Below, in pieces: positions 1 to 64,000 of a stretch of 64,000 nucleotides of DNA. The translations under genes were made by a program, and so were the position numbers. The first letter of the stretch is position 1; every line of letters begins with the position of its first letter. This stretch comes from a candidate division WOR-1 bacterium RIFOXYB2_FULL_36_35. Its GTDB lineage: Bacteria; Margulisbacteria; WOR-1; XYC2-FULL-46-14; XYC2-FULL-37-10. The stretch is taken from contig MEUA01000017.1 of the NCBI GenBank assembly GCA_001771505.1, positions 85,479-149,478 of the forward strand, given 5' to 3'. The notes beneath the pieces were generated by a model. That model was not told where the DNA came from and searched no databases. It saw nothing but the letters and a program-made list of their open reading frames with translations.

Positions 1-25
1 ATGTATGATAATCTGATAGAGAATT

Positions 26-1678
26 ATGACTGTTAACGAGATAAAAGATGAAATATCCATTGTTATCTGCGGAGAAGCAGGTCAGGGGATCCAAACTGTT
101 GAAACTCTTTTGATTGAAGCCCTAAAATCTGCTGGCTTTTATATCTTCTGCACAAAAGAGTATATGTCCCGTGTTCGCGGCGGTGCAAATTCCATCCAAA
201 TCAGAGTTTCAGAAAAACCCGTTTCCGCTTATATCAAAAGAACCGATATCCTTATCCCTTTAATAAAAGAAGCTGTAGATCATCTCGGAGAGAGAATTTC
301 AAAAGAAACTTTTATCATCCAGGAGGATTTTACAGAAGAGGCAAAGAAGATAGGGGATGTGGTCTATTCCAATGTTATTGCGGCAAGTACCCTTGCGGCT
401 TTATTTGGCATCAATCGCGAAACTTTTTACAATCTTATAGAAAAGAAATTTTCTAAAAAAGGTGAAGAAGTTGTTCAAAAAAACAAAGAAGCGGCAGACA
501 AAGGTTTTGAAATCGGAAAGAAGCTTTCTTTAGAGATTGAGATAAAAATAGAACCAAAAGCAGATAAAAATGACACTTTAATTAATGGGGCGCAAGCTGT
601 GGCAATGGGTACCCTTGCCGGCGGATGTAATTTTATTGCGGCATATCCCATGACTCCGTCAACGGGAGTATTTACCTATTTGGCTTCGCAGGAGCATGAA
701 TTTGGAATCGTTGTTGAGCAGGCGGAAGATGAGATTTCCGCGATGAACATGAATTTGGGGGCGTGGTATGCGGGAGCTCGCGGATTGGTTTCAACTGCCG
801 GAGGCGGATTTGATCTAATGACGGAGGGATTGAGTCTTGCAGGCATTACAGAAACGCCAATAGTTATCCATTTAGGGCAAAGACCAGGGCCTGCGACAGG
901 ACTCCCCACAAGAACAGAACAGGGAGATTTAAATATTGCTTTATATGCCGGGCATGGGGAATTTCCCAGGATAATTTTAACTCCAGGCAATCTGGAAGAC
1001 GCATTTTATCTTACCCAAAAAGCGTTTAATCTGGCGGATAAATATCAGGTGCCTGTTTTTGTCCTTACAGATCAATTTTTAGTTGATTCCTACTATAATA
1101 TAAAGCCTTTTGATCTTTCTAATGTTCAAAACCAGCATTTTATCAAAGAAACAGGGGTGGATTACAAGAGATATCAAATGACAGAAAACGGAATTTCTCC
1201 CCGTGGGATTCCTCAATTTGGGGAGGGGCTTGTTTGCGTAGACAGCGATGAACATGATGAAAGCGGCCATATTACAGAGAGCCAGGCTGTGAGGACGAGC
1301 ATGAACAATAAGAGGCTTTCAAAAATTGACATGATAAAAAGCGAGATTTTTCCTCCTGAATTAATTGGAAGTTATGATTATAAGACACTTTTAATAGGAT
1401 GGGGATCGACTTATTTAATTATCAAAGAAGCAATTGAAAAGCTTGGAAGAAATGATCTTGGTTTTCTATATTTTAAACAGGTATATCCTTTGCATGATTC
1501 GATAGTTGATTATATTAAAAAAGCGGAAAAAACAATTATTATTGAAAATAACGCTACAGCTCAATTTGGAAAACTGATTGCAAAAGAGACGGGCATTGTC
1601 ATAAAAGATGCGATCCTAAAATATGATGGCTTGCCGTTTTCGGTCGAAGAAATAATGCAAAGGGTGTCAAATGGATAA
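26..1678 (+). CDS. korA: 2-oxoacid:ferredoxin oxidoreductase, fused gamma-alpha subunit
   Basis: This is the subunit that, with the beta subunit encoded next, oxidatively decarboxylates a 2-oxoacid (2-oxoglutarate is the usual call) to an acyl-CoA and reduces ferredoxin in the cytoplasm. Residues about 10-175 form the gamma domain, with GEAGQGIQ near residue 16 and the SRVRGGAN stretch. Residues about 185-550 form the alpha (pyrimidine-binding) part, with AAYPMTPST and [13 protein letters not shown]. Fusion of gamma and alpha in about 550 residues is normal for this enzyme group. The stop overlaps korB by 8 bases, so the two are one operon. Another frame is open from base 1 to a stop at 34-36 and could be the end of an upstream subunit gene such as a ferredoxin, which I cannot confirm. 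Substrate specificity is inferred, not visible. Confidence 0.93.
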
Positions 1679-2522
1679 AAATATATACGATAGCAAGACG
1701 GAAATTGCTTGGTGTCCAGGGTGCGGGAACTTTGGGATATTAAACGCGCTTAAAGATGCTTTGGTTGAACTTGAGATTGCGCCAAAAAACCTGGTTATCG
1801 TTTCGGGAATTGGCCAGGCAGGGAAAATCCCGCATTATTTAAACTGTAATTTTTTTAACGGTTTGCATGGAAGGGCTCTTCCTCCTGCTATGGGGATTAA
1901 AGCTGCCAATCCAAATCTTACAGTTATTGCTGAAGGCGGGGATGGGGATATGTATGGAGAAGGGGGGAACCACTTTATCCATACCATACGAAGAAATCCG
2001 GATATTACAAACATAGTTCATAATAATATGGTTTATGGGTTGACAAAAGGACAGGCTTCTCCAACAAGCCAGGATGGATTTAAGACCCCAATCCAGATTG
2101 ACGGTGTCTTTGAAGAGCCTTTTAACCCGATAGCTGTTGCAATATCTTTGGGAGCCTCTTTTGTTGCGAGGGCTTTTTCGGCTGATATTGACAAGACAAA
2201 AGAGATAATTAAAAAGGCGATTTTGCATAAAGGTTATGCGTTGGTAGATATCTTTCAACCGTGCATTTCTTTCAATAAGATAAATACTTTTCAATGGTTT
2301 AAGGATCATACTTACTATTTGGAAGACAATTATAATCCGCAAGACAGGGTTGAGGCTTTTAAACGGTCTTTGGAAACAGAAAAATTTCCGCTCGGCATTT
2401 TTTACATAAACGATAAGAAAAAAACATTTGAAGACAATCTGCCTGCTTATTCGTTAAACAAAGAGCCTTTGTATAAGAGAGAAGTGGATTTCAGCAAGCT
2501 TGGAAATTTAATAAATATCTAA
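1671..2522 (+). CDS. korB: 2-oxoacid:ferredoxin oxidoreductase, beta subunit
   Basis: This is the thiamine-diphosphate-binding beta subunit that partners the fused gamma-alpha protein. CPGCGNFG lies at residues 15-22, and the [13 protein letters not shown]...[11 protein letters not shown] region (about residues 85-120) carries the GDG and N of the ThDP/Mg site. Cysteines in CPGC, in LNC near residue 59 and in QPC near residue 200 are candidate iron-sulfur ligands. The position usually written GIGC reads GIGQ here, and I know this variant from clostridial-type relatives. Length (283 residues) is typical. It overlaps korA by 8 bases. Confidence 0.93.
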
Positions 2523-2567
2523 AAAAAACTCTGTAAGGTTAGATTTTACATGGCGCAAAACGAAAGA

Positions 2568-2596
2568 TTGAGCCGGATGATTATTTATAATATAAT
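2568..2596 (+). promoter_or_regulatory. Promoter of the nucleotidyltransferase/HEPN pair, leaderless type
   Basis: TTGAGC at 2568-2573 and TATAAT at 2591-2596 are separated by 17 bases. The ATG follows the -10 box after 6 bases, with no room for a ribosome-binding site, so the transcript probably begins at or next to the start codon. Confidence 0.6.
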
Positions 2597-2602
2597 AAAA
2601 AT

Positions 2603-2938
2603 ATGCAGAAGAAAAATAAAAAATTAAGGCTTGCAAATAATGCATTGAGATCTATTGTTGACAGGATAAGAGAGGGTTATTTTCCAGAAAAAATAATTCT
2701 TTTTGGCTCTTTATCTACCGGTAAAATTAATGCTTCAAGCGATATTGATATTATGGTAATAAAGAAAACCACTAAAAACCCTTGGGATAGGATGAAAGAT
2801 ATAGATTGTTTTGTTGACCATGAATTTCCTGTGGATTTTCTTGTATATACACCAAGTGAAATAAAAAATAGAATTGAAGATGGCGATGTTTTCGTAAAAG
2901 ACATATTAGAACATGGGAAGATTGTTTATGAAAAGTAA
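2603..2938 (+). CDS. Minimal nucleotidyltransferase (MNT) of an MNT/HEPN pair
   Basis: This small protein of 111 residues has the nucleotidyltransferase fold signature: LFGSLSTGK near residue 35 followed by the acidic pair SDIDIMV. A further Asp in VDFLVY completes the usual catalytic triad. MNT proteins paired with HEPN proteins act as antitoxins that AMPylate their partner in the best-studied cases (HepT/MntA, type VII), and I infer a similar role here. The stop overlaps the start region of the HEPN gene, so the two are translationally coupled. There is no Shine-Dalgarno before the ATG; see the promoter entry. Confidence 0.85.
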   Translation: MQKKNKKLRLANNALRSIVDRIREGYFPEKIILFGSLSTGKINASSDIDIMVIKKTTKNPWDRMKDIDCFVDHEFPVDFLVYTPSEIKNRIEDGDVFVKDILEHGKIVYEK

Positions 2939-3338
2939 GGCTTCCAATGTTGTTCTTGAATGGATTAAAAGAGCTGATTCTGATTCTGATTTTTATTTTG
3001 CAAAAGTTTTCCTGAAAGAATTCAATGATTTTTACTCTCAAATGTGTTTGCTATGCCATGATGCTGTTGAAAAATATTTAAAAGCTTATTTGATTTTTAA
3101 AAATATAAAATACAAGAAAATTCATGACCTAGTTGTTTTATTGAAAGATTGCGCTAAGTTTTCAGATAAGGATCAAGAGTTTTTAAAACATGAAGATGCT
3201 TGCAGAATTTTAAATAATTATTATATTCCATTAAAATATCCTTCTCATTATCCTCTTGCAAAACATGATCAAGCCAAAGAGGCAGTAGGTTTGACAGAGC
3301 AATTATCTGTGTTTATTAAGAATAAAATCTTAAATTAA
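2928..3338 (+). CDS. HEPN-domain protein, partner of the nucleotidyltransferase
   Basis: This is an all-helical HEPN protein of 136 residues from the start I prefer. The ATG at 2928 has GGGAAG about eight bases upstream, whereas the in-frame ATG at 2913 has nothing. Characteristic features are the CHDAVEKYLKAYL helix and HDLVVLLKDC, followed by the C-terminal YPSHYPLAKHDQA segment. The gene overlaps its nucleotidyltransferase partner by 11 bases. The RNase motif of toxic HEPN proteins (Arg, four to six residues, His) is not present in recognisable form; the nearest match is a Lys-Tyr-Pro-Ser-His. It may therefore not be an active ribonuclease. Family assignment is secure, function is not. Confidence 0.82.
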   Translation: MKSKASNVVLEWIKRADSDSDFYFAKVFLKEFNDFYSQMCLLCHDAVEKYLKAYLIFKNIKYKKIHDLVVLLKDCAKFSDKDQEFLKHEDACRILNNYYIPLKYPSHYPLAKHDQAKEAVGLTEQLSVFIKNKILN

Positions 3339-3349
3339 ATCGAGAAAAA

Positions 3350-4267
3350 ATGAATGCAATAAAAGATATCTTAATCATAGGTGCGGGGCCTGCGGGTATA
3401 ACTTCTGCTGTTTATGCCGCGCGTAAAGGGCTTTCTCTTTGCATAGTATCAAAAGATATAGGGGGACAGGCGGCATGGTCTTCTAATATAGAAAATTATA
3501 CAGGATACCAGTTTATAACAGGGCCTGATCTTGTGCAAAAATTCAGGAACCATCTTGAACAATATAAATTTGATATTTTAGAAGGGATGGAAGTTGTTAA
3601 AGTTGAGAAAAAAGAAAAGGGCTTTAAAGCTTTGCTTTCAAACGGAGAGATAATAGAAGCAAAAACAATTATAGTAGCCTCGGGGAAAAAACCAAAAACC
3701 TTAAATGTTCCCAGAGAAAATGAATTTACAGGAAAAGGGGTTGCCTATTGTACAACCTGTGATGCCCCTGTATTTGCCGGAAAAAATACGGCTGTTGTCG
3801 GAGGAGGAAATTCCGCTTTGGATGCGGCGATTTCTCTTGCGAAAATCTCACCAAAGGTTTATATAATAAATATAGCAGATAAACTGACGGGTGATACTGT
3901 GATGATAGAAAAGATTAAACAGTTTTCCAATGTTGAAATTTTAAATGATGCAAAGACAATAGAAATTTTTGGAGATAAGTTTGTTGAAGGGATGAAAGTT
4001 CTGGCTTATGGGGGAGAGAGGCTTTTGTCAGTTGAAGGCATATTTGTCGAAATCGGATTAATGCCCAATTCTGATTTTATAGATTGCGTGGAAAAAAATG
4101 ATATTGGGGAGATCAATGTAAATTGTGGATCTGCGACCTCATGCCCGGGAATTTTCGCGGCGGGAGATGTGACAAGCATTCCTGATAAGCAGATTATAAT
4201 CGCGGCAGGGGAAGGGTCAAAAGCCGCTTTGGCCGCATATAGGTATTTAACTATAAAAAGAGAATGA
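3350..4267 (+). CDS. trxB: Thioredoxin reductase family FAD/NAD(P)H oxidoreductase
   Basis: A 305-residue flavoprotein with the FAD-binding motif GAGPAGITSAVYAARKG at residues about 10-26. The redox-active pair is in CTTCDAP near residue 137. NAD(P)H binding is shown by VVGGGNSALDAA, and the C-terminal FAD motif is GIFAAGDVTSIPDKQI. The order and length match low-molecular-weight thioredoxin reductases, which pass electrons to thioredoxin in the cytoplasm. The active-site pair is CTTC, where CAxC or CATC is usual. It lies 11 bases after the HEPN gene, probably by chance co-directionality. No thioredoxin gene is nearby. A ferredoxin-linked relative cannot be excluded. Confidence 0.88.
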   Translation: MNAIKDILIIGAGPAGITSAVYAARKGLSLCIVSKDIGGQAAWSSNIENYTGYQFITGPDLVQKFRNHLEQYKFDILEGMEVVKVEKKEKGFKALLSNGEIIEAKTIIVASGKKPKTLNVPRENEFTGKGVAYCTTCDAPVFAGKNTAVVGGGNSALDAAISLAKISPKVYIINIADKLTGDTVMIEKIKQFSNVEILNDAKTIEIFGDKFVEGMKVLAYGGERLLSVEGIFVEIGLMPNSDFIDCVEKNDIGEINVNCGSATSCPGIFAAGDVTSIPDKQIIIAAGEGSKAALAAYRYLTIKRE

Positions 4268-4297
4268 AGAATTAAAAATGACTTAATGACTAATTTG

Positions 4298-4339
4298 TTG
4301 TGTTGTTTATTGTATTTTCATTTGCAATAAACAACACAA
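4298..4339. terminator. Hairpin between convergent genes
   Basis: Perfect 15-bp arms at 4298-4312 and 4325-4339 with a 12-base loop lie between trxB and the convergent unknown gene. No clear T-run follows on either side, so its role as a bidirectional terminator is inferred from position. Confidence 0.45.
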
Positions 4340-4349
4340 TACAAATGAG

Positions 4350-4829
4350 TTATTTAGGTCGTTGAGATGCTTTGATTAACACGTCTTTTATTTGTATTAA
4401 AATACTTTTATCTTTTGGATCTATTTCAGCATTAACGGGCATTAATTCTGTCTCTAATATTCCGGAGATGATTTCCAATAAAACAGTTTTATTAACATTG
4501 TCTTCTGGCTTTATTTCACCTGTTTTTGTGTTTATTGTAATGACGACATTCTGTTTTTTTGTTTTAGTTTTAGTATCAATAAATGAAAATCCATAAATTA
4601 ATATAGTTTTATCATCACTCGAATTTTCGCTAAGGACTTTTATTTTAAGCGAGATCTCTTTAAGATCATTAAATGAAGAGATTATTATTCCTATATCTGG
4701 AGAAGTTGGCTCTTCTATGAATTTGTATATTCCAGCAACTTTTTTTTCTTCATCATAAAAAACATCTTCTTTTTGTTTTTGGATTGAAGGCAAAACATTT
4801 CCATAACTTATTGGACTTACACTTAACAT
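4350..4829 (-). CDS. Hypothetical protein, 159 residues
   Basis: I do not recognise this protein. It has no signal peptide or membrane segment. It contains short beta-rich stretches such as VVITINTKTGEIKPED and repeated I/V alternations, and charged, lysine-rich ends. A strong AAAGGAG lies about eight bases before the ATG on the minus strand, which supports this start and the reality of the gene. It converges on trxB. A palindromic element lies immediately upstream (4855-4973). The KTGEIKPED stretch is faintly reminiscent of flagellin-associated FlaG proteins, but not enough to call it. Confidence 0.6.
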   Translation of the reverse strand: MLSVSPISYGNVLPSIQKQKEDVFYDEEKKVAGIYKFIEEPTSPDIGIIISSFNDLKEISLKIKVLSENSSDDKTILIYGFSFIDTKTKTKKQNVVITINTKTGEIKPEDNVNKTVLLEIISGILETELMPVNAEIDPKDKSILIQIKDVLIKASQRPK

Positions 4830-4854
4830 TTAAAATCAGCTCCTTTTATTTTAT

Positions 4855-4973
4855 GGGTCTGTTGCGTAATGGTCATTCCCGTGAAAACGGGAATCTATTT
4901 CTCAAAAAACAAGATGGATCCCCGCTTTCGCGGGGATGACAAATTGCAAAAACTATCATTACGCAACAAGCCC
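4855..4973. repeat. Family-2 repeat with terminal inverted repeats
   Basis: The element is bounded by perfect 11-bp inverted ends, GTTGCGTAATG at 4861-4871 and CATTACGCAAC at 4957-4967, extending imperfectly to about 17 bp each. Inside are two hairpins, ATTCCCGTGAAAACGGGAAT and one around ATCCCCGCTTTCGCGGGGAT. Its right half recurs at 42291-42350, and its end sequence recurs at 13470-13483 and 20753-20767. Confidence 0.75.
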
Positions 4974-5054
4974 TTTATAGGGTCTCTTCGATTGGTTATC
5001 TATAAAATTTCAGATTAGTTTGTCAGATTTTATCAAAAACCTCATTTGATATTT

Positions 5055-5083
5055 TTGTTAATAAATCTAAAATAAGTTATACT
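5055..5083 (+). promoter_or_regulatory. Promoter of the ABC exporter operon, leaderless type
   Basis: TTGTTA (5055-5060) and TATACT (5078-5083) have a 17-base spacer. The ATG follows the -10 box after seven bases and there is no Shine-Dalgarno. Confidence 0.55.
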
Positions 5084-5090
5084 ATCTATT

Positions 5091-6008
5091 ATGACAGTTG
5101 TTATTAACGCTAAAAATCTAACTAAAAAATATAAAGACTTTACAGCCGTTGACGGGATCTCCTTTGAAATAAAAGAGGGGGAATGTTTTGGATTTTTGGG
5201 GCCAAATGGAGCTGGGAAGACTACAACTATTAAAATGATCCATTGTGTATCACCCAAAAATGGAGGAGAATTGACCGTTTTGGGGATGCCCGCGACTATC
5301 GATAATAGGGAAGTCAGAAAGTTAACAGGTGTTATTCCTCAAGAGACCAATCTTGATGGAGGGCTTACCGCTTATGAAAATTTGATGATTTTTTCTGAAT
5401 TTTTTGATATTCCGCGTAAAGAGGCAAAAAAAAGGGTTGTTGATCTTTTGAAATTTGTGGAGCTTGAGAGCAAGACAAATAGTAAAATTGATGAGCTTTC
5501 AGGCGGGATGGCCAGACGGCTTTTAATTGCGCGCGCTTTACTTAACAACCCCAAAATCATGATAGCGGATGAGCCGACAACAGGGCTTGATCCCCAGGCA
5601 AAGCATCTTATTTGGCAAAGACTTCGTAAGTTAAAGCAAAACGGGGTAACATTGGTCTTGACAACGCAGTATATGGAAGAGGCCGCGCAACTTTGTGACC
5701 GTATTGTTATTATGCACAATGGAAAATTTTTAATCGAAGGGATCCCTTCTGTTTTAATAAAACAGGAGATCGGAAACGAAGTTGTTGAAATCCGGATTTC
5801 TGAAGATAAAGACAGCGAAATAAAAAGCATATTAAATTCCTGTGCGTGCGAATTTGAAAGGGCGGGAGACACCCTGTACATATATTCAAAAGATGACTTA
5901 TCCATCATGCGCAACCTTGTGGAATTAAAACTTCCGAGTGTATTGCACAGGAAGGCTTCACTTGAAGATGTCTTTTTGAAGTTGACGGGAAGAGGTCTTA
6001 TTGAATGA
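5091..6008 (+). CDS. ABC transporter ATP-binding protein (drug/polysaccharide-exporter type)
   Basis: This is the nucleotide-binding subunit of an ABC-2 exporter. Walker A is GPNGAGKTT near residue 40, the signature is LSGGMARR near residue 140, Walker B is IMIADEPTTGLDP, and a switch histidine position follows at LTTQYMEEA, where Q replaces the usual H. The C-terminal part (about 220-305) resembles the DrrA/NodI family extension. It overlaps the permease gene by 4 bases (ATGA), so the pair is one transport unit in the inner membrane. The cargo is unknown. In this family the switch position is often TTQ, so the Q is not a defect. Confidence 0.9.
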   Translation: MTVVINAKNLTKKYKDFTAVDGISFEIKEGECFGFLGPNGAGKTTTIKMIHCVSPKNGGELTVLGMPATIDNREVRKLTGVIPQETNLDGGLTAYENLMIFSEFFDIPRKEAKKRVVDLLKFVELESKTNSKIDELSGGMARRLLIARALLNNPKIMIADEPTTGLDPQAKHLIWQRLRKLKQNGVTLVLTTQYMEEAAQLCDRIVIMHNGKFLIEGIPSVLIKQEIGNEVVEIRISEDKDSEIKSILNSCACEFERAGDTLYIYSKDDLSIMRNLVELKLPSVLHRKASLEDVFLKLTGRGLIE

Positions 6009-6775
6009 TGAATTTATCATATAGAATTTACCATGTTTGGAAGAGGAATCTTGTTTCTTATAAGAGATATATTATTCCAACCCTTCTTGTGAGTTTGGGG
6101 GAGCCCCTTTTCTTTTTACTGGCGCTTGGAGTCGGGCTTGGCTCTTATATCGGAGGGTTTGGAGGAATCTCTTATCTTAAGTTTTTGGCCTCGGGGGTAA
6201 TAATAATTTCGGCTCTTTTTTCTGCGACTTTTGAATGTTTGTATGGCACTTTTGTCAGGATGGTTCATGAAAAATTGTTTTCTGCGTTAATTGTTACTCC
6301 TGTTTCTTGTGAAGATATAGTTGCCGGCGAGATCGCATGGGGGATGACGCGTGCGGGAATTAGCGGGGTATTAATGTATATTGTCTCCTTATTTCTTGGA
6401 GTTGCTCCAACAAACCCTATTATTGTTATTCTCCTCTTTTTGCTTATTTTATCGGTAGGGTTTGTCTTTTCTTCTTTTAGTATGATAATTACCTCTTTTG
6501 CACCTCATATCGATTTTTTTAGTTATTACACAACTTTATTTATAACCCCCATGTTCTTTTTTTCCGGAGTTTTTTTCCCTTTGGATAAAATGCCGGATAT
6601 AATTAAACTGTCGTCAAACTTTATTCCTTTATCTCACGCGGTAATAATATCAAGAGCTCTTTTTATGGGAATAGTCTATCCAAATTTGATTTGGCATTTT
6701 CTTGCTTTGATTGTTCCAGGCATTATAGCCTTTTTTGCGGCTTTATTTCTCATGAAACGAAGGATAATTAAGTAG
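6005..6775 (+). CDS. ABC-2 type permease
   Basis: A 256-residue integral membrane protein with about six hydrophobic segments, including LVSLGEPLFFLLALGVGLG near residue 30 and FITPMFFFSGVFFPLDKMP near residue 180, the latter being the conserved ABC-2 loop. Length and the PLxxLP-like motif match NodJ/DrrB-type permeases. It starts inside the stop of the ATPase gene (ATGA overlap), so translation is coupled. An alternative ATG lies 3 bases downstream. It is predicted to export a hydrophobic compound or a lipid-linked glycan, but nothing in the context identifies the cargo. Confidence 0.9.
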   Translation: MMNLSYRIYHVWKRNLVSYKRYIIPTLLVSLGEPLFFLLALGVGLGSYIGGFGGISYLKFLASGVIIISALFSATFECLYGTFVRMVHEKLFSALIVTPVSCEDIVAGEIAWGMTRAGISGVLMYIVSLFLGVAPTNPIIVILLFLLILSVGFVFSSFSMIITSFAPHIDFFSYYTTLFITPMFFFSGVFFPLDKMPDIIKLSSNFIPLSHAVIISRALFMGIVYPNLIWHFLALIVPGIIAFFAALFLMKRRIIK

Positions 6776-6815
6776 CAAACTTAGGATATTTCGTGATTTT
6801 TTAAACCTAACACCT

Positions 6816-6848
6816 TTAAGCCCGATCGATTATCCCACTCGGGGTTAA
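6816..6848. repeat. Family-1 palindrome, bare copy at a stop codon
   Basis: TTAAGCCCGA (6816-6825) and TCGGGGTTAA (6839-6848) are inverted with one mismatch. The stop codon of the neighbouring minus-strand lipoprotein gene (6845-6847) is the TAA of the terminal TTAA. Confidence 0.6.
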
Positions 6849-8053
6849 TTTGTAACAGATATAAAAATATTGCCTGTTGTTGTAAGTGTTCCGTTGCTTA
6901 CGGTAATTGTTAGCTGTCGTGAGCCTGTTGTATCGGGAGCTGTCCAAGTAGTTTGTGCTTTTGTTGCTTCAGAAAAACTTCCTTCTCCGCTCCATGCGTA
7001 TGTTAAAGTCAGGTTGTTTGGATCTGTTGCGCTGCATGTGAGGGTTATTTGATTTCCTATTGTCACAGTAGAAGATGAAGCTGTTATGCTGTTTATTACG
7101 GGAGGATCAACTTTTTTCTTTACTACAATACTTAATATTTCTGAGGCTGTATTTCCTGCTGTATCTGAAACGTTGGATATAACCTGATATGTCCCTTCTG
7201 TCGTTGGAGATGTCCATGTAGTTGATGATCCGGTTGTCGTTGCAAGTGTTCCTGATGTTGCAGCCCATGAGTAGGTTAACTCCAAATTGCTTGAGTCTGT
7301 TGCGCTGCAGGTAAGGGTTGCGACATCTCCTCCATACAAAGTTGTGGGAGTGTAACTTAAGCTTGTTATCTTTATTACAGATGAAGAGCTTGAACTTGAA
7401 ACAATCAATTTCAAGGTTCCGATTGTTACATATGTCCCATTGCTTACGGAGACTGTTACTGTATAAGTCCCTTCTGTTGTAGGGGCAGTCCATGAGACTG
7501 TTTTTCCTGTATTGCTTGAGAGTGTCCCTCCGTCTGCCGTCCAGGTTATAGATAGTGAGGTTGTTGTCTCTGTTGAACTGCTACTGCTTCCTGCTGTAAT
7601 ACATGTGAGCGTTGAGCTGAATCCGGGGACTCCTGTTGCAGGGGTTGCTGTAAGACTTGTTATTACAGGAGATTGATCTGATTCTTGGGTGCTGGATACA
7701 ACAATGATATTTAAGGAATTTGAGCCTGATACTGATCTATTGCTAGCTCTGACAGTTATCTGATATGTCCCTGGGGTTGAGGGGGCTGTCCACGTGACGG
7801 GGTTTGATGACGTGCTTGAAAAAGTCCCTCCGTTCGCGCTCCATGAGTAGGTAAAATTTTCAGAAGAGACGCTTGATGAACTTGACCCTGATGTGACAGA
7901 TGCGCTACAGGAAATTGTTGCCGTTTTACCGACAACAACAGAAGAAGGGGAGGCTGTAAGGCTTACTGTTAATGTTGTAGAAGAGCAACCGCATATAGTT
8001 AAAACAAAAAACAATATGGGTATTAACAGCGACAATTTTGACGCTTTTTTCAT
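6845..8053 (-). CDS. Surface lipoprotein with four Ig-like repeats
   Basis: The protein (402 residues) begins with a lipoprotein signal, a hydrophobic stretch followed by I-C-G-C with the acylated Cys probably at 23. Four immunoglobulin/PKD-like repeats of about 85-95 residues follow, at roughly 29-118, 128-218, 228-312 and 318-402. Each has a hydrophobic ITSL/VSL start, LTCSA, a central TYSWSA or similar, a TWTAP motif and a GTYQITV strand. Long serine runs separate repeat halves. It is probably an extracytoplasmic adhesive or scaffold protein. The stop codon is supplied by a family-1 palindrome, so the original C-terminus may have differed. Ligand unknown. Confidence 0.85.
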   Translation of the reverse strand: MKKASKLSLLIPILFFVLTICGCSSTTLTVSLTASPSSVVVGKTATISCSASVTSGSSSSSVSSENFTYSWSANGGTFSSTSSNPVTWTAPSTPGTYQITVRASNRSVSGSNSLNIIVVSSTQESDQSPVITSLTATPATGVPGFSSTLTCITAGSSSSSTETTTSLSITWTADGGTLSSNTGKTVSWTAPTTEGTYTVTVSVSNGTYVTIGTLKLIVSSSSSSSVIKITSLSYTPTTLYGGDVATLTCSATDSSNLELTYSWAATSGTLATTTGSSTTWTSPTTEGTYQVISNVSDTAGNTASEILSIVVKKKVDPPVINSITASSSTVTIGNQITLTCSATDPNNLTLTYAWSGEGSFSEATKAQTTWTAPDTTGSRQLTITVSNGTLTTTGNIFISVTN

Positions 8054-8240
8054 TCCACCTGCCTCCAGTTAATTTGAGACTGAGGATTTTCTTTGTGATG
8101 CGCGGACAATGCTTTTTAAGCTTTTATACATAATTAAAGCATGTAGTTGTAGTTAGTGTCAAGGTTGAAAAGGAGCTTGATTTTTTGACGATTGCTTTAT
8201 TATATTATAAAAATAAAACAACTCTTTTGGTTGAAATTTC

Positions 8241-8302
8241 ACCCCGATTATGATAATCGGGGTTAGTTTCTGGTTTTATTGTGAACAATCGGGGTTCATT
8301 TG
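8241..8302. repeat. Family-1 palindrome plus trailing half-copy
   Basis: ACCCCGATTAT-G-ATAATCGGGGT is a perfect palindrome at 8241-8263. The following GGTTAGTTTCTGGTTTTATT resembles the sequence after the panD copy at 51290-51310. A further AATCGGGGTTCAT lies at about 8288-8300. The whole occupies the space between two minus-strand genes. Confidence 0.7.
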
Positions 8303-8307
8303 AATCT

Positions 8308-10104
8308 TTATAGTGGTTTTAATTTATCAAGTTCGTCTAATTCTGCGATTAGGGTCTCTAGCTTTTTATATCCCTCATCAACATCTTGTTTATGCTTGTG
8401 GGACTTGATTTGAAGCTGGGCAATTTCCTCCCCCCTTAATTTCCCAAAAGAATTTGCTATTTTGAGGTTTACAGCTTCAAGTACGGATTCGTCATTGTCG
8501 ATATTTTTTTCGATTTTTTTTACGTTTTCAAGAAGCTCCTTGTGCCTTTTATGGTATTCTTGTTCTGATTTTTTTTGGTTTTGTTTTTGTTCTTTTTTTG
8601 CTTTTTTTGGTTTTTTTTCTTCTTCTTTCCATCCGACCCTGTCTAAAAAGTCCTGATATGTGCCGTTAAAAACAGATACGTGATCCTCATTAAAAACTAT
8701 CAGTTTTTTAGCCAAATGATGAAGGAACATTTCGCTATGAGTTACAATAATTACCGCTCCCGGAAACTCATCTAAGGCTGTGATCATGGAATCGCATGCT
8801 TCCACATCCAAATGGTTTGTCGGTTCATCCAAAAGTAGCATGTTGGTTGGGTTAAGAAGTATTTTTCCCAAAGAGACCCTGCTTTTCTCACCACCCGAAA
8901 GAACCGCAATCTTTTTTAGCGCGGCATTGCCTGAAAACATCATTACTCCGCATGTCCTGCGAATATCGGTATAATTCAAGTCCGGTCTCAACGCGGAAAA
9001 TTCTTGTTCTATCGTAAATGATGGATTGAGTCGTTCAATGTTTGTTTGTCCAAAATACCCGATTTTGCAGTTTGGATGGTTTGTTATTTTTCCTTCATTG
9101 GGGTTTAGTTCTCCTGCCAGCAATCTAAGAAGGGTTGATTTTCCCTTGCCATTTTTTCCGACAACGCAAATCCTGTCATTTTTGCCAATATGAAGGGAGA
9201 GATTTTTTATTAATGTCCGTTCTGGAGAATAACCGAATGATAAATTTTCAATATTCATAAGGTTTTTTGCTTCAAATTCCAAAGAGTTAAACTTAAACCC
9301 CAATTCGGAGATTTTTCTAAGCTCCTCTTTCTTTCCCATTTTTTCTAATGCTTTGATCCTTGATTGGACGAGACTGGCGCGAGCTGCTTGAGCGCGAAAT
9401 TTATTGATGAATGCTATTGTCTCTTCCCGTTTTTTATCTTCTTTCCTGCGGGTTTTTTCATAAACTTCTTCTTCCACTGTGATTTGCTCAAAAAACTTTA
9501 TCGTATCCCCCTCTATTTTTTTTACCTTTTGGCGATGTATCCCTATTGTATGAGTTGTAACGCTGTTCATAAAATCACGATCATGTGTGATGATCATAAG
9601 CTCATTTTCCCAACGTGCCAGGAATCTAGTCAACCAGCGTATAGATAAGATGTCCAGATAGTTTGTGGGTTCGTCGAGCAATAAAAGATGCGGTTCAGCA
9701 AGAAGGACTTTTGCTAGATTTAGTCGAACCTGGAAGCCTCCGGAAAATTCTGCAGGAGATTTATGAAATTCATCTTGGGAAAACCCGAGGCCGTTTAAAA
9801 TTTTTTCTGCTTTCCAGATTTGATCTTTATCCTCTTTTTTGAGACCGAGGGAAGCTTCCTCTAATATGGTTGATTCAGTAAAGTTAAGATGCTGTTTGAG
9901 ATATCCGACAGTATAATTTTTGGGGGTAGAGACACTCCCTGAATCAGGATGGATTTCTCCTGTTATAAGTTTAAATAGTGTTGTTTTGCCTGAACCGTTG
10001 CGGCCAACGATCCCTATCCGTTCGCCGCTATGAATATTGAAACTTATATCATCAAAAAGTTGTTCTCCACAAAAAGATAACGACAGATTGTTTATTTGCA
10101 GCAT
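8308..10104 (-). CDS. ABC-F family ATPase
   Basis: A soluble protein of 598 residues with two ATP-binding cassettes and no membrane segments, as in ABC-F translation factors (Uup, EttA, YdiF, resistance-type). Cassette 1 has GRNGSGKTT near residue 36, FSGGFQVRL and LLLLDEPTNYLD. Cassette 2 has GKNGKGKST near residue 320, LSGGEKSRV and LLLDEPTNHLD. The interdomain linker (about 215-280) is basic and helical. The C-terminal 90 residues are a Lys/Glu-rich coiled coil resembling the Uup tail. ABC-F proteins act on the ribosome. Which subfamily this is cannot be decided here. A repeat copy lies directly upstream of its start. Confidence 0.9.
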   Translation of the reverse strand: MLQINNLSLSFCGEQLFDDISFNIHSGERIGIVGRNGSGKTTLFKLITGEIHPDSGSVSTPKNYTVGYLKQHLNFTESTILEEASLGLKKEDKDQIWKAEKILNGLGFSQDEFHKSPAEFSGGFQVRLNLAKVLLAEPHLLLLDEPTNYLDILSIRWLTRFLARWENELMIITHDRDFMNSVTTHTIGIHRQKVKKIEGDTIKFFEQITVEEEVYEKTRRKEDKKREETIAFINKFRAQAARASLVQSRIKALEKMGKKEELRKISELGFKFNSLEFEAKNLMNIENLSFGYSPERTLIKNLSLHIGKNDRICVVGKNGKGKSTLLRLLAGELNPNEGKITNHPNCKIGYFGQTNIERLNPSFTIEQEFSALRPDLNYTDIRRTCGVMMFSGNAALKKIAVLSGGEKSRVSLGKILLNPTNMLLLDEPTNHLDVEACDSMITALDEFPGAVIIVTHSEMFLHHLAKKLIVFNEDHVSVFNGTYQDFLDRVGWKEEEKKPKKAKKEQKQNQKKSEQEYHKRHKELLENVKKIEKNIDNDESVLEAVNLKIANSFGKLRGEEIAQLQIKSHKHKQDVDEGYKKLETLIAELDELDKLKPL

Positions 10105-10116
10105 TTTTCAACCAAA

Positions 10117-10184
10117 TGAACCCCGATTAGGAAATCGGAGTTCATACCTGAGAAAATTTCCAACACTCTACTATCGGGGTCCAT
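10117..10184. repeat. Family-1 repeat, shortened copy
   Basis: The GAACCCCGATTAGGAAATCG start, a hairpin, then the family core (TTCATACCTG, AAAATTTCCAACACTCT) and a truncated right end TATCGGGGTCCAT are present. It lies between the divergently transcribed ABC-F and pcm genes. Confidence 0.75.
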
Positions 10185-10255
10185 ATGTTTATTATACAAC
10201 TATTATATGGTAATGTGGATTAGAAAAAACTGCAGGAACTGCAGAGGCGATAAAT

Positions 10256-10933
10256 ATGAAAGATCATAATCATATGTATTATTTTAAAGAGTTGAGAGAA
10301 AAGATGGTGGAGGAACAGCTTGTATTAAGAGGAATAAAGGACAAAAGAGTTTTATCTGCCATGAAAATAATTCCTCGCGAGCTTTTTTTGCCAGAAAAAT
10401 TAAAACCCGTGGCTTATGATGATGGCCCACTGCCTATAGGTTACGGGCAGACTATTTCACAGCCTTATATAGTTGCTCTTATGACGGAGCTATTGACCAT
10501 TAAAGAAGAAGATAAAATTTTGGAAATAGGGACAGGTTCGGGTTACCAATCGGCAATTCTTTCTTTATTAGCTCAAAAGGTTTTTACAATAGAAAAGATA
10601 GAAAGACTTTCTAAGAAAGCAAAAAGTATTTTAAACAAACTTGGTTGTATAAATGTTGAAGAAATAGTTGGAGACGGGTCAGTAGGTTTTGCAAAAGAAG
10701 CTCCTTTTGATAAGATACTTGTTACCGCGGGAACCCCATTTTTCCCTTTGGACTTGAAGAATCAACTTAGTCCTAATTTCGGCACGGCTGTTATCCCTAT
10801 TGGTGATAGGCACATGCAAACACTTACTAAAATTGTGAGGGAAGGGGACACATTTAAAAAAGAAGAGTCTATCCCTTGTATGTTTGTTCCACTTGTTGGA
10901 AAATATGGATGGCAATCAGAAAATGGCAAGTGA
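10256..10933 (+). CDS. pcm: Protein-L-isoaspartate O-methyltransferase
   Basis: This S-adenosylmethionine-dependent enzyme methylates isoaspartyl residues in damaged proteins and starts their repair. At 225 residues it has the family's usual length. The start region REKMVEEQLVLRGI matches other Pcm proteins. The TISQPYIVALM motif and the SAM-binding motif EIGTGSGYQSAIL near residue 92 are intact, followed by EIVGDG and KILVTAG. Another ATG (residue 7) is possible. The Shine-Dalgarno is weak (AGAGGCG). The gene stands alone, with a repeat upstream and a convergent broken lipoprotein gene downstream. Confidence 0.93.
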   Translation: MKDHNHMYYFKELREKMVEEQLVLRGIKDKRVLSAMKIIPRELFLPEKLKPVAYDDGPLPIGYGQTISQPYIVALMTELLTIKEEDKILEIGTGSGYQSAILSLLAQKVFTIEKIERLSKKAKSILNKLGCINVEEIVGDGSVGFAKEAPFDKILVTAGTPFFPLDLKNQLSPNFGTAVIPIGDRHMQTLTKIVREGDTFKKEESIPCMFVPLVGKYGWQSENGK

Positions 10934-10980
10934 CCAAATTTCAATATCCAATGAATTTAATATTATCAAATTAGAATAAT

Positions 10981-11662
10981 TTACTTTTGTTTTTCTATTT
11001 TGAAATAAGTCATTCCCGCATCATACAAAACTCTTTCATTGTCTGAAATACCTTTTTTATTCAGTTCAGCTTTGAAGGGCAAATCAGATACTTTTTTACT
11101 AAAAACTTTTTCAACGGATTTAAGTTCTATTCTTGCGCCAAATTCGTTAAATAGATTGTTAAGCTCTTTGTATGGTTTGGTTTTATTTGCCAGTTTTACA
11201 AAAATAGAATTTGTGCTTTCCATCTTTGACTGTGGATAATTTTTTTTATAATCTTGATATTCTGGAGAGTTGGCAGAGGCAACTGCTATTGGCACGCACC
11301 AGGAATAATCTTTGTCTTTTGAAAATGGACCCCATATAAGGGAATCAAACTCTTCAGCCTTCCATCTTTTAAATATTTCCTTCAAAATAGCTCGATGCAG
11401 ATCCTTGGTTGCAATAAAAGAGTTGTTCTCATATTTTTCATATCTTACATCTAAGCGCCTTTTGCCGTTTATATTACTAGTTTTACTGATATGCCAATTT
11501 ATAGTGCAGTTACTATTTGATGCTTTAACAACATACTCTCCTAACGGATATTTAGCGGTATCTTTTGAAAAAAAAAACCTCTGTTTTAGGGGAAAAAAAG
11601 CATCCAGAAAGCAGGAAACTTAAGAATAAAATCAAAAATATTATAAAATTATTGTTTTTCAT
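10981..11662 (-). pseudogene. Lipoprotein gene interrupted by a frameshift at a homopolymer
   Basis: On the minus strand an ATG at 11662 opens a clear lipoprotein signal, MKNNNF, a hydrophobic core and L-S-G-C with Cys at 21. The frame closes about 37 codons in. The remaining coding sequence continues in the next frame down to the stop at 10981-10983, encoding a polar domain that includes KYPLGEYVVKAS and the RWKAEEFDSL region. The shift falls at a run of ten A on the plus strand (11568-11577). With nine, the two parts join into one protein of about 226 residues. The 134-residue downstream frame by itself would need a TTG start with no ribosome-binding site. Whether this is decay, phase variation, transcriptional slippage or an assembly error cannot be told from sequence. 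Function unknown. Confidence 0.75.
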
Positions 11663-11748
11663 CGGTTTTTTGTAACAATATAAGTCATGAGTTATATGAA
11701 TTATACTGTAATTATAAAGATTATGCAAAAATAATAAAATTGGATAGT

Positions 11749-11849
11749 TTAACCCCGAATATTCACCCCGATTAGGAAATCGGGGTTCATAGACGAACAG
11801 AATTCTAGCAGAAAGTTGAAAATTTCCCCAGGTATGAAATCGGGGTTAA
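11749..11849. repeat. Family-1 repeat, full copy with core in inverse orientation
   Basis: The 101-bp copy runs from TTAACCCCGAATATTCA to AAATCGGGGTTAA. The core (GACGAACAGAATTCTAGCAG ... CCCAGGTATGAA) is the reverse complement of that in the copies at 33460 and 38109. The terminal TTAA (11846-11849) contains the leuA stop codon. Confidence 0.85.
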
Positions 11850-13381
11850 GAACAGACAAACCTGTTAATCGCCGAGAGATAAGCTTTTGCTGATGCTATG
11901 ATTATGTCTGTGTCTGCTCCGTGACCAACAAAGATGTTTTCTTTTTCATCTTTTATGCGGACATTTACTTCGCCTTGGGCGTCAGTGCCTCCTGTTATAG
12001 CTTGTATTATGTAATCAACTAGTAAAGGAACAAAATTTTGTCTCTCTGCATTTTGTTGTACAATTTTATCAATAGCTTTGTATACAGCATCAACGGGGCC
12101 TGCTCCTGTTTCTGTCGCAGAAATGGAAGTTCCTTTATGTTTTAAAACAACAGTTGCTTTTGGTTTTTTATTTGTTCCTGATTCTACTTCAATGCTTTCA
12201 ATTGAAAAAACCTCTTTTTCAACATATGCTTCATCCGCGACTATTGCTTCAAGGTCACGATCTGTAATCTCTTTTTTCTTGTCGGCAAGATTTTTAAATC
12301 TTGAAAAGGCTTTCTCAATTTCTGTTCCTTCAAGATTGTATCCCATATCTTTTAATTTATCTGTGAAAGCATTACGCCCTGAATGTTTTCCAAGGACAAG
12401 TTTGCTTTCTGTTAAACCTATATCTTCAGGGTTCATTATTTCATAGGTCTCCCTTGCCCTGAGGACGCCTGCTTGATGGATGCCTGCTTCGTGAGCGAAA
12501 GCATTTGCTCCGACTACGGATTTGTTTGGTTGGACAAGCAGTCCTGTAAGGGTTGATACGAGTCTGCTTGTTTTATAAATTTCTTTTGTATTTATGTTTG
12601 TATCACATTTAAAAAAGTCTTTGCGTGTTTTAAGGTTCATGACGATTTCTTCGAGTGAGGCATTCCCTGCCCTTTCGCCTATCCCGTTTATTGTACATTC
12701 CGCCTGATTAGCGCCTGCTTTTATTGCGGCAAGTGAATTTATTGTTGCAAGCCCAAGATCGTTATGGCAATGAACGCTTATGATTATATCTTTTTCTTTT
12801 ATTTGCGGGAGATCCCTTATAATCTCTGAAATAAGAGATTCAAATTCCCATGGTAAAATATAGCCCACAGTATCAGGAATATTTATAGTTTTGGCTCCGG
12901 CATCGATTACTCCCGCGATTATTTTTTTGAGAAACGCGATGTCTGATCTTCCCGCGTCTTCGGGAGAAAATTCAACGTCATTGCAAAGTGATTTTGCAAA
13001 TTTGACCATTTCTATGGCAGTATTAAATACCTCATCTTTTGTCATTCGAAGTTTTTTCTCCATATGAATAGGGGAAGTTGCAAGAAAGAGATGAATGCGA
13101 GGCTTATCGGAGTATTTTACGGCATCATATGCTATTTGAATATCCTCTTTTTTTGCGCGGGCAAGGCTGCAAATTATAGGCCCCTTGATTTTTTGTGCTA
13201 TGGTTTTTACAGAATCAAAATCACCAGTAGAAGCAATTGCAAATCCGGCTTCGATTGCATCAACATTTAGTTTTGCAAGCTGCCTAGCAATTTCAAGTTT
13301 TTCTTCCTTATTGAGAGACGCCCCAGGACATTGTTCTCCGTCACGAAGTGTTGTATCAAATATAAAAATTTTACGTGACAT
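11846..13381 (-). CDS. leuA: 2-isopropylmalate synthase
   Basis: This enzyme condenses acetyl-CoA with 2-oxoisovalerate, the first committed step of leucine biosynthesis. Residues about 1-270 form the DRE-TIM barrel, with FDTTLRDGEQCPGASL near residue 7, the metal-binding HCHNDLGLA near 200 and GIGERAGNASLEE near 230. Residues about 390-511 are the regulatory LeuA domain that binds leucine, so feedback inhibition is expected. At 511 residues it is full length. A TAAAAT (13391-13396) lies nine bases before the ATG, so the gene looks leaderless. The stop codon comes from the adjoining repeat. leuB is 6 kb away on the other strand. Confidence 0.95.
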   Translation of the reverse strand: MSRKIFIFDTTLRDGEQCPGASLNKEEKLEIARQLAKLNVDAIEAGFAIASTGDFDSVKTIAQKIKGPIICSLARAKKEDIQIAYDAVKYSDKPRIHLFLATSPIHMEKKLRMTKDEVFNTAIEMVKFAKSLCNDVEFSPEDAGRSDIAFLKKIIAGVIDAGAKTINIPDTVGYILPWEFESLISEIIRDLPQIKEKDIIISVHCHNDLGLATINSLAAIKAGANQAECTINGIGERAGNASLEEIVMNLKTRKDFFKCDTNINTKEIYKTSRLVSTLTGLLVQPNKSVVGANAFAHEAGIHQAGVLRARETYEIMNPEDIGLTESKLVLGKHSGRNAFTDKLKDMGYNLEGTEIEKAFSRFKNLADKKKEITDRDLEAIVADEAYVEKEVFSIESIEVESGTNKKPKATVVLKHKGTSISATETGAGPVDAVYKAIDKIVQQNAERQNFVPLLVDYIIQAITGGTDAQGEVNVRIKDEKENIFVGHGADTDIIIASAKAYLSAINRFVCS

Positions 13382-13442
13382 AATGTCTGTATTTTATCAT
13401 GCTTTTTTATGAAATTAAACCGAAATATCTTTAAGCTTTTTC

Positions 13443-13483
13443 ACACCCTTCGACAAGCTCAGGGTGACATTTCGCAACAGTCC
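13443..13483. repeat. Family-2 related hairpin repeat
   Basis: CACCCTTCGACAAGCTCAGG and the following GTGACATTTCGCAACAGTCCC form a hairpin (CACCCT/AGGGTG) plus the family-2 end. It is nearly identical to 20727-20767. Confidence 0.7.
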
Positions 13484-13580
13484 CTTCATAGTCTTTTGAA
13501 CAGGGCGATAAATCTTATTTTTTTATTGCACTTATAATAATTATTGAAATTATTTTGGAGTTAAAACGATATCATTATAT

Positions 13581-14360
13581 ATGCATATGCGAAGTGCGGT
13601 AGATAGAACTTTTAGATCTTGGTATTTATCGAGAACTTCTAATCCTATAGTTGCTTGGAAGCCTTATATCTCTTTAAGTTCAAGATTTGTTCGTCCTAAT
13701 GAATCTTCTTCATTTAGATTTTTAAGTGGGGAGGTTGTTCCTCTGATCCAAACTTCAGAAGAGACGTTGCACATGAAAAAAATTTCTTCTATTTCGAAAA
13801 ACGGGGATAGGACTGTTTTTTATTGCCAGGATATTACACTTTCTAAAATTGGGAGAATTCGTTTATTTGTAAGTTATGTGCGAGGAAAAGGACTTGATAA
13901 GGGGACTATTGGGTTTGTTTATGATAAAAAAGTTATTTTTGAACATCAAATTAATTATCCTGAAAATGATTTGAGAGTTTATTCTTTTTTGGTTGGGGGT
14001 ACTTTTATTGATATTTCTTCATCTCATAGCATTTTTAATTTTAACAGAGAAATAACTTTGGAGATAAGGGATGTTGACAATATATCTCAGATGGGGGAAT
14101 TTGTTTTTGAAGGTTCTTCTGGTGTAGTAGAACATAATCAAAAAAAATACTTAATAGAATCAAAACCTATTCCTCCTAATATGATGTATTTAAAAGAGAG
14201 CGAAAGCGGGTTGCCTAAAGAAGAGAGGCGCATTAAGTCAAGTGCATATGGATATATTTTGTCAGTTTATGAAATAGATGATTGTACGGGAAAAAAAGAA
14301 TTTCTTTGCGCATTAAAAGGGGATTATGCAATGAGAAATCTAAAATTGATCTGTTGGTAA
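13581..14360 (+). CDS. Hypothetical protein, 259 residues
   Basis: I do not recognise this protein. There is no signal peptide or membrane helix. The N-terminal 60 residues are Ser/Arg-rich (RTFRSWYLSRTSNPIVAWKP), and the middle is beta-rich, with alternating hydrophobics in GRIRLFVSYVRGKG and VYSFLVGGTFIDISSSHS. Such a profile fits a compact beta-sandwich but no family can be named. TTTTGGAG lies about 20 bases before the ATG, and a second ATG is two codons on. The gene stands alone between leuA and thiL and belongs to a scattered group of unknown single genes in this window. Confidence 0.55.
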   Translation: MHMRSAVDRTFRSWYLSRTSNPIVAWKPYISLSSRFVRPNESSSFRFLSGEVVPLIQTSEETLHMKKISSISKNGDRTVFYCQDITLSKIGRIRLFVSYVRGKGLDKGTIGFVYDKKVIFEHQINYPENDLRVYSFLVGGTFIDISSSHSIFNFNREITLEIRDVDNISQMGEFVFEGSSGVVEHNQKKYLIESKPIPPNMMYLKESESGLPKEERRIKSSAYGYILSVYEIDDCTGKKEFLCALKGDYAMRNLKLICW

Positions 14361-14389
14361 GTTTTTGCTTCAGAGTTGTTTTTTGATGT

Positions 14390-14395
14390 TATAAT
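14390..14395 (+). promoter_or_regulatory. -10 element of thiL
   Basis: TATAAT ends eight bases before the ATG, with no ribosome-binding site between, so the message is probably leaderless. A weak TTGCTT lies at 14365-14370 with a 19-base spacer. Confidence 0.5.
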
Positions 14396-14403
14396 TATAG
14401 TGT

Positions 14404-15354
14404 ATGAATCTTTCTTTTTTAGGTGAGTTTGGACTTATCGAATTATTTAAAAAATTATCAACTAAAAACAAGAAGGTTGTGGTTGGTATTGGGGATGATG
14501 CCGCAGTACTGCCAATGTCAAATTTCCAATATTTATTGGTTACTACAGACGCTTTTGTGGAGCATGTCCATTTTAAGATACCTAAAAAAGCTTTAAAAAA
14601 TTATTTTTTCAATCTCGGTTGTAAAATTCTTGCCGCAAATATTTCTGATATTGCGGCGATGGGGGGATATCCTACATTTGTTCTTCTGACTTTGTGCGCT
14701 CCGCAAAAGACTAAGATAGAAGATATAAAAGAACTTTATCGCGGGATTTCTCAATTAGCAAAAAAGTTTAATATAGAGATTGCGGGAGGAGATACCACCG
14801 CTTCAAAAAAAGACCTTATGGTATCTGTTACTCTTCTTGGGGAGGTTGAACGCGAAAATCTTTTATTGCGATCAGGCGCTAAAGTTGGAGATCTGATTTG
14901 CGTAACGGGGGAGTTTGGGGGACCTTCTTCCGCCAATTTCCAATTTTCCCGCCTGCCGGACAGACAGGCAATGTCAAATGTCAAATGTCAAATTCGATTG
15001 TTTGATGCAAGAAAACTTGCGAAATCAAAAATTTGTTCCTCTATGATTGATTCAAGTGATGGGCTTATTCGTTCTGTCACGGAAATTTGCAAGGCGAGCA
15101 ATACAGATGCGAAAATTTTCACCAATAATATCCCAATTGCCAAAGAGGCTACACTTAACCATGCGCTTTATGGGGGAGAAGAATATGAGTTAGTCTTTAC
15201 AGTTCCAAAAAGTAAATTCTCAAAACTTCCAAAGTTGAAAACTAAAATAGCAGTTGTAGGGGAGATAACAAAAAAATCATGGGGCGTAAAGCTTGTTGAT
15301 TTTAATGGAAAAATTACGAAGACAAAAGAAGGTTGGGAGCATTTTAAAAACTGA
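14404..15354 (+). CDS. thiL: Thiamine-monophosphate kinase with a repeat-derived insertion
   Basis: ThiL phosphorylates thiamine monophosphate to the active cofactor thiamine diphosphate. It is an AIR-synthase-like ATP-binding enzyme. GEFGLIELF at the start, VVGIGDDAAVL near residue 25, the DAFVEHVHF motif, GGDTTAS and the SSMIDSSDGL motif are present. Between VTGEFGGPSSA (about residue 170) and ARKLAKSK (about 200) the usual loop is replaced by about 24 residues encoded by an imperfect palindrome and a threefold ATGTCAA repeat (14930-15003). The frame is kept, so the enzyme may be active. A thiamine diphosphate requirement is consistent with korAB in this window. Confidence 0.93.
   Translation: MNLSFLGEFGLIELFKKLSTKNKKVVVGIGDDAAVLPMSNFQYLLVTTDAFVEHVHFKIPKKALKNYFFNLGCKILAANISDIAAMGGYPTFVLLTLCAPQKTKIEDIKELYRGISQLAKKFNIEIAGGDTTASKKDLMVSVTLLGEVERENLLLRSGAKVGDLICVTGEFGGPSSANFQFSRLPDRQAMSNVKCQIRLFDARKLAKSKICSSMIDSSDGLIRSVTEICKASNTDAKIFTNNIPIAKEATLNHALYGGEEYELVFTVPKSKFSKLPKLKTKIAVVGEITKKSWGVKLVDFNGKITKTKEGWEHFKN
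14951..14991. repeat. Palindrome and short tandem repeat inside thiL
   Basis: GCCTGCCGGACAGACAGGC (14951-14969) is an imperfect palindrome. It is followed by three copies of ATGTCAA (14971-14991). Both are in frame within thiL at a position where other ThiL proteins have only a loop. Confidence 0.65.
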
Positions 15355-15416
15355 AGTCATGGGTCATAAAGTCTTGGTCAGGTAAGGTTTTTTATGAATA
15401 GTCCCTCCTTAGATGA

Positions 15417-15422
15417 TATAAT
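15417..15422 (+). promoter_or_regulatory. -10 element of the M20 peptidase operon
   Basis: TATAAT lies nine bases before the GTG start, without a Shine-Dalgarno, so the message is probably leaderless. Confidence 0.45.
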
Positions 15423-15431
15423 TCGTTTATT

Positions 15432-16559
15432 GTGATCAATAAAGATAGACTGCTAAAAAGGTTCATCAAATATATAAAAACACCAAGCCCGTCGGGTGAG
15501 GAAAAAACAATTGGAAAACTTTTGTTGCTTGAGCTTAAATTGCTTGGTGGTAAAGTCTCTCAAGATAAAATCGGCAATATTTTTGCTTATTTTAACGGAA
15601 GAATCGAGCAATCAAAAAACGTAAAAACTGAAAAACTAAAAAACAAAAAAACGGAAGAACCAATTCTCTTAAATGCCCATATAGATACTGTTGCTTATCA
15701 AGGAAAAATTGAACCTCAAATTAAAAACGGAAAGATTATTTCAAAAGGGGATACGATCCTTGGTGCGGATAATAAGGCCGGAGTTGCTGTTATTCTGGAG
15801 GTTTTACAGACTTTAAAAGAAGAAAAAAATTCTCATCCTGATATTCAAGTAATCTTAACTGTACGGGAGGAGATCGGGCTTTTTGGTTCAAGAGAGATCA
15901 AGAAAAAAGATATCAAAGCAAAACTTGGCTTTGTTTTGGATGGGGGAGAAATATCAAATATCCACAATCAAGGCCCTGCACAATTCAATGTAACAGCAAC
16001 AATTATAGGTAAACCGGCCCATGCAGGAGTCCATCCCGAAGACGGGATAAATGCCATAAAAGTTGCATCAGAAGCAATCGCCAAAATGAAGCTGGGCAGG
16101 ATCGATTTTGAAACAACCGCGAATATTGGCGTTATTGAAGGAGGTACTGCGACAAATATTATCCCCGAAAAGGTCTTCTTAAAAGGAGAAGCGCGTAGCC
16201 GCACTCCCACAAAACTTCAAAAACAGTTAAACCATATGGAAGAATGCTTGCAAAAAGCTTGTTTGAAATATAGAGCAAAACTCAAACTTAATATAAATAA
16301 AGTTTATGATTCGTTTAATATCGGCAAAAAAGATCCTCTTATAAAACTTGCGGAAAGAGCGCTTTCGAGAATCGGTCTTACTCCAAAACTTGTTCCGACA
16401 GGCGGTGGCTCTGATGCAAACAATTTTAGCAAACTCGGAGTTAAATGCTTAATACTGGGTGTCGGCGCCCATAAAATCCACAGCAATGATGAGTATATTA
16501 AGATAAATGATTTATATGACGGCGCTAGGTTTATAATAGAATGTTTGAAAAGACAATAA
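15432..16559 (+). CDS. M20 family metallopeptidase (peptidase T-like)
   Basis: A di-zinc aminopeptidase of the M20 family, 375 residues, cytoplasmic, with a GTG start. Metal and catalytic motifs in order are NAHIDTVA near residue 80, GADNKAGVAVIL near 113, TVREEIGLFGS near 140 (the general-base Glu), LDGGEI near 175, and the C-terminal GVGAHKIHSNDEYI with the last metal-binding His. The lid domain lies around residues 185-300. The sequence EQSKNVKTEKLKNKKTEEP before the first metal motif is a lysine-rich low-complexity stretch not typical of the family. It overlaps the NUDIX gene by 19 bases and heads a three-gene operon with xerC. The exact peptide substrate is unknown. Confidence 0.88.
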   Translation: MINKDRLLKRFIKYIKTPSPSGEEKTIGKLLLLELKLLGGKVSQDKIGNIFAYFNGRIEQSKNVKTEKLKNKKTEEPILLNAHIDTVAYQGKIEPQIKNGKIISKGDTILGADNKAGVAVILEVLQTLKEEKNSHPDIQVILTVREEIGLFGSREIKKKDIKAKLGFVLDGGEISNIHNQGPAQFNVTATIIGKPAHAGVHPEDGINAIKVASEAIAKMKLGRIDFETTANIGVIEGGTATNIIPEKVFLKGEARSRTPTKLQKQLNHMEECLQKACLKYRAKLKLNINKVYDSFNIGKKDPLIKLAERALSRIGLTPKLVPTGGGSDANNFSKLGVKCLILGVGAHKIHSNDEYIKINDLYDGARFIIECLKRQ

Positions 16560-17059
16560 AATCTACAAGAATATATAAAGGGCGAATGCTCGGCTTGCGT
16601 GATGATGAAGTTGAGCTTTCTAACGGTAAAATCTCCCACCGTGAAATTTGTGAACACCCGGGAGCTGTCGCAATCGTCCCGATTACAAATGATGGTAAAA
16701 TAATTCTGATCCGCCAGTTCAGAAAACCGATCGAAGAGGCAATCTACGAAATTCCCGCAGGCTTAATCAACAAAGGCGAAGAGCTAAAGGATGCGGCGGC
16801 ACGGGAGCTTGAAGAAGAGACTGGTTATAAAGCAAATAAGATCGAATTTGCTCTAACGGTTTACACCTCACCCGGCTATTCGACCGAAAAGCTCCACATT
16901 TTTATTGCAAGGGATTTAGTTGCAACAAAAAACAATCCCGATGAAGATGAAAATATTGAAGTTGCGATAACTCCGATTGAAACAGCTTTGCAGATGATTA
17001 AAAACGGGGAGATTAAGGATGGGAAGACGATTGTTGGGATTAATTTGACTAGGAAATAA
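16541..17059 (+). CDS. NUDIX hydrolase, ADP-ribose pyrophosphatase type
   Basis: A 172-residue NUDIX enzyme, most like ADP-ribose pyrophosphatases, which cleave ADP-ribose to AMP and ribose 5-phosphate. The NUDIX box is complete: G, five residues, E, seven residues, then RELEEETGY (about residues 75-97). The preceding REICEHPGAVAIVPI and IRQFRKPIEEAIYEIPAG stretches are typical of the ADP-ribose group. The start overlaps the peptidase gene, and the stop overlaps xerC by one base (TAATG), so the three genes are translationally coupled. Confidence 0.92.
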   Translation: MFEKTIKSTRIYKGRMLGLRDDEVELSNGKISHREICEHPGAVAIVPITNDGKIILIRQFRKPIEEAIYEIPAGLINKGEELKDAAARELEEETGYKANKIEFALTVYTSPGYSTEKLHIFIARDLVATKNNPDEDENIEVAITPIETALQMIKNGEIKDGKTIVGINLTRK

Positions 17060-17916
17060 TGCAATCACATCTTCAAGAATTCATCGACTTCCTAAACTTT
17101 GAAAAAGGGGCTTCAAAGCACACCGTTTCAAATTACAAACGGGATATTCTTCAGTTTTTCAAATTTGTAAAAGATAAAAAAGTTGATCGTGAACTGTTCA
17201 AAAAATATCTGGATCAAATGGAAGAAAAAGGATATTCTCCGTCAACGAGAATGCGCAAGCAAGCTGCGCTCAAAACATTTTTTCATTATCTGATTGCCGA
17301 AGGAAAAATAAAAGAAGATCCAACTTCTGATTTGAAACTTCCAAAATTAGGAAGAAGACTTCCAAAAGCTCTTCCTATTAATGAAGTTTTTTCTATTATA
17401 AAATCAGCCATCAAAAACAAGAGGGATTGGGCAATAATTGAACTTTTGTACGCCACAGGAATGCGTGCTTCGGAATTGATCTCTGTCCAGCTAAATGATG
17501 TAAATTTAGATGCCGGCTTCATTAAATGTACCGGAAAAGGTGATAAAGAAAGAATTGTTCCTGTGGGGGACGCGGCAAAAAAGGCTATCGAGGAATATAT
17601 GAAAGACGAGAGGCCTAAACTTCTTAAAGGGAAAATACAAGACACATTATTCCTTGATAGAAACGGGACTCGGATGTCTAGACAGGCATTATGGAATATT
17701 ATCAAAAAATATGTTTTAAAGTCGGGAATAAGGCTCAAAACTTCTACGCACACTTTTCGTCATTCATTTGCGACTCATCTGTTAGAAAGAGGGGCTGATA
17801 TTAGAACGGTTCAGGAGATGCTTGGACATTCCAATATTGCTACGACTGAAATTTATACGTCAGTATCGCGTGAAAGGCTAAAGAAAATTTATATGAAAGC
17901 ACATCCCAGAGCCTGA
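17059..17916 (+). CDS. xerC: Tyrosine recombinase, XerC/XerD type
   Basis: The protein has 285 residues, with an N-terminal SAM-like DNA-binding domain (about 1-90) and a C-terminal catalytic domain. The catalytic residues are visible: R136 in ATGMRASEL, K in TGKGDKERIV, H-x-x-R in HTFRHSF, H in LGHSNIATT and the nucleophile Y in EIYT. Length and lack of phage neighbours fit the housekeeping enzyme that resolves chromosome dimers at dif, rather than a phage or integron integrase. It sits last in the peptidase-NUDIX-xerC operon, and a full family-1 repeat begins at its stop codon. XerC versus XerD cannot be decided without the rest of the genome. Confidence 0.9.
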   Translation: MQSHLQEFIDFLNFEKGASKHTVSNYKRDILQFFKFVKDKKVDRELFKKYLDQMEEKGYSPSTRMRKQAALKTFFHYLIAEGKIKEDPTSDLKLPKLGRRLPKALPINEVFSIIKSAIKNKRDWAIIELLYATGMRASELISVQLNDVNLDAGFIKCTGKGDKERIVPVGDAAKKAIEEYMKDERPKLLKGKIQDTLFLDRNGTRMSRQALWNIIKKYVLKSGIRLKTSTHTFRHSFATHLLERGADIRTVQEMLGHSNIATTEIYTSVSRERLKKIYMKAHPRA

Positions 17917-18043
17917 TTAACCCCGATTATTCACCCCGATTAGGAAATCGGCGTTCATACCTGGGAAAATTTCCAACATTCTGCTAGAATTCTGTTAGTC
18001 TATGAATCATTGGGGTTTACTCGAGGTATAAATAATCGGGGTA
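17917..18043. repeat. Family-1 repeat, full but decayed copy
   Basis: It begins TTAACCCCGATTATTCACCC directly after the xerC stop, contains the core (CATACCTGGGAAAATTTCCAA through GAATTCTG) and has a decayed right end TATGAATCATTGGGGTTTA. An additional AATAATCGGGGT lies at 18031-18042, just before the folC -10 box. Confidence 0.85.
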
Positions 18044-18051
18044 ATATCTGA

Positions 18052-18057
18052 TATAAT
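18052..18057 (+). promoter_or_regulatory. -10 element of folC
   Basis: TATAAT is six bases before the ATG and lies just downstream of the end of a family-1 repeat. There is no ribosome-binding site, so the message is probably leaderless. Confidence 0.5.
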
Positions 18058-18063
18058 CTTTTT

Positions 18064-19239
18064 ATGCTTGACTTTGACACGACTAATATAAATCTTGGTT
18101 TAGAGCGGGTCTCCGTCGCTCTTGAAGAACTCGGCAATCCTCATCTAAAATTCCCCGCAATCCATGTTGCAGGGACAAACGGAAAAGGTTCTGTTTGCGC
18201 AATGACCGCCTCTATATTAAAAGAAACAGGCTATAAAATCGGACTTTTTACCTCCCCCCATCTTTTAAAGTGGAATGAGAGGATCAAGGTTGATGGGGTG
18301 GATATATCAGATGAGGATTTTGAGAGGTTAGAGGCAACTATTGTAAGGGATATAAGGGGTGTAAGGGGTCAGGATTCTGAACCCTTACTACAATCTATCA
18401 GTCAACACTTACCATCCATCCACCAATTAACCCCCTTTGAGGTCATCACCTGCATGGCCTTTCAATATTTTGCGGAACAAAAAGTGGATATTGCAGTTAT
18501 TGAGGTTGGAATGGGAGGGCGACTTGATGCTACAAATGTGGTGAAATCGATTGTAACCGTTATTACAAATATTGATTTTGATCATACACGGTATTTAGGA
18601 GATACAATTCAAAAAATCGCTTATGAAAAATCTGGAATTATAAAGTCAGGGATTCCTGTTGTTACCGCGGAACAAAAAACAGAGGCTTTGAAAGTTTTTA
18701 GAAAAGTTGCGGTGGAAAATCTATCACCTCTGCATGTAGTAGAACCACAATCTCATGAAGGGAAACATATTTTTGAGGAAGAAAAATATTTTTTAAAATT
18801 AAATTTGCCTATAATTTTAAAAGTTATTGATTTACTTAGAGATAAAAAATATTTAATAAGCGATGAAAACTTGAAAGAAGGAATAACTAAAACAAAATGG
18901 CCGGCCCGCTTTCAGATAATTTCAAGAAATCCTTTAACTATTGTTGATGGAGCGCATAATCCGGCAGGCATGAAAATCTTGAAAGAATTTTTATTAAGCT
19001 TAGGAATGAGGGAGAAATTTACCATAGTCTTTGGTTCTCAGGAGGATAAAGATTCTAATTCAATGATTGATATTTTATCTGAGATATCAGATTCCATAAT
19101 AGAAGCGCAGTCTTCACACCCAAAAGCAAAAAAAGCTCCGTTTACAGTTAAAGAGGCAATTCAGACTGCAAAAGCCAAAGGAAAACCGATCCTTATTACA
19201 GGTTCGTTATTTATAGCCGCGGAAGCTTTAATAGTATAG
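18064..19239 (+). CDS. folC: Folylpolyglutamate/dihydrofolate synthase
   Basis: A Mur-ligase-like enzyme that adds glutamate to folates (and possibly to dihydropteroate). The P-loop is GTNGKGSV near residue 37. The SPHLLKWNERIKV motif, EVGMGGRLDATN near 155, TNIDFDHT and the C-terminal IVDGAHNPAGM are present. Two oddities appear. About 20 extra residues (GVRGQDSEPLLQSISQH region, 18350-18420) sit before LTPFEVITC. The L-x-G-x-H-Q-x-x-N-A segment that normally follows the central lobe is missing, with LNLPIILKVIDLLRD in its place. Total length is 391, against a usual 420-430. It may be active but altered. Confidence 0.88.
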   Translation: MLDFDTTNINLGLERVSVALEELGNPHLKFPAIHVAGTNGKGSVCAMTASILKETGYKIGLFTSPHLLKWNERIKVDGVDISDEDFERLEATIVRDIRGVRGQDSEPLLQSISQHLPSIHQLTPFEVITCMAFQYFAEQKVDIAVIEVGMGGRLDATNVVKSIVTVITNIDFDHTRYLGDTIQKIAYEKSGIIKSGIPVVTAEQKTEALKVFRKVAVENLSPLHVVEPQSHEGKHIFEEEKYFLKLNLPIILKVIDLLRDKKYLISDENLKEGITKTKWPARFQIISRNPLTIVDGAHNPAGMKILKEFLLSLGMREKFTIVFGSQEDKDSNSMIDILSEISDSIIEAQSSHPKAKKAPFTVKEAIQTAKAKGKPILITGSLFIAAEALIV

Positions 19240-19252
19240 AAATTTAGATTTT

Positions 19253-19543
19253 TTATCTCTTTTTATTTTTCGAAGATTTCTTTTTAGATGTTTTTTTGTG
19301 GAATTTATGCGTAGTTTCGATCATCTTTTCAAATTCTTTTATTATAGGTTCCGGAATCCATTTTTCTCCGCATTGTTCACAGACATAAGCGCTTACATTT
19401 TCCATCAAATAAAGCTTTCCGTTCTCAATCTCTTCAAGGTTTACTTTTTCAGCTTTTAATATGCCTCCGCAAGCCTGGCAATTTCCTGCTGAGAGTTGAA
19501 ACGCCTCTTCCATTTCGTCGTGGATATTATCCTTGTCTGCCAT
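19253..19543 (-). CDS. Small zinc-ribbon protein, YgiT type
   Basis: A 96-residue protein with two CxxC pairs, CQACGG near residue 22 and CEQCGE near residue 55, as in YgiT-type zinc fingers. These form the N-terminal half of MqsA antitoxins. The helix-turn-helix half of MqsA is absent: the C-terminus is a Lys-rich tail (KKTSKKKSSKNKKR). No MqsR/HicA-like toxin gene is adjacent, so an antitoxin role is not supported. It converges on folC with 13 bases between. Confidence 0.75.
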   Translation of the reverse strand: MADKDNIHDEMEEAFQLSAGNCQACGGILKAEKVNLEEIENGKLYLMENVSAYVCEQCGEKWIPEPIIKEFEKMIETTHKFHKKTSKKKSSKNKKR

Positions 19544-19640
19544 TTCCGACGATTATACCTTTCAATGCTTTAATTGGCAAGCCTTCTTTAATTTTTAAGA
19601 GTTTCATGTTAAAATTAATAAAGAAAAGGAGAGTCTAGAA

Positions 19641-20699
19641 ATGTCAAAATCATATAAAATTGCTGTAATTGGTGGAGACGGAACAGGCCCTGAAGTTGTT
19701 GCCGAGGGGATAAAAGTTTTGGGAGCTGTCTCCGTTAAATTCGGGATGAAATTTGATTATACTCATTTTGATTTTGGAGGAGAGCGTTATAAAAAGACGG
19801 GAGAGACACTCCCTCCTTCTGCCGTTTCCGACCTGAAAAAATTTGATGCAATATACCTTGGCGCTATCGGGCATCCTGATGTTAAACCAGGTATTTTAGA
19901 AAAGGGGATTCTTCTGGCTCTTCGTTTTGCTTTGGATCAGTACATCAATCTTAGGCCTGTAAAACTTTATCCGAATGTTTGGACCCCTATTAAAGATAAA
20001 GGCCCTGAGCATATAGATTTTGTTGTTGTCCGCGAAAACACAGAAGGGCTCTATGTTGGAACAGGCGGATATTTAAAACAAGGGACCCCTGATGAAGTTG
20101 CGACTCAAGTTTCAATAAATACCAGAAAAGGGGTTGAGAGATGTCTCCGTTATGCTTTTGAATATTGTAGAAAGAGAAATAAGAGAAAACAGCTTACACT
20201 TGTCGGAAAGACAAATGTTTTAACTTATGCTTTTGATCTTTGGGAGAGGGCATTTCATGAAATAGGGGAGAAGGATTATAAAGATATAAAGCGTGAATAT
20301 GCGCATGTTGACGCGACCTGCATGTGGTTTGTGAAAAATCCTGAGTGGTTTGATGTTGTTGTAACAGACAATCTCTTTGGAGATATAATTACCGATCTTG
20401 GGGCGATGATTCAAGGGGGGATGGGAATTGCAGCGGGTGGAAATATCAATCCGGAAGGGGTCTCCATGTTTGAACCTATAGGAGGCTCTGCTCCAAAATA
20501 TACAGGCAAAAATGTAATAAATCCCTTAGCTGCGATAGGGGCGGCGCAGATGATGCTTGAAACCGTAAGAGAGGCAAAGGCTGCCGACGCCATAGAACAG
20601 GCAATAATTAAAGTTGTACAAAAGATGCCGTCTCAAGCTGCAGGGAAGATGGGGATGTCGACGACGGAAGTTGGGGATGCTGTTGCTGCAGCTATTTAA
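19641..20699 (+). CDS. leuB: 3-isopropylmalate dehydrogenase
   Basis: A 352-residue beta-decarboxylating dehydrogenase that converts 3-isopropylmalate to 2-oxoisocaproate with [14 protein letters not shown] at residues 10-20, [21 protein letters not shown] near 133, the KTNVL motif, [16 protein letters not shown] near 243 and [15 protein letters not shown] near 280 are present. The substrate loop ([13 protein letters not shown]) fits the 3-isopropylmalate rather than the isocitrate enzyme, and leuA nearby supports this. An AAAGGAG lies 10 bases before the ATG. The enzyme could also be a tartrate/malate-type homologue, which I judge less likely. Confidence 0.88.
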
Positions 20700-20726
20700 T
20701 TTTTAAGGATTCTCAAGAGGTTTTCT

Positions 20727-20767
20727 CACCCTTTGACAAGCTCAGGGTGACATTTCGCAATAGTCCC
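20727..20767. repeat. Family-2 related hairpin repeat
   Basis: A near-identical copy of 13443-13483 (CACCC, then a tract ending CAAGCTCAGGGTGACATTTCG), ending in AATAGTCCC. It lies between leuB and ddl. Confidence 0.7.
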
Positions 20768-20832
20768 ACATTCCTTAAAATCCCCAAGATTTTTCATTCT
20801 TTTCCTGCTAAAATAGATCAAATATATTTTTT

Positions 20833-21783
20833 ATGCCGATTAAATCTTTAAAAAAAAATAAAATTGCGGTCATTGCCGGTGGGTGGTCGGGGGAGAGAGA
20901 TGTCTCTTTACGATCGGGGAAGAGGGTCTTTGATTCTTTAAAAAAACAGGGTTTTGATGTTGTCCAATTTGATCTTGAAGAAGATCTGATTTCAAGACTT
21001 AAGAAGAAAAAAATTGATGTTGCTTTCCTTGCCTTACATGGAAAGTACGGGGAAGATGGTACAATCCAGGGCCTTCTTGAAATAGCTAAAATTCCGTATA
21101 CAGGATCAAAAGTTTTAGCCTCTGCTCTTGCTATGGATAAAGTTGCGGCCAAGCGTGTTTTTGAGTCATGTGGTATTCCGACCGCAAAGTTTATTAGGAT
21201 TGATAATTTCAGACTCCGTGATAAAAAAAGCCTTTCAGATGAAGTGGTGCGTATAAAAAGTATTTTCCCTTTCCCCCTTGTGTTAAAGCCTGTTTCTGAA
21301 GGGTCGAGCCTTGGTGTCTCTATTATAAAAAAAAGAGAAGACTTTGAAAAAGTTTTAAAAAAGACAATAAAAAAACATGATGATTGTTTTGTTGAAGAAT
21401 ATATAAAAGGGAGAGAGGTAACTGTGGGTATCTTGGGGGAAAAAATTATCCCCATTCTTGAGCTTGTTCCAAAAAATGAATTTTATGATTATGATGCCAA
21501 GTACTCTGAAGGTGGAACCCAGTTTATTTTACCCGCGAAACTTTCTCCTCCGTTGTACAAGAAAACAGAAGAGATCGCCCTTGCCGCGCATAAGGCCTTG
21601 GGCTGCCGGGGTGTTTCAAGAGTGGATATAATAGTAAGCAATAAAGATCATACTCCTTATGTTTGTGAAATAAATACCATACCGGGGATGACTGATAAGT
21701 CTGATCTTCCCGCTCAGGCGGCTTATGCGGGGATCTCTTTTGATGAGTTGGTTTTAAGAATTTTAGAGAGCGCATTTATTTGA
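20833..21783 (+). CDS. ddl: D-alanine-D-alanine ligase
   Basis: An ATP-grasp enzyme that joins two D-alanines for peptidoglycan precursor synthesis. AGGWSGERDVSLRSG near residue 15, ALHGKYGEDGTIQGLLE near 75, the ATP-grasp Lys in LVLKPVSEGSSLGVSI near 150, EEYIKGREVTVG near 195 and the metal-binding CEINTIPGMT near 280 are all intact. At 316 residues it is the standard length. It is followed by ftsQ with a 4-base overlap (TTGA) and then ftsZ, a partial division-and-cell-wall cluster. No Shine-Dalgarno is visible before the ATG. Confidence 0.95.
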   Translation: MPIKSLKKNKIAVIAGGWSGERDVSLRSGKRVFDSLKKQGFDVVQFDLEEDLISRLKKKKIDVAFLALHGKYGEDGTIQGLLEIAKIPYTGSKVLASALAMDKVAAKRVFESCGIPTAKFIRIDNFRLRDKKSLSDEVVRIKSIFPFPLVLKPVSEGSSLGVSIIKKREDFEKVLKKTIKKHDDCFVEEYIKGREVTVGILGEKIIPILELVPKNEFYDYDAKYSEGGTQFILPAKLSPPLYKKTEEIALAAHKALGCRGVSRVDIIVSNKDHTPYVCEINTIPGMTDKSDLPAQAAYAGISFDELVLRILESAFI

Positions 21784-22595
21784 AAAGAAATGAAAAATTC
21801 GCTTTAATGAAAAAAAATAAAACAGTAAAAAAAAACAGTTATAAAGAAAAAAAACATAGAAGGAAAAAACATCCTTTACTTGCAATAATTCTCTTTGTTT
21901 TTTTTGCCGTTGTTATTTTTGCGTTTCTTATAACTTTGCCTGTTTTTAAAATTAACAATGTTTCTGTCTCTGGCAATGATCTTTTATCTCAAGATGAAGT
22001 TTTACGTCTGGCAAATATACCTGTGGGGGAAAATATTTTTTTGTTTAGATTTGACAACGCCAAAAAAAAATTGATGAATCTTCCTGTTTTAAAAAAAGTT
22101 AGTTTCTTAAGGAGATTTCCTTCCTCTGTTGTTATAAAAGTTGTTGAACGAAAGGTTGCTGTTGTTTGCGTGATAGAAAATCAGTCTTTGATACTAGATG
22201 ATGAAGGTGTGGTGATGAATCCGGAAGGAATTATGGCGGTAGGAGTCTCTTTCCCCGACATAACGGATCTTCCCGTAATTAATGGTCTTGATAAGTCATG
22301 GTTTGAGGGCGGATTAGAACTTCGTTCGGATATTGGCGGAGAGATATTAAATATGCTTGCTGAATTTAAAACTCTGGTGTTGCCAAAAAAACTTAGAATT
22401 GATATTTCTGAAAAAAACAATGCGAAATTGCTTGTCGACGATATCATTAGCATTAAGCTGGGTGAGCTTAACGGGCTTTCTCAAAAAGTTAAAGTATTTG
22501 AAAATATTTATTCAAAAATAAAAGATCGCAAGTATGATATAGAGTATGTTGATGTAAGCGTACCAATGTTTCCTGTTGTAGAATTTAAAGATTGA
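21780..22595 (+). CDS. ftsQ: Cell division protein FtsQ/DivIB
   Basis: A bitopic inner-membrane protein of the divisome. A Lys-rich cytoplasmic N-terminus (about 35 residues) is followed by one membrane helix (LLAIILFVFFAVVIFAFLITL) and a POTRA domain beginning FKINNVSVSGNDLLS. The beta domain follows, including VVIKVVERKVAVV and a late EYVDVSVP strand. The TTG start at 21780 gives a 4-base overlap with ddl; an ATG at 21807 is the alternative. ftsA, normally between ftsQ and ftsZ, is absent here. Confidence 0.88.
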   Translation: MKRNEKFALMKKNKTVKKNSYKEKKHRRKKHPLLAIILFVFFAVVIFAFLITLPVFKINNVSVSGNDLLSQDEVLRLANIPVGENIFLFRFDNAKKKLMNLPVLKKVSFLRRFPSSVVIKVVERKVAVVCVIENQSLILDDEGVVMNPEGIMAVGVSFPDITDLPVINGLDKSWFEGGLELRSDIGGEILNMLAEFKTLVLPKKLRIDISEKNNAKLLVDDIISIKLGELNGLSQKVKVFENIYSKIKDRKYDIEYVDVSVPMFPVVEFKD

Positions 22596-22620
22596 CTTGA
22601 TTTAATTAATCAGTTAAAAT
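22593..22620 (+). promoter_or_regulatory. Promoter of ftsZ, leaderless type
   Basis: TTGACT (22593-22598) and TAAAAT (22615-22620) have a 16-base spacer and overlap the ftsQ stop. Transcription would start close to the ATG at 22631, which argues for that codon rather than the ATG at 22619 that lies inside the -10 box. Confidence 0.55.
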
Positions 22621-22630
22621 GCAAAAAAAT

Positions 22631-23674
22631 ATGAATGATAAGAGTAATAAAAATTTCGCGACTATAAAAGTTTTTGGAGTTGGTGGTGGAGGGACTAATG
22701 CCGTAAACAGGATGATTGGTTCCGGAGTAGTAGGTGTTGAATTCTGGGGGATAAATACTGATAACCAGGCTCTTTTTGTCTCTTTGGCGGACAATCGATT
22801 GCAAATTGGAAATAAACTGACAAAAGGATTGGGGGCGGGGTCTAATCCGGAAGTTGGACAGAAAGGGGCTGAAGAATCAAGAGAAGAGATAAGAGAAGCT
22901 TTGACTGGCGCAGATATGGTTTTTTTGACTGCGGGAATGGGTGGTGGGACGGGGACAGGGGCTTCTCCTATTATTGCTGAGATTGCTAAAGAACTTGGTA
23001 TGCTTACCATTGCGGTAGTTACCAAGCCTTTTCGATTTGAGGGTCCGGTTCGCATAGCTCAGGCAGAAGCAGGGGTAGCTCTCCTTAAAGAAAAAGTCGA
23101 TGCGCTAATTGTTATTCCAAATGACAAGCTTTTACAGGTTGTTGAACGCAAGACCTCTATTATTGATGCTTTTAAAATTGCTGATGATGTTTTAAGGCAG
23201 GGAGTAAAAGGGATCTCTGATCTTATTACAGTCCCCGGATTAATAAATCTTGATTTTGCCGATGTTCGCACAATAATGTATGAGGCAGGTTCTGCCATGA
23301 TGGGAATTGGAACGGGATCCGGCGAAAATCGGGCGACAGAAGCGGCGGAACAAGCTATCTCAAGTCCTCTTCTTGAAGAGACAATTACAGGCGCCAAGGG
23401 GGTTATATTTAATGTAACTGGTGGATCGGATCTCACCCTTTATGAGGTTAATGATGCGGCTGAAGTAATTTATAATGCAGTTGATCCTGATGCAAATATT
23501 ATTTTTGGAGCTGTGATAGATGAAAAATTACAGGGTGAAGTTATGGTAACAGTTATTGCAACCGGATTTAAACCGGGAGCCCAACAAAAAGAAAAAAAAT
23601 CAATTCCAACAGTTATACAAAATACGGCCCATGGGAAAGAACATATAGAATTGCCTTCTTTTATGAGAGTATAA
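22631..23674 (+). CDS. ftsZ: Cell division GTPase FtsZ
   Basis: FtsZ polymerises into the Z ring with GTP. The tubulin signature [10 protein letters not shown], the N-terminal [16 protein letters not shown], and [11 protein letters not shown] (T7 loop region) are intact. The protein ends with a short linker and ELPSFMRV, a recognisable C-terminal peptide that in other bacteria binds FtsA or ZipA/SepF. The linker is very short. I favour the ATG at 22631 because of the promoter placement; an in-frame ATG lies four codons earlier. No ftsA is adjacent. Confidence 0.97.
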
Positions 23675-23704
23675 AAAAAACGGTTATAAGGGTATAAAAA
23701 GCAG

Positions 23705-23732
23705 TTGCAGTGGGAGAAAAATTTGTTATAAT
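23705..23732 (+). promoter_or_regulatory. Promoter of the surface lipoprotein gene, with long leader
   Basis: TTGCAG (23705-23710) and TATAAT (23727-23732) have a 16-base spacer. The start codon is at 23847, so the leader is about 105 bases. The leader includes AGGAGGTGAATCCTAAGAG (from about 23763), an unused perfect Shine-Dalgarno core, and a second one (AGAGGAGG) just before the start. Confidence 0.55.
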
Positions 23733-23846
23733 ACGTGCCAGAGATTTGGAAAAATTTTATACAGGAGGTGAATCCTAAGAGAAATAAATTTAAGTTTTTT
23801 TGTTTTTCAATAGTCTGTTTGATTGATTATATAAGAGGAGGCCACA

Positions 23847-25382
23847 ATGAAAAGACATCTATTAGTAAGCTGCTTAATTCTTTTGTTGGGAGCTTTTGTG
23901 TTAGCAGGATGCAGCCAGGAAAAACCGAGTATCTCTACGACAAATGCTCAGCCATCGGGAATAAAAATTAAAGGGACTGTTTATACTAATGAGCTTTCAG
24001 GTGCAAGAGGGGATGTTCTTAGTGGAGCATTTGTTTATTTGTCAGGCGCAGCCACAACCAGCGCTACAGCAACAAATTCATTGGGAGAATATTCTTTTGT
24101 AAATGTTACTGATGGTGATTATACAATTGTAGCATCGGCCGAAGGACATCAAAGAGTTTCTACGACAACAGTTTTAATTAAATCTGATTTAGTTGATGTT
24201 ACTGATAATTGTGTTGAGGTTGACGACATTGTGTTGGATTCATCTCCTGTAATTTTGTCTTATTCTCCTACACCTAATACTGAAATAAGTAGAAATCCGA
24301 CGTTTGTCGTTACATTTAACGAAACAATGGATGCTTTTTCAGTTCTTCCAAAACTAACAATTACAGGGATTAGAGCTTCTGTTTCAGATAATGGATCTAT
24401 TCCTCTGGCCGCTTCTTGGAATGCGAGTAAAACCGTATTGACTTTGACCACTCAGGCAACTCTTCCCGCAAATACGACTTGTACTTTAGAGGTTGATTCT
24501 ACGAGTACGGCAGTTGATACCGCTGGCTATAGCTTAGTTGCCGGACAAGCAGGAGCTAATGAATTAGGACAATCTTTAAAAGCCGACTATAGCATAGATG
24601 TTGGCGGATTGCCTGGAGCGCCGTCGAATCTATCTATTTCTACTCTTAATAACAAGATCATAACAAGTGATGCTTCCGGCGCAGATTTTGCAGATGCAAT
24701 AACTGGCACTAACAATGTGCAGCTATACTGGAAACAATCTACAGGAGAAGTTTCAGGATATAAAGTTTATGTTAATGACGTGAGTACAAATAATTATAGA
24801 TATTTAACAAATACTATTGCTTGTAATCCTACTGTAACATTGAATCAAATTATGAATGCTTTGTATGGAAATGTTATGGCGAGTTTTGATCCTTTGTATA
24901 CTGGAAAGATTCCTTTTGTGAACAATCCCCTGTATGTTAAAGTTGTCGCTTACAATGGAGATGGGGAATCCGTGTCTTCAGAGGCTGCTGTATCAGAATT
25001 AAATCCTCCAAATGTAGCGACTGGGCTGGCTTCCAATTTTGATGCTGCCAATCCAAAAGGGAGAACTATTTTAACTAATGGTTATGATTTGCCTGCAATT
25101 ACAGGATCAGATACTGGAGTGGCTTATATAGTTTTCAATGAGCCTCTTAATGCTGCATCAGTAACAACTTCAAACATTACTTTGGAAGGGAGTCCTGGGG
25201 CTTTGGTCTTTTCCGTTTTGACTCAAAGCTCTTCTGATTTAGGGGCAGCAGCAGCTGATGATTTTTCAATTGTAAGGATATCTTCGAGTGATAATATAAC
25301 AGGCAAGAAAGTTTATATAAAAGGGGTGACAGATTTAGCTGGAAATTCTGTTGCTGCCGGGGAACAACTTACTCTTAACTAA
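23847..25382 (+). CDS. Surface lipoprotein with carboxypeptidase-regulatory-like and Ig-like domains
   Basis: A 511-residue secreted lipoprotein: signal peptide to L-A-G-C with the acylated Cys at 22. Residues about 35-130 resemble a carboxypeptidase-regulatory-like beta-sandwich (IKGTVYTNELSG, NSLGEYSFVNVTDGDYTIVASAEGH). Residues about 133-250 form a bacterial Ig-like (SbsA/Big_5 type) domain (SYSPTPNTEISRNPTFVVTFNETMD). Residues about 255-390 look fibronectin-III-like (GAPSNLSIS, SGYKVYVND, YVKVVAYNGDGES). The end has a second Ig-like piece (GVAYIVFNEPLNAASV). A strong AGAGGAGG precedes the ATG. It is probably a cell-surface structural or adhesive protein. It lies upstream of the SLH-barrel gene. 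Confidence 0.88.
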   Translation: MKRHLLVSCLILLLGAFVLAGCSQEKPSISTTNAQPSGIKIKGTVYTNELSGARGDVLSGAFVYLSGAATTSATATNSLGEYSFVNVTDGDYTIVASAEGHQRVSTTTVLIKSDLVDVTDNCVEVDDIVLDSSPVILSYSPTPNTEISRNPTFVVTFNETMDAFSVLPKLTITGIRASVSDNGSIPLAASWNASKTVLTLTTQATLPANTTCTLEVDSTSTAVDTAGYSLVAGQAGANELGQSLKADYSIDVGGLPGAPSNLSISTLNNKIITSDASGADFADAITGTNNVQLYWKQSTGEVSGYKVYVNDVSTNNYRYLTNTIACNPTVTLNQIMNALYGNVMASFDPLYTGKIPFVNNPLYVKVVAYNGDGESVSSEAAVSELNPPNVATGLASNFDAANPKGRTILTNGYDLPAITGSDTGVAYIVFNEPLNAASVTTSNITLEGSPGALVFSVLTQSSSDLGAAAADDFSIVRISSSDNITGKKVYIKGVTDLAGNSVAAGEQLTLN

Positions 25383-25388
25383 GGCTAG

Positions 25389-25417
25389 CCCCCACACCAA
25401 AGATTTTGGTGTGGGGG
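25389..25417. repeat. Perfect hairpin between two surface protein genes
   Basis: Perfect 13-bp arms, CCCCCACACCAAA (25389-25401) and TTTGGTGTGGGGG (25405-25417), have a 3-base loop. There is no T-run after it, so it is more likely an mRNA-stabilising or attenuating hairpin than a simple terminator. Confidence 0.6.
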
Positions 25418-25448
25418 TGAATCTTCCACTATGCGGGGAGGTAAGGTA

Positions 25449-26831
25449 ATGAAGAAAATATTTGTTTTTTTGTTAGTTCTGTTATTTGTGCTCCCTGCGT
25501 TTGGGGAGCCGATAGCTAGTGCAAAGGGAGATGCCAGGTTTAAAGATTTAAAAACCAGCAACCCTGCGTATAACTATGTGGATAAAATGGTTTCATATGG
25601 TGTTATTGAAGGGTATCCTGATGGGACATTTAAAGGGGAAAAGACTATAACCCGTGCTGAATTTTCAAAGGTTATGGCTTCTTCTATCAATTACCTTGAA
25701 AAGAGATATGGGTTTCCCCTGGCTAATGAAATAAATAAAAGCGATAGGGAGATTTCATTTTCTGATCTAGGCGAAGGGCATTGGGCATATCCTTATGTTG
25801 AACAGTTAGTTGTTAGATATGGTGTTTTTGAGGGATATCCTGATGGAAGCTTTAAGCCTAAAAAGAACATTATTAAATATGAAGCGGCTGTTGTTGTTGG
25901 AAGGGCATTTGAGAAGATTCTTGCCAGGGTTAAATTACCAGTTAAGTCGATGAATAGCGGTTTTTCTGACGTGAAAAGCACCCATTGGGCGAAGGGTTCT
26001 ATTGATATCCTTTCAACATATAAGATTTTAAATCAAGGAGACCGTTTCAATGGTAATGGTGAGGCAGATAGATATTTTGTAGCTACAGTTGCGGCTAAGT
26101 TTATCGGTATTGCAATTGCAAAGATTGATGCTTTAGGTCCGGAAAAGATTGAAGAACTTCGTAAAAAATATACAGGATATGCCGACCTCTCTTTAAATGT
26201 TGACAAACGTCTTTTTATCGGCAAACCGCGAGCTTTTCTTTCCGGATTATACGGGAATCTTTATGAAGGAGGAAGTGGGACCAATAATTGGGCTAATTTC
26301 GGAGGGTCTCTTTCTTATGGTAATAAATATTACTTAGGTTTTTTAAAAGGAGACTATGAAATAACCGGAAGAGTGTTGCGCGATGAAATAGTCTATTTAA
26401 CATCTGGAGGTTCTGTAACCGGAGGATTTGTTAATGAGTATCGTACTGATATAGATATCAATACAATTTCTACAATAGCAAACATTTATGGGACAGAAGG
26501 CCTTCTTTTATTAGGTGTTAAGTATGCTTATTTTAGCAATTCCATTTCTCCCATGAATTTTTGGGCTGCCAATGCAGGGATTGTCGCGAAGGTTCCTATG
26601 TTTGGCACTAAAATGATGGCCAAGATATATTATTCTTTACTCCCTTCAGTTCCTAATACAACCTCGGTGCTTGGCGCGCCGGCAAGCATTTTAAATTATG
26701 AAGCCGGATTTGATGTTAATATGTTTAATATACCTATGCTTTTTGGATATTCCGGAGAGACAATGTTTTTAAATGTTGGTAATTATACAAGAGTTTATAA
26801 TATGTTGTTTTTGAGTTGTTCTTTAATTTAG
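25449..26831 (+). CDS. SLH-domain protein with C-terminal outer-membrane beta-barrel
   Basis: The protein has 460 residues, starting at the ATG preceded by GGGGAGG; an in-frame ATG 18 bases upstream overlaps that site. A signal peptide (about 1-19, cleavage after FGEP or similar) is followed by three SLH repeats: about 27-85 (YPDGTFKGEKTITRAEF), 100-160 (YPDGSFKPKKNIIKYEA) and a weaker third around 175-235 (THWAKGSIDIL). The rest, about 245-460, alternates polar and hydrophobic residues in aromatic-rich strands typical of a porin barrel. In Negativicutes and Thermus relatives such proteins span the outer membrane and grip peptidoglycan through SLH domains. A good terminator follows. Confidence 0.88.
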   Translation: MKKIFVFLLVLLFVLPAFGEPIASAKGDARFKDLKTSNPAYNYVDKMVSYGVIEGYPDGTFKGEKTITRAEFSKVMASSINYLEKRYGFPLANEINKSDREISFSDLGEGHWAYPYVEQLVVRYGVFEGYPDGSFKPKKNIIKYEAAVVVGRAFEKILARVKLPVKSMNSGFSDVKSTHWAKGSIDILSTYKILNQGDRFNGNGEADRYFVATVAAKFIGIAIAKIDALGPEKIEELRKKYTGYADLSLNVDKRLFIGKPRAFLSGLYGNLYEGGSGTNNWANFGGSLSYGNKYYLGFLKGDYEITGRVLRDEIVYLTSGGSVTGGFVNEYRTDIDINTISTIANIYGTEGLLLLGVKYAYFSNSISPMNFWAANAGIVAKVPMFGTKMMAKIYYSLLPSVPNTTSVLGAPASILNYEAGFDVNMFNIPMLFGYSGETMFLNVGNYTRVYNMLFLSCSLI

Positions 26832-26851
26832 TGTAGTCTTTTGTTTTTGTT

Positions 26852-26887
26852 AAAAGGCGGCAGACCTGCAAGTTTGCCGCCTTTTTT
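26852..26887 (+). terminator. Rho-independent terminator after the SLH-barrel gene
   Basis: AAAAGGCGGCA (26852-26862) pairs with TGCCGCCTTTT (26875-26885), followed by more T. The GC stem and T-run are classic. Confidence 0.88.
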
Positions 26888-27013
26888 GTCACTTTATGGG
26901 TCTTTTATGTTCACATGAAAAGCAAAAACATTTTTGTCATTACCTTTTAGTTGTTTTTTGTAAATAAATAATACAGACAAATATGATATGATATAAATGA
27001 TAGGAGGATAATC

Positions 27014-27364
27014 ATGTTAAGAGGCGTTAGAGGCGCTACAACAGTTGAAAACAATACTGTTTCAGATGTTTTAAATGCTACAAAAGAATTGTTAAAAGAG
27101 ATATTGGATGCTAATAGTCTTAATGTCAATGATATTGCTTCTATTATTTTTTCCGCGACAGATGATCTTAACGCTGAATTTCCAGCCAAGGCGGCTAGAT
27201 TAATGGGCTTAGATCAAGTCCCTCTTCTCTGTTCAAGAGAAATTGCTGTTCCAAAAAGCCTTGAAAAATGTATTCGTGTCTTAATGCATATAAATAGTAA
27301 TAAACAGCAGAAGGAAATAAAACATATTTATTTAAAAAATGCTAAGGATTTAAGAAAGGAATAA
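27014..27364 (+). CDS. aroH: Chorismate mutase, AroH type
   Basis: The monofunctional AroH-class enzyme converts chorismate to prephenate for phenylalanine and tyrosine synthesis. At 116 residues it is typical. [13 protein letters not shown] at residues 3-15 supplies the conserved active-site Arg, and [20 protein letters not shown] near residue 40-60 is the family core. The late residues around 86-92 ([10 protein letters not shown]) include the second Arg. The start has a good TAGGAGG. It is four bases upstream of the DAHP synthase gene, so both aromatic genes form one operon. Confidence 0.93.
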
Positions 27365-27368
27365 AAAT

Positions 27369-28388
27369 ATGATAGTTATAATGAAACAGGATGCTACCCT
27401 GGAACAAATTAATAATGTGGTTGAAAAGTTGAAGAGACATGGGTTTGGAATTCATTTAAGTAAAGGGACAGAAAGGACCGTCATTGGCGCAATAGGAGAT
27501 AAAAGCGCTATAGAGCTTGAAACTATACAGATATTGCCGGGTGTTTCAGAAATAGTAAATATTCGTAAACCATACAAGCTTGCTAGCAGGGAGTTTAAAC
27601 CTGAAGATAGCCAGATAAAAATATTAAAAGATGTATTTATAGGCTCCAAAAACCCGATTTTTGTGATTGCAGGTCCGTGTTCCATAGAGAGCAGAGATCA
27701 AATCTTTACGATTGCTGATGATGTTAAAAGCGCTGGGGCAAAAGGGATAAGAGGTGGAGCTTTTAAACCTAGGACTTCTCCATATAGTTTTCAGGGGATG
27801 GGGGAAGAAGGACTTAAGTTGTTAAGGAGTGTAAAAAAGAAGACGGGTTTGCCTGTTGTAACGGAAGCGTTGGATACAAGAACGGTTTCACTTGTGGCTG
27901 AATACGCGGATATAATACAGATTGGCGCCCGAAATATGCAGAATTTTGAGTTGTTAAAAGAGGTAGGGAAATTAAGAAAACCGGTCTTATTAAAAAGAGG
28001 TATGTCAGCTACAATAGAAGAGCTTCTTATGTCTGCTGAGTACATTATGTCCGAAGGGAATAACAATGTAATACTGTGTGAACGAGGGCTTAGGACAATT
28101 TCTAAATATACAAGAAATACACTTGATATTTCGGCTGTTCCTGTTATAAAAAAATATAGCCATCTTCCTGTTGTTATTGATCCAAGTCATGGCACTGGTA
28201 ACTGGGAGTTTGTTATTCCGATGGCTATGGCTGCTGTTGCGGCAGGCTGCGATGGTTTGATTATAGAGGTGCACAATAGGCCAGAAGAAGCTTTGTCTGA
28301 TGGTCCACAATCATTAAAGCCCGATACTTTTGCAGAGCTTATGAAAAAAATTAAACGTATCGCAAATGCTATTGGCAGAGAAGCTTAA
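27369..28388 (+). CDS. aroF: 3-deoxy-7-phosphoheptulonate synthase
   Basis: The first enzyme of the shikimate pathway joins phosphoenolpyruvate and erythrose 4-phosphate. Residues about 1-70 are the ferredoxin-like regulatory domain of type I-beta enzymes ([20 protein letters not shown]), and residues about 85-339 are the barrel. [11 protein letters not shown] near residue 100, [15 protein letters not shown] near 125, [25 protein letters not shown] and the metal site DPSHGTGN near 270 are intact. Together with aroH upstream it suggests coordinated aromatic amino acid synthesis. Confidence 0.94.
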
Positions 28389-28402
28389 ACTTTTATGTTT
28401 TA

Positions 28403-28431
28403 TTAACCCCGATTATCATAATCGGGGTTAA
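28403..28431. repeat. Family-1 palindrome forming the 3' end of hflX
   Basis: TTAACCCCGATTAT-C-ATAATCGGGGTTAA is a perfect 29-bp palindrome. Read on the minus strand it encodes the last eight or nine residues and the stop codon of hflX. Confidence 0.85.
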
Positions 28432-29494
28432 ATTCTTGATCAAGAATTTTCAAAAGTGAATTTAAACCTTCTTTATTTAACGCTGATATTAAAGTGGATG
28501 GATGAAATTTTTGCTCCAATTTTTCTAGTTGTTTTTTATTGGTCTCTTTATCTATTTTGTTGAACACAGTTATTATTGGCTTTGAAAATATTTTTAATTC
28601 TTCTAAAACATTATATACTGCATTAATCTGATCTTCCATGTATGGAGAAGATGCATCTACAACGTGCAGCAACATATCTGATTGAACTGTCTCTTCGAGT
28701 GTCGCTCTAAATGCTGATATTAAAGTATGGGGAAGTTTTCTTATAAATCCCACAGTATCAGTTATCAATACTATTTTTCCTGAAGGGAGATATAACCGCC
28801 TAGTTACGGGATCGAGAGTAGCGAAAAGTTTGTCTTGAGTTAAAACATTAGCTTTTGCAAGGGAATTTAAAAGTGTAGATTTTCCTGCGTTAGTATATCC
28901 TATTATTGAAATCAGAGGGAGATTAGATGATTTTCTCTTTTGTCTTGCAATTTCTCTTGTTTTTCTTACTTTTTCCAATTCTTCTTTAAGATTTGCAATA
29001 ATTTTATTTATTTTTCTTCTGTCAATTTCCAGTTTTGTTTCACCGGGCCCCCTTGTTCCAATTCCACCCCCCAATCTTGAAAGCTCTACACCATGGCCTG
29101 TTAGATGTGTCAAGAGGTATTCATTTTGGGCAAGTTCAACCTGAAGTTTTCCTTCACGAGTATGCGCGTGTTGCGCAAAAATATCTAAAATCAATTCAGT
29201 GCGATTTATTACTTTAATACCTAAAAAATCCTCAAGGTTTCTACTTTGTGACGGTAAAAGATCGTTATTGAATATTATGACGTTTGCATTTGAAGTCTGG
29301 CAGAGATCTTTTAATTCATTGGCCTTTCCTTTGCCGATAAAAAATCTAAGATCAGGCGCCTCTTTTTGTTGTGTTAATGTGCCAACAATTTGTGCTCCGG
29401 CGCTTTTAACAAGTTGTTCTAATTCTTGAAGAGATTCTTTTAAAGGAATTTCTTCTGATTTTATTTTTACCTCGACGAGAAGGGCTTTTTCCAT
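28403..29494 (-). CDS. hflX: Ribosome-associated GTPase HflX
   Basis: HflX is a GTPase that binds 50S or stalled ribosomes and can split them. The N-terminal HflX domain (about 1-175) contains the LRFFIGKGKANEL stretch near residue 50 and the helical GGIGTRGPGETKLEIDRR motif near residue 145. The G domain has GYTNAGKSTLLN near 205, DTVGFIRKLPH near 250 and NKID near 320. At 363 residues it is shorter than many. The last residues, FNPDYDNRG, come from a family-1 palindrome, so the native C-terminus may have been replaced. It diverges from the pilus response regulator gene, and the two promoters overlap. Confidence 0.94.
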   Translation of the reverse strand: MEKALLVEVKIKSEEIPLKESLQELEQLVKSAGAQIVGTLTQQKEAPDLRFFIGKGKANELKDLCQTSNANVIIFNNDLLPSQSRNLEDFLGIKVINRTELILDIFAQHAHTREGKLQVELAQNEYLLTHLTGHGVELSRLGGGIGTRGPGETKLEIDRRKINKIIANLKEELEKVRKTREIARQKRKSSNLPLISIIGYTNAGKSTLLNSLAKANVLTQDKLFATLDPVTRRLYLPSGKIVLITDTVGFIRKLPHTLISAFRATLEETVQSDMLLHVVDASSPYMEDQINAVYNVLEELKIFSKPIITVFNKIDKETNKKQLEKLEQKFHPSTLISALNKEGLNSLLKILDQEFNPDYDNRG

Positions 29495-29495
29495 A

Positions 29496-29524
29496 TTGAT
29501 TATGTTTTGATTATAACATATAAT
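29496..29524 (+). promoter_or_regulatory. Promoter of the type IV pilus cluster
   Basis: TTGATT (29496-29501) and TATAAT (29519-29524) have a 17-base spacer. The ATG at 29535 is ten bases after the -10. The region also carries the opposing hflX -10 (ATTATA at 29510-29515), so the two promoters overlap. Confidence 0.6.
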
Positions 29525-29534
29525 CGTCCTTGTT

Positions 29535-29912
29535 ATGGCTAAAATACTTATTGTTGATGATGAAGAAGATATAGTTAGCGCCCTTTCAATTAGGTTAAAA
29601 GCTGCCGGATATGATGTTATTTTCGCTTACGATGGCATGGAAGGGCTTGAAAAAGCTCGTTTAGAACGTCCTGATCTTATACTTTTGGATATAATGTTGC
29701 CTAAGCTTGATGGTTATAAAGTTTGCCGCATCTTAAAATTTGATGAGAAATTTAAACATATACCAATTATTATGATTACGGCAAAATTTGGTGAAGATAA
29801 TAAAAAAATGGGTGGATGTGTTGGCGCTGATGCTTATATTTTAAAGCCTTTTGACCCTAAAGAATTAATGTCTAAAATTGAAGAAGTTCTTGTTAAAAAA
29901 AAGGAAGAATAG
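29535..29912 (+). CDS. Single-domain response regulator (CheY-like)
   Basis: A 125-residue receiver domain without an output domain. Acidic pocket residues D8 and D9 (IVDDEED), phosphorylation site D52 in LILLDIML, the Thr in MITAKFG and K in YILKPFDPKE are all present. It directly precedes the pilB-type gene (TAG-ATG), making it the first gene of the pilus cluster. By analogy with PilG/PilH-like regulators it may control pilus extension or surface sensing. No histidine kinase is in this window. Confidence 0.92.
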   Translation: MAKILIVDDEEDIVSALSIRLKAAGYDVIFAYDGMEGLEKARLERPDLILLDIMLPKLDGYKVCRILKFDEKFKHIPIIMITAKFGEDNKKMGGCVGADAYILKPFDPKELMSKIEEVLVKKKEE

Positions 29913-31583
29913 ATGGGGGAAAGAAAAAAAGATTTAAGGCAGGCGCTTGCCGAATCTGGGCTTTTAACTTCTGAACAGATAAAGGATGCGGTTACCGAGG
30001 GACGCAAAAGCGGAGAGACATTGATTAAGATTCTACTTAAAAAGCGTCTTCTTGATGAAAAGACGGTTATCAAGTTTCTTGAAGAAGAGATGTTTATTCC
30101 CCATATTAATTTATCTACTTACCTTATAGATCAAAAGACTTTAGAATACATAACCCCAGCTACCGCAAAGAAATTTGGCGTTATTCCTTTGTTTTTACTT
30201 GGGAAATCTCTTTCGATTGCGATGGTTGATCCTTTTGATATAAAAGCGTTGGATGAAGTTCGGAGGGAATCTAAGTTTGATATAGAGGCGATGTGTTCCA
30301 CACCATCGGAGATAAGCCAGGCTATAACGCAATATTATGGCGTTTCCGGAACGTTGGAAGAAGTTCTTGCGGAAGTCTCTGTCCCGGAAAAGAATACGGG
30401 ATCTGTAATGCCGGATATAGCTGAAGAGTCGGGAATTTCAAAGCTTGTAAATTTATTAATTATTCAGGCTGTACAAGAGAGGGCTTCTGATATTCACATT
30501 GAACCCGAAGAAAACAGAACAAGGGTCCGTTATCGGATAGATGGGATTTTACAGGAGGCTTCTTCTCCTCCTTCTCACCTTCATTTGGCTCTTGTGTCAC
30601 GTATAAAAATTATGTCTTCATTGGATATAGCGGAGACTCGTATTCCGCAAGACGGGCGATTGTCTTATAATTTTGAGGCTAGAGAAATAGATGTTCGTGT
30701 TTCAACGTGTCCTACTATACATGGAGAGGCAGTTGTTTTGAGGCTTTTAGACAAGCACGGAATGTTGCTATCTCTTAGTGATATGGGTTTTTCTGAAGAT
30801 AATTTAAAGTTGTTTGGAGAAATGTTGAAGCATCCTTACGGGATTATTTTAGTGACAGGACCTACAGGTTCAGGAAAGACGACATCTTTATATGCGGCTT
30901 TGAGTCATATAAATACTCCGGAACGTAATATTCTTACAATTGAAGATCCTGTTGAATATGAACTTTCTGGAATCAGGCAATCTCAAATTAATCCAAAAGC
31001 GGGACTTACTTTTGGAAATGCACTGAGATCTCTTATGAGACAGGATCCCGATGTGATTTTGGTGGGGGAGATAAGAGATATAGAAACTTCCGGAATAGCT
31101 ATAGAAGCTGCCTTAACAGGTCATCTTGTCTTTTCAACCCTTCATACCAATGATGCCCCGGGAGCTTTGACAAGATTGACTGACATGGGTGTAGAGCCGT
31201 TTCTGACATCTTCTGCCACTGTTGGAGTAGTAGCTCAACGTTTGTTAAGAAAAATTTGTGAGGAGTGCAAAGAAAAAGTAAATTTGCCCAAAAAAGTTGT
31301 TGAAAGCATAAGCTTTTTTAAGGATAAAGACGTCACATTTTATCATGGAAAAGGTTGTAAATCTTGCAGAAATTCGGGCTATAAAGGCCGCACAGGAATT
31401 TTTGAAATATTTACAATGACAGAAGAAATTCGACAGCTTGTTATTGCAAGACAATCTACTTCTAAAATTAAAGAGGCGGCTGTCAAATCCGGAATGAGGA
31501 CACTTTATGAAGATAGTTTGTCAAAAGTTTTTGCAGGTATTACCACTCTTGATGAAGCAATGAGAGTAACACAAATTGATTAG
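29913..31583 (+). CDS. pilB: Type IV pilus extension ATPase, PilB/GspE family
   Basis: The hexameric ATPase that powers pilus assembly at the inner membrane. Residues about 1-160 are the MshE/GspE N-terminal domain (LRQALAESGLLTSEQIKDAV). The ATPase core has GPTGSGKTTSLY near residue 315, ARASDIHIEPE near 190 (Asp box), GEIRDIETSGIA (Walker B) and AALTGHLVFSTLHTND (His box). The zinc-binding tetracysteine is CEEC...CKSC near 447-487. At 556 residues it is full length. No pilT retraction ATPase is in the window. Confidence 0.95.
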   Translation: MGERKKDLRQALAESGLLTSEQIKDAVTEGRKSGETLIKILLKKRLLDEKTVIKFLEEEMFIPHINLSTYLIDQKTLEYITPATAKKFGVIPLFLLGKSLSIAMVDPFDIKALDEVRRESKFDIEAMCSTPSEISQAITQYYGVSGTLEEVLAEVSVPEKNTGSVMPDIAEESGISKLVNLLIIQAVQERASDIHIEPEENRTRVRYRIDGILQEASSPPSHLHLALVSRIKIMSSLDIAETRIPQDGRLSYNFEAREIDVRVSTCPTIHGEAVVLRLLDKHGMLLSLSDMGFSEDNLKLFGEMLKHPYGIILVTGPTGSGKTTSLYAALSHINTPERNILTIEDPVEYELSGIRQSQINPKAGLTFGNALRSLMRQDPDVILVGEIRDIETSGIAIEAALTGHLVFSTLHTNDAPGALTRLTDMGVEPFLTSSATVGVVAQRLLRKICEECKEKVNLPKKVVESISFFKDKDVTFYHGKGCKSCRNSGYKGRTGIFEIFTMTEEIRQLVIARQSTSKIKEAAVKSGMRTLYEDSLSKVFAGITTLDEAMRVTQID

Positions 31584-31639
31584 TTTTTTATAATTAAGTT
31601 GAATAATAAGATAGGCTAAACTTACAAAACCAAATAAAA

Positions 31640-32860
31640 ATGGCTAAATTTACTTACAAAGCAAAAGATCAGCATGGCATTACAATAACAGGTGAAATGG
31701 AGTCGTCATCTTCCGATGCTGTTGCCAGTCGCCTTAAGGTAATGAAATGTACCCCCATATTAATTTCTAAAGAAGAGGCTCTTTTTTCTGATTTATTGGA
31801 AAAGTATTTCTCGGGTTTTCAAAAAGTAAAACTGGACGAATTAATAGTATTTGTAAGACAGTTGTCTTCTATTTTAGCCGCGGGAGTTCCTCTATTAGAA
31901 TCTTTAGATGCTGTTTATGAACAGGTTCAAAGTCCTCGTTTTAAAAAAATCATTTTAGATATGCGTCATAACATAGAAGGAGGAGCTAGTTTTTCTGATG
32001 CTTTATCAAATTACTCAAAAGTTTTTGGCCCTATTTTTATCTCTATGGTCAAATCTGGGGAGAGAGCAGGCATTTTGGGAGAAGTGCTAGAGCGTCTGGC
32101 AAATCTGCTTGAGAAGGATTTTGAAAATATGCAGAAGATAAAATCTGCCATGAGATATCCCATAATTGTTCTTTTTGCTCTGGGGATTGCTTTTGTAGTA
32201 GTAATTACTTTTGTAATACCACAATTTTCAAAACTATATTCTTCATTTAAAACAGAGTTGCCCCTCCCAACAAGAATTCTTTTGGGGATAAATTATGTGA
32301 TAGTAAATTATTGGCTTTTTATAATATTAGGCTTAATTGGTTTTGTGGTTTTAATAAAAAAGATTTTAGATACAGACCAGGGGAGGCTTTTATGGGACAA
32401 AATTGTTTTATCGCTTCCTATTTTTGGACAATTAATTAATAAACTTATTTTGGCCCGTTTTTCGAGAATGTTAGCCGCTATGTTAAAATCTGGAATTCCA
32501 ATAGTTGAAGCTTTAAACATTAGTAAAGATACTATTGAAAATAGAATCCTTTCTGATGTTGTTATTAAGGTTAAAGAGGAGGTTGTTCAGGGGGGGGGAT
32601 TAACTGATCCCATAAAAAATGCTAAAGTTTTTCCTCCTTTAGTTGTTCAAATGGTTGCTATTGGAGAGAAATCAGGTTCACTTGAGCAGATGCTTTCAAA
32701 AGTTGCGGATTATTTTGATCGTGATTCAGATTATACAATAAGGAACTTAACTCCTCTTATTGAACCGTTGCTTATACTTATGTTGGCTTTTCTGGTAGTT
32801 CTTTTAGCTTTGGGAGTATTTCTTCCTATGTGGGACATGGTTAAACTTGTACAGACATAG
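31640..32860 (+). CDS. pilC: Type IV pilus inner-membrane platform protein, PilC/GspF family
   Basis: A polytopic protein of 406 residues that anchors the assembly ATPase and the pilin machine. It has two T2SSF repeats, about 68-190 and 270-395, each with the conserved FVRQLSSILAAGVPLLESLD or ARFSRMLAAMLKSGIPIVEALN pattern and GERAG/GEKSG turns. Three membrane helices lie near 165-190, 215-240 and 375-400. It follows pilB by 56 bases. Confidence 0.94.
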   Translation: MAKFTYKAKDQHGITITGEMESSSSDAVASRLKVMKCTPILISKEEALFSDLLEKYFSGFQKVKLDELIVFVRQLSSILAAGVPLLESLDAVYEQVQSPRFKKIILDMRHNIEGGASFSDALSNYSKVFGPIFISMVKSGERAGILGEVLERLANLLEKDFENMQKIKSAMRYPIIVLFALGIAFVVVITFVIPQFSKLYSSFKTELPLPTRILLGINYVIVNYWLFIILGLIGFVVLIKKILDTDQGRLLWDKIVLSLPIFGQLINKLILARFSRMLAAMLKSGIPIVEALNISKDTIENRILSDVVIKVKEEVVQGGGLTDPIKNAKVFPPLVVQMVAIGEKSGSLEQMLSKVADYFDRDSDYTIRNLTPLIEPLLILMLAFLVVLLALGVFLPMWDMVKLVQT

Positions 32861-32958
32861 TTTAAAAAACTCCTTGACAAGAAGTTGTTTTTAAAAATAT
32901 AATGCACCGTAGTGAATCTTTAAAGAATACTTTTTTTTCAAGGAGGTGATATTAAGAT

Positions 32959-33342
32959 ATGAGAAAAGGTTTTACACTTATTGAATTGGTTATGGTAATT
33001 GTTATTTTAGGTATTTTGGCTGCTATGGTTTTGCCCAGGTTTGTTAGTTTGCAAAATGAAGCCAAAATATCAGCAGCAAAAGGAGCTCTTGGCGCTATTC
33101 GTTCAGCTGTAGCTGTAAGATATGCTACAAGAGCTACAGTGGAATCAAATCCTATTCCGTCTACAATTGAAGCTTCAATGTTCCAAGATGGAGTAATACC
33201 CGTGGAACCGTTGACAAATTCTAGTTCTGTTACTCTTGTTAGTGGGGCATCTGATATTAGTTCTACAAGTACTGCGGGGTGGGCCTACTCTTCTTCGGAA
33301 GGAAGAGTTTGGATATATAATAGTAATTATGTAAGTTACTAA
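32959..33342 (+). CDS. Major pilin-like prepilin (GspG/PilA type)
   Basis: A 127-residue prepilin with a very short leader (MRKG), then mature F in FTLIELVMVIVILGILAAMV, with Glu at position 5 of the mature protein. A polar head of about 95 residues follows, ending in VWIYNSNYVSY without a disulfide pair. The strongest Shine-Dalgarno of the cluster (AAGGAGGTGA) and a terminator immediately downstream suggest it is produced in excess, as a major pilin would be. It has a close paralogue directly downstream, separated by a family-1 repeat. It needs a prepilin peptidase (not seen in the window). Confidence 0.9.
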   Translation: MRKGFTLIELVMVIVILGILAAMVLPRFVSLQNEAKISAAKGALGAIRSAVAVRYATRATVESNPIPSTIEASMFQDGVIPVEPLTNSSSVTLVSGASDISSTSTAGWAYSSSEGRVWIYNSNYVSY

Positions 33343-33378
33343 GTTTTGGAATTAAAAATATCTTTAAGTTTTTTATTT

Positions 33379-33414
33379 AAAGAGCGGAAGCTGTTGTGCT
33401 TCTGCTCTTTTTTT
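33379..33414 (+). terminator. Terminator after the first pilin gene
   Basis: AAAGAGCGGAAGC pairs with GCTTCTGCTCTTT (one mismatch) and is followed by TTTTT. It would let the major pilin message end separately from the rest of the operon. Confidence 0.8.
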
Positions 33415-33459
33415 ATAAAATGAGCCCCAAAAAAATTATTATGCTGAATTGAATAGAAT

Positions 33460-33549
33460 TTAACCCCGATTAGGCAATCGGGGTTCATACCTGGGAAAAT
33501 TTTCAACACTCTGCTATAATTCTGTTTGTCTATGAATAATCGGGGTTAA
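33460..33549. repeat. Family-1 repeat, full copy
   Basis: This 90-bp copy, from TTAACCCCGATTAGGCAATC to GAATAATCGGGGTTAA, with the core CATACCTGGGAAAATTTTCA and the TTCTGTTTGTC stretch, is one of the best preserved. It separates the two pilin paralogues and ends only five bases before the second gene's start. Confidence 0.9.
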
Positions 33550-33553
33550 CTTG

Positions 33554-33955
33554 ATGTTAAAATTAATCAATATGAAAGCTGGCTATACTCTTATTGAACT
33601 TGTTATTGTTATTGTATTAATAGGTTTTTTTGCTGCTATGGTTCTTCCTAGATTTGTTAGTCTAAACCATGAGACTCGTCTTGCTGCGGCTAAAGGGGCT
33701 TTAGGTTCTATTAGATCTGCCGTTGCTATTCGGTATATCATAAATGCTACTATCGAGGGTTTTGATGCTGTTCCTGATAATATTACCCCGGAGATGTTTC
33801 AGAATCGTGAAGTTCCAATAGAACCATTAACAAATACAAATGAAGTTACAATTGTTTCTTCTTTGGAAGATATTGTTGTAGGTGGCGTGGGGTGGGCATA
33901 TGACAATGTAAATGGGAAAGTTTGGATTAATAATCCTAATTATATTAATTTTTAA
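33554..33955 (+). CDS. Second major pilin-like prepilin
   Basis: A paralogue of the preceding pilin (about 133 residues). The leader is MLKLINMKAG or MKAG depending on the ATG (33554 or 33572), then YTLIELVIVIVLIGFFAAM. It shares AAKGALG-IRSAVA-RY and the terminal VWI-N-NY pattern with the first pilin. The mature first residue is Tyr instead of Phe. No strong ribosome-binding site is visible, and the sequence before it is a repeat element, so its expression may differ from the first pilin. Confidence 0.87.
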   Translation: MLKLINMKAGYTLIELVIVIVLIGFFAAMVLPRFVSLNHETRLAAAKGALGSIRSAVAIRYIINATIEGFDAVPDNITPEMFQNREVPIEPLTNTNEVTIVSSLEDIVVGGVGWAYDNVNGKVWINNPNYINF

Positions 33956-33968
33956 TTAATTCCTCAAT

Positions 33969-34024
33969 TTAACCCCGATTATTCATACCGTAAGTAAACT
34001 CCGATTGCCTAATCGGGGTGAATT
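33969..34024. repeat. Family-1 repeat, short copy before the third prepilin gene
   Basis: It begins TTAACCCCGATTATTCATAC and ends GCCTAATCGGGGTGAATT. The core is missing. A frame opened within it by a TTG at 34005 reads into the next gene but has no support as a start. Confidence 0.75.
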
Positions 34025-34076
34025 ATGTCAATTTAATTATTGCAACACGTGGCCTGGAGTGTTAGAATCATACCCG

Positions 34077-34574
34077 ATGGTCTTAAAGCAAAAAAATGGA
34101 TATACCCTTATAGAGGTTGTGATTGTTATAGTTCTTATTCTTATTCTGTCAGCTAGTATTTTTGTTTATGTTAATTTTTCCAGAGATTTTAATTTGGATT
34201 CAGCTGCTTCCAAAGTTGCCTCGGATTTGCGTTATGCACAAAGTCTTTCTATGTCTACGGCACGATGGTATGGTGTAAGCTTTGAAGGGAATTCATATGC
34301 TATTTATACTACAACAGGAACACTTGATACACTTATAAATGATCCTGCAAGTTTTGGCAAGGATATGGTTGTTAATGTCTATGATCAATTTGGCTTATCA
34401 GTAAATGTTTACATTGATGGAGGAAATAAAATTGAATTTAGTCCTTTAGGACAACCTTATATTGATAGAAACAGCTTTATATTAACTAACGAAGGAGTAG
34501 TTACCTTAAGTACGGGAGCTCTTTCAAAAACTGTAAGAATAACGCCTAACACAGGAAAGGTTTATATACAATGA
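34077..34574 (+). CDS. Minor prepilin (GspH/FimT-like)
   Basis: A prepilin-like protein of about 165 residues with leader MVLKQKNG, then YTLIEVVIVIVLILILSASIF, followed by a polar domain with the FNLDSAASKVASDLRYAQSLSM stretch typical of GspH/FimT minor pilins. I take the ATG at 34077; an in-frame GTG at 34059 is possible. It overlaps the next prepilin gene by 4 bases (ATGA). Minor pilins prime pilus assembly or sit at the tip. Confidence 0.87.
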   Translation: MVLKQKNGYTLIEVVIVIVLILILSASIFVYVNFSRDFNLDSAASKVASDLRYAQSLSMSTARWYGVSFEGNSYAIYTTTGTLDTLINDPASFGKDMVVNVYDQFGLSVNVYIDGGNKIEFSPLGQPYIDRNSFILTNEGVVTLSTGALSKTVRITPNTGKVYIQ

Positions 34575-34963
34575 ATAAAAAGGGATTTACTCTTATTGAA
34601 CTTATAGTTGCCATTATGGTTATAATAGTTGCTTTTATGGCTCTTATATCTGTTTTTACGGGTGTAATGCCTAAAGGAATTGCCCTCGAATTCATTTCTA
34701 AATCTACTTATCTTGCTAATCTTTTAATAGAAGAGGATCTGTCCAAAGATTTTTATTCTATCTCTTCAGTCTCTCCGACAAATTTTAGTTCTCCTTTTGA
34801 TAAATTCAGTTATGAAATAGTAGTTGATTTTGTGACTACAGCAGAGCCTGATGTTGTTTCTGCTAATGGGACTAATTTTAAAAGGGTTAAAGCCAGGGTT
34901 TGGAGTAAGTTATCTCCGACTATCGAGGTTGTAACATTGGTGACTACATATGAAAGCTTATAA
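34571..34963 (+). CDS. Minor prepilin (GspI/PilV-like)
   Basis: This 130-residue prepilin has leader MNKKG and mature start FTLIELIVAIMVIIVAFMAL, with Glu at mature position 5. The remainder is a small polar domain with KSTYLANLLIEEDL, similar to GspI/PilV, which make a pseudopilus tip complex with GspH, GspJ and GspK equivalents. It starts inside the stop of the upstream gene and overlaps the next gene by 14 bases. Confidence 0.85.
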   Translation: MNKKGFTLIELIVAIMVIIVAFMALISVFTGVMPKGIALEFISKSTYLANLLIEEDLSKDFYSISSVSPTNFSSPFDKFSYEIVVDFVTTAEPDVVSANGTNFKRVKARVWSKLSPTIEVVTLVTTYESL

Positions 34964-35465
34964 ATTTAAGCGCTTTGATAAAGGTAACGGGTATACCCTT
35001 ATAGAACTTATTCTTGTCATTGTGGTTTTGGGAATTATATCTTTTACTTTTGCGGCGTTTATTACAAAAGGGATAGATGCCTGGGTGTTTGTGAAAACCC
35101 GAGATAGCGCCGTTGGAAGCGCCCGCTATGCAATGAACAGAGTGATTACAGAAATGCGAAGGATAGCTGGTCCGGAAAGTATGATAATTATGTCTCAAAC
35201 CGAGTGCAGTTTTGAAGCTTTTGATAAAGATGGGAATATAATTATTGTGGATTTCAGGCAATCAGGAGATGTGCTTTATAGAAATAATGATGAGCTTGTG
35301 GATGGCTTATTGAATCCGGGAGGAATTGTTTTTACTTATTTAGACAATGAGGGGGTTGTAACTGCTGTAAGTTCAGAAGTAAGGAGTATACGAAGTAAAT
35401 TGTCTATAGAAAAACATTCTCAACTTGTTACTTTGGAATCAGCGGCAAGAATAAGAAATTTATGA
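34950..35465 (+). CDS. Minor prepilin (GspJ/PilW-like)
   Basis: A prepilin of 171 residues with a longer leader (MKAYKFKRFDKGNG), then YTLIELILVIVVLGIISFTF. The body has RDSAVGSARYAMNRVITEMRR, a helix typical of GspJ/PilW. It overlaps both neighbours (14 bases upstream, 4 bases downstream), so the prepilin set is made from one coupled message. Confidence 0.85.
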   Translation: MKAYKFKRFDKGNGYTLIELILVIVVLGIISFTFAAFITKGIDAWVFVKTRDSAVGSARYAMNRVITEMRRIAGPESMIIMSQTECSFEAFDKDGNIIIVDFRQSGDVLYRNNDELVDGLLNPGGIVFTYLDNEGVVTAVSSEVRSIRSKLSIEKHSQLVTLESAARIRNL

Positions 35466-36721
35466 AAAAAAAGGGGTTTGTCTTAATTGTTGCAATATTT
35501 ATTGTGATTCTTTTTGCCATTGTAGGAGTAGTGGCTGCTTCGTTAATTTCCGGAGATAGCGTTGTTATTATAAAGGATTTAAAGGGTTTGCAGGCTTTAA
35601 ATCTGGCAGAAGCCGGGGTTCATTATGCTTTAACTTCTGATTTATCCTCTGATTCTGACTGGTCAGATAATATAGGATTTTCTAAAAGTTTTGGAGGAGG
35701 CCTTTTTACCGTAAGTTATGAGGCTCAAAGCGCCGATAGCCTTAAAATTAAATCTCTTGGAATTGTAAGCGGTGTAACCAGAGTGATTGTTGTCGATCTT
35801 AATAGGAGTAGCGGGAGTAGCGCTAGTTATGATGTTGCTTTTACCCATGCTCTTTATGCGTCTAATCCTAGTGGAACATTATATATTGAAAATGATGCCC
35901 ATGTTGTAGGAGATCTTTATTACAATGGAGATGTTGTAATGAAGAATAATGCTTTAGTAATAGATGGGGTACTGTATTCAGACAGTTTAGATTGTCGAAA
36001 TAATTCCAGGGCAGTATCTGCGGAAGCTTCTGAGCCTCAAATGCCTGAATTTGATTCTTCTTCTTATGATGAAACTTTATCTGAAATAAATCAAACTGCG
36101 ACGACCGCTTTAGTGGTTCAAAATAATGATTCATTTACCATGAATGGAGGGATATATTATTTTACAAGTGTAACTTTAAAAAACAATGCTAAAATTGAAG
36201 GATCTGGAACTATTGTCGCAACGGATGGAGATATTTCGATACAAAATAACACTACTTTTTCTGATGATAATGTGACTCTTATTGCCCAGGGAGATGTAAA
36301 TTTGGATAATAATACTAATTTTAAAGAGGATTTTAAAATTTATGCTCATGGAGATATAAATGTTAGAAATAATTCTGATATTCTTGCTGAGGCTTTATTT
36401 TATACGGATACGGGAGATATTATTTTTAACAATAATGGGCATTTTGATGGTGTTATTCTGGCTCCCCAAGGGGATATAAGTTGTCAGAATAATACCATAA
36501 TTAACGGATTAATATATGGCGATTATTTTGAGGCTAAAAATAATACTCATGTTAATGGTTCTATAGTTGTTAATGATGTGGGGATGTTATCTAATCAGGT
36601 TATAATAACTTATGATCCCCTGCAATTGCCGATTGAAACTCCCATGGGGATTGGTTCTCAGGAATCTTCCGCTGGTGGATTAAGTCATAGTATTTCTAAT
36701 TGGTATGAGTTTTTTGATTAG
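35462..36721 (+). CDS. Large PilX-like minor pilin with beta-helix body
   Basis: A 419-residue protein whose N-terminus (KKKGFVLIVAIFIVILFAIVGVV) and LQALNLAEAGVHYALTSD helix match PilX-type minor pilins. They replace the Glu5 pilin signature with a longer hydrophobic helix. Residues about 140-395 consist of short repeats in which Asn-Asn recurs every 15-25 residues (NGDVVMKNNA, DISIQNN, DVNLDNN, DINVRNN, DIIFNNN), consistent with a right-handed parallel beta-helix. The protein ends SNWYEFFD. It probably sits at the pilus tip. It is a paralogue of the next gene. Confidence 0.82.
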   Translation: MKKKGFVLIVAIFIVILFAIVGVVAASLISGDSVVIIKDLKGLQALNLAEAGVHYALTSDLSSDSDWSDNIGFSKSFGGGLFTVSYEAQSADSLKIKSLGIVSGVTRVIVVDLNRSSGSSASYDVAFTHALYASNPSGTLYIENDAHVVGDLYYNGDVVMKNNALVIDGVLYSDSLDCRNNSRAVSAEASEPQMPEFDSSSYDETLSEINQTATTALVVQNNDSFTMNGGIYYFTSVTLKNNAKIEGSGTIVATDGDISIQNNTTFSDDNVTLIAQGDVNLDNNTNFKEDFKIYAHGDINVRNNSDILAEALFYTDTGDIIFNNNGHFDGVILAPQGDISCQNNTIINGLIYGDYFEAKNNTHVNGSIVVNDVGMLSNQVIITYDPLQLPIETPMGIGSQESSAGGLSHSISNWYEFFD

Positions 36722-36828
36722 TTTGATTTTTTTTATAAGAGTGATAAAATTTATTTGTCTCCAGAAGACATCTTTTATATATAATATATTTTCTTTTTAA
36801 AGTAGTTTTTTTTAAAATTTACAAGGAT

Positions 36829-38112
36829 GTGTTTTTCGTGAGAAAAAACGGGTTTGTTTTGGTTATCTCTATTTTTATAGTGATAATTTTTTCTGTGCTT
36901 GGTGTTATTTCTGCTTCTTTAATTTCTGGAGAAGGGGATGCTTATATTAATGATTTAAAAGGGATACAGGCTTTACATCTGGCAGAGGCTGGAATTCGTT
37001 ATGCTTTTTCTGCGGATTTGGCATCTGATTCTGATTGGTCTGATAATTCAGGTTTTTCTAGAGCTTTATATCCTGGATCTTTTATCATTGCCTATAATCC
37101 TTCAGCAGCAGGGGATACTGTTACTGTTGAAGCTACCGGTGTTGTTGGAAATGTAAGACGTAAGGTTGCGGTTGTTATTAAACGTGGCAAATTGGAATAC
37201 AACACCGCTTTTACTCATGCGATTTTTGTTGGCAATCCTACGGGAGTTTTAGAAATTCAAAATGATGCGCATGTTATTGGAGATTTATATTATAATGGGT
37301 ATGTTAAGGTGTTGAATCAGGCTACAGTTGGGACGAATATTGATGGGACTATTGTTAATGGGACATTGTTTTCTGATGGATATGATAAGGATCCCGGCGC
37401 AAAAGTAGGATCTTGGGAAGCTGCTCCTGATATACAGATGCCTAGTTTTGATTCTTCTTATTATGACAATTTGCTACTTGCTTCTACTTCTGTTTCAACT
37501 TCTGAAAGTTTGGTTGTTAGCGGAAATGGTTCATGGACAATGAATGGTGGAACCTATTATTATAAAAATGTTATCTTTACTGATAATGCCAAAATTTATG
37601 GTTCAGGAACGATTGTTGCAACCGAAGGGGATATAGTTGTTAATGGTAACGGTAAATTTTTTAATGATAACGTTACATTGATTGCTAAAGGAGAAATAAA
37701 ACTAGAGGGAAATACTCAACTTCAGAAAAATTGCAATCTTTTCTCTTATGATGGAATAATTATGCGGGATCAGACGATTGTTAATGAGGGAGTAGTTTTT
37801 TATGTTAAAAACGGAAATTTAGAATTTAATGACGATGGTCATTTTTACGGTTCAACATTGGTTCCTAATGGTGAAATAATATTACCGAATCATATAGAAT
37901 TGAAAGGCTTGATTTACGGCAAATATATAGAGGACATTTCAGATGTTGCTCATATTAACGGGTCTATTTGTATCTCCGACTTAGGTTCAATATCCAACCA
38001 AAGTATAGTAACTTATGATTATGATTATCTCCCTGCAGTGATACCTAGAGGTCTTGGGGAAGTCACAGGCTCTTCCGAAAGCGAGGTTTCTAATTGGTAT
38101 GAAGTTTTTTAA
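36829..38112 (+). CDS. Large PilX-like minor pilin, second paralogue
   Basis: A paralogue (427 residues) of the upstream gene. The N-terminal GFVLVISIFIVIIFSVLGVIS and IQALHLAEAGIRYAFSADL are PilX-like, the Asn-rich beta-helix-like body has GDIVVNGNGKF and GEIKLEGNTQL, and the end is SNWYEVF. The GTG at 36829 or the GTG at 36838 are possible starts, with AAGGA nearby. The stop codon is the TAA of a family-1 terminal TTAA, so one or more C-terminal residues may have been lost relative to the paralogue (FFD against VF). Confidence 0.8.
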   Translation: MFFVRKNGFVLVISIFIVIIFSVLGVISASLISGEGDAYINDLKGIQALHLAEAGIRYAFSADLASDSDWSDNSGFSRALYPGSFIIAYNPSAAGDTVTVEATGVVGNVRRKVAVVIKRGKLEYNTAFTHAIFVGNPTGVLEIQNDAHVIGDLYYNGYVKVLNQATVGTNIDGTIVNGTLFSDGYDKDPGAKVGSWEAAPDIQMPSFDSSYYDNLLLASTSVSTSESLVVSGNGSWTMNGGTYYYKNVIFTDNAKIYGSGTIVATEGDIVVNGNGKFFNDNVTLIAKGEIKLEGNTQLQKNCNLFSYDGIIMRDQTIVNEGVVFYVKNGNLEFNDDGHFYGSTLVPNGEIILPNHIELKGLIYGKYIEDISDVAHINGSICISDLGSISNQSIVTYDYDYLPAVIPRGLGEVTGSSESEVSNWYEVF

Positions 38113-38211
38113 CCCCGATTATTCACCCCGATTAGGGAATCGTGGTTCATACCTGAGGAAATTTTCAACACTCTGCTAGGATTCTGTTCGTCTATGAATA
38201 ATCTGGGTTAA
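38109..38211. repeat. Family-1 repeat, full copy
   Basis: This 103-bp copy has TTAACCCCGATTATTCA at the left, a core with ATTCTGTTCGTC and TGAATAATCTGGGTTAA at the right. The first TAA is the stop codon of the second PilX-like gene. Confidence 0.88.
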
Positions 38212-38232
38212 TAGAGCGGGAAAAAGTTGAAG

Positions 38233-38261
38233 TTGACAATGTTTGTACTCTCGTATATATT
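38233..38261 (+). promoter_or_regulatory. Promoter of pilMN-pilO-pilP-pilQ, leaderless type
   Basis: TTGACA (38233-38238) and TATATT (38256-38261) have a 17-base spacer. The ATG at 38270 lies eight bases after the -10, so transcription would start at or next to it. This suggests the last four pilus genes form a separate transcription unit. Confidence 0.65.
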
Positions 38262-38269
38262 AATTGCGC

Positions 38270-39913
38270 ATGGCTGAAAAAAGTATTTTAGGAATAGATA
38301 TTAGAGTTTGTTCTGTTAAGGTTGTTGAACTTAAAAAGGGGAGCAGCGGATGGAAGGTTTTAAACTGGGGAATGGAAGAAATTCCATATGACCTTGCGGA
38401 TAAACATCCTGACAAAGAGATAAATCAAGCTAAAGTTCTAAAACAAATTTTAGCCGCAAATTCTTTTTCTTCAAAAGAAGCTATTGTTGTTGTTGGTGGA
38501 AATGATGTTATCTCAAAGCCGGTTTCTATGCCGCGCCTCTCCCCTGAAGAGATGAACGAAGCCGTTAAATGGAAAATAAAAGATGATATTTCTTATCATG
38601 TGGAAGATGCTATCGTAGATTTTGTTGCTCTTGGGAAGATATCTCCTTCGGGAGAATCGGATTATTTAGTCTCTTCTGCTTCTCGTTTTACAATAGAGAA
38701 TGTGTTGCAGGTGATAAAAGATGCAGGTCTTCAGATTAATTCCATTATTACAATGCCTTTTGCTTTAAAGGCGTTATGTTTAGAATATTTGTCTCCTGAT
38801 TCTGTAATTCCAATTGTTTATTTTGGACGTTCATCCATAAATATAAGTTTTTTTAAAGGGGAACGACTGGTTCTTAACCGTGAAATACCTGTCGGAGGAG
38901 GAGATATTACAAAAGCCATGACAGCTGGTTTGGCTTTTTCAGAAGGACGCCTGGAGCTTAGTTTTGAAGAAGCGGAAAAAATAAAAAGAGAACATGGCAT
39001 CCCTCTAGATTTGGAGACATACCCTAAGTTGGATAAAATTCCTGTAGCTCAATTACAGGCGGTAGTCCGTCCTGCATTGGAAAAAATAGAAGATGAATTT
39101 TTAAGGACTATAGAATATTTCAAAAGCCAAGAAGGAGAAATCTTAATTCAGAAAATTTTAATTATGGGTGGGGGGAGTAAGACTCCTAATGTCTTGGAGT
39201 TTCTTTCACAGCGTCTTGGTATTCCATTTGAAAGGATTGAGAATTTATCGGGGCTTGAACTTGCTCCGGGCTTAACAGATAAAGAATCTTTTAAGTTCGC
39301 GTTGCCTCAACTTACGGCTGCCATCGGAGCTGCCATGGTTTTTAGCAGTAGAACTGTCAATCTTTTGCCTTTGGAGATTAAGGACAGAAAGAAAATATTA
39401 CTGAAAAAATATTTCAAACCAGTTCCTATTGTTTCAATCATTGTTATTGTTCTTTCTTTAATTTATGGACTTGTTTATTATCTCGCATATGATGCAAAGA
39501 GAGCCTTAGAGAGTGTTGATCTTAAAATCGCGGAACTAAAGCCTCGTGTTGCGCGTTTGGAAGAGGTGGAAAAAGTAATGAGAGAGGAACAGGGGCGGCG
39601 GGGGATTTTTAAAACGATTGAGTTTTCAAGAATAGAGATACCAAGAGTATTGGAAGAAATTAGTTATAATATCCCACCTTCCATAATGATGGAATCTATT
39701 TCGTTTATTGAGGCTAAAAAAGAGATAAGACTTAGCGGAATATCTTTTGATAAAGGAGCATCTTCTGAAAACGTGTTGTCAAATTTTGTTTTATCCCTTT
39801 CAAATTCTCCGTCTTTTAAAAAGGTTGAGCTTGTAAATGCTGTTAAAAATGCTGATTTTATTTATGAAGCTTTAAATTTTGAAATTAGTGGCGTTGTAGG
39901 TAAAAGAGAATGA
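38270..39913 (+). CDS. pilM: PilM-PilN fusion protein of the type IV pilus alignment complex
   Basis: The protein has 547 residues. The first part, about 1-360, is the actin-like PilM (SILGIDIRVCSVKVVELKK, VVVGGNDVISKPVSMP, PIVYFGRSSINISFF, LIMGGGSKTPN). A membrane helix (about 383-408) and a C-terminal coiled coil plus ferredoxin-like domain (about 408-547) are typical of PilN. PilM and PilN are usually separate genes; a fusion keeps cytoplasmic and membrane parts together. I prefer the ATG at 38270 over the TTG two codons earlier. It overlaps pilO by 4 bases. Confidence 0.9.
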   Translation: MAEKSILGIDIRVCSVKVVELKKGSSGWKVLNWGMEEIPYDLADKHPDKEINQAKVLKQILAANSFSSKEAIVVVGGNDVISKPVSMPRLSPEEMNEAVKWKIKDDISYHVEDAIVDFVALGKISPSGESDYLVSSASRFTIENVLQVIKDAGLQINSIITMPFALKALCLEYLSPDSVIPIVYFGRSSINISFFKGERLVLNREIPVGGGDITKAMTAGLAFSEGRLELSFEEAEKIKREHGIPLDLETYPKLDKIPVAQLQAVVRPALEKIEDEFLRTIEYFKSQEGEILIQKILIMGGGSKTPNVLEFLSQRLGIPFERIENLSGLELAPGLTDKESFKFALPQLTAAIGAAMVFSSRTVNLLPLEIKDRKKILLKKYFKPVPIVSIIVIVLSLIYGLVYYLAYDAKRALESVDLKIAELKPRVARLEEVEKVMREEQGRRGIFKTIEFSRIEIPRVLEEISYNIPPSIMMESISFIEAKKEIRLSGISFDKGASSENVLSNFVLSLSNSPSFKKVELVNAVKNADFIYEALNFEISGVVGKRE

Positions 39914-40422
39914 AAGTAAATTTTGCAGAGAGAGAAAAATGGTTGTTTTTTTTAGTAGTCTTAGTTGCCATCTTTTATGTTTTTTTTCAATTTATTTTCT
40001 TTCCTAAGCTTGAAAGTTTTTTTTCATTGGCACAAAAACTTAATTTAGATAAGCAGCAATTAACTATTTATGAGGAGAAGTCAAAGGCTTTGAAGCAACT
40101 AGAGCTGGCGCCTCTTGAGCAGTTAAGGGCGGCCAAAACAAAAGAAAAACAAACTATTGAGGCCTTACAATATATTTCACATTCTATGTCAAAGCTTAAC
40201 ATTGATTTGGTTTCCATAAGGCCTAGAACTCAAGAAGTCCCCGTCGATTTTGCAAAAGCGATTTTTTTTGATATTCATTTTATTGGCTCTTACAAGAACA
40301 TATATTCTTTCATGGAAGAAATAAGCGATTTGCCGATTCTAATACTTGTTGATTCGATGATAATGAAAAAATCGGAAAATGCTGATGTTGAGGTATCGAT
40401 GGTTTTGTCTGTATATTATTAA
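39910..40422 (+). CDS. pilO: Type IV pilus alignment protein PilO-like
   Basis: A 170-residue bitopic protein: an N-terminal membrane helix (about 12-32), a coiled coil (about 35-75) and a ferredoxin-like periplasmic domain with YKNIYSFMEEISDLPILILVD near residue 130, characteristic of PilO. It is coupled to the PilMN gene (ATGA overlap) and to the next gene (TAATG). PilO pairs with PilN to bridge the inner membrane and the secretin. Confidence 0.85.
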   Translation: MKVNFAEREKWLFFLVVLVAIFYVFFQFIFFPKLESFFSLAQKLNLDKQQLTIYEEKSKALKQLELAPLEQLRAAKTKEKQTIEALQYISHSMSKLNIDLVSIRPRTQEVPVDFAKAIFFDIHFIGSYKNIYSFMEEISDLPILILVDSMIMKKSENADVEVSMVLSVYY

Positions 40423-40946
40423 TGGGGTACCATAAAAAAATGACAAAAAGTTCTAAATATATTTTGATTATAGGTTTGGTTTTTATCGTTATAACTTATG
40501 TTTTGTTTTATACTCCTTTGGGAAGTATTTTATTTGGCACAAATGGGGGTTACAATCAAGTTGATGTTCCCTCTGTTTCTTTCTTGCCCGCTGACGGTCA
40601 ATCTGCATCAATTTTGAGCAATTCAAAAGAGACTGCGAAGATTAAGAAAATATATTACAAAGCTTATATATCAAGGGATCCTTTTAGTGTAAGTTTTAAT
40701 TATGAGAAAATTATATCTTCTTCTACTGAATCAGATGCTAAAGAAAAAGAAGAACCTAAAATTTTAGTTTTACAGGGCATTTTTAATATGCCTTCGGGGG
40801 AAAAAGTCGCGCTTATAGATGATAAGGTTGTTTCTGTAAACCAAAGAGTTTCAGGTTGGACAGTCGTTAAAATATATTCGGATAAGGTTTTAGTAAAAAA
40901 AGGTGGACTTAGAAAGACTTTGCGGTTAAAATTGGGGGTTGAATAA
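40422..40946 (+). CDS. pilP: PilP-like pilus alignment protein
   Basis: A protein of 174 residues with an N-terminal membrane helix (ILIIGLVFIVITYVLFY) and a C-terminal beta-rich domain, about 110-174 (KILVLQGIFNMPSGEKVALIDDKVV), matching the PilP/GspC-type HR domain that contacts the secretin. The intervening region is polar and probably unstructured. An internal ATG at 40440 is possible as start. Position between pilO and the secretin gene supports the call; sequence similarity to classic PilP lipoproteins is weak. Confidence 0.75.
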   Translation: MGYHKKMTKSSKYILIIGLVFIVITYVLFYTPLGSILFGTNGGYNQVDVPSVSFLPADGQSASILSNSKETAKIKKIYYKAYISRDPFSVSFNYEKIISSSTESDAKEKEEPKILVLQGIFNMPSGEKVALIDDKVVSVNQRVSGWTVVKIYSDKVLVKKGGLRKTLRLKLGVE

Positions 40947-42259
40947 TGAATAAAAAAATCTATTTAAGAATAAAAGATTTTATTGCGGCAAAATCTATTC
41001 GGTATGTTCTGATAAACAGCATCTTGTTATTTCTGTTTTTTTCTTCTGCCGGGTTTTCTCAGTCAGAGGACACGCTTGGAGATGTTTCAATTAAAGGCGG
41101 GCTTTTAAGCTTTAAATTAAAAGATGCTGATATAAAATCTATTCTCCAAATTTTTGCGAGACAACTTCATAAAAACATTGTGGCAGGAGATGGCGTTAAA
41201 GGGACTGTCTCTTTATCTTTTTCTGATGTTAAGCCTCTTGAAGGATTTGAGGCTGTTCTTAGGGCAAAAGGTTTGGATTGGTTTGAGGAAGGCGATACTA
41301 TTGTAGTTTCAAATAAAAAGACGGTAAAAACGTTTCTTTTGCAATATGCTAATGCCGTGGAAGTTAAAACTGCTTTGGAGCTTTTAATGGTGGAAGGCGA
41401 TCAGGTTTCTGTAAACGATTCATATAATGCCTTAATAGTTAAAACCCCATCAGATAATATGAGCAGAATTGAACGTGCAATCAGAAATATGGATATTCCG
41501 CCGATCCAGGTTATGGTGCAGGTAAATATTATAGAAATAAAAACCGGAGATGTCGGGAATCTTGGTTTAAATGCCAAGTATTCTTCGCAAAACAATCCTA
41601 ATAATAAATTGCAGACAAAAGGTTTTGCAGAAAAAGGGGATACGGGGAGTTTAGGTTTTTATGCTCAGGTCATTTCCGGAAATGTAGAATCTTATTTATC
41701 AACGGTTTTAACTGAGACCAACTATGATCTTGTTGCTTCTCCCAGGATTGCTACAATTAACCATAAGCCAGCATCTATACTTATTGGCTCGAAATTAGGA
41801 TATAAGACGACGACAGTTACAACGACAGGGACTGTGCAGGAAATTCATTTTTTAGAAGTCGGAACAAAATTGATTATAACTCCGCATGTTAGCGATGATG
41901 AATATATACGCATGAAAATAGCTCCAAAGGTTAGTGAGGGATATGTTACAGATGATTTACCTACAGAGAATACAACAGAGACAGAAAATGAAGTTATGGT
42001 TAAAAGCGGGCAGACGATCGTTATTGGTGGACTGACTAAAAATAAAGAGACAAGAACAGAAGTAGGGATCCCTTTATTGATGAATATTCCTTTAATAGGA
42101 AATCTCTTTAAAAAGACAAATATTGATAATGAAAAGAGGGAGTTGTTAGTTACAATTACTCCTAAAATAATGACTCCTGAATATTTGGAAAAAATGCAAA
42201 ATGATATCACGACTATAAATGATCATGCTAAAAAGGGTTCTTCTTTTCTTTTGCACTAG
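40946..42259 (+). CDS. pilQ: Type IV pilus secretin PilQ
   Basis: An outer-membrane secretin of 437 residues. The N-terminus is a signal-anchor-like helix (IRYVLINSILLFLFFSSAGFS). Residues about 50-125 are the STN/N0 domain (LLSFKLKDADIKSILQIFARQ), about 130-180 the N1/N2 region (VEVKTALELLMVEGD) and about 185-425 the secretin domain, with LVASPRIATINHKPASILIG and VMVKSGQTIVIGGL. It is short compared with PilQ of Proteobacteria because it lacks AMIN domains. It ends the pilMN-O-P-Q unit. Confidence 0.93.
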   Translation: MNKKIYLRIKDFIAAKSIRYVLINSILLFLFFSSAGFSQSEDTLGDVSIKGGLLSFKLKDADIKSILQIFARQLHKNIVAGDGVKGTVSLSFSDVKPLEGFEAVLRAKGLDWFEEGDTIVVSNKKTVKTFLLQYANAVEVKTALELLMVEGDQVSVNDSYNALIVKTPSDNMSRIERAIRNMDIPPIQVMVQVNIIEIKTGDVGNLGLNAKYSSQNNPNNKLQTKGFAEKGDTGSLGFYAQVISGNVESYLSTVLTETNYDLVASPRIATINHKPASILIGSKLGYKTTTVTTTGTVQEIHFLEVGTKLIITPHVSDDEYIRMKIAPKVSEGYVTDDLPTENTTETENEVMVKSGQTIVIGGLTKNKETRTEVGIPLLMNIPLIGNLFKKTNIDNEKRELLVTITPKIMTPEYLEKMQNDITTINDHAKKGSSFLLH

Positions 42260-42290
42260 ATTTATCACTGTAATATAAAAAAACTTTGGT

Positions 42291-42350
42291 ATGGATCTCC
42301 GCTTTCGCGGGGATGACAAATTGCAAAAACTGTCATTTCGTGACAGTCCC
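42291..42350. repeat. Family-2 repeat, right half
   Basis: The stretch from ATGGATCTCCGCTTTCGCGG through GGATGACAAATTGCAAAAAC and GTCATTTCGTGACAGTCCC corresponds to the right half of the element at 4855-4973. The hairpin TCCGCTTTCGCGGGGA is retained. It lies between the convergent pilQ and gpsA genes. Confidence 0.7.
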
Positions 42351-42359
42351 ATGATGTGA

Positions 42360-43349
42360 TTAATCCTCGTTTTTATGGGGTCTTGTCATAAGAGATAAAA
42401 GCGCTTCATCAATTCTTTTATTATTAAAGAGAATTTCATTTATTTCGTAAGTTATCGGCATTTCCACTTTGTATTTTTGTGCTAATTTTATCGCTGCTTT
42501 GGTTGTTTCAACTCCCTCTGCTACCTGTTTTAAAGATGATAAAATTGAGGAGAGTTTTTCTCCTTTTGCAAGTTTTACGCCGACGCTATGATTTCGCGAA
42601 AGCCCGCTTTGACAAGTTGCGATAAGATCTCCTAATCCGGATAACCCTGAGAATGTTTCTCTTTTGGCTCCAAGAGCTATTCCTAATTTTGTTATTTCTG
42701 AGATGCCCCTAATAATTAGGGCAGCTTTGGCATTATCCCCCAATTGTTTTTCTTCTGAAGCCCCTGCGGCAATTGCTATGATGTTTTTTAATGCTCCTCC
42801 TATTTGCACCCCTAAAAGGTCATCGCTTGTATAAATTCTAAAAGTTTGACACTTTTTGAAGAGGGTTTGCAGCTCTTTAGATGTTTTTTCGTCTTTTGAA
42901 GCAATGACCGAAGTTGCGGGAAGTCCTTTTGCTATCTCTTTTGCCAGATTTGGGCCTGATAATGCAGCGACAGGTTTTTTTGTGAATTCTGAAATTATTT
43001 CCGATGGAAATTTAAGGGTTGAAACCTCTATCCCTTTTACAGCAGACATAATAATCTCACCATCAAAAGAGCCTATTGATTCTTTTACGGTTTTTCGCAT
43101 AAATTGAGTCGGGGTGGAATATATGATAGTTTGTGATGATTTTGCAGCCATTTTTAAATCTTCTTCTGCTGATATGTTTTGATGTAACATGAAACCCGGT
43201 AAATATTTTTTGTTTTCTTTGAATTTTTTAATATTTTCTATTACCTCTGTTTCATATGACCATAGAGTTATTTCATGATCGTTTTGGGCTAAAAGGATTG
43301 CGAGCGTAGTCCCCCATGCGCCGGCTCCTATAATTGTTATCTTACTCAT
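42360..43349 (-). CDS. gpsA: Glycerol-3-phosphate dehydrogenase (NAD(P)+)
   Basis: A 329-residue enzyme that reduces dihydroxyacetone phosphate to sn-glycerol 3-phosphate for phospholipid synthesis. The N-terminal Rossmann motif GAGAWGTTLAILLAQN, the ALSGPNLAKEIAKGLPAT stretch near residue 138, the catalytic-Lys GGALKNIIAIAAG near residue 185 and TFSGLSGLGDLIATCQSGLSRN near 240 are intact. It overlaps plsY by 4 bases, linking glycerol 3-phosphate synthesis with its acylation. Confidence 0.95.
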   Translation of the reverse strand: MSKITIIGAGAWGTTLAILLAQNDHEITLWSYETEVIENIKKFKENKKYLPGFMLHQNISAEEDLKMAAKSSQTIIYSTPTQFMRKTVKESIGSFDGEIIMSAVKGIEVSTLKFPSEIISEFTKKPVAALSGPNLAKEIAKGLPATSVIASKDEKTSKELQTLFKKCQTFRIYTSDDLLGVQIGGALKNIIAIAAGASEEKQLGDNAKAALIIRGISEITKLGIALGAKRETFSGLSGLGDLIATCQSGLSRNHSVGVKLAKGEKLSSILSSLKQVAEGVETTKAAIKLAQKYKVEMPITYEINEILFNNKRIDEALLSLMTRPHKNED

Positions 43350-43933
43350 GCTTTTTCTCCGATTTTTCTTTCAGTTCCGTTTATTAATCTTTTTATATTT
43401 TCTTTATGTTTTATTATACTTAATATAAGTGCTAGCATGGACAAAAGAGTATAAGTCAATGGTTTTTGAAATAGAAACATAAGTACCACTACACAAAAAG
43501 CTCCCAAAATAGAGGCCATAGATACGTACCTTGTAATTAACATTACAAGGATAGCAAAAAGCATGGTAAAGATAAATATATCCGGAGCTATTACAAGTAA
43601 AATACCAAGGCCTATCGCGGAACCTTTCCCTCCCTTAAACCCCAAAAAGACAGGAAACATGTGTCCAAAGATAGCGCTTATTGCTACAAGCGTTATTTCT
43701 ATAGGATCCATTGTATACTGGTATGCTATCAATAAAGCAAGAGAGCCTTTTAACAGATCGAGAATAAAAACAAGTATTCCTATCTTAAACCCAAGAGTTC
43801 TTGTTACATTGGTTGCGCCAATATTCCCGCTCCCTTTTTGTCTTATATCTATATTGTAGAGTTTAGAAATTGCGTAACCAAAAGGGATTGATCCCAACAG
43901 ATAACCTATGAGCATTAACAAAAACGTTGGCAT
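43346..43933 (-). CDS. plsY: Glycerol-3-phosphate acyltransferase PlsY
   Basis: A 195-residue inner-membrane enzyme that transfers an acyl group from acyl-phosphate to glycerol 3-phosphate. The three signature loops are seen: GSIPFGYAISK, GSGNIGATNVTRTLG near residue 35 and GFKGGKGSAIGLG near 95, between about five membrane helices. It is the first gene of the plsY-gpsA pair. TATAAT on the minus strand (43946-43941) stands seven bases before the ATG, with TTGCCT 17 bases further upstream, so the gene looks leaderless. Confidence 0.95.
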   Translation of the reverse strand: MPTFLLMLIGYLLGSIPFGYAISKLYNIDIRQKGSGNIGATNVTRTLGFKIGILVFILDLLKGSLALLIAYQYTMDPIEITLVAISAIFGHMFPVFLGFKGGKGSAIGLGILLVIAPDIFIFTMLFAILVMLITRYVSMASILGAFCVVVLMFLFQKPLTYTLLSMLALILSIIKHKENIKRLINGTERKIGEKA

Positions 43934-43940
43934 AAATGAT

Positions 43941-43969
43941 ATTATAGTTTAGATGAAATGTAGAGGCAA
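43941..43969 (-). promoter_or_regulatory. Promoter of plsY-gpsA, leaderless type
   Basis: On the minus strand, TTGCCT (43969-43964) and TATAAT (43946-43941) have a 17-base spacer and end seven bases before the ATG. Confidence 0.6.
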
Positions 43970-43996
43970 GGATATAAGTTGTGAGAAATTATCCAT

Positions 43997-45037
43997 ATGA
44001 TTACTATAGGTTCGACAAAAATTAAAACCAATATATTTCTTGCTCCTCTTGCGGGATGTTCGGATCTTGCTTTTAGGCTTTTATCCCGTGAGTATGGAGC
44101 AAAATTTTGTTTTTTTGAAATGGTAGACGCGCATTCTTTAATATATGGAACCAAGCAGAGTTTTGATATTTTAAAAACTCATCCTAAGGATAAGCCTATT
44201 GCGGCTCAATTGCTTGGCAGTGATCCGGAAATAATGCTTAGGGCTGCTCTAAAACTTTTAGAATTTGTAAAGATTGATTTTCTTGATATTAATGCCGGAT
44301 GTCCTGTTAATAAAGTGATTAAGAAGAATTGCGGATCTTATCTTGTAAAAGAGCCTGAGAATTTATTTAAGGTCATAAAAAAACTATCGCAAAATTTATC
44401 AGTTCCTGTAACAGTCAAACTAAGATCTGGTTTTCTTGAAAAGGATACTAAAAAACTGATATTAATTGCTAAAAGATGTGAAGATAGCGGCGCTGCTGCT
44501 TTGTTTATTCATGGAAGGACAAGATCTCAGCTGTATTCCGGAGAGATTGATTATGAGGCTATAGAAGCTGTTAAAAAAAATGTTGCCATCCCTGTTTTTG
44601 GTTCCGGAAATATCTTTAATTGTGAACTTGCAAAAAAAATGTTTGAGGAGACGGGATGTGATGGGATTTTGGTTGCGAGGGGGGCATTTGGCAATCCATG
44701 GATATTTAAAAATTTGGAGAATTATTTAAAAACTGGGAAAGAACCAAGAGAAATTACTCTTTCTGCCAAGAAAAAAGCATTAAAAAGACATCTGTATTAT
44801 ATTAATAAGTATAGAAAAGGCTATAAACCCCGATTATTTACGGTAGAACCAGAAATTCACCCCGATTTTCTAATCGGGGTTTATAATCGGGGTGAAAATA
44901 GCGTAGTCGGTTCTATGCGTAAAGTTGCTTTGTGGTACACCAAGTCTTTTGAAGGAGCCGCAAAATTAAGAGGTCAAATTAATAATGTACAAAGCCATGA
45001 TGAACTTATAGATTTAATAGATGAGTTTATGAATTAA
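43997..45037 (+). CDS. dusB: tRNA-dihydrouridine synthase with an in-frame repeat insertion
   Basis: A flavin enzyme that reduces specific uridines in the tRNA D-loop. The FMN barrel (about 1-245) has LAPLAGCSDLAFRLL, the catalytic Cys in NAGCPVNKV near residue 99, KLRSGF, FIHGRTRSQLY and GSGNIFN near 200. In the C-terminal helical tRNA-binding domain, a family-1 repeat (44823-44896) is read in frame and adds about 25 residues (RLFTVEPEIHPDFLIGVYNR and flanks, about residues 275-300) between KYRKGY and ENSVVGSMRKVALWYTK. Reading continues normally on both sides, so the protein is likely still made. It converges with the U32 gene, overlapping by 4 bases. Confidence 0.93.
   Translation: MITIGSTKIKTNIFLAPLAGCSDLAFRLLSREYGAKFCFFEMVDAHSLIYGTKQSFDILKTHPKDKPIAAQLLGSDPEIMLRAALKLLEFVKIDFLDINAGCPVNKVIKKNCGSYLVKEPENLFKVIKKLSQNLSVPVTVKLRSGFLEKDTKKLILIAKRCEDSGAAALFIHGRTRSQLYSGEIDYEAIEAVKKNVAIPVFGSGNIFNCELAKKMFEETGCDGILVARGAFGNPWIFKNLENYLKTGKEPREITLSAKKKALKRHLYYINKYRKGYKPRLFTVEPEIHPDFLIGVYNRGENSVVGSMRKVALWYTKSFEGAAKLRGQINNVQSHDELIDLIDEFMN
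44823..44896. repeat. Family-1 repeat inside dusB
   Basis: ATAAACCCCGATTAT at 44823 is matched by TAATCGGGGTTTAT at 44871-44884, a second ATAATCGGGGTGAA at 44883-44896, and an internal CACCCCGATTTTCTAATCGG hairpin. It remains open in the dusB frame. Confidence 0.85.
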
Positions 45038-46284
45038 CCCATATTTTGTTTTTTGCGCCGCAATAATGAATATGGAGAAATTTTTAGTTTTAAATCTGTT
45101 TTTAAAATTACATGATATGAATTATGAGCTTTATCTATTGTTTTATTGTTTTTTTTGTTTATTATTTTTAGTATTGTAAATTGAACTGTTTTTTCTTTGT
45201 TTGGGTCAATTACTTCAAGTAGATCTCCGTCCTTACAAAAATTTCGACATTTTACTTCCAGCGTATTGTTTTTTAAACTGTGTTTTTTTACTATCCCTAC
45301 AAATGTATAGTTGGCAGTGTACGCGCTACTTTCTGTGTTTTCTTTATCTTTTTCATCAAGATAAAAACCCGTTGAGTATTTTCTGTGCGATATTTTTTCA
45401 AGTTCTTCTTTCCATGAAGGTTGGTATTTATAATTTTTAGGATCTGACATATAAGAGTCAATAGCTTCCCGATAAATTTTTGTAACTATTGCTACATAAT
45501 ATACCGACTTCATTCTTCCTTCAATTTTAAAAGAATTAATGCCTGATGCCATAAGATTTGGAATATATTCAATCATGCATAAATCTTTTGAATTCATAAT
45601 ATAGGTATTTTTTGTGTCTTGTTCAAGGACAAATTCCTCATCGGCTCTTGAAGGTTCTTTTATCGTATATTCCCATCTGCAGGGATGGGCACATTCTCCT
45701 CGGTTTGCGCTTCTCCCCGTTAGATATTTTGACAAAAGGCATCTTCCCGAATATGATATGCACATAGCCCCGTGTATAAACAATTCAATTTCTATGTCTG
45801 GCACATTCTTTTTAATATTTATGGCTTGTTTAAGAGTCAATTCTCTTCCCAAGACAATCCTTTTTATCCCCTGACTTTTCCAGAATTTAACGGCATAACT
45901 GTTTAATGTGTTAGCTTGTGTACTTAGATGAATTTTAGTTTTTTTGTCTATAGTTTTTATAATTGGGATTAAACCAGGATCAGAAATAATAATTGCGTCA
46001 ATTTTAAGTTTGATTGCTTTTTTTAAGTACTCTTTCATTTTTATAAAGTCATCGTCAAAAGCAAAAATATTCATTGCAAGATATACTTTTACGTTATATT
46101 TATGTGCGAAGGCGATCCCTTCAGTTAATTCTCTAATATTAAAAGATGTTTGGGCGGCGCGAAGAGAGTAGGGCCCTGCTCCTACATAAATAGCATCCGC
46201 GCCAAATCGTGCTGCTGTTTTGAGTTTTTCTAAGTCACCGGCAGGTATTAATAGCTCTGGTGTTTTTAAGTTTTTTTTCTTCAA
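45034..46284 (-). CDS. Peptidase U32 family protein (TrhP/RlhA-like)
   Basis: A 416-residue U32 protein. ELLIPAGDLEKLKTAARFGADAIYVG opens the barrel, and the cysteine signature is GAMCISYSGRCLLS...NRGECAHPCRW (about 165-200), four cysteines that bind an iron-sulfur cluster in characterised relatives. Such enzymes (TrhP/TrhO, RlhA) hydroxylate tRNA or rRNA from prephenate-derived precursors; older names call them proteases. The C-terminal domain follows from about residue 320. The TTG at 46284 is the start; TATACT lies about 13 bases upstream on the minus strand. The DusB neighbour hints at a tRNA-modification pair. Confidence 0.9.
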   Translation of the reverse strand: MKKKNLKTPELLIPAGDLEKLKTAARFGADAIYVGAGPYSLRAAQTSFNIRELTEGIAFAHKYNVKVYLAMNIFAFDDDFIKMKEYLKKAIKLKIDAIIISDPGLIPIIKTIDKKTKIHLSTQANTLNSYAVKFWKSQGIKRIVLGRELTLKQAINIKKNVPDIEIELFIHGAMCISYSGRCLLSKYLTGRSANRGECAHPCRWEYTIKEPSRADEEFVLEQDTKNTYIMNSKDLCMIEYIPNLMASGINSFKIEGRMKSVYYVAIVTKIYREAIDSYMSDPKNYKYQPSWKEELEKISHRKYSTGFYLDEKDKENTESSAYTANYTFVGIVKKHSLKNNTLEVKCRNFCKDGDLLEVIDPNKEKTVQFTILKIINKKNNKTIDKAHNSYHVILKTDLKLKISPYSLLRRKKQNMG

Positions 46285-46559
46285 AGTGATCTTTTTAAGT
46301 ATAGTATATTTTATTTCTTATGGCAAAAGTTTTATCTATTGGCAATGTTGTTTTTTTCGCTTGTATAATTAATAAAATTCTTGTAAGATACAAATTGAAC
46401 TTTAAAAGAATTGAAATGTTTTTGCAATTTAAAGGGTACATTTAATTTCTTGATAAAGTTTAATTTTTTAAAGCCACACAAAAAAATATTATGGTATAAC
46501 TACGTCTATTTTGCTTCTTGTTTTTTGTTTCTCAATATTATTAAAGGATGGTGTATGTG

Positions 46560-47003
46560 ATGATCACAAGAATTACAGTTTTTATAATATTAATAGGGAT
46601 GTTTTTTATGGTTGGCTGCGGAAATGTTGTTCATACGACGTCTACTTATTTTTCTCCAAAATTGATAAAAGACGGTAGAATTATTTCGGTGAAAAAAGTT
46701 ACCGCATATAAAAAGACTATAGGCGGGCTTTATGAAGATTCGTCAAATCTTTTCGTTTCGGAAATAACTTTGTCAGGTTCAACGGAAACAGATCTTTTTG
46801 AGACTCCTGAATATATTGGGAATCTTGTTGTTTTTAATAACAAGATAGCTTATATTTCCAAGCCTGATAATGGGATAACCATATCCAATTTCTCGGGAGA
46901 TAAAAGAAATTTTCCCGGAGTAAAAGACGTCCTCTATTTTGATATGGATGCGGAGAAAATCGTCTATAGTACGAAGTATGATTTAAAGGTAGTCTTTTTA
47001 TAA
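46560..47003 (+). CDS. Short lipoprotein of unknown function
   Basis: About 147 residues from the ATG at 46560, which I prefer because AAAGGA lies 11 bases upstream; an in-frame ATG at 46548 overlaps that site. MITRITVFIILIGMFFMVGC is a lipoprotein signal with acylated Cys 20. The remainder has repeated beta-strand patterns (NLVVFNNKIAYISKPDNG, DVLYFDMDAEKIVYSTKYD) reminiscent of the first blades of a beta-propeller, but the protein stops after about two blades. It could be a truncated relative of a longer propeller lipoprotein. No partner gene is evident. Confidence 0.65.
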   Translation: MITRITVFIILIGMFFMVGCGNVVHTTSTYFSPKLIKDGRIISVKKVTAYKKTIGGLYEDSSNLFVSEITLSGSTETDLFETPEYIGNLVVFNNKIAYISKPDNGITISNFSGDKRNFPGVKDVLYFDMDAEKIVYSTKYDLKVVFL

Positions 47004-47074
47004 GTTTTAAAGTAAGCTGAAATCCCTTGTTGTTTCTCTCGAAAAAGAATTAATAATTAAGTAGGGAGGATCCA

Positions 47075-47797
47075 ATGAGTTCACCTGTAAGTTTTATTAT
47101 GAGGGAGGGGTCGGGAGTAGTTCATCGTTTGAGAGCAAGCAATGCTACCGATGGCTATGGGTGGGGAGTCAACAATGTTAGGATGCTCAAAAAAGATCCT
47201 GTACATCTTGCAAAAATAATGGAAGAATTTCAAGATTTTTTTGGTTCTCCTGAGGGAATTGTGCCTCAAGGACATTATGGAATGGTTGTTGTAGATTTGC
47301 AAAAAGATGTAATCTTAGATGGATTAGAAGGGGGTGGTGGGGCTGTTGGAAGAGTATTATCATGGAGTTTATCTAGCGAAATGGCTTTTGATGAACGCGG
47401 AGGGATGTCTGTAGCTTTTTCAGGAAGTGGAGGCTTACAATCTTCAGGCTTGGGGCGTTCTGTTTTCAGCTTAGAGGATGATTCAAATGTTGCTGTCCGT
47501 TTTAGAGAGTTTTTGGAAGAAGGGAGAATTTCTCAAGTTGTATATCCGAAAAGTAACAAAGTTGTTTCTGGGTGTAATTTAAATCTTGATATGGTCATAA
47601 ACTTATTAAAAGAAAAAGAAAGAGAGTTATTCTATTTTACTTTAAATATGAAGCCTTTTAATATAGAAACTTTTGATGTCGGCACAATTGCGGGGAGTCG
47701 TGCCTTAAAAAGCCGTATTGAATCGTTAGGTTTTGTCCTGACTAACAAAGAGAAAGGCTTATGGAGAAAGCATTTTGCTGATTTCAGGGAAGAATAA
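47075..47797 (+). CDS. Hypothetical protein, 240 residues
   Basis: I do not recognise this protein. It is soluble, without signal or membrane segment. It has Gly/Ser-rich stretches (LEGGGGAVGRVLSWSLSSEM, VAFSGSGGLQSSGLGRSVFS) between helical, charged segments. The C-terminus is helical and basic (ALKSRIESLGFVLTNKEKGL). A strong AGGGAGG precedes the ATG with ideal spacing. Neighbours are a lipoprotein upstream and another unknown gene downstream, both on the same strand. Confidence 0.6.
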   Translation: MSSPVSFIMREGSGVVHRLRASNATDGYGWGVNNVRMLKKDPVHLAKIMEEFQDFFGSPEGIVPQGHYGMVVVDLQKDVILDGLEGGGGAVGRVLSWSLSSEMAFDERGGMSVAFSGSGGLQSSGLGRSVFSLEDDSNVAVRFREFLEEGRISQVVYPKSNKVVSGCNLNLDMVINLLKEKERELFYFTLNMKPFNIETFDVGTIAGSRALKSRIESLGFVLTNKEKGLWRKHFADFREE

Positions 47798-47946
47798 TGA
47801 AATTTTGTAAATAAGCGCTTGAAATTGTTTTTCCATTATGATATCCTCTCTTTAAATTATAAACGATAGACTCCGATCAATAAAATCCGTGAAATATTTG
47901 TTGAAAGTGCGCGATAAAATAGAAGAGAAAGGAGTGATCGCGTATT

Positions 47947-48564
47947 ATGAAGCCTTCAATAGTAAAATTAATAAGAAATTCGGATATTTCTTTATTCTAT
48001 AATAGAAGGGGCCAGTCAATTTCACCTTTTCACAGGATGTTTTCTCCAGCGCTAAGATTAAAAGTTTGTGGTTATGATTATGTTTCAAAAAAGAGAGAGA
48101 CATTGCCTGTTGCAAAAGAATTTCCATCAGAACTCTTTCTTCTTCAACCGGAACACTTGGTTTGGCTTATTAAGCAGATTCGTAGTGAAACACCTTTTTT
48201 CTTTTTGGGATATATTTTTCATCTGAAGAAAAACCATCTTGTAATTGATCCTATAGGTATGAGTAATCATAGGGAGATTGCGGATAAATTTTCTTTCTTC
48301 CAGCTGAATGGGAGAGATTCTTTAGATGAAAAGAGGCTTACAGGAGGAGGAATTGTTGTTCAAAATAGAGATGGTAGAATCTCATTTAAAGTAGGTGCGT
48401 GTTCCAGTACCTTTGACCAGCATCTTTCTCAAGATGTAAGATTTGAAAGAAGTTTAAAAGTTGCTGCTTATCTTAAAAAGCAATTAGAAGCTGTTGGGGA
48501 GAGATGCTCCAAGCCAGCAATAGATATGGAAGATCTAACCGCGCAATTTTTTTTTCGGGGTTAA
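47947..48564 (+). CDS. Hypothetical protein, 205 residues
   Basis: An unrecognised soluble protein, rich in Lys/Arg and aromatics, with one hydrophobic central stretch (TPFFFLGYIFHLKKNHLVIDP, about residues 80-100) that looks like buried strands rather than a membrane helix. GAAAGGAG lies about 12 bases upstream of the ATG. The last codons read CGG GGT TAA, matching a family-1 repeat end, so the original 3' end may have been replaced. No domain can be named. Confidence 0.6.
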   Translation: MKPSIVKLIRNSDISLFYNRRGQSISPFHRMFSPALRLKVCGYDYVSKKRETLPVAKEFPSELFLLQPEHLVWLIKQIRSETPFFFLGYIFHLKKNHLVIDPIGMSNHREIADKFSFFQLNGRDSLDEKRLTGGGIVVQNRDGRISFKVGACSSTFDQHLSQDVRFERSLKVAAYLKKQLEAVGERCSKPAIDMEDLTAQFFFRG

Positions 48565-48571
48565 CCTCCTC

Positions 48572-48600
48572 TTTACCCCATAGAGAATTACTAGTATAAT
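48572..48600 (+). promoter_or_regulatory. Promoter of pdxJ operon, leaderless type
   Basis: TTTACC (48572-48577) and TATAAT (48595-48600) have a 17-base spacer, and the ATG follows after six bases with no Shine-Dalgarno. Confidence 0.6.
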
Positions 48601-48606
48601 TATTTT

Positions 48607-49317
48607 ATGAAACTCGGAATTAATATTGATCATATTGCTACTTTAAGACAAGCGCGTCTTGAGAAATTTCCTGATCCTGTAGAAGCAGCTATTTGGGCGT
48701 TGAAGGGCGGCGCCGATGGAATTGTATGTCATTTGAGAGAAGACAGGCGTCATATTCAGGATGAAGATGTCGCAAGACTAAGAAAAATTCCAGAAGCTCG
48801 TTTAGATCTTGAGATGGCGGCTATCCCTGAAATGATTGGAATCGCCCTAAAACTCAAACCTGATTATGTAACATTGGTTCCTGAAAAGAGGCGAGAGATA
48901 ACAACTGAAGGGGGACTTGATGTTGTAAAAAACAAAAAAAAACTCAAGCCTGTAATTGGAAAACTTCAGGAAAAAGGGATTGATGTAAGTCTGTTTATTG
49001 ACCCTGAACCTGAACAGATCGAAGAATCTGCTGTTCTTGGGGCAAAGTTTGTCGAAATTCATACAGGGGCTTATGCGAATGCTAAAACCGTCAGACAGAA
49101 AGCTTTTCAATTATTAAAAATTCAAAAAATGATAGAAAAGGCTGTTTGGATAGGGCTTCGTGTCAACGCGGGACATGGGCTTAATTATCAGAATGTAGGA
49201 GATATAGTTAAAATCGGCAATATTGAAGAATTGAATATCGGTTTTAGTGTGATTTCTCGCGCGGTTTTTGTTGGAATAAAACAGGCTGTGGAGGAAATGA
49301 AGGAGAAGATTAAATGA
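48607..49317 (+). CDS. pdxJ: Pyridoxine 5'-phosphate synthase
   Basis: PdxJ closes the ring of pyridoxine 5'-phosphate in the deoxyxylulose-dependent vitamin B6 route. The 236-residue barrel has LGINIDHIATLRQARL at the start, CHLREDRRHIQDEDV near residue 40, LDLEMA, TLVPEKRREITTEGGLDV near 95 and RVNAGHGLNY near 195, with all catalytic His and Glu positions in place. It overlaps rpiB by 4 bases. Genes for the pentose phosphate partner (rpiB) and sugar-nucleotide synthesis follow in the same unit. Confidence 0.96.
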   Translation: MKLGINIDHIATLRQARLEKFPDPVEAAIWALKGGADGIVCHLREDRRHIQDEDVARLRKIPEARLDLEMAAIPEMIGIALKLKPDYVTLVPEKRREITTEGGLDVVKNKKKLKPVIGKLQEKGIDVSLFIDPEPEQIEESAVLGAKFVEIHTGAYANAKTVRQKAFQLLKIQKMIEKAVWIGLRVNAGHGLNYQNVGDIVKIGNIEELNIGFSVISRAVFVGIKQAVEEMKEKIK

Positions 49318-49754
49318 AAATAGCCGTTGGTTCCGATCATGCCGGCTTTGAATTAAAAGAAAAGATAAAAAATCATCTTCTGGAAAGAGGATTTAAAGTA
49401 AAAGACTTTGGTACAAATTCAAAAGAATCTTGTGATTATCCTGATTTTGCTTATCTTGTAGCTTCTGCTGTTGCCAAAGGAGCCTTTGAAAGAGGAATCC
49501 TTTTGTGCGGGTCAGGTGTCGGGGTTTCTATTACTGCCAATAAAGTTAAAGGAATTCGTGCTGTAAATGCCTATTCTGAAGAGATAGCTAAACAGAGTCG
49601 TGAACACGGGGATTGTAATATTTTAACTTTGGCTGGGAGGGATAAATATCTTGATCCAAAAATGGCCCTAAAAATAGTTGATGTTTGGCTTGATACTTTG
49701 TTTTCTGGAGAAGAGAGACATCAAAAAAGGATCAGGAAAATTGAAAAAGAATAA
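49314..49754 (+). CDS. rpiB: Ribose 5-phosphate isomerase B
   Basis: A cytoplasmic sugar-phosphate isomerase of the RpiB/LacA family, 146 residues. IAVGSDHAGFELKEKI, the active-site Cys in LLCGSGVGVSITANK near residue 65, and REHGDCNILTLAGR near 100 (with the proton-transfer His) are present. It is coupled to pdxJ (ATGA) and overlaps the next gene by 14 bases. Confidence 0.95.
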   Translation: MKIAVGSDHAGFELKEKIKNHLLERGFKVKDFGTNSKESCDYPDFAYLVASAVAKGAFERGILLCGSGVGVSITANKVKGIRAVNAYSEEIAKQSREHGDCNILTLAGRDKYLDPKMALKIVDVWLDTLFSGEERHQKRIRKIEKE

Positions 49755-50859
49755 GAGGGTTACAAAAGCTTTTATAATGGCGGCAGGTTATGGGACCCGT
49801 TTGGAACCGATGACTTTTGCCGTGCCAAAACCTATGGTTCCAATTGTCAACAAGCCGACAATGCTTCACAATATCGAACTTTTACGTCGTAATGGGATAA
49901 GACAGATTACGGCAAATATTCATTATCATCCAGAACAAATAGTAAATTATTTTGCGGACGGGGATGATTTTGGAGTTGATTTGACTTATTCTTTTGAAGA
50001 GGAGCTTATGGGAACGGCGGGAGGAGTTTGGCGGATGGGTCGGGTTGTAAATAAAATTAATGAGACGTTTTTGGTCCTCTCTTCAGACGCTTTGACAGAT
50101 GTCAATTTGCAGAGGCTGATTGATTTTCATAAAAAGAAGAAAGCCCTTGCGACGGTTGCTCTGTCTCCAGTTAAAAGTGTTGAGCATTTTGGAGTTGTAA
50201 AGATAGATGACGATAATAGATTGCTTAAGTTTCAGGAAAAACCTAAGAAGGAAGAAGCTATCAGCAACTTGGTAAATACAGGCATTTATGTTTTTGAGCC
50301 GGAGATTCTTGATATGATTCCGCAAAATAAATTATATGATTTTGGCAAAGATTTATTTCCACGTTTGATGGAAGAGAATATTCCTGTATACGGATATCAT
50401 ATGATTGAATACTGGTCGGATGTCGGCACGTTAGATGCTTACAGAGAAGCTAATTATGACGCAATGCATGGCACGGTTAGAATAAATATTCCTGGCAAAA
50501 AAGTTTCTGCTTGTGTATGGATAGGAAAGAATTGCAGGATTGACGAATCTGTGAAGTTTGAAGGGTGTGTAATCGTGGGCGATCGATGCGAAATAAGGGC
50601 CGGAGCATTTGTTAAAGACTCAATTATAGGTAAAATGGGAGTTGTAGGAGTAGATACAAAAATATCAGACAGCATTATTTGGTCTGATACTTTTATATCA
50701 AAAAATAGCGATATTAAAGAGAGTGTGGTTGGGAACTGGTGCTTTATAAGTGAAGGGGTCAAAATCAACCCAAAATGTATAATTAGTAATAGGTGTAAGA
50801 TTCATAAAGAGACAAAAGTTGCTGAAAGGACAATGCTTAAACCAAATGAAATATTATAA
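49741..50859 (+). CDS. Sugar nucleotidyltransferase with left-handed beta-helix domain
   Basis: About 372 residues from the TTG at 49741, which has AGGATCAGG upstream and begins the first strand properly (KKNKRVTKAFIMAAGYGTRL); the ATG at 49777 would remove it. The nucleotidyltransferase signature is AAGYGTRLEPMTFAVPKPMVPI, with LVLSSDALTDVNL as the metal motif. Residues about 265-372 are hexapeptide repeats (IGKNCRIDESVKFEGCVIVGD). It resembles mannose-1-phosphate guanylyltransferase (GDP-mannose) or glucose-1-phosphate enzymes; the sugar and base cannot be fixed. Confidence 0.88.
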   Translation: MKKNKRVTKAFIMAAGYGTRLEPMTFAVPKPMVPIVNKPTMLHNIELLRRNGIRQITANIHYHPEQIVNYFADGDDFGVDLTYSFEEELMGTAGGVWRMGRVVNKINETFLVLSSDALTDVNLQRLIDFHKKKKALATVALSPVKSVEHFGVVKIDDDNRLLKFQEKPKKEEAISNLVNTGIYVFEPEILDMIPQNKLYDFGKDLFPRLMEENIPVYGYHMIEYWSDVGTLDAYREANYDAMHGTVRINIPGKKVSACVWIGKNCRIDESVKFEGCVIVGDRCEIRAGAFVKDSIIGKMGVVGVDTKISDSIIWSDTFISKNSDIKESVVGNWCFISEGVKINPKCIISNRCKIHKETKVAERTMLKPNEIL

Positions 50860-50869
50860 AAAACTGAGA

Positions 50870-50911
50870 TTAACCCCGATTATCTATATCGGGGTGAATA
50901 ATCGGGGTTAA
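50870..50911. repeat. Family-1 palindrome between nucleotidyltransferase and panD
   Basis: TTAACCCCGATTAT (50870-50883) and ATAATCGGGGTTAA (50898-50911) are perfect inverted ends with an internal half-copy (ATATCGGGGTGA). The panD start codon is five bases further on. Confidence 0.8.
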
Positions 50912-50915
50912 AATT

Positions 50916-51275
50916 ATGTTAATACAATTACTAAAATCTAAATTGCATATGGCGACGATAACTTCAACAAAACTTGAGTACGAAGGGAGCATTGCAGTTT
51001 CTCCTGATTTAATAGCGGCTGCAGGTTTTTATATCGGAGAAAAGGTTGCTGTTTTTAATTTTGATAATGGGAACCGTTTTGAAACTTATATTATAAAAGG
51101 AGAAAAGGGCGAAATTGGGTTTCGCGGCCCAGCGGCTCGATTGGGAAAAATAGGGGAGAGAGTTGTTATCCTGTCTTATGGAATATTTTCCGAGGAAGAG
51201 GCCAAGAGACATAGTCCGAAAGTTGTGTTGTTAACTAAAGATAATTCTATAAAGATAGAAGAATCTCAGCTTTAA
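50916..51275 (+). CDS. panD: Aspartate 1-decarboxylase
   Basis: A 119-residue pyruvoyl enzyme that makes beta-alanine for pantothenate. MLIQLLKSKLHMATIT matches family N-termini, so this start is secure. The self-cleavage site is the Gly-Ser of KLEYEGSIAVS (residues 24-25), producing the pyruvoyl group on the alpha chain. GEKVAVFNFDNGNRFETYII and NGAAAR-like GFRGPAARLGKIG (about residues 68-80) are intact. The stop codon is the TAA of a repeat end. Confidence 0.94.
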   Translation: MLIQLLKSKLHMATITSTKLEYEGSIAVSPDLIAAAGFYIGEKVAVFNFDNGNRFETYIIKGEKGEIGFRGPAARLGKIGERVVILSYGIFSEEEAKRHSPKVVLLTKDNSIKIEESQL

Positions 51276-51310
51276 CCCGATCAGGATAATTGGGGTTAGT
51301 ATCTGGTTTT
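51272..51310. repeat. Family-1 palindrome at the panD stop
   Basis: TTAACCCGATCAGGATAATT, then GGGGTTAGTATCTGGTTTT, is a decayed palindrome with the tail also seen at 8264-8280. It begins with the panD stop codon. Confidence 0.65.
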
Positions 51311-51351
51311 CTGTGTTGATTTTGTTGCGTAATGCTTGTTTTTATTTACTT

Positions 51352-52197
51352 ATGTACAAAATAATTTTAACATTTATAATAATGGGTTTTCTTCAATTGC
51401 AGGGAATTGCGAGTGTGCAAGTTATAGCTCATGCTCAAATTCCACAAGGCCAGACATTTATAGCTTTTTTAAGCCAATCTAAAGAAGTTGAAAGTGCGAT
51501 AGCTTTGTTTAGAGATAAAACCTATCCTTTTTTTCTCTGTGATGAGGGTTTTCGCGCTCATATTCCTACTATGCCGGAAGAAAAGACCGGAGAATTTATT
51601 CTTACAGCTGAAGTTGTTATGAAAGACAAAAGAGCCTTTTTTTGTGAAACTCCGGTTAATATTATTCCTCTTGATTATAAAAGAATTGATTTTTCTCTGC
51701 CACCTGCTAAAAAGAGTCTTACAAAAGGGTCTATAATGGTTGACGAGTGGGCAATCATTGAAGAAGTTCTTTTAAAAGAATCTCCGTTAAAGTTATGGGA
51801 AGGAAAATTTTTAAAACCGGTTCCCGGCATAACTACAATGGCGTTTGGAGTTAGAGAATATATAAATAATAAATATAGAAATCGTCATCGGGGTTGGGAT
51901 TTAAGATCGCCAATAGGGACTAAAGTAAAAGTTCCCAATAATGGCAAGGTTGTATTGACTGATAAATTTAAAGCTTTTGGAGGAACGGTGGTAGTGGATC
52001 ATGGCCAAGGAGTTTTCTCTTTATTTTTCCACTTATCGAAAATTTTTGTTAAAGCGGGGAATTATTTAAATAAGGGTGATATTTTGGGATTAACAGGAAA
52101 TACTGGGATATCTTCTGGTCCTCATTTGCATTGGGGACTTTCTGTTCATAATGTCAGAGTTGAGCCCAAGTCTTGGGTTTTAACTGTTATGCCATAG
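51352..52197 (+). CDS. M23 family peptidoglycan endopeptidase
   Basis: About 281 residues from the ATG at 51352, which gives a compact signal peptide (MYKIILTFIIMGFLQLQGIA); an in-frame GTG 39 bases upstream lacks support. The first 130 residues form a beta-rich domain, and the LytM/M23 domain is about 165-280. The zinc ligands are H and D in HRGWD (about residue 183) and the last His in GPHLHWG (about 260), with VVVDHG in between. It is a predicted periplasmic peptidoglycan hydrolase or, if inactive, a hydrolase activator. The visible metal residues favour an active enzyme. Confidence 0.9.
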   Translation: MYKIILTFIIMGFLQLQGIASVQVIAHAQIPQGQTFIAFLSQSKEVESAIALFRDKTYPFFLCDEGFRAHIPTMPEEKTGEFILTAEVVMKDKRAFFCETPVNIIPLDYKRIDFSLPPAKKSLTKGSIMVDEWAIIEEVLLKESPLKLWEGKFLKPVPGITTMAFGVREYINNKYRNRHRGWDLRSPIGTKVKVPNNGKVVLTDKFKAFGGTVVVDHGQGVFSLFFHLSKIFVKAGNYLNKGDILGLTGNTGISSGPHLHWGLSVHNVRVEPKSWVLTVMP

Positions 52198-52273
52198 TTT
52201 GAATGAAGAATGACTTAATGAGACACGACTAATGAAGAAAAGATTGATCTTATCTTAAGAGTATAAAAAAGAT

Positions 52274-52363
52274 TACACCCCGATTATTCATGGACGAACA
52301 GAATTCTAGCAGAGGGTTGGAACTTTTCCCAGGTATGAACCCCGATTTCCTAATCGGGGTTCA
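52274..52363. repeat. Family-1 repeat, full copy with inverse core
   Basis: TACACCCCGATTATTCATGG at the left, the core in inverse orientation (GACGAACAGAATTCTAGCAG, then CCCAGGTATGAA) and a right hairpin ending TAATCGGGGTTCATA are present. It lies alone in the gap before an unknown gene. Confidence 0.85.
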
Positions 52364-52473
52364 TAGCTTACTTTGGTGAATAATTCTTAAAAATCATCTG
52401 AAATTTTTAAAATTTTGTTTTGATAATCATTTTAAGATGCTGTATTGAAAAATAAAAGAGGAGGAGATTTTGT

Positions 52474-53034
52474 ATGGTTATGATTAGTTCTGTTGAAAGA
52501 CAATCTTATACAGGAGTTGAAAGGAGAGCGGGGCGTCTTATTAGTGAAGGTTTTATGCGAAAAGAGCGGGTGGCTTTAAAGTCTGAGATGTTAACTGAGA
52601 GAGACGTCGCATTAGCTTTATTATCACCCGACCTTCATAATGATGTGGAGTTAGTAACTGCCCTTGAAAATAACCTTTTATTGTTGGGGATAGATGTTCA
52701 AACTAAGGTTGTTAATCCTAAGTTGTTTTTGTCCGGGATAAAAAAGGAAAACCTCTTGCAACTTCTCCAGTTGAAAATACGAAATGTTGATGCTACCGCC
52801 TATCATGAAGCAAATCTCTGGATGGAAAAAATAGAGACAAATAGGAAAGCTGGAGAATCAACACATTCTTTTGCGCGGGGGTTTGTGGATACAAATAATT
52901 TATCATTGCATGAAGCTGTTTCATTTCCAAATGATTGGGGTTTTTTTGATGAGTATAATAGCGTCGATACTTTTGTAGCAAAGAGGCTGCTTGCAAGGGT
53001 GTGTAATTCGGAAGGTATTTTTATTAAGATATAG
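52474..53034 (+). CDS. Hypothetical protein, 186 residues
   Basis: Unrecognised soluble protein. It is rich in helix-forming residues, with Arg clusters at the start (VERQSYTGVERRAGRLISEG) and a long helical middle (LKSEMLTERDVALALLSPD, HNDVELVTALENNLLLLG). It has no signal peptide or membrane helix. A GAGGAGGAG precedes the ATG. It overlaps the convergent glycosyltransferase gene by 11 bases. It resembles the other unknown genes here only in its strong Shine-Dalgarno and isolation. Confidence 0.58.
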   Translation: MVMISSVERQSYTGVERRAGRLISEGFMRKERVALKSEMLTERDVALALLSPDLHNDVELVTALENNLLLLGIDVQTKVVNPKLFLSGIKKENLLQLLQLKIRNVDATAYHEANLWMEKIETNRKAGESTHSFARGFVDTNNLSLHEAVSFPNDWGFFDEYNSVDTFVAKRLLARVCNSEGIFIKI

Positions 53035-53863
53035 TTAGTATATCAAAATATGCGAGCAATCTATCCAAAAACTTTTCTCTTTTAAACGGATAAGAAAGTA
53101 TTAATATGGGGATAAAGAATAAAACCCCTATAAATAGAAAAAGACGATATAAAAGGTATGCTGCTATGCCGTGGTGCTTTTTGCAGAAATAGAGCCCGCC
53201 GTAAAATCCCTCAACAAACAATCTCCTGTTAAAAGTTCTTTTACTGCTGTAACCTCCGTAATGTATTATTTCTGCGTTGGGAACATAGTAAATCTTATAG
53301 CCCCCTTTTTTGATTCTCAAGCAATAATCAAGGTCATCATTATAGAAAAAGAGCTTTTCATCTAAATAGCCGATTTTCTCCATTACTTCCCGCCGCAGAA
53401 GCAAGCAAGCTCCAATAGCAAATGAAATTTCCGTTGGCTCTTTTGATCGCCAGAATTTCCTTTGAAATAATCCGCCTTGATGTTGATATGTTCCGTCTAT
53501 ATTTAAGAGTTTTGGCGTGCAGCAGCCGATCTCATTGGGAGACTTTTCCATAAATTCGATCATTTTGTCAAAAGCGTCTTCTTTTACGATTGTATCGTCA
53601 TTTAGTAAACATACATATCTACCTGTTGAGATTTTAAGCCCATTATTAGTTGCTTTTATAAACCCGAGATTCTCTCTGTTTTCAATTAGAGAGACTTGCG
53701 GAAAATTGGATTTTATCATCTCTTGCGAACCGTCCGTTGATCCGTTATCGGAAACTATTACTTCAAGCGATCTCTTATGGGTGTTTTGAAAAATAGATGC
53801 CAGACATTCTCCGAGAATTTTTTTGTTGTTGGTGTTTACTATTATTATTGATAAATCTTTCAT
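53024..53863 (-). CDS. Family 2 glycosyltransferase
   Basis: This 279-residue GT-A glycosyltransferase (GT2, rhamnosyl/galactofuranosyl-like type) has LSIIIVNTNNKKILGECLAS at the start, VSDNGSTDGSQE near residue 37, the metal-binding LLNDDT near 90, FAIGACLLLRREV near 150 and FFYNDDLDYCLRIKKGG near 175. A hydrophobic C-terminal segment (LFIGVLFFIPILILSYPF) probably anchors it to the inner membrane. No other glycan genes are nearby apart from the nucleotidyltransferase at 49.7 kb. TATAAT lies about 11 bases before the ATG on the minus strand. Confidence 0.9.
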   Translation of the reverse strand: MKDLSIIIVNTNNKKILGECLASIFQNTHKRSLEVIVSDNGSTDGSQEMIKSNFPQVSLIENRENLGFIKATNNGLKISTGRYVCLLNDDTIVKEDAFDKMIEFMEKSPNEIGCCTPKLLNIDGTYQHQGGLFQRKFWRSKEPTEISFAIGACLLLRREVMEKIGYLDEKLFFYNDDLDYCLRIKKGGYKIYYVPNAEIIHYGGYSSKRTFNRRLFVEGFYGGLYFCKKHHGIAAYLLYRLFLFIGVLFFIPILILSYPFKREKFLDRLLAYFDILTIS

Positions 53864-53925
53864 TTAATATTAAAATTATAACACAATAGAAGATGTAGGA
53901 AGCAACTTCTACAAATGGGGGAAAA

Positions 53926-55182
53926 ATGAAAAAAATAAATATTGGAATCTTGGGTTATGGAACAATTGGTTCTTCTGTAGATGAACTAATTAGAAAAAAT
54001 CACGATTTAATTCAAAAACGCACAGGATTAGATCTTCAAGTTCTAAAGGTATGTGACAATTCTACAAAGGTTAAGCACAAATTTTTGACTAAAGATCCGT
54101 TTGATGTTATACAAGATGATCAAATTGATGTTGTAGTCGAAGCAATCGGTGGAGAGAGACCCGCTTTAAATTTTATACTTGCTGCTATAAAAAGCGGAAA
54201 AAATGTTGTAACCTCCAACAAAGAGGTTATAGCCCTTCATGGGGATGAGATTCTTGAATTGGCAAAGGAGAAAGGTGTTTCTGTTAAGTTTGAAGCCGCG
54301 GTCGGCGGTGGCATCCCGATAATCGGGCCTCTTTCACATGATCTTTTGTCTAATGAGATAGAAGAGGTCTATGGCATAGTAAACGGGACAACGAATTATA
54401 TTTTATCCAAAATGACCAAAGAGGAAGCGGAATTTTCTGATGTTTTAAAAGAGGCTCAAAAACTTGGGTTTGCAGAATCAAATCCTAAAAAAGATATTGA
54501 AGGATATGACTCTTCTTATAAAGCTGCAATTTTAGCATCGATAGCTTTCAATTCAAGCATTGACTGGAAAGATGTTTTTTTTGAAGGGATTGATAAAATT
54601 GAACAGGAAGATATCGTTTATGCAAAAGAGATAGGTTATGTAATAAAACTTTTAGCCATTGCCAAAAAGAGCGATACTAGCTGTGAAGTTAGAGTCCATC
54701 CGACTTTAATTGCGCAGGATCATCCATTGGCATCTGTTTTTGGGCCTATGAATGCCATTTATGTGAAGGGGAATATGGTTGGAGAATTAATGTTTTACGG
54801 CCAGGGGGCGGGGGGAAATCCGACTGCGTCAGCCGTTGTTTCTGATATAATCTTTTGCGCTAATTACAAAATACAGAGTACAGTTGCTAATTACACTTCT
54901 AAAAAACTAAGAGTAAAATCCATCGATGAAATTGAGAGCCGTTACTATATCAGGTTGAAAGTTGCTGATAAGCATGGAGTATTGTCGGAAATATCAAAAG
55001 TTTTTGCCGATCATAAGGTTTCTATTGCCACGGTTTTGCAGAAAGAGACAAAAGATAATATTGCCACAATAGTTATTATTATTCATAAGGTGAAAGAAAA
55101 AAATTTAATGGAGGCAGTTTTACGTCTTAAAAAACTTCCTGTCGTCAAAAAAATATGCAATATCATACGAGTAGGGATATAA
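53926..55182 (+). CDS. hom: Homoserine dehydrogenase
   Basis: A 418-residue enzyme that reduces aspartate semialdehyde to homoserine on the way to threonine and methionine. The N-terminal nucleotide motif is GILGYGTIGSSVDELI, then GGERPALNFILAAIKSGKNVVTSNKEV near residue 76, VGGGIPIIGPL near 127, and GTTNYILSKM followed by the catalytic-lysine region EAQKLGFAESNPKKDIEGYDSSYKAAIL. Residues about 345-418 are an ACT domain (RYYIRLKVADKHGVLSEI), so threonine feedback is expected. GGGGGAAAA precedes the ATG. Confidence 0.96.
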   Translation: MKKINIGILGYGTIGSSVDELIRKNHDLIQKRTGLDLQVLKVCDNSTKVKHKFLTKDPFDVIQDDQIDVVVEAIGGERPALNFILAAIKSGKNVVTSNKEVIALHGDEILELAKEKGVSVKFEAAVGGGIPIIGPLSHDLLSNEIEEVYGIVNGTTNYILSKMTKEEAEFSDVLKEAQKLGFAESNPKKDIEGYDSSYKAAILASIAFNSSIDWKDVFFEGIDKIEQEDIVYAKEIGYVIKLLAIAKKSDTSCEVRVHPTLIAQDHPLASVFGPMNAIYVKGNMVGELMFYGQGAGGNPTASAVVSDIIFCANYKIQSTVANYTSKKLRVKSIDEIESRYYIRLKVADKHGVLSEISKVFADHKVSIATVLQKETKDNIATIVIIIHKVKEKNLMEAVLRLKKLPVVKKICNIIRVGI

Positions 55183-55242
55183 TCCGATTAAAGTAAAAAG
55201 TTTACCCCAACACCTAAAATGCCCTGACAGACAAAAATATGT

Positions 55243-55248
55243 TATAAT
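55243..55248 (+). promoter_or_regulatory. -10 element in the leader of eno
   Basis: TATAAT is followed by a leader of about 55-60 bases and a GAGAGGGAAATGATAA before the ATG at 55313. No convincing -35 at standard spacing. Confidence 0.35.
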
Positions 55249-55312
55249 AAATTATTGTTTTTTTATTCCCGTACCAAAGGGTTTGGGGAGAAGAAAGAGA
55301 GGGAAATGATAA

Positions 55313-56590
<1,278 letters not shown>

Positions 56591-56615
56591 AAATAAAAAA
56601 AGGAGAGGGTAAAAG

Positions 56616-58622
56616 ATGGATATCATGTCATTGGTTCCTGTTGTTGGAGTTTTAGGTGTTTTGTATTCTTTATTTCTTTTGTGGCTTATAGTTCGGGGAA
56701 ATCCCGGCACTGCTAAGATGCAGGAGATTTCAAAAGCAATTTACGATGGATCCATGGCTTATTTAAAAAGGCAATACACAAGCATTGCTATTTTTATGGT
56801 TGTGGTTTTTATCGCGATTTCTTATTTTATCAGCGTTTATACGGCAATCGCTTATGTTTGCGGCGGACTTTTTTCAATGATCGCGGGTTTTATAGGAATG
56901 TCCGCGGCCACACGAGCAAATGTCAGAACAGCTCATGCCGCATCATCAAAAGATATTGGCAAAGCGTTAGGCATGGCATTTCGTGGCGGGTCTGTCATGG
57001 GTATGGCTGTTGCAAGTTTGGGAGTGTTGGGTATAGGTCTTATATGGCTTTTAGTCCCTGACATAGCTTTAAAGGCGCAGATTGTATCCGGGTTTTCTAT
57101 GGGAGCATCATCTATCGCTCTTTTTGCCCGTGTCGGAGGAGGAATTTACACAAAATCGGCGGATGTTGGCGCTGATCTTGTAGGAAAAGTTGAAGCCGGC
57201 ATTCCGGAGGATGATCCTCGCAATCCTGCAGTAATTGCTGACAATGTAGGAGACAATGTGGGAGATGTCGCGGGGATGGGAGCTGATCTTTTTGAATCAT
57301 ATGTAGGGGCTGTTGTTGCCACAATCGCGCTTGGTGCTTTGATGATAAATCCATTCGCATGGATGGCCCTTCCCCTGCTTTTAATTGTTTTTGGAACTTT
57401 GGCATCTTTTGTCGGAACGCTCTCTATGAACTTTTTGCAAAAACTCAATCCTCAATCTGCATTAAGGTATGCAACATACATTTCAGGGATATTGTTTATT
57501 ATTTCTTCATACTTTTTAGTTATGTTTTTAATGCCGGATAGAATGGGTATATTTTGGACAATTTTATCTGGGATTGTTGTTGGTATGGCAATAGGGCTTA
57601 TTTCTGAATATTACACATCGGGAAAAACCGTTGAAAATCTTGCTAAATCAACTCAAACAGGGGCTGCGACTAATATTATTTCAGGGCTTGCCGTTGGAAT
57701 GACCAGTACCGGCTTCCCTATGCTTGCGATATGTGCCGCTATGCTTATTTCTTACTATTTTGGCGGAATGTACGGGATAGCAATTTCTGCGGTCGGAATG
57801 CTTGGCACTGTGGGTATTATTATGTCTGTTGATGCTTATGGTCCAATTGCAGACAATGCAGGCGGTATTGCCACAATGTCGAACCTTCCGAAAGAGGTAA
57901 GGCAAATAACAGATAAATTGGACTCTTTGGGAAATACAACAGCCGCTATTGGTAAAGGGTTTGCGATAGGTTCTGCAGCATTGACAGCTCTTGCATTATT
58001 TGTGGCTTTTACAAGCACAGTAGGAATTACTGAAGTCAATTTGTTATCTGTTACTGTTCTTGTCGGTTTCTTTTTAGGAAGTATGCTTCCGTTTTTGTTT
58101 ACTGCCATGACAATGCAGGCGGTAGGGCGAGCCGCATTTAAAATGGTAGAAGAGGTAAGGCGTCAATTCAGGGAAATTAAAGGCCTTATGGAAGGGACAG
58201 CAAAACCTGATGTTTCAAAATGTGTTGATATTTCAACCAAGGCGGCTCTTTCTGAAATGATAATCCCCGGCATATTAGCAGTTGTTGCACCTATTGTTAT
58301 CGGGATTGTTTTGGGCCCCAAAGCTCTTGCGGGATTTTTAGCAGGATCTTTAGCCTCTGGTGTTCTTTTGGCAATTATGATGGCAAATGCCGGCGGCGCT
58401 TGGGATAACGCCAAGAAGCTTATTGAAGAGGGTTTTCTTGGTGGTAAGGGGACCCCGTCACATGCGGCTGCGGTTGTAGGTGATACAGTTGGAGATCCAT
58501 TTAAGGACACATCGGGTCCTGCGATAAACATTTTGTTGAAATTAATGTCAATTGTCGCGTTGGTTTTTGGGCCGGTTGTAGTCAGATTCCATGGGGTTTT
58601 GTTGGGGTTGATTAGCAGATGA
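56616..58622 (+). CDS. hppA: Membrane-bound ion-pumping pyrophosphatase
   Basis: A 668-residue polytopic protein (about 16 helices) that couples pyrophosphate hydrolysis to proton or sodium export. The substrate motifs are [20 protein letters not shown] near residue 187, [20 protein letters not shown], the later [17 protein letters not shown] and the C-terminal [19 protein letters not shown]. The [16 protein letters not shown] segment has Ala where potassium-independent enzymes have Lys, so potassium dependence is predicted from that established rule. Whether it pumps H+ or Na+ is not decided here. AAAAGGAGAGG precedes the ATG. It overlaps the next gene by 4 bases. Confidence 0.95.
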
Positions 58623-58990
58623 CCGTAACATTTGATGATTTTAAAAAAATTGAATTGAGGGTTGCCGAGATTAAATCGGTAGAAGATATTGAAGGCGCGG
58701 ATAAGATTTATAAATTGACGGTTGATTTGGGTGAGGAATTATCCTCTGGTGGGGAGGCGATTAATCGCCTCCCCACTGATAGAATTATTGTTGCCGGCAT
58801 AAAGCAGCATTATCCCAACAAAGAAGAATTAATTGGCAAAAAAATTGCTATTGTTGCAAACCTCGAACCTCGTAAATTGAGAGGGATTGAAAGCCAAGGA
58901 ATGCTTCTTGCCGCCTCAAATTCTGATAAATCTTCTGTAGTTCTTTTGACTCTTGACCGCGATATTCCAAACGGGTCTGTTATTAGCTGA
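58619..58990 (+). CDS. tRNA-binding domain protein (methionyl-tRNA synthetase C-terminal type) with palindrome insertion
   Basis: A 123-residue OB-fold tRNA-binding protein like Trbp111/CsaA or the free C-terminal domain of Met[35 protein letters not shown] opens the fold (given here in parts: [24 protein letters not shown]), and [20 protein letters not shown] is the family signature. Between LGEE and [11 protein letters not shown] an extra stretch [14 protein letters not shown] (14 residues) is encoded by a perfect 28-bp palindrome plus flanks, in frame. Family members read straight through there. It is coupled to hppA (ATGA). Confidence 0.88.
58749..58776. repeat. Perfect palindrome inside the tRNA-binding protein gene
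   Basis: GTGGGGAGGCGATT pairs with AATCGCCTCCCCAC, 14-bp arms with no loop. It is in frame and unrelated in sequence to family 1. Confidence 0.85.
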
Positions 58991-59004
58991 TTATTAATTT
59001 TTCC

Positions 59005-59034
59005 TTGAATTTTCCTGAAAAATATCAAGATAAT
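59005..59034 (+). promoter_or_regulatory. Promoter of the amidohydrolase gene, leaderless type
   Basis: TTGAAT (59005-59010) and GATAAT (59029-59034) have an 18-base spacer. The ATG follows eight bases later without a Shine-Dalgarno. Confidence 0.5.
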
Positions 59035-59042
59035 AATTTACT

Positions 59043-59948
59043 ATGAGAGTTTTTGATGCGCATGTTCATCTCGTTCCTGCCAATCCGCAAAATTATGGTG
59101 CTTCGCAGGAAGTTCAACGCGGCATGAATTTTAGTCAACTGGTTACAGAGGGAGGGCCAAGGCCATATTTTGAAGAAGTTCAAAGGGCATATTCTGCAGC
59201 ATCACTTGCCTCCTGCCAAAGATTTTTGGTTTTACCTGTTGCCCCTTTATCTCTTGCTGGTAAATATCCTGTGGTAAATTCTTTAAATGATTGTTTTGCT
59301 CAAATGGCAAAAGAGACGCTAGGTCTTTATACTCTTGGAGCTCTTGCGTTAAGATTTGAAGATGAAGTTTTAAAAGAAGTTGTAAAACATATAAGCGAAT
59401 TGGGGTTGAGAGGAATTAAAATCCATCCTGTTTTTAATAAGTTGGATTTTAATAAAAGGGCTAACAGTATAAGATTATTTTTCCGGTTTCTTTCTGAATA
59501 TGGTTTATTTGCAGTTTTTCATACAGGGCCAAAAAGTGTGAGCGATCAATCAAATTGTGTTGATGTGGCATTTTTAACTTCTCTGGCTCAGGAATACAAA
59601 GTAAAAACTGTCTTTTGCCATGGGGCGGGAGAACCCTGGGAGATAATTCGCGCGCATTTTATCAATAATGAGTATGGAATAATAGATATTTCAGATGTTA
59701 TTGCCGCACAAGAATATGAAACAAATTTATGTGAACAGTTATTCTGGAGGTTAAAACAATCTTTGTCAATGATTCTTTCGGATATTGGGCCTGAAAGAAT
59801 TTTATTTGGCACCGATTTTCCTATTGCAAGTGTTGAGAGATCTATTCAAGGTCTTTTGGATTTAAATTTAGGTCAAAATTCTTTAGATAAGATAACATGG
59901 GGTAATGCTTGTAGCTTGATGGGAATTTCTGAAGAAGAGACTATTTAA
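59043..59948 (+). CDS. Amidohydrolase-family metal-dependent hydrolase
   Basis: A 301-residue TIM-barrel hydrolase of the amidohydrolase-2 (decarboxylase-like) group. The HxH metal motif is in RVFDAHVHL (about residues 5-8), then LRGIKIHPVFNK near 120, FHTGPKS near 158, VFCHGAGEPW near 190 and the catalytic Asp in LFGTDFPIAS near 260. The substrate is unknown. Members of this group process aromatic acids or lactones. It converges with the TSUP gene (8-base overlap). Confidence 0.85.
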   Translation: MRVFDAHVHLVPANPQNYGASQEVQRGMNFSQLVTEGGPRPYFEEVQRAYSAASLASCQRFLVLPVAPLSLAGKYPVVNSLNDCFAQMAKETLGLYTLGALALRFEDEVLKEVVKHISELGLRGIKIHPVFNKLDFNKRANSIRLFFRFLSEYGLFAVFHTGPKSVSDQSNCVDVAFLTSLAQEYKVKTVFCHGAGEPWEIIRAHFINNEYGIIDISDVIAAQEYETNLCEQLFWRLKQSLSMILSDIGPERILFGTDFPIASVERSIQGLLDLNLGQNSLDKITWGNACSLMGISEEETI

Positions 59949-60300
59949 AAAAAAGCAGCTGCAAAGAGATTATCAACAAGTATACCCCAAAAATTTTTCG
60001 AAGCAATGTGTCAGAAATTGGTTGTGCGAATGTTGCGCCGATGTATCCGCCGATTAAAAAACCGAGAGCTATTAACAGAGCAAATTTTATATTTACATTT
60101 CCTGTTTGATGGTATTTTATAACTGCCAATATTCCAACAGGGAGTAGAAGCGCCGCAAGAGATGTCCCTTGTGCCATATGTTGTGTCATTTTGTAAATTA
60201 CAAGAAGAGATGGAATAAGGAGTGTTGCTCCGCCGATTCCCAAAAATCCGCTTAATATGCCAGCGCCGAGGCCTATTGTTAGTAATCCTAGTATTTGCAT
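59941..60300 (-). CDS. Half-size TSUP (TauE/SafE) family permease
   Basis: A small membrane protein of 119 residues with four hydrophobic segments. GLGAGILSGFLGIGGATLLIP at the start and LGFLIGGYIGATFAQPIS near residue 80 are the two halves of the TSUP signature. Full TSUP proteins have about 250 residues and eight helices, so this is a half-length unit that would have to dimerise. Such short forms are known. The substrate (sulfite, sulfoacetate or other anions in relatives) cannot be told. It lies just upstream of nothing related and follows yqeY on the minus strand. Confidence 0.82.
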   Translation of the reverse strand: MQILGLLTIGLGAGILSGFLGIGGATLLIPSLLVIYKMTQHMAQGTSLAALLLPVGILAVIKYHQTGNVNIKFALLIALGFLIGGYIGATFAQPISDTLLRKIFGVYLLIISLQLLFFK

Positions 60301-60305
60301 GGAAT

Positions 60306-60743
60306 TTACTTAAGAATTTCTCTCACAAACTGATTAACAACTTTCCCATCGGTTCCGGGATATTTAGCCAAAACTGCTTTCATCACGTTTCCCATATCCT
60401 TAACAGAGGATACTCCCAGTTCTTTTATCGATTCTTCAACTGCTTTTTTTATTTCATCGGAAGATAATTGTTTCGGTAAATACTCTGCTACAATCTGCAA
60501 TTCTTTTTCTGATTTTGCGGCATCTTCGGCGCGGCCGACTTTTTTAGCTTCTTCAATAGATTCTTTGACCTCTTTGGCATATTTAGTTAATATCTTTATG
60601 ATTTCGGCTTCGGAAAGTTCTCCTCTGGCATTTACATATAAGATTTTACTTTTCATCATTCGTATTGCGGAAAGTCTCTCTTCATCTTTATTTTTCATAG
60701 CCTCTTTAAGGTCAAGATTTACTTTATCAAATAGTTGTGACAT
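60306..60743 (-). CDS. yqeY: GatB/YqeY domain protein
   Basis: A 145-residue helical protein. LFDKVNLDLKEAMKNKDEERLSAIRM is the usual start. EIIKILTKYAKEVKESIE and the tail helix domain VKDMGNVMKAVLAKYPGTDGKVVNQFVREIL match the YqeY family, which resembles the tRNA-binding tail of GatB. The precise role is unknown; a link to amidotransferase-dependent tRNA charging is often suggested. AAAGGAGGAAT before its ATG overlaps the end of the dehydrogenase gene. Confidence 0.9.
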   Translation of the reverse strand: MSQLFDKVNLDLKEAMKNKDEERLSAIRMMKSKILYVNARGELSEAEIIKILTKYAKEVKESIEEAKKVGRAEDAAKSEKELQIVAEYLPKQLSSDEIKKAVEESIKELGVSSVKDMGNVMKAVLAKYPGTDGKVVNQFVREILK

Positions 60744-60747
60744 TTTT

Positions 60748-61860
60748 TTATTCCTCCTTTATACCCCGATTATTCACCTCTGCCAGTTTTTCTATTATAG
60801 CATCCGCCATTTGAGATGTTCCAACCGATGTAGGATCGTTTCTGTCGGTTTTTAGGTCGTATGTGACATTTGTTCCCTCAGCAATGACATATGCAACTGC
60901 GTTTTCAAGTCTTTTTGCTGCCTCTTTTTCTCCGATGTAATCAAGCATCAGGACTGCTGATAAGATCATTGCCACAGGGTTTACTTTGTTTTGCCCTGCG
61001 TATTTTGGCGCAGACCCGTGGATCGCTTCAAAGACTGCGATTCCGTTTCCTAAATTGGCTCCCGGTGCGATTCCAAGTCCTCCGATAAGACCGGCGCAAA
61101 GATCTGAAAGAATATCACCATATAGATTGGGAAGGACCAATACGTCATAAAGCTCAGGCTTTTGGACAAGCTGCATGCACATATTGTCGATTAATCGTTC
61201 CTCGTATTCAATTTTATCTTCATATTTTTTTGCGATCTCTCTTGCAGCTTTGTAAAAGAGACCGTCTGTGAATTTCATAATATTTGCCTTGGTAATTGCT
61301 GTCACTTTTTTGCGATTGTTTTTTGCCGCGTATTCAAAAGCAAACTCAACGATCCTTTTTGTTCCGGAAATTGAGATCGGTTTTATCGATATGCCGGAAT
61401 CGGGTCTTATCTTTTTCTGAGAAAGTTTTTCTATTTCAGAAATGAGGTTTTTTGTCTCTTGTTTCCCTTCTTCAAATTCGATCCCCGCGTAAAGATCTTC
61501 CGTGTTTTCTCGTACAACGACAAGATCAATGTTTTGATATTTTGAGCGAACCCCCTTAAAAGATTTGCATGGTCTTAAACAGGTATAAAGATCAAGTTCC
61601 TTGCGGATAGCGACGTTAACACTTCTAAAGCCTGTGCCTATTGGAGTAGTAAGTGGACCCTTTAACGCGATCTTGTTTTTCTTGATCGATTCTAGCGTCT
61701 CTTTTGGAAGAGGAGTCCCATATTTTTCTATTACATCTGCTCCTGCTTCCATAATTTCCCAATCTACCTTTACTCCTGTTGCGTCAACACATCTTCTTGC
61801 AGCGTTTGATACTTCTGGGCCTATTCCATCTCCGTAAATTAGCGTTATTTTATATGTCAT
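60748..61860 (-). CDS. Isocitrate dehydrogenase (NAD type) or related beta-decarboxylating dehydrogenase
   Basis: A 370-residue paralogue of the LeuB fold. [48 protein letters not shown] (in parts: [24 protein letters not shown]) near residue 72-98, [25 protein letters not shown] and [19 protein letters not shown] are present. The SxNxxxRK loop fits isocitrate. It would feed 2-oxoglutarate to the korAB enzyme. The last residues, [10 protein letters not shown], include VNNRG from a family-1 half-copy (60763-60777). AGAAAGG and a TATAAT lie upstream of the ATG on the minus strand. Confidence 0.88.
60763..60777. repeat. Family-1 half-copy at the end of the isocitrate dehydrogenase gene
   Basis: ACCCCGATTATTCAC on the plus strand matches the left end of the family. 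On the minus strand it encodes the C-terminal VNNRG and lies just before the ribosome-binding site of yqeY. Confidence 0.65.
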
Positions 61861-62000
61861 TTTATTATCCTTTCTTTTTTTAAAGGTGAAATTTTTTTGG
61901 TTTTTTTGTGATTATATTATAGCATAACATAATGAAACAATTGTTTGGAATAGGCATATTTAGAGGAAGGATCCATACGTTAAAGAATTGAAATTGTACT

Positions 62001-62036
62001 AAGGAGTGAGTAATCCCCGTAAGGGGGTGGGTGTAA
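62001..62036 (+). promoter_or_regulatory. Leader with small hairpin before the unknown 62.0 kb gene
   Basis: AAGGAG (62001-62006) lies 33 bases before the ATG. A CCCC-GTAA-GGGG hairpin (62015-62026) and a G-rich GGGGGTGGGTG follow directly before the start region. The G-rich tract may itself serve as ribosome-binding site, or folding may expose or hide the start. Confidence 0.35.
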
Positions 62037-62039
62037 ATT

Positions 62040-62915
62040 ATGACAAACATAATGCCACAGGTTCAGACAGCAAGAAAATCAATGATTGAGACTCTTATGT
62101 TGTTTTCTTCAATGAATAATAGAAGAATAACAATTTCTCCATCCAGAAAAAAAGAGGTGGTTGCTCATCTTTTGGGATGGACGGGGAGAATGGAGCAGGA
62201 GGGAGATGCTGAGGAATTTATTAAGTGTGCTAAGGTTCTTGGTGAGGAGGGTATTCCTGCAAATGTAACGGTTAAGAATATCAAAAAGGGGGTTTCAGCG
62301 TTTGATATGTCAGGCGAAGGAGTTAGAATCAAAGGACTTGACGGTAGTCGACACCTTGTTTTTTGGGAAGAAGATGCGGAGAGAGGGAATCAAACAGGGA
62401 TGTACGGAAATTTTATTTATGATACTGACCCTCCCCCTATTTTATACGCGGGAGATGCTGTCCTTGCAAGAATTAATTCACTGCGTAGAAATTTAAATGG
62501 CAATAATTTTGATCAAATGCTCAGGAGACTAAGAAGTAGTGATTGGGGAATTGTTTCGTCTATGAAAAAGGCAAATGGATCTCCGCTTTTTCGTTTGCAG
62601 GAGATGATTTCTGACTTAGATAATAATTCTAATAGAGAGATGTTAAAATATTTATTTTCAAGTGATTCTCAGTTTAAGGAAATAATTCCTATTCAATTTT
62701 TACTTCAATTAAGCAGTTATAGACATTTGGCTAATAATAGCAACGATAGTAATGATGTTGCTTATCCATTTTCTTTTCCAAGTGAAAAAAAATTATTCAG
62801 GCCTGTAATGTCTTTTAGCGGAAAAAGAAATGGTTCTTACATTTATAGCCTGTTTTTGGAAAGAAAAGAAAAAGAGATTCCGCTTTTGAAACTATTTCTA
62901 ACATGGAATGATTAG
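62040..62915 (+). CDS. Hypothetical protein, 291 residues
   Basis: An unrecognised soluble protein. The first 70 residues are helical and basic (TARKSMIETLMLFSSMNNRR, SPSRKKEVVAHLLGWTGRM). The middle has an isolated acidic/aromatic stretch (HLVFWEEDAERGNQTGMYGN) and a Pro-rich DTDPPPILYAGD. The C-terminal half is helical with Asn/Ser-rich spacers (NNSNDSNDVAYPFSFPSE). No signal peptide. It is the largest of the isolated unknown genes in the window. The leader carries a small hairpin. Confidence 0.58.
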   Translation: MTNIMPQVQTARKSMIETLMLFSSMNNRRITISPSRKKEVVAHLLGWTGRMEQEGDAEEFIKCAKVLGEEGIPANVTVKNIKKGVSAFDMSGEGVRIKGLDGSRHLVFWEEDAERGNQTGMYGNFIYDTDPPPILYAGDAVLARINSLRRNLNGNNFDQMLRRLRSSDWGIVSSMKKANGSPLFRLQEMISDLDNNSNREMLKYLFSSDSQFKEIIPIQFLLQLSSYRHLANNSNDSNDVAYPFSFPSEKKLFRPVMSFSGKRNGSYIYSLFLERKEKEIPLLKLFLTWND

Positions 62916-62946
62916 CTGTTGAAGAAAATATGAAAAATTCGTAATT

Positions 62947-62977
62947 ATAAACCCCGATTATCATAATCGGGGTTTAT
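62947..62977. repeat. Family-1 bare palindrome
   Basis: ATAAACCCCGATTAT-C-ATAATCGGGGTTTAT, perfect 15-bp arms around one base. Confidence 0.85.
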
Positions 62978-63028
62978 TTGGAACGTTTGGAAAAACTAAA
63001 CTTACAAAATTTCGTAACTGTTTTAAAA

Positions 63029-63128
63029 TAAAAGTTTTTTTGGCAGGAGAAAAGTTCGTCTGTTTGAGTCCCGATAGCAAAGCTATCGGGACGAGTTACG
63101 AACTTTTCGGATGACAATAAAACTTTTA
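63029..63128. repeat. Nested inverted repeat
   Basis: Three matched arm pairs share one centre: TAAAAGTTTT/AAAACTTTTA (63029-63038, 63119-63128), AAAAGTTCGT/ACGAACTTTT (63050-63059, 63098-63107) and TCCCGATAGC/GCTATCGGGA (63069-63078, 63082-63091). It would fold into a long stem with internal loops. Confidence 0.75.
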
Positions 63129-63150
63129 TCCCGATAAAGATAATCGGGAT
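63128..63150. repeat. Hairpin repeat before mtnP
   Basis: ATCCCGAT (63128-63135) and ATCGGGAT (63143-63150) with a 7-base loop AAAGATA. It is a relative of the family-1 palindrome, with three C instead of four. Confidence 0.65.
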
Positions 63151-63194
63151 TTATTTCGAACATTTGGCAACACTGAGTATTACAAAATTTCTTA

Positions 63195-63223
63195 TTGTTG
63201 AAATGTTTTAATTGGTCTATAAT
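63195..63223 (+). promoter_or_regulatory. Promoter of mtnP, leaderless type
   Basis: TTGTTG (63195-63200) and TATAAT (63218-63223) have a 17-base spacer; the ATG at 63230 follows six bases later. The -10 box lies inside a longer open frame that starts with TTG at 63212, which argues against that earlier start. Confidence 0.62.
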
Positions 63224-63229
63224 TTTATC

Positions 63230-63967
63230 ATGGTCAAAATAGGAATTATAGGTGGCTCGGGGTTGGATGATCCTCAAATTTTAAAAAATGCTTATGATAA
63301 AGAAGTTTCCAATAAATATGGAAAACCTTCTTCCCCTTTAAAATGCGGCTTGATTGATGATGTGGAAATTATTATTTTGGCGCGCCATGGCAGAAAACAT
63401 GAGATAATGCCGACTAAAGTCAATTTTTTAGCTAATATTTATGCGCTGAAAGAAGAAGGATGCACCCACATCCTTGCGGCAACTGCTGTTGGATCTTTAA
63501 GAGAGGAGATCAAACCTGGAAACTTGGTTTTTCCTTCACAGTTTATAGATTTTACACGTCATAGGAATCTGACTTTTTTTACGGATCATGTTATTCATAC
63601 TCCGATGAGTGAGCCTTATGATAAAAATTTAACGGATATATTGTGTCAGATATGCGATGAGTATGGGTTTGAATACAATAGAGATGTGACTGTTATAACG
63701 ATAGAAGGGCCTCGTTTTTCAACTAAAGCTGAAAGCCGTATGTTTCGTTCATGGGGTGCTGATATTATAAATATGTCTACCTGTCCTGAGGTTATCTTAG
63801 CAAGGGAGTTAGATATTCCTTATCAGACAATTGCTATGTCTACAGATTATGATTGTTGGAAAGATGATGAGGCTCCGGTAACATTTGATATGATTATGGA
63901 GCGTATGAATGAAAATGCTGATAAAGTTAAAAAATTATTTATTAACATTGTAAGGAGGATAAAATAA
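63230..63967 (+). CDS. mtnP: S-methyl-5'-thioadenosine phosphorylase
   Basis: A 245-residue phosphorylase that splits methylthioadenosine into adenine and methylthioribose 1-phosphate. GIIGGSGLDDP, ARHGRKHEIMPTKVNFLANI near residue 55, AVGSLREEIKPGNLVFPSQFIDFTRHR (in parts: AVGSLREE, FIDFTRHR), TIEGPRFSTKAESRMFRSWG near 175, NMSTCPEVILARELDI and STDYDCWK place it in the MTAP group of the family rather than inosine/guanosine phosphorylases. The start is set by the promoter. It is followed by a probable adenine phosphoribosyltransferase with a one-base overlap, matching adenine salvage. Confidence 0.93.
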   Translation: MVKIGIIGGSGLDDPQILKNAYDKEVSNKYGKPSSPLKCGLIDDVEIIILARHGRKHEIMPTKVNFLANIYALKEEGCTHILAATAVGSLREEIKPGNLVFPSQFIDFTRHRNLTFFTDHVIHTPMSEPYDKNLTDILCQICDEYGFEYNRDVTVITIEGPRFSTKAESRMFRSWGADIINMSTCPEVILARELDIPYQTIAMSTDYDCWKDDEAPVTFDMIMERMNENADKVKKLFINIVRRIK

Positions 63968-64000
63968 TGCCGATAAAATCTAAAATTAGAACGGTTCCGC
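63967..64000 (+). CDS. apt: Start of a probable adenine phosphoribosyltransferase (cut by window end)
   Basis: Only 11 codons are visible: MPIKSKIRTVP. The KSKIRTVP string resembles the N-terminus of adenine phosphoribosyltransferases, and its place after mtnP (one-base overlap TAATG) would fit the conversion of released adenine to AMP. The call rests on very few residues. Confidence 0.4.
   Translation, partial: MPIKSKIRTVP

Follow-up and report, generated by a model that had tools for sequence, protein, structure and literature searches.

A palindromic repeat inserted in frame in dusB of an uncultivated WOR-1 bacterium, and its dispersed family of 20-bp units

The window examined here (the whole stretch of 64,000 nucleotides) carries a dusB gene in which positions 44828-44892 are a true insertion of a palindrome of a mobile family, and this insert very likely belongs to a family of miniature palindromic mobile elements specific to the lineage. 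The insertions themselves, their empty sites, the duplication of the target, the preservation of the reading frame and the restriction to one lineage are all shown by the data below. The relative compared for dusB is G002, the closest genome, which belongs to the same family and another genus. The gene and its insert are composed as follows.

43997-45037, plus strand: dusB (tRNA-dihydrouridine synthase family), intact ORF of 346 amino acids hosting the element.
44824-44827, plus strand: left 4-bp copy of the target-site duplication, TAAA, one base diverged from TGAA.
44828-44892, plus strand: form A palindromic element, 65 bp, in-frame translation PRLFTVEPEIHPDFLIGVYNRG, empty site in G002; single-strand DNA folding much stronger than that of shuffled sequences (z = -5.1).
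44828-44837, plus strand: left terminal inverted repeat CCCCGATTAT, 10 bp.
44860-44879, plus strand: inner 20-bp hairpin unit CCCCGATTTTCTAATCGGGG, with its own flanks TTCA/TTTA.
44883-44892, plus strand: right terminal inverted repeat ATAATCGGGG, 10 bp.
44893-44896, plus strand: right 4-bp copy of the target-site duplication, TGAA.

The host ORF is free of stops and frameshifts across its 346 amino acids, its product matches the Pfam Dus family with E = 1.1e-75, and the Cys of the NAGCP motif is retained. Within it, 10-bp terminal inverted repeats enclose a spacer and the inner 20-bp hairpin, and the element together with one 4-bp flank amounts to 69 nt, a gain of 23 codons. The DusB of G002, which is 70% identical, reads KYRKG directly followed by VESSKVGIMRK and has exactly 23 residues fewer. 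The DNA of this empty site, AAAGGAGTTGAATCAAGC, reads GT-TGAA-TCA, and its TGAA is the same 4 bp found duplicated, with slight divergence, around the dusB element. The segment is also missing from approximately 22 further Dus ORFs aligned from the class and phylum, and nothing comparable exists at this position in the DusB homologues of T. maritima and E. coli.

A preliminary description, made without database searches, had proposed that a palindromic repeat spanning 44823-44896 lies within the conserved dusB without breaking its frame, between segments that are contiguous or nearly so in other DusB proteins. Both claims held, and the span was almost exact, differing little from the element with its two flanking 4-mers. 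The proposed gain of about 25 residues held only in part, the figure relative to G002 being 23. That description had suggested aligning relatives and searching the genome for the repeat; the alignment finds G002 to lack exactly the inserted residues with matching flanks on both sides, and the search reveals a dispersed, genome-wide and lineage-specific family. It had also named two findings that would refute it. An equally long, alignable segment in relatives is absent from the aligned Dus ORFs and from the T. maritima and E. coli proteins, and there is no frameshift killing dusB. Its suggestion that the insert is tolerated in a helical tRNA-binding domain is still an inference; an AlphaFold model predicted from one sequence was not of usable quality (pLDDT 37).

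The genome is that of an uncultivated bacterium in draft form (1.95 Mb, 67 contigs, 96% complete), and the dusB element has 110 blastn matches in it, the best of the others being 85-87% identical over ~70 bp. Exact hairpins of the pattern CCCCGATTN0-12AATCGGGG occur 151 times, while a reversed-pattern control returned 0. Hairpins with a loop of 4-5 bases number 148 here, as compared to one in G002, one in G006 and none in 28 other genomes of the class. When a 103-nt form B query was run against 57 genomes, it recovered only the genome of origin and one weak match in G002 that resembles a degenerate copy, TTCACCCCGATTATCCTAATCGGGATTTATAATAGGGG. Given this degenerate copy, the palindrome family is likely older than the genus and has expanded in the present genome. 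In a genome-contig collection from which the genome of origin may have been excluded, the 20-base core hit nothing but two unrelated tandem repeats (a Pseudomonadales MAG and Calothrix), and no Rfam family was matched within the window.

The minimal unit of the family is a 20-bp hairpin, CCCCGATTTCCTAATCGGGG, which occurs 91 times at one mismatch or fewer, either nested or solo. The ends CCCCGATT...AATCGGGG are common to all members, and the longer forms of 65, 71 and 95 bp have them around an internal spacer, often with the 20-bp unit nested within. Full elements are mainly the 95-bp form B (30 of 45), form A being 65 bp. The target is TNNA, with TTAA, TAAA, TTCA, TTTA and TGAA found as flanks, and the two 4-bp flanks are identical in 32 of the 45 full elements (shuffled mean 11.4, maximum 20 in 5000 shuffles). 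Solo 20-bp units have identical flanks in 24 of 46 cases (shuffled mean 12.2, maximum 22). For the solo units of a 21-bp sister hairpin, flank identity was not significant (15 of 46, against a shuffled mean of 11.5 and a maximum of 20). Nested hairpins within longer forms mostly have TGAA on both sides or TTCA on both sides, and the genome contains outer elements that lack the inner 20-bp unit alongside others that carry it; forms A and B thus probably represent nested insertions of one type of end. The form B copies at G000:C28:36697 and C66:8397 have a spacer that is inverted with respect to the hairpin end; possibly the inner unit can enter the TGAA of either terminal arm.

Apart from the dusB element, the window contains the following members of the family.

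8242-8262, plus strand: 21-bp sister hairpin, solo, outside long ORFs.
11766-11785, strand not assigned: 20-bp unit nested in a form B-like copy.
17921-18015, minus strand: form B copy, 95 bp, belonging to a compound repeat.
28407-28427, plus strand: 21-bp sister hairpin, solo, flanked by TTAA/TTAA, with no ORF reading through.
33999-34018, plus strand: 20-bp unit in a longer degenerate copy, upstream of a pilin-like gene.
38113-38207, minus strand: form B copy, 95 bp, with the duplication TTAA/TTAA.
52340-52359, plus strand: 20-bp unit in a partial form B copy.
62952-62972, plus strand: 21-bp sister hairpin, solo, outside long ORFs.

Several other repeats share this stretch. A second repeat, GGATCCCCGCTTTCGCGGGGATGACAAATTGCAAAAACTGTCATT, lies at 4914-4978, at 42291-42355 and near G000:C24:49579, in places adjoining or fusing with the palindromes, and a third dispersed family, CACCCTTCGACAAGCTCAGGGTGACATTTCGCAACAGTCCC, is present at 13438-13484 and 20721-20767. 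Five tandem pilin-like genes with a common GYTLIELVIVIV start region occupy 32957-35030, with palindrome copies between them, and tandem repeats of ~270-300 bp lie within an apparent repeat-protein gene at 6914-7795.

The family had been described beforehand as lying between genes elsewhere in the window, and this must be corrected on a genome-wide scale, as many other copies are in genes and in frame. Besides the dusB copy, at least 20 are in frame in other long ORFs, and for six of these there are relatives without the segment; the enzymes are lengthened by 8 to ~37 amino acids. Form A is found in frame in a 499-aa protein without a Pfam match, a GT9 glycosyltransferase and an NtrC-like regulator. 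Form B or its variants are in frame in a BcrA/BadFG-like protein of 1464 aa (named from its sequence, with no Pfam run), an IMPase, a second GT9, a thioredoxin-like protein and an LpxB-like protein, the last carrying it in reverse orientation. In-frame copies of the bare 20-bp hairpin number 13, spread over 12 ORFs that include those of TatD, a complex I/Mrp-type subunit, a histidine kinase, a DUF362 protein and a TPR-like protein, and they mostly encode the peptide E-PRFPNRG-E, or E-PRLGNRG-E in the other orientation. The complex I-type subunit is particularly clear: a relative has AGATGTGAATATACG where the present protein has AGATGTGAACCCCGATTTCCTAATCGGGGTGAATATACA, a gain of exactly 8 residues, and the empty site TGT GAA TAT is here filled as TGT GAA CCC CGA TTT CCT AAT CGG GGT GAA TAT. 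Exactly 8 amino acids are likewise missing from the TatD of the relative and of eight others, and the histidine kinase of the relative has no hairpin segment. Relatives of the 499-aa protein are shorter by ~24 residues at the insert, and those of the BcrA/BadFG-like protein and of the IMPase each lack ~33 residues. The NtrC-like insert sits in a variable linker, and its exact insertion is not proven by relatives. As ORFs were called from stop to stop, three copies (C18:42594, C37:12669 and C17:119477) possibly precede the true start and were not counted as proven. Two 20-bp insertions were observed in single ORFs (G000:C24:16281 and 17490; G000:C28:13757), one of them degenerate (SEPRLGDRGEY). 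Judged by their sequence only, the degenerate members of such pairs are likely older in-gene insertions that have drifted while remaining in frame. With at least 20 further ORF sites and a lineage-specific repeat, the earlier proposal of an independent protein-invading repeat in this lineage is supported.

An element with its 4-bp duplication measures 24, 69, 75 or 99 nt, all multiples of three, and in the phase xxT-NNA-CCC-CGA forms A and B are free of stops in both orientations unless NNA is TAA or TGA. Insertion into a gene therefore merely adds a short peptide. With its duplication, the 21-bp sister hairpin amounts to 25 nt and would be frame-shifting. Read-through by an ORF of 150 aa or longer is found for 16 of 46 solo 20-bp units and 0 of 46 solo 21-bp units (Fisher p = 6e-6). 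The 20-bp set is complete to one mismatch, whereas the 21-bp set is incomplete, coming only from stretches retrieved around copies, and 3 of the 16 read-through units lie within long forms or upstream of a likely gene start; in a less biased subset, contigs 1-18, the corresponding figures are 3 of 12 and 0 of 23 (p = 0.03). The contrast is the pattern expected of translated inserts under selection, and we believe this is its likely cause, although translation is inferred and there is no peptide or RNA evidence. That the inserts are retained in the proteins and are neutral or mildly harmful there is likewise an inference from sequence alone. Of the 13 solo in-gene copies, 12 are in the phase T-GAA on the coding strand and none is in T-TCA, though the latter is equally open. 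As T-GAA and T-TCA occur in the long ORFs of the window in a ratio of 258 : 130, the probability of 12 of 12 in T-GAA is ~0.008 (hand calculation). Possible causes are selection favouring Glu rather than Ser, or a mechanism aware of the strand. The preliminary description had foreseen neither the 4-bp target duplication, the 20-bp minimal unit and the nested build nor the exclusion of the frame-shifting 21-bp form; its interpretation is supported, and was understated.

The mechanism we propose is that palindrome units insert at TNNA and duplicate those 4 bp, and that selection would then retain in-gene insertions at positions where the protein tolerates an added peptide. The dusB copy would have landed in TGAA, a Glu codon, in a putative loop that precedes the MRK helix in the helical domain at the C terminus. 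The units may be moved by an unidentified enzyme acting in trans, either through DNA cut-and-join or through an RNA intermediate. Target duplications and empty sites demonstrate that insertion is real, and the mobilising agent remains unidentified, no enzyme having been found among the families searched. Neither an IS1380-type transposase (PF13701) nor DDE_Tnp_1 (PF01609) is present in the draft genome, which does not exclude other transposase families or a parent that is lost or foreign. The only Y1 (IS200-like) transposase detected is at G000:C41:23275-23640; it has an internal TAA stop, and its 3.4-kb neighbourhood holds zero hairpins. The genome seems poor in transposases (the one broken Y1, with no PF01609 or PF13701) despite its abundant small repeats.

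Two alternatives deny that the dusB segment is a translated mobile insert. It has all but been excluded that it is an old functional part of the DusB of this lineage, such as a tRNA-contact loop. Its position between helices of the putative tRNA-binding domain and the intact ORF would suit such a role, but an identical peptide occurs in unrelated proteins, relatives lack exactly these residues while matching at the flanks, and terminal repeats and a target duplication are present. It is also most improbable, if less firmly ruled out, that the insert is in the gene without reaching the protein, through removal from the mRNA or through ribosome skipping as at the byp elements of yeast mitochondria or T4 gene 60. 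Translational bypassing is documented in the literature, and in most 20-bp insertions the duplication places matched GAA...GAA codons around a hairpin. Take-off and landing codons in bypassing have just this matched-codon layout. However, skipping would free length and stops from constraint, yet none of the in-gene copies disturbs the frame or brings a stop in its reading phase, and the 21-bp form is absent from ORFs.

The remaining alternatives concern movement, and here the matter is less settled. It is possible that these are ordinary MITEs of a DDE insertion sequence (IS1380/piggyBac-like, with a 4-bp duplication and CC ends), the 20-bp solos being moved by or left from that system. The ends do begin with CCCC, the target is often TTAA, the duplication is of 4 bp and the long forms are of MITE size. 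Against this, no such transposase (PF13701, PF01609) is in the genome, 20 bp is too short for two transposase-bound ends, and the solos have target duplications and exact empty sites of their own and therefore insert as 20-bp units. Mobilisation as REP/REPIN-like units by a Y1 (HUH, RAYT-type) transposase is very unlikely. The hairpins are small and in high copy and one Y1_Tnp gene exists, but that gene is interrupted by a stop and has no hairpin nearby. HUH transposition is not known to leave a target duplication, and the one here is clear. A bolder reading of our preferred account is that the 20-bp palindrome alone is a complete transposing unit with 4-bp duplications, among the smallest of mobile DNAs, and that the T-GAA bias could point to an RNA intermediate or coupling to transcription beyond selection alone; we lean slightly against it.

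Among known systems, bacterial MITEs (Correia/NEMIS, ERIC, QMITE of Coxiella) have terminal inverted repeats, target duplication, and intergenic as well as some in-frame copies (PMC2229807, PMC5896051). Both of the first two features, which constitute the MITE criterion, are present in our family; MITEs, however, are typically of 100-400 bp with TA at their ends and a matching IS, as opposed to 20-bp units for which no matching transposase was found. REPIN/RAYT systems also comprise short non-autonomous hairpins in high copy (PMC3116915), but their criterion of an intact, hairpin-flanked RAYT fails here, and the 4-bp duplication is a further difference. The GC clusters of yeast mitochondria are small palindromes that merge and nest and are bordered by short duplications (PMC4478555); they are organellar, mostly intergenic and have 2-3-bp duplications, in contrast to the bacterial genes and 4-bp duplication of the present case. 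Small dispersed repeats (SDR) of Nostoc are reportedly 21-27 nt, some of them hairpin-forming, self-nested and thought to be mobile (Elhai et al. 2008, doi 10.1101/gr.074336.107; cited in PMC3116915). Our 20-21 bp units and nested insertions resemble them (the SDR sequences were not compared), though the host differs, and to our knowledge in-frame SDR insertions with a 4-bp duplication across many protein genes are not known. We found no description, in the literature searched, of a family that combines a 20-bp unit, a defined 4-bp duplication, nesting and frequent in-frame insertion.

A further likeness is to RPE-1 to RPE-3 of Rickettsia and their Wolbachia counterparts, dispersed palindromes that lie in frame inside conserved genes and lengthen the product (PMC2229807, PMC3767692, PMC10969869). 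The preliminary description had drawn this likeness, which holds for the mode of protein invasion: the palindrome occupies intergenic sites and also lies in frame inside protein genes that are unrelated to each other, as one RPE/WPE criterion demands, and conserved proteins are lengthened in frame in a like manner, by analogy and with the sequences uncompared. RPEs are ~100-150 bp and described in Rickettsiales, a length criterion that our members of 20, 65, 71 and 95 bp fail. Their target duplication is given as '?' in PMC2229807, whereas ours is a clear one of 4 bp, and our family differs further in lineage, 20-bp unit and nested build, and presumably in sequence. As such, the family works like RPEs and is not classed as RPE on account of its size and build, any kinship of sequence being undetermined. 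Protein-invading palindromes are known chiefly from Rickettsiales, and the present family adds an independent example, far smaller in its unit and cleaner in anatomy: its empty sites in a relative are exact, its target and duplication are defined, and its unit is 20 bp. The 20-bp and 21-bp hairpins furthermore form a natural control that shows selection on frame directly. With this family, both the means by which so short a DNA moves and the frequency with which mobile DNA adds peptide segments to conserved enzymes become testable.
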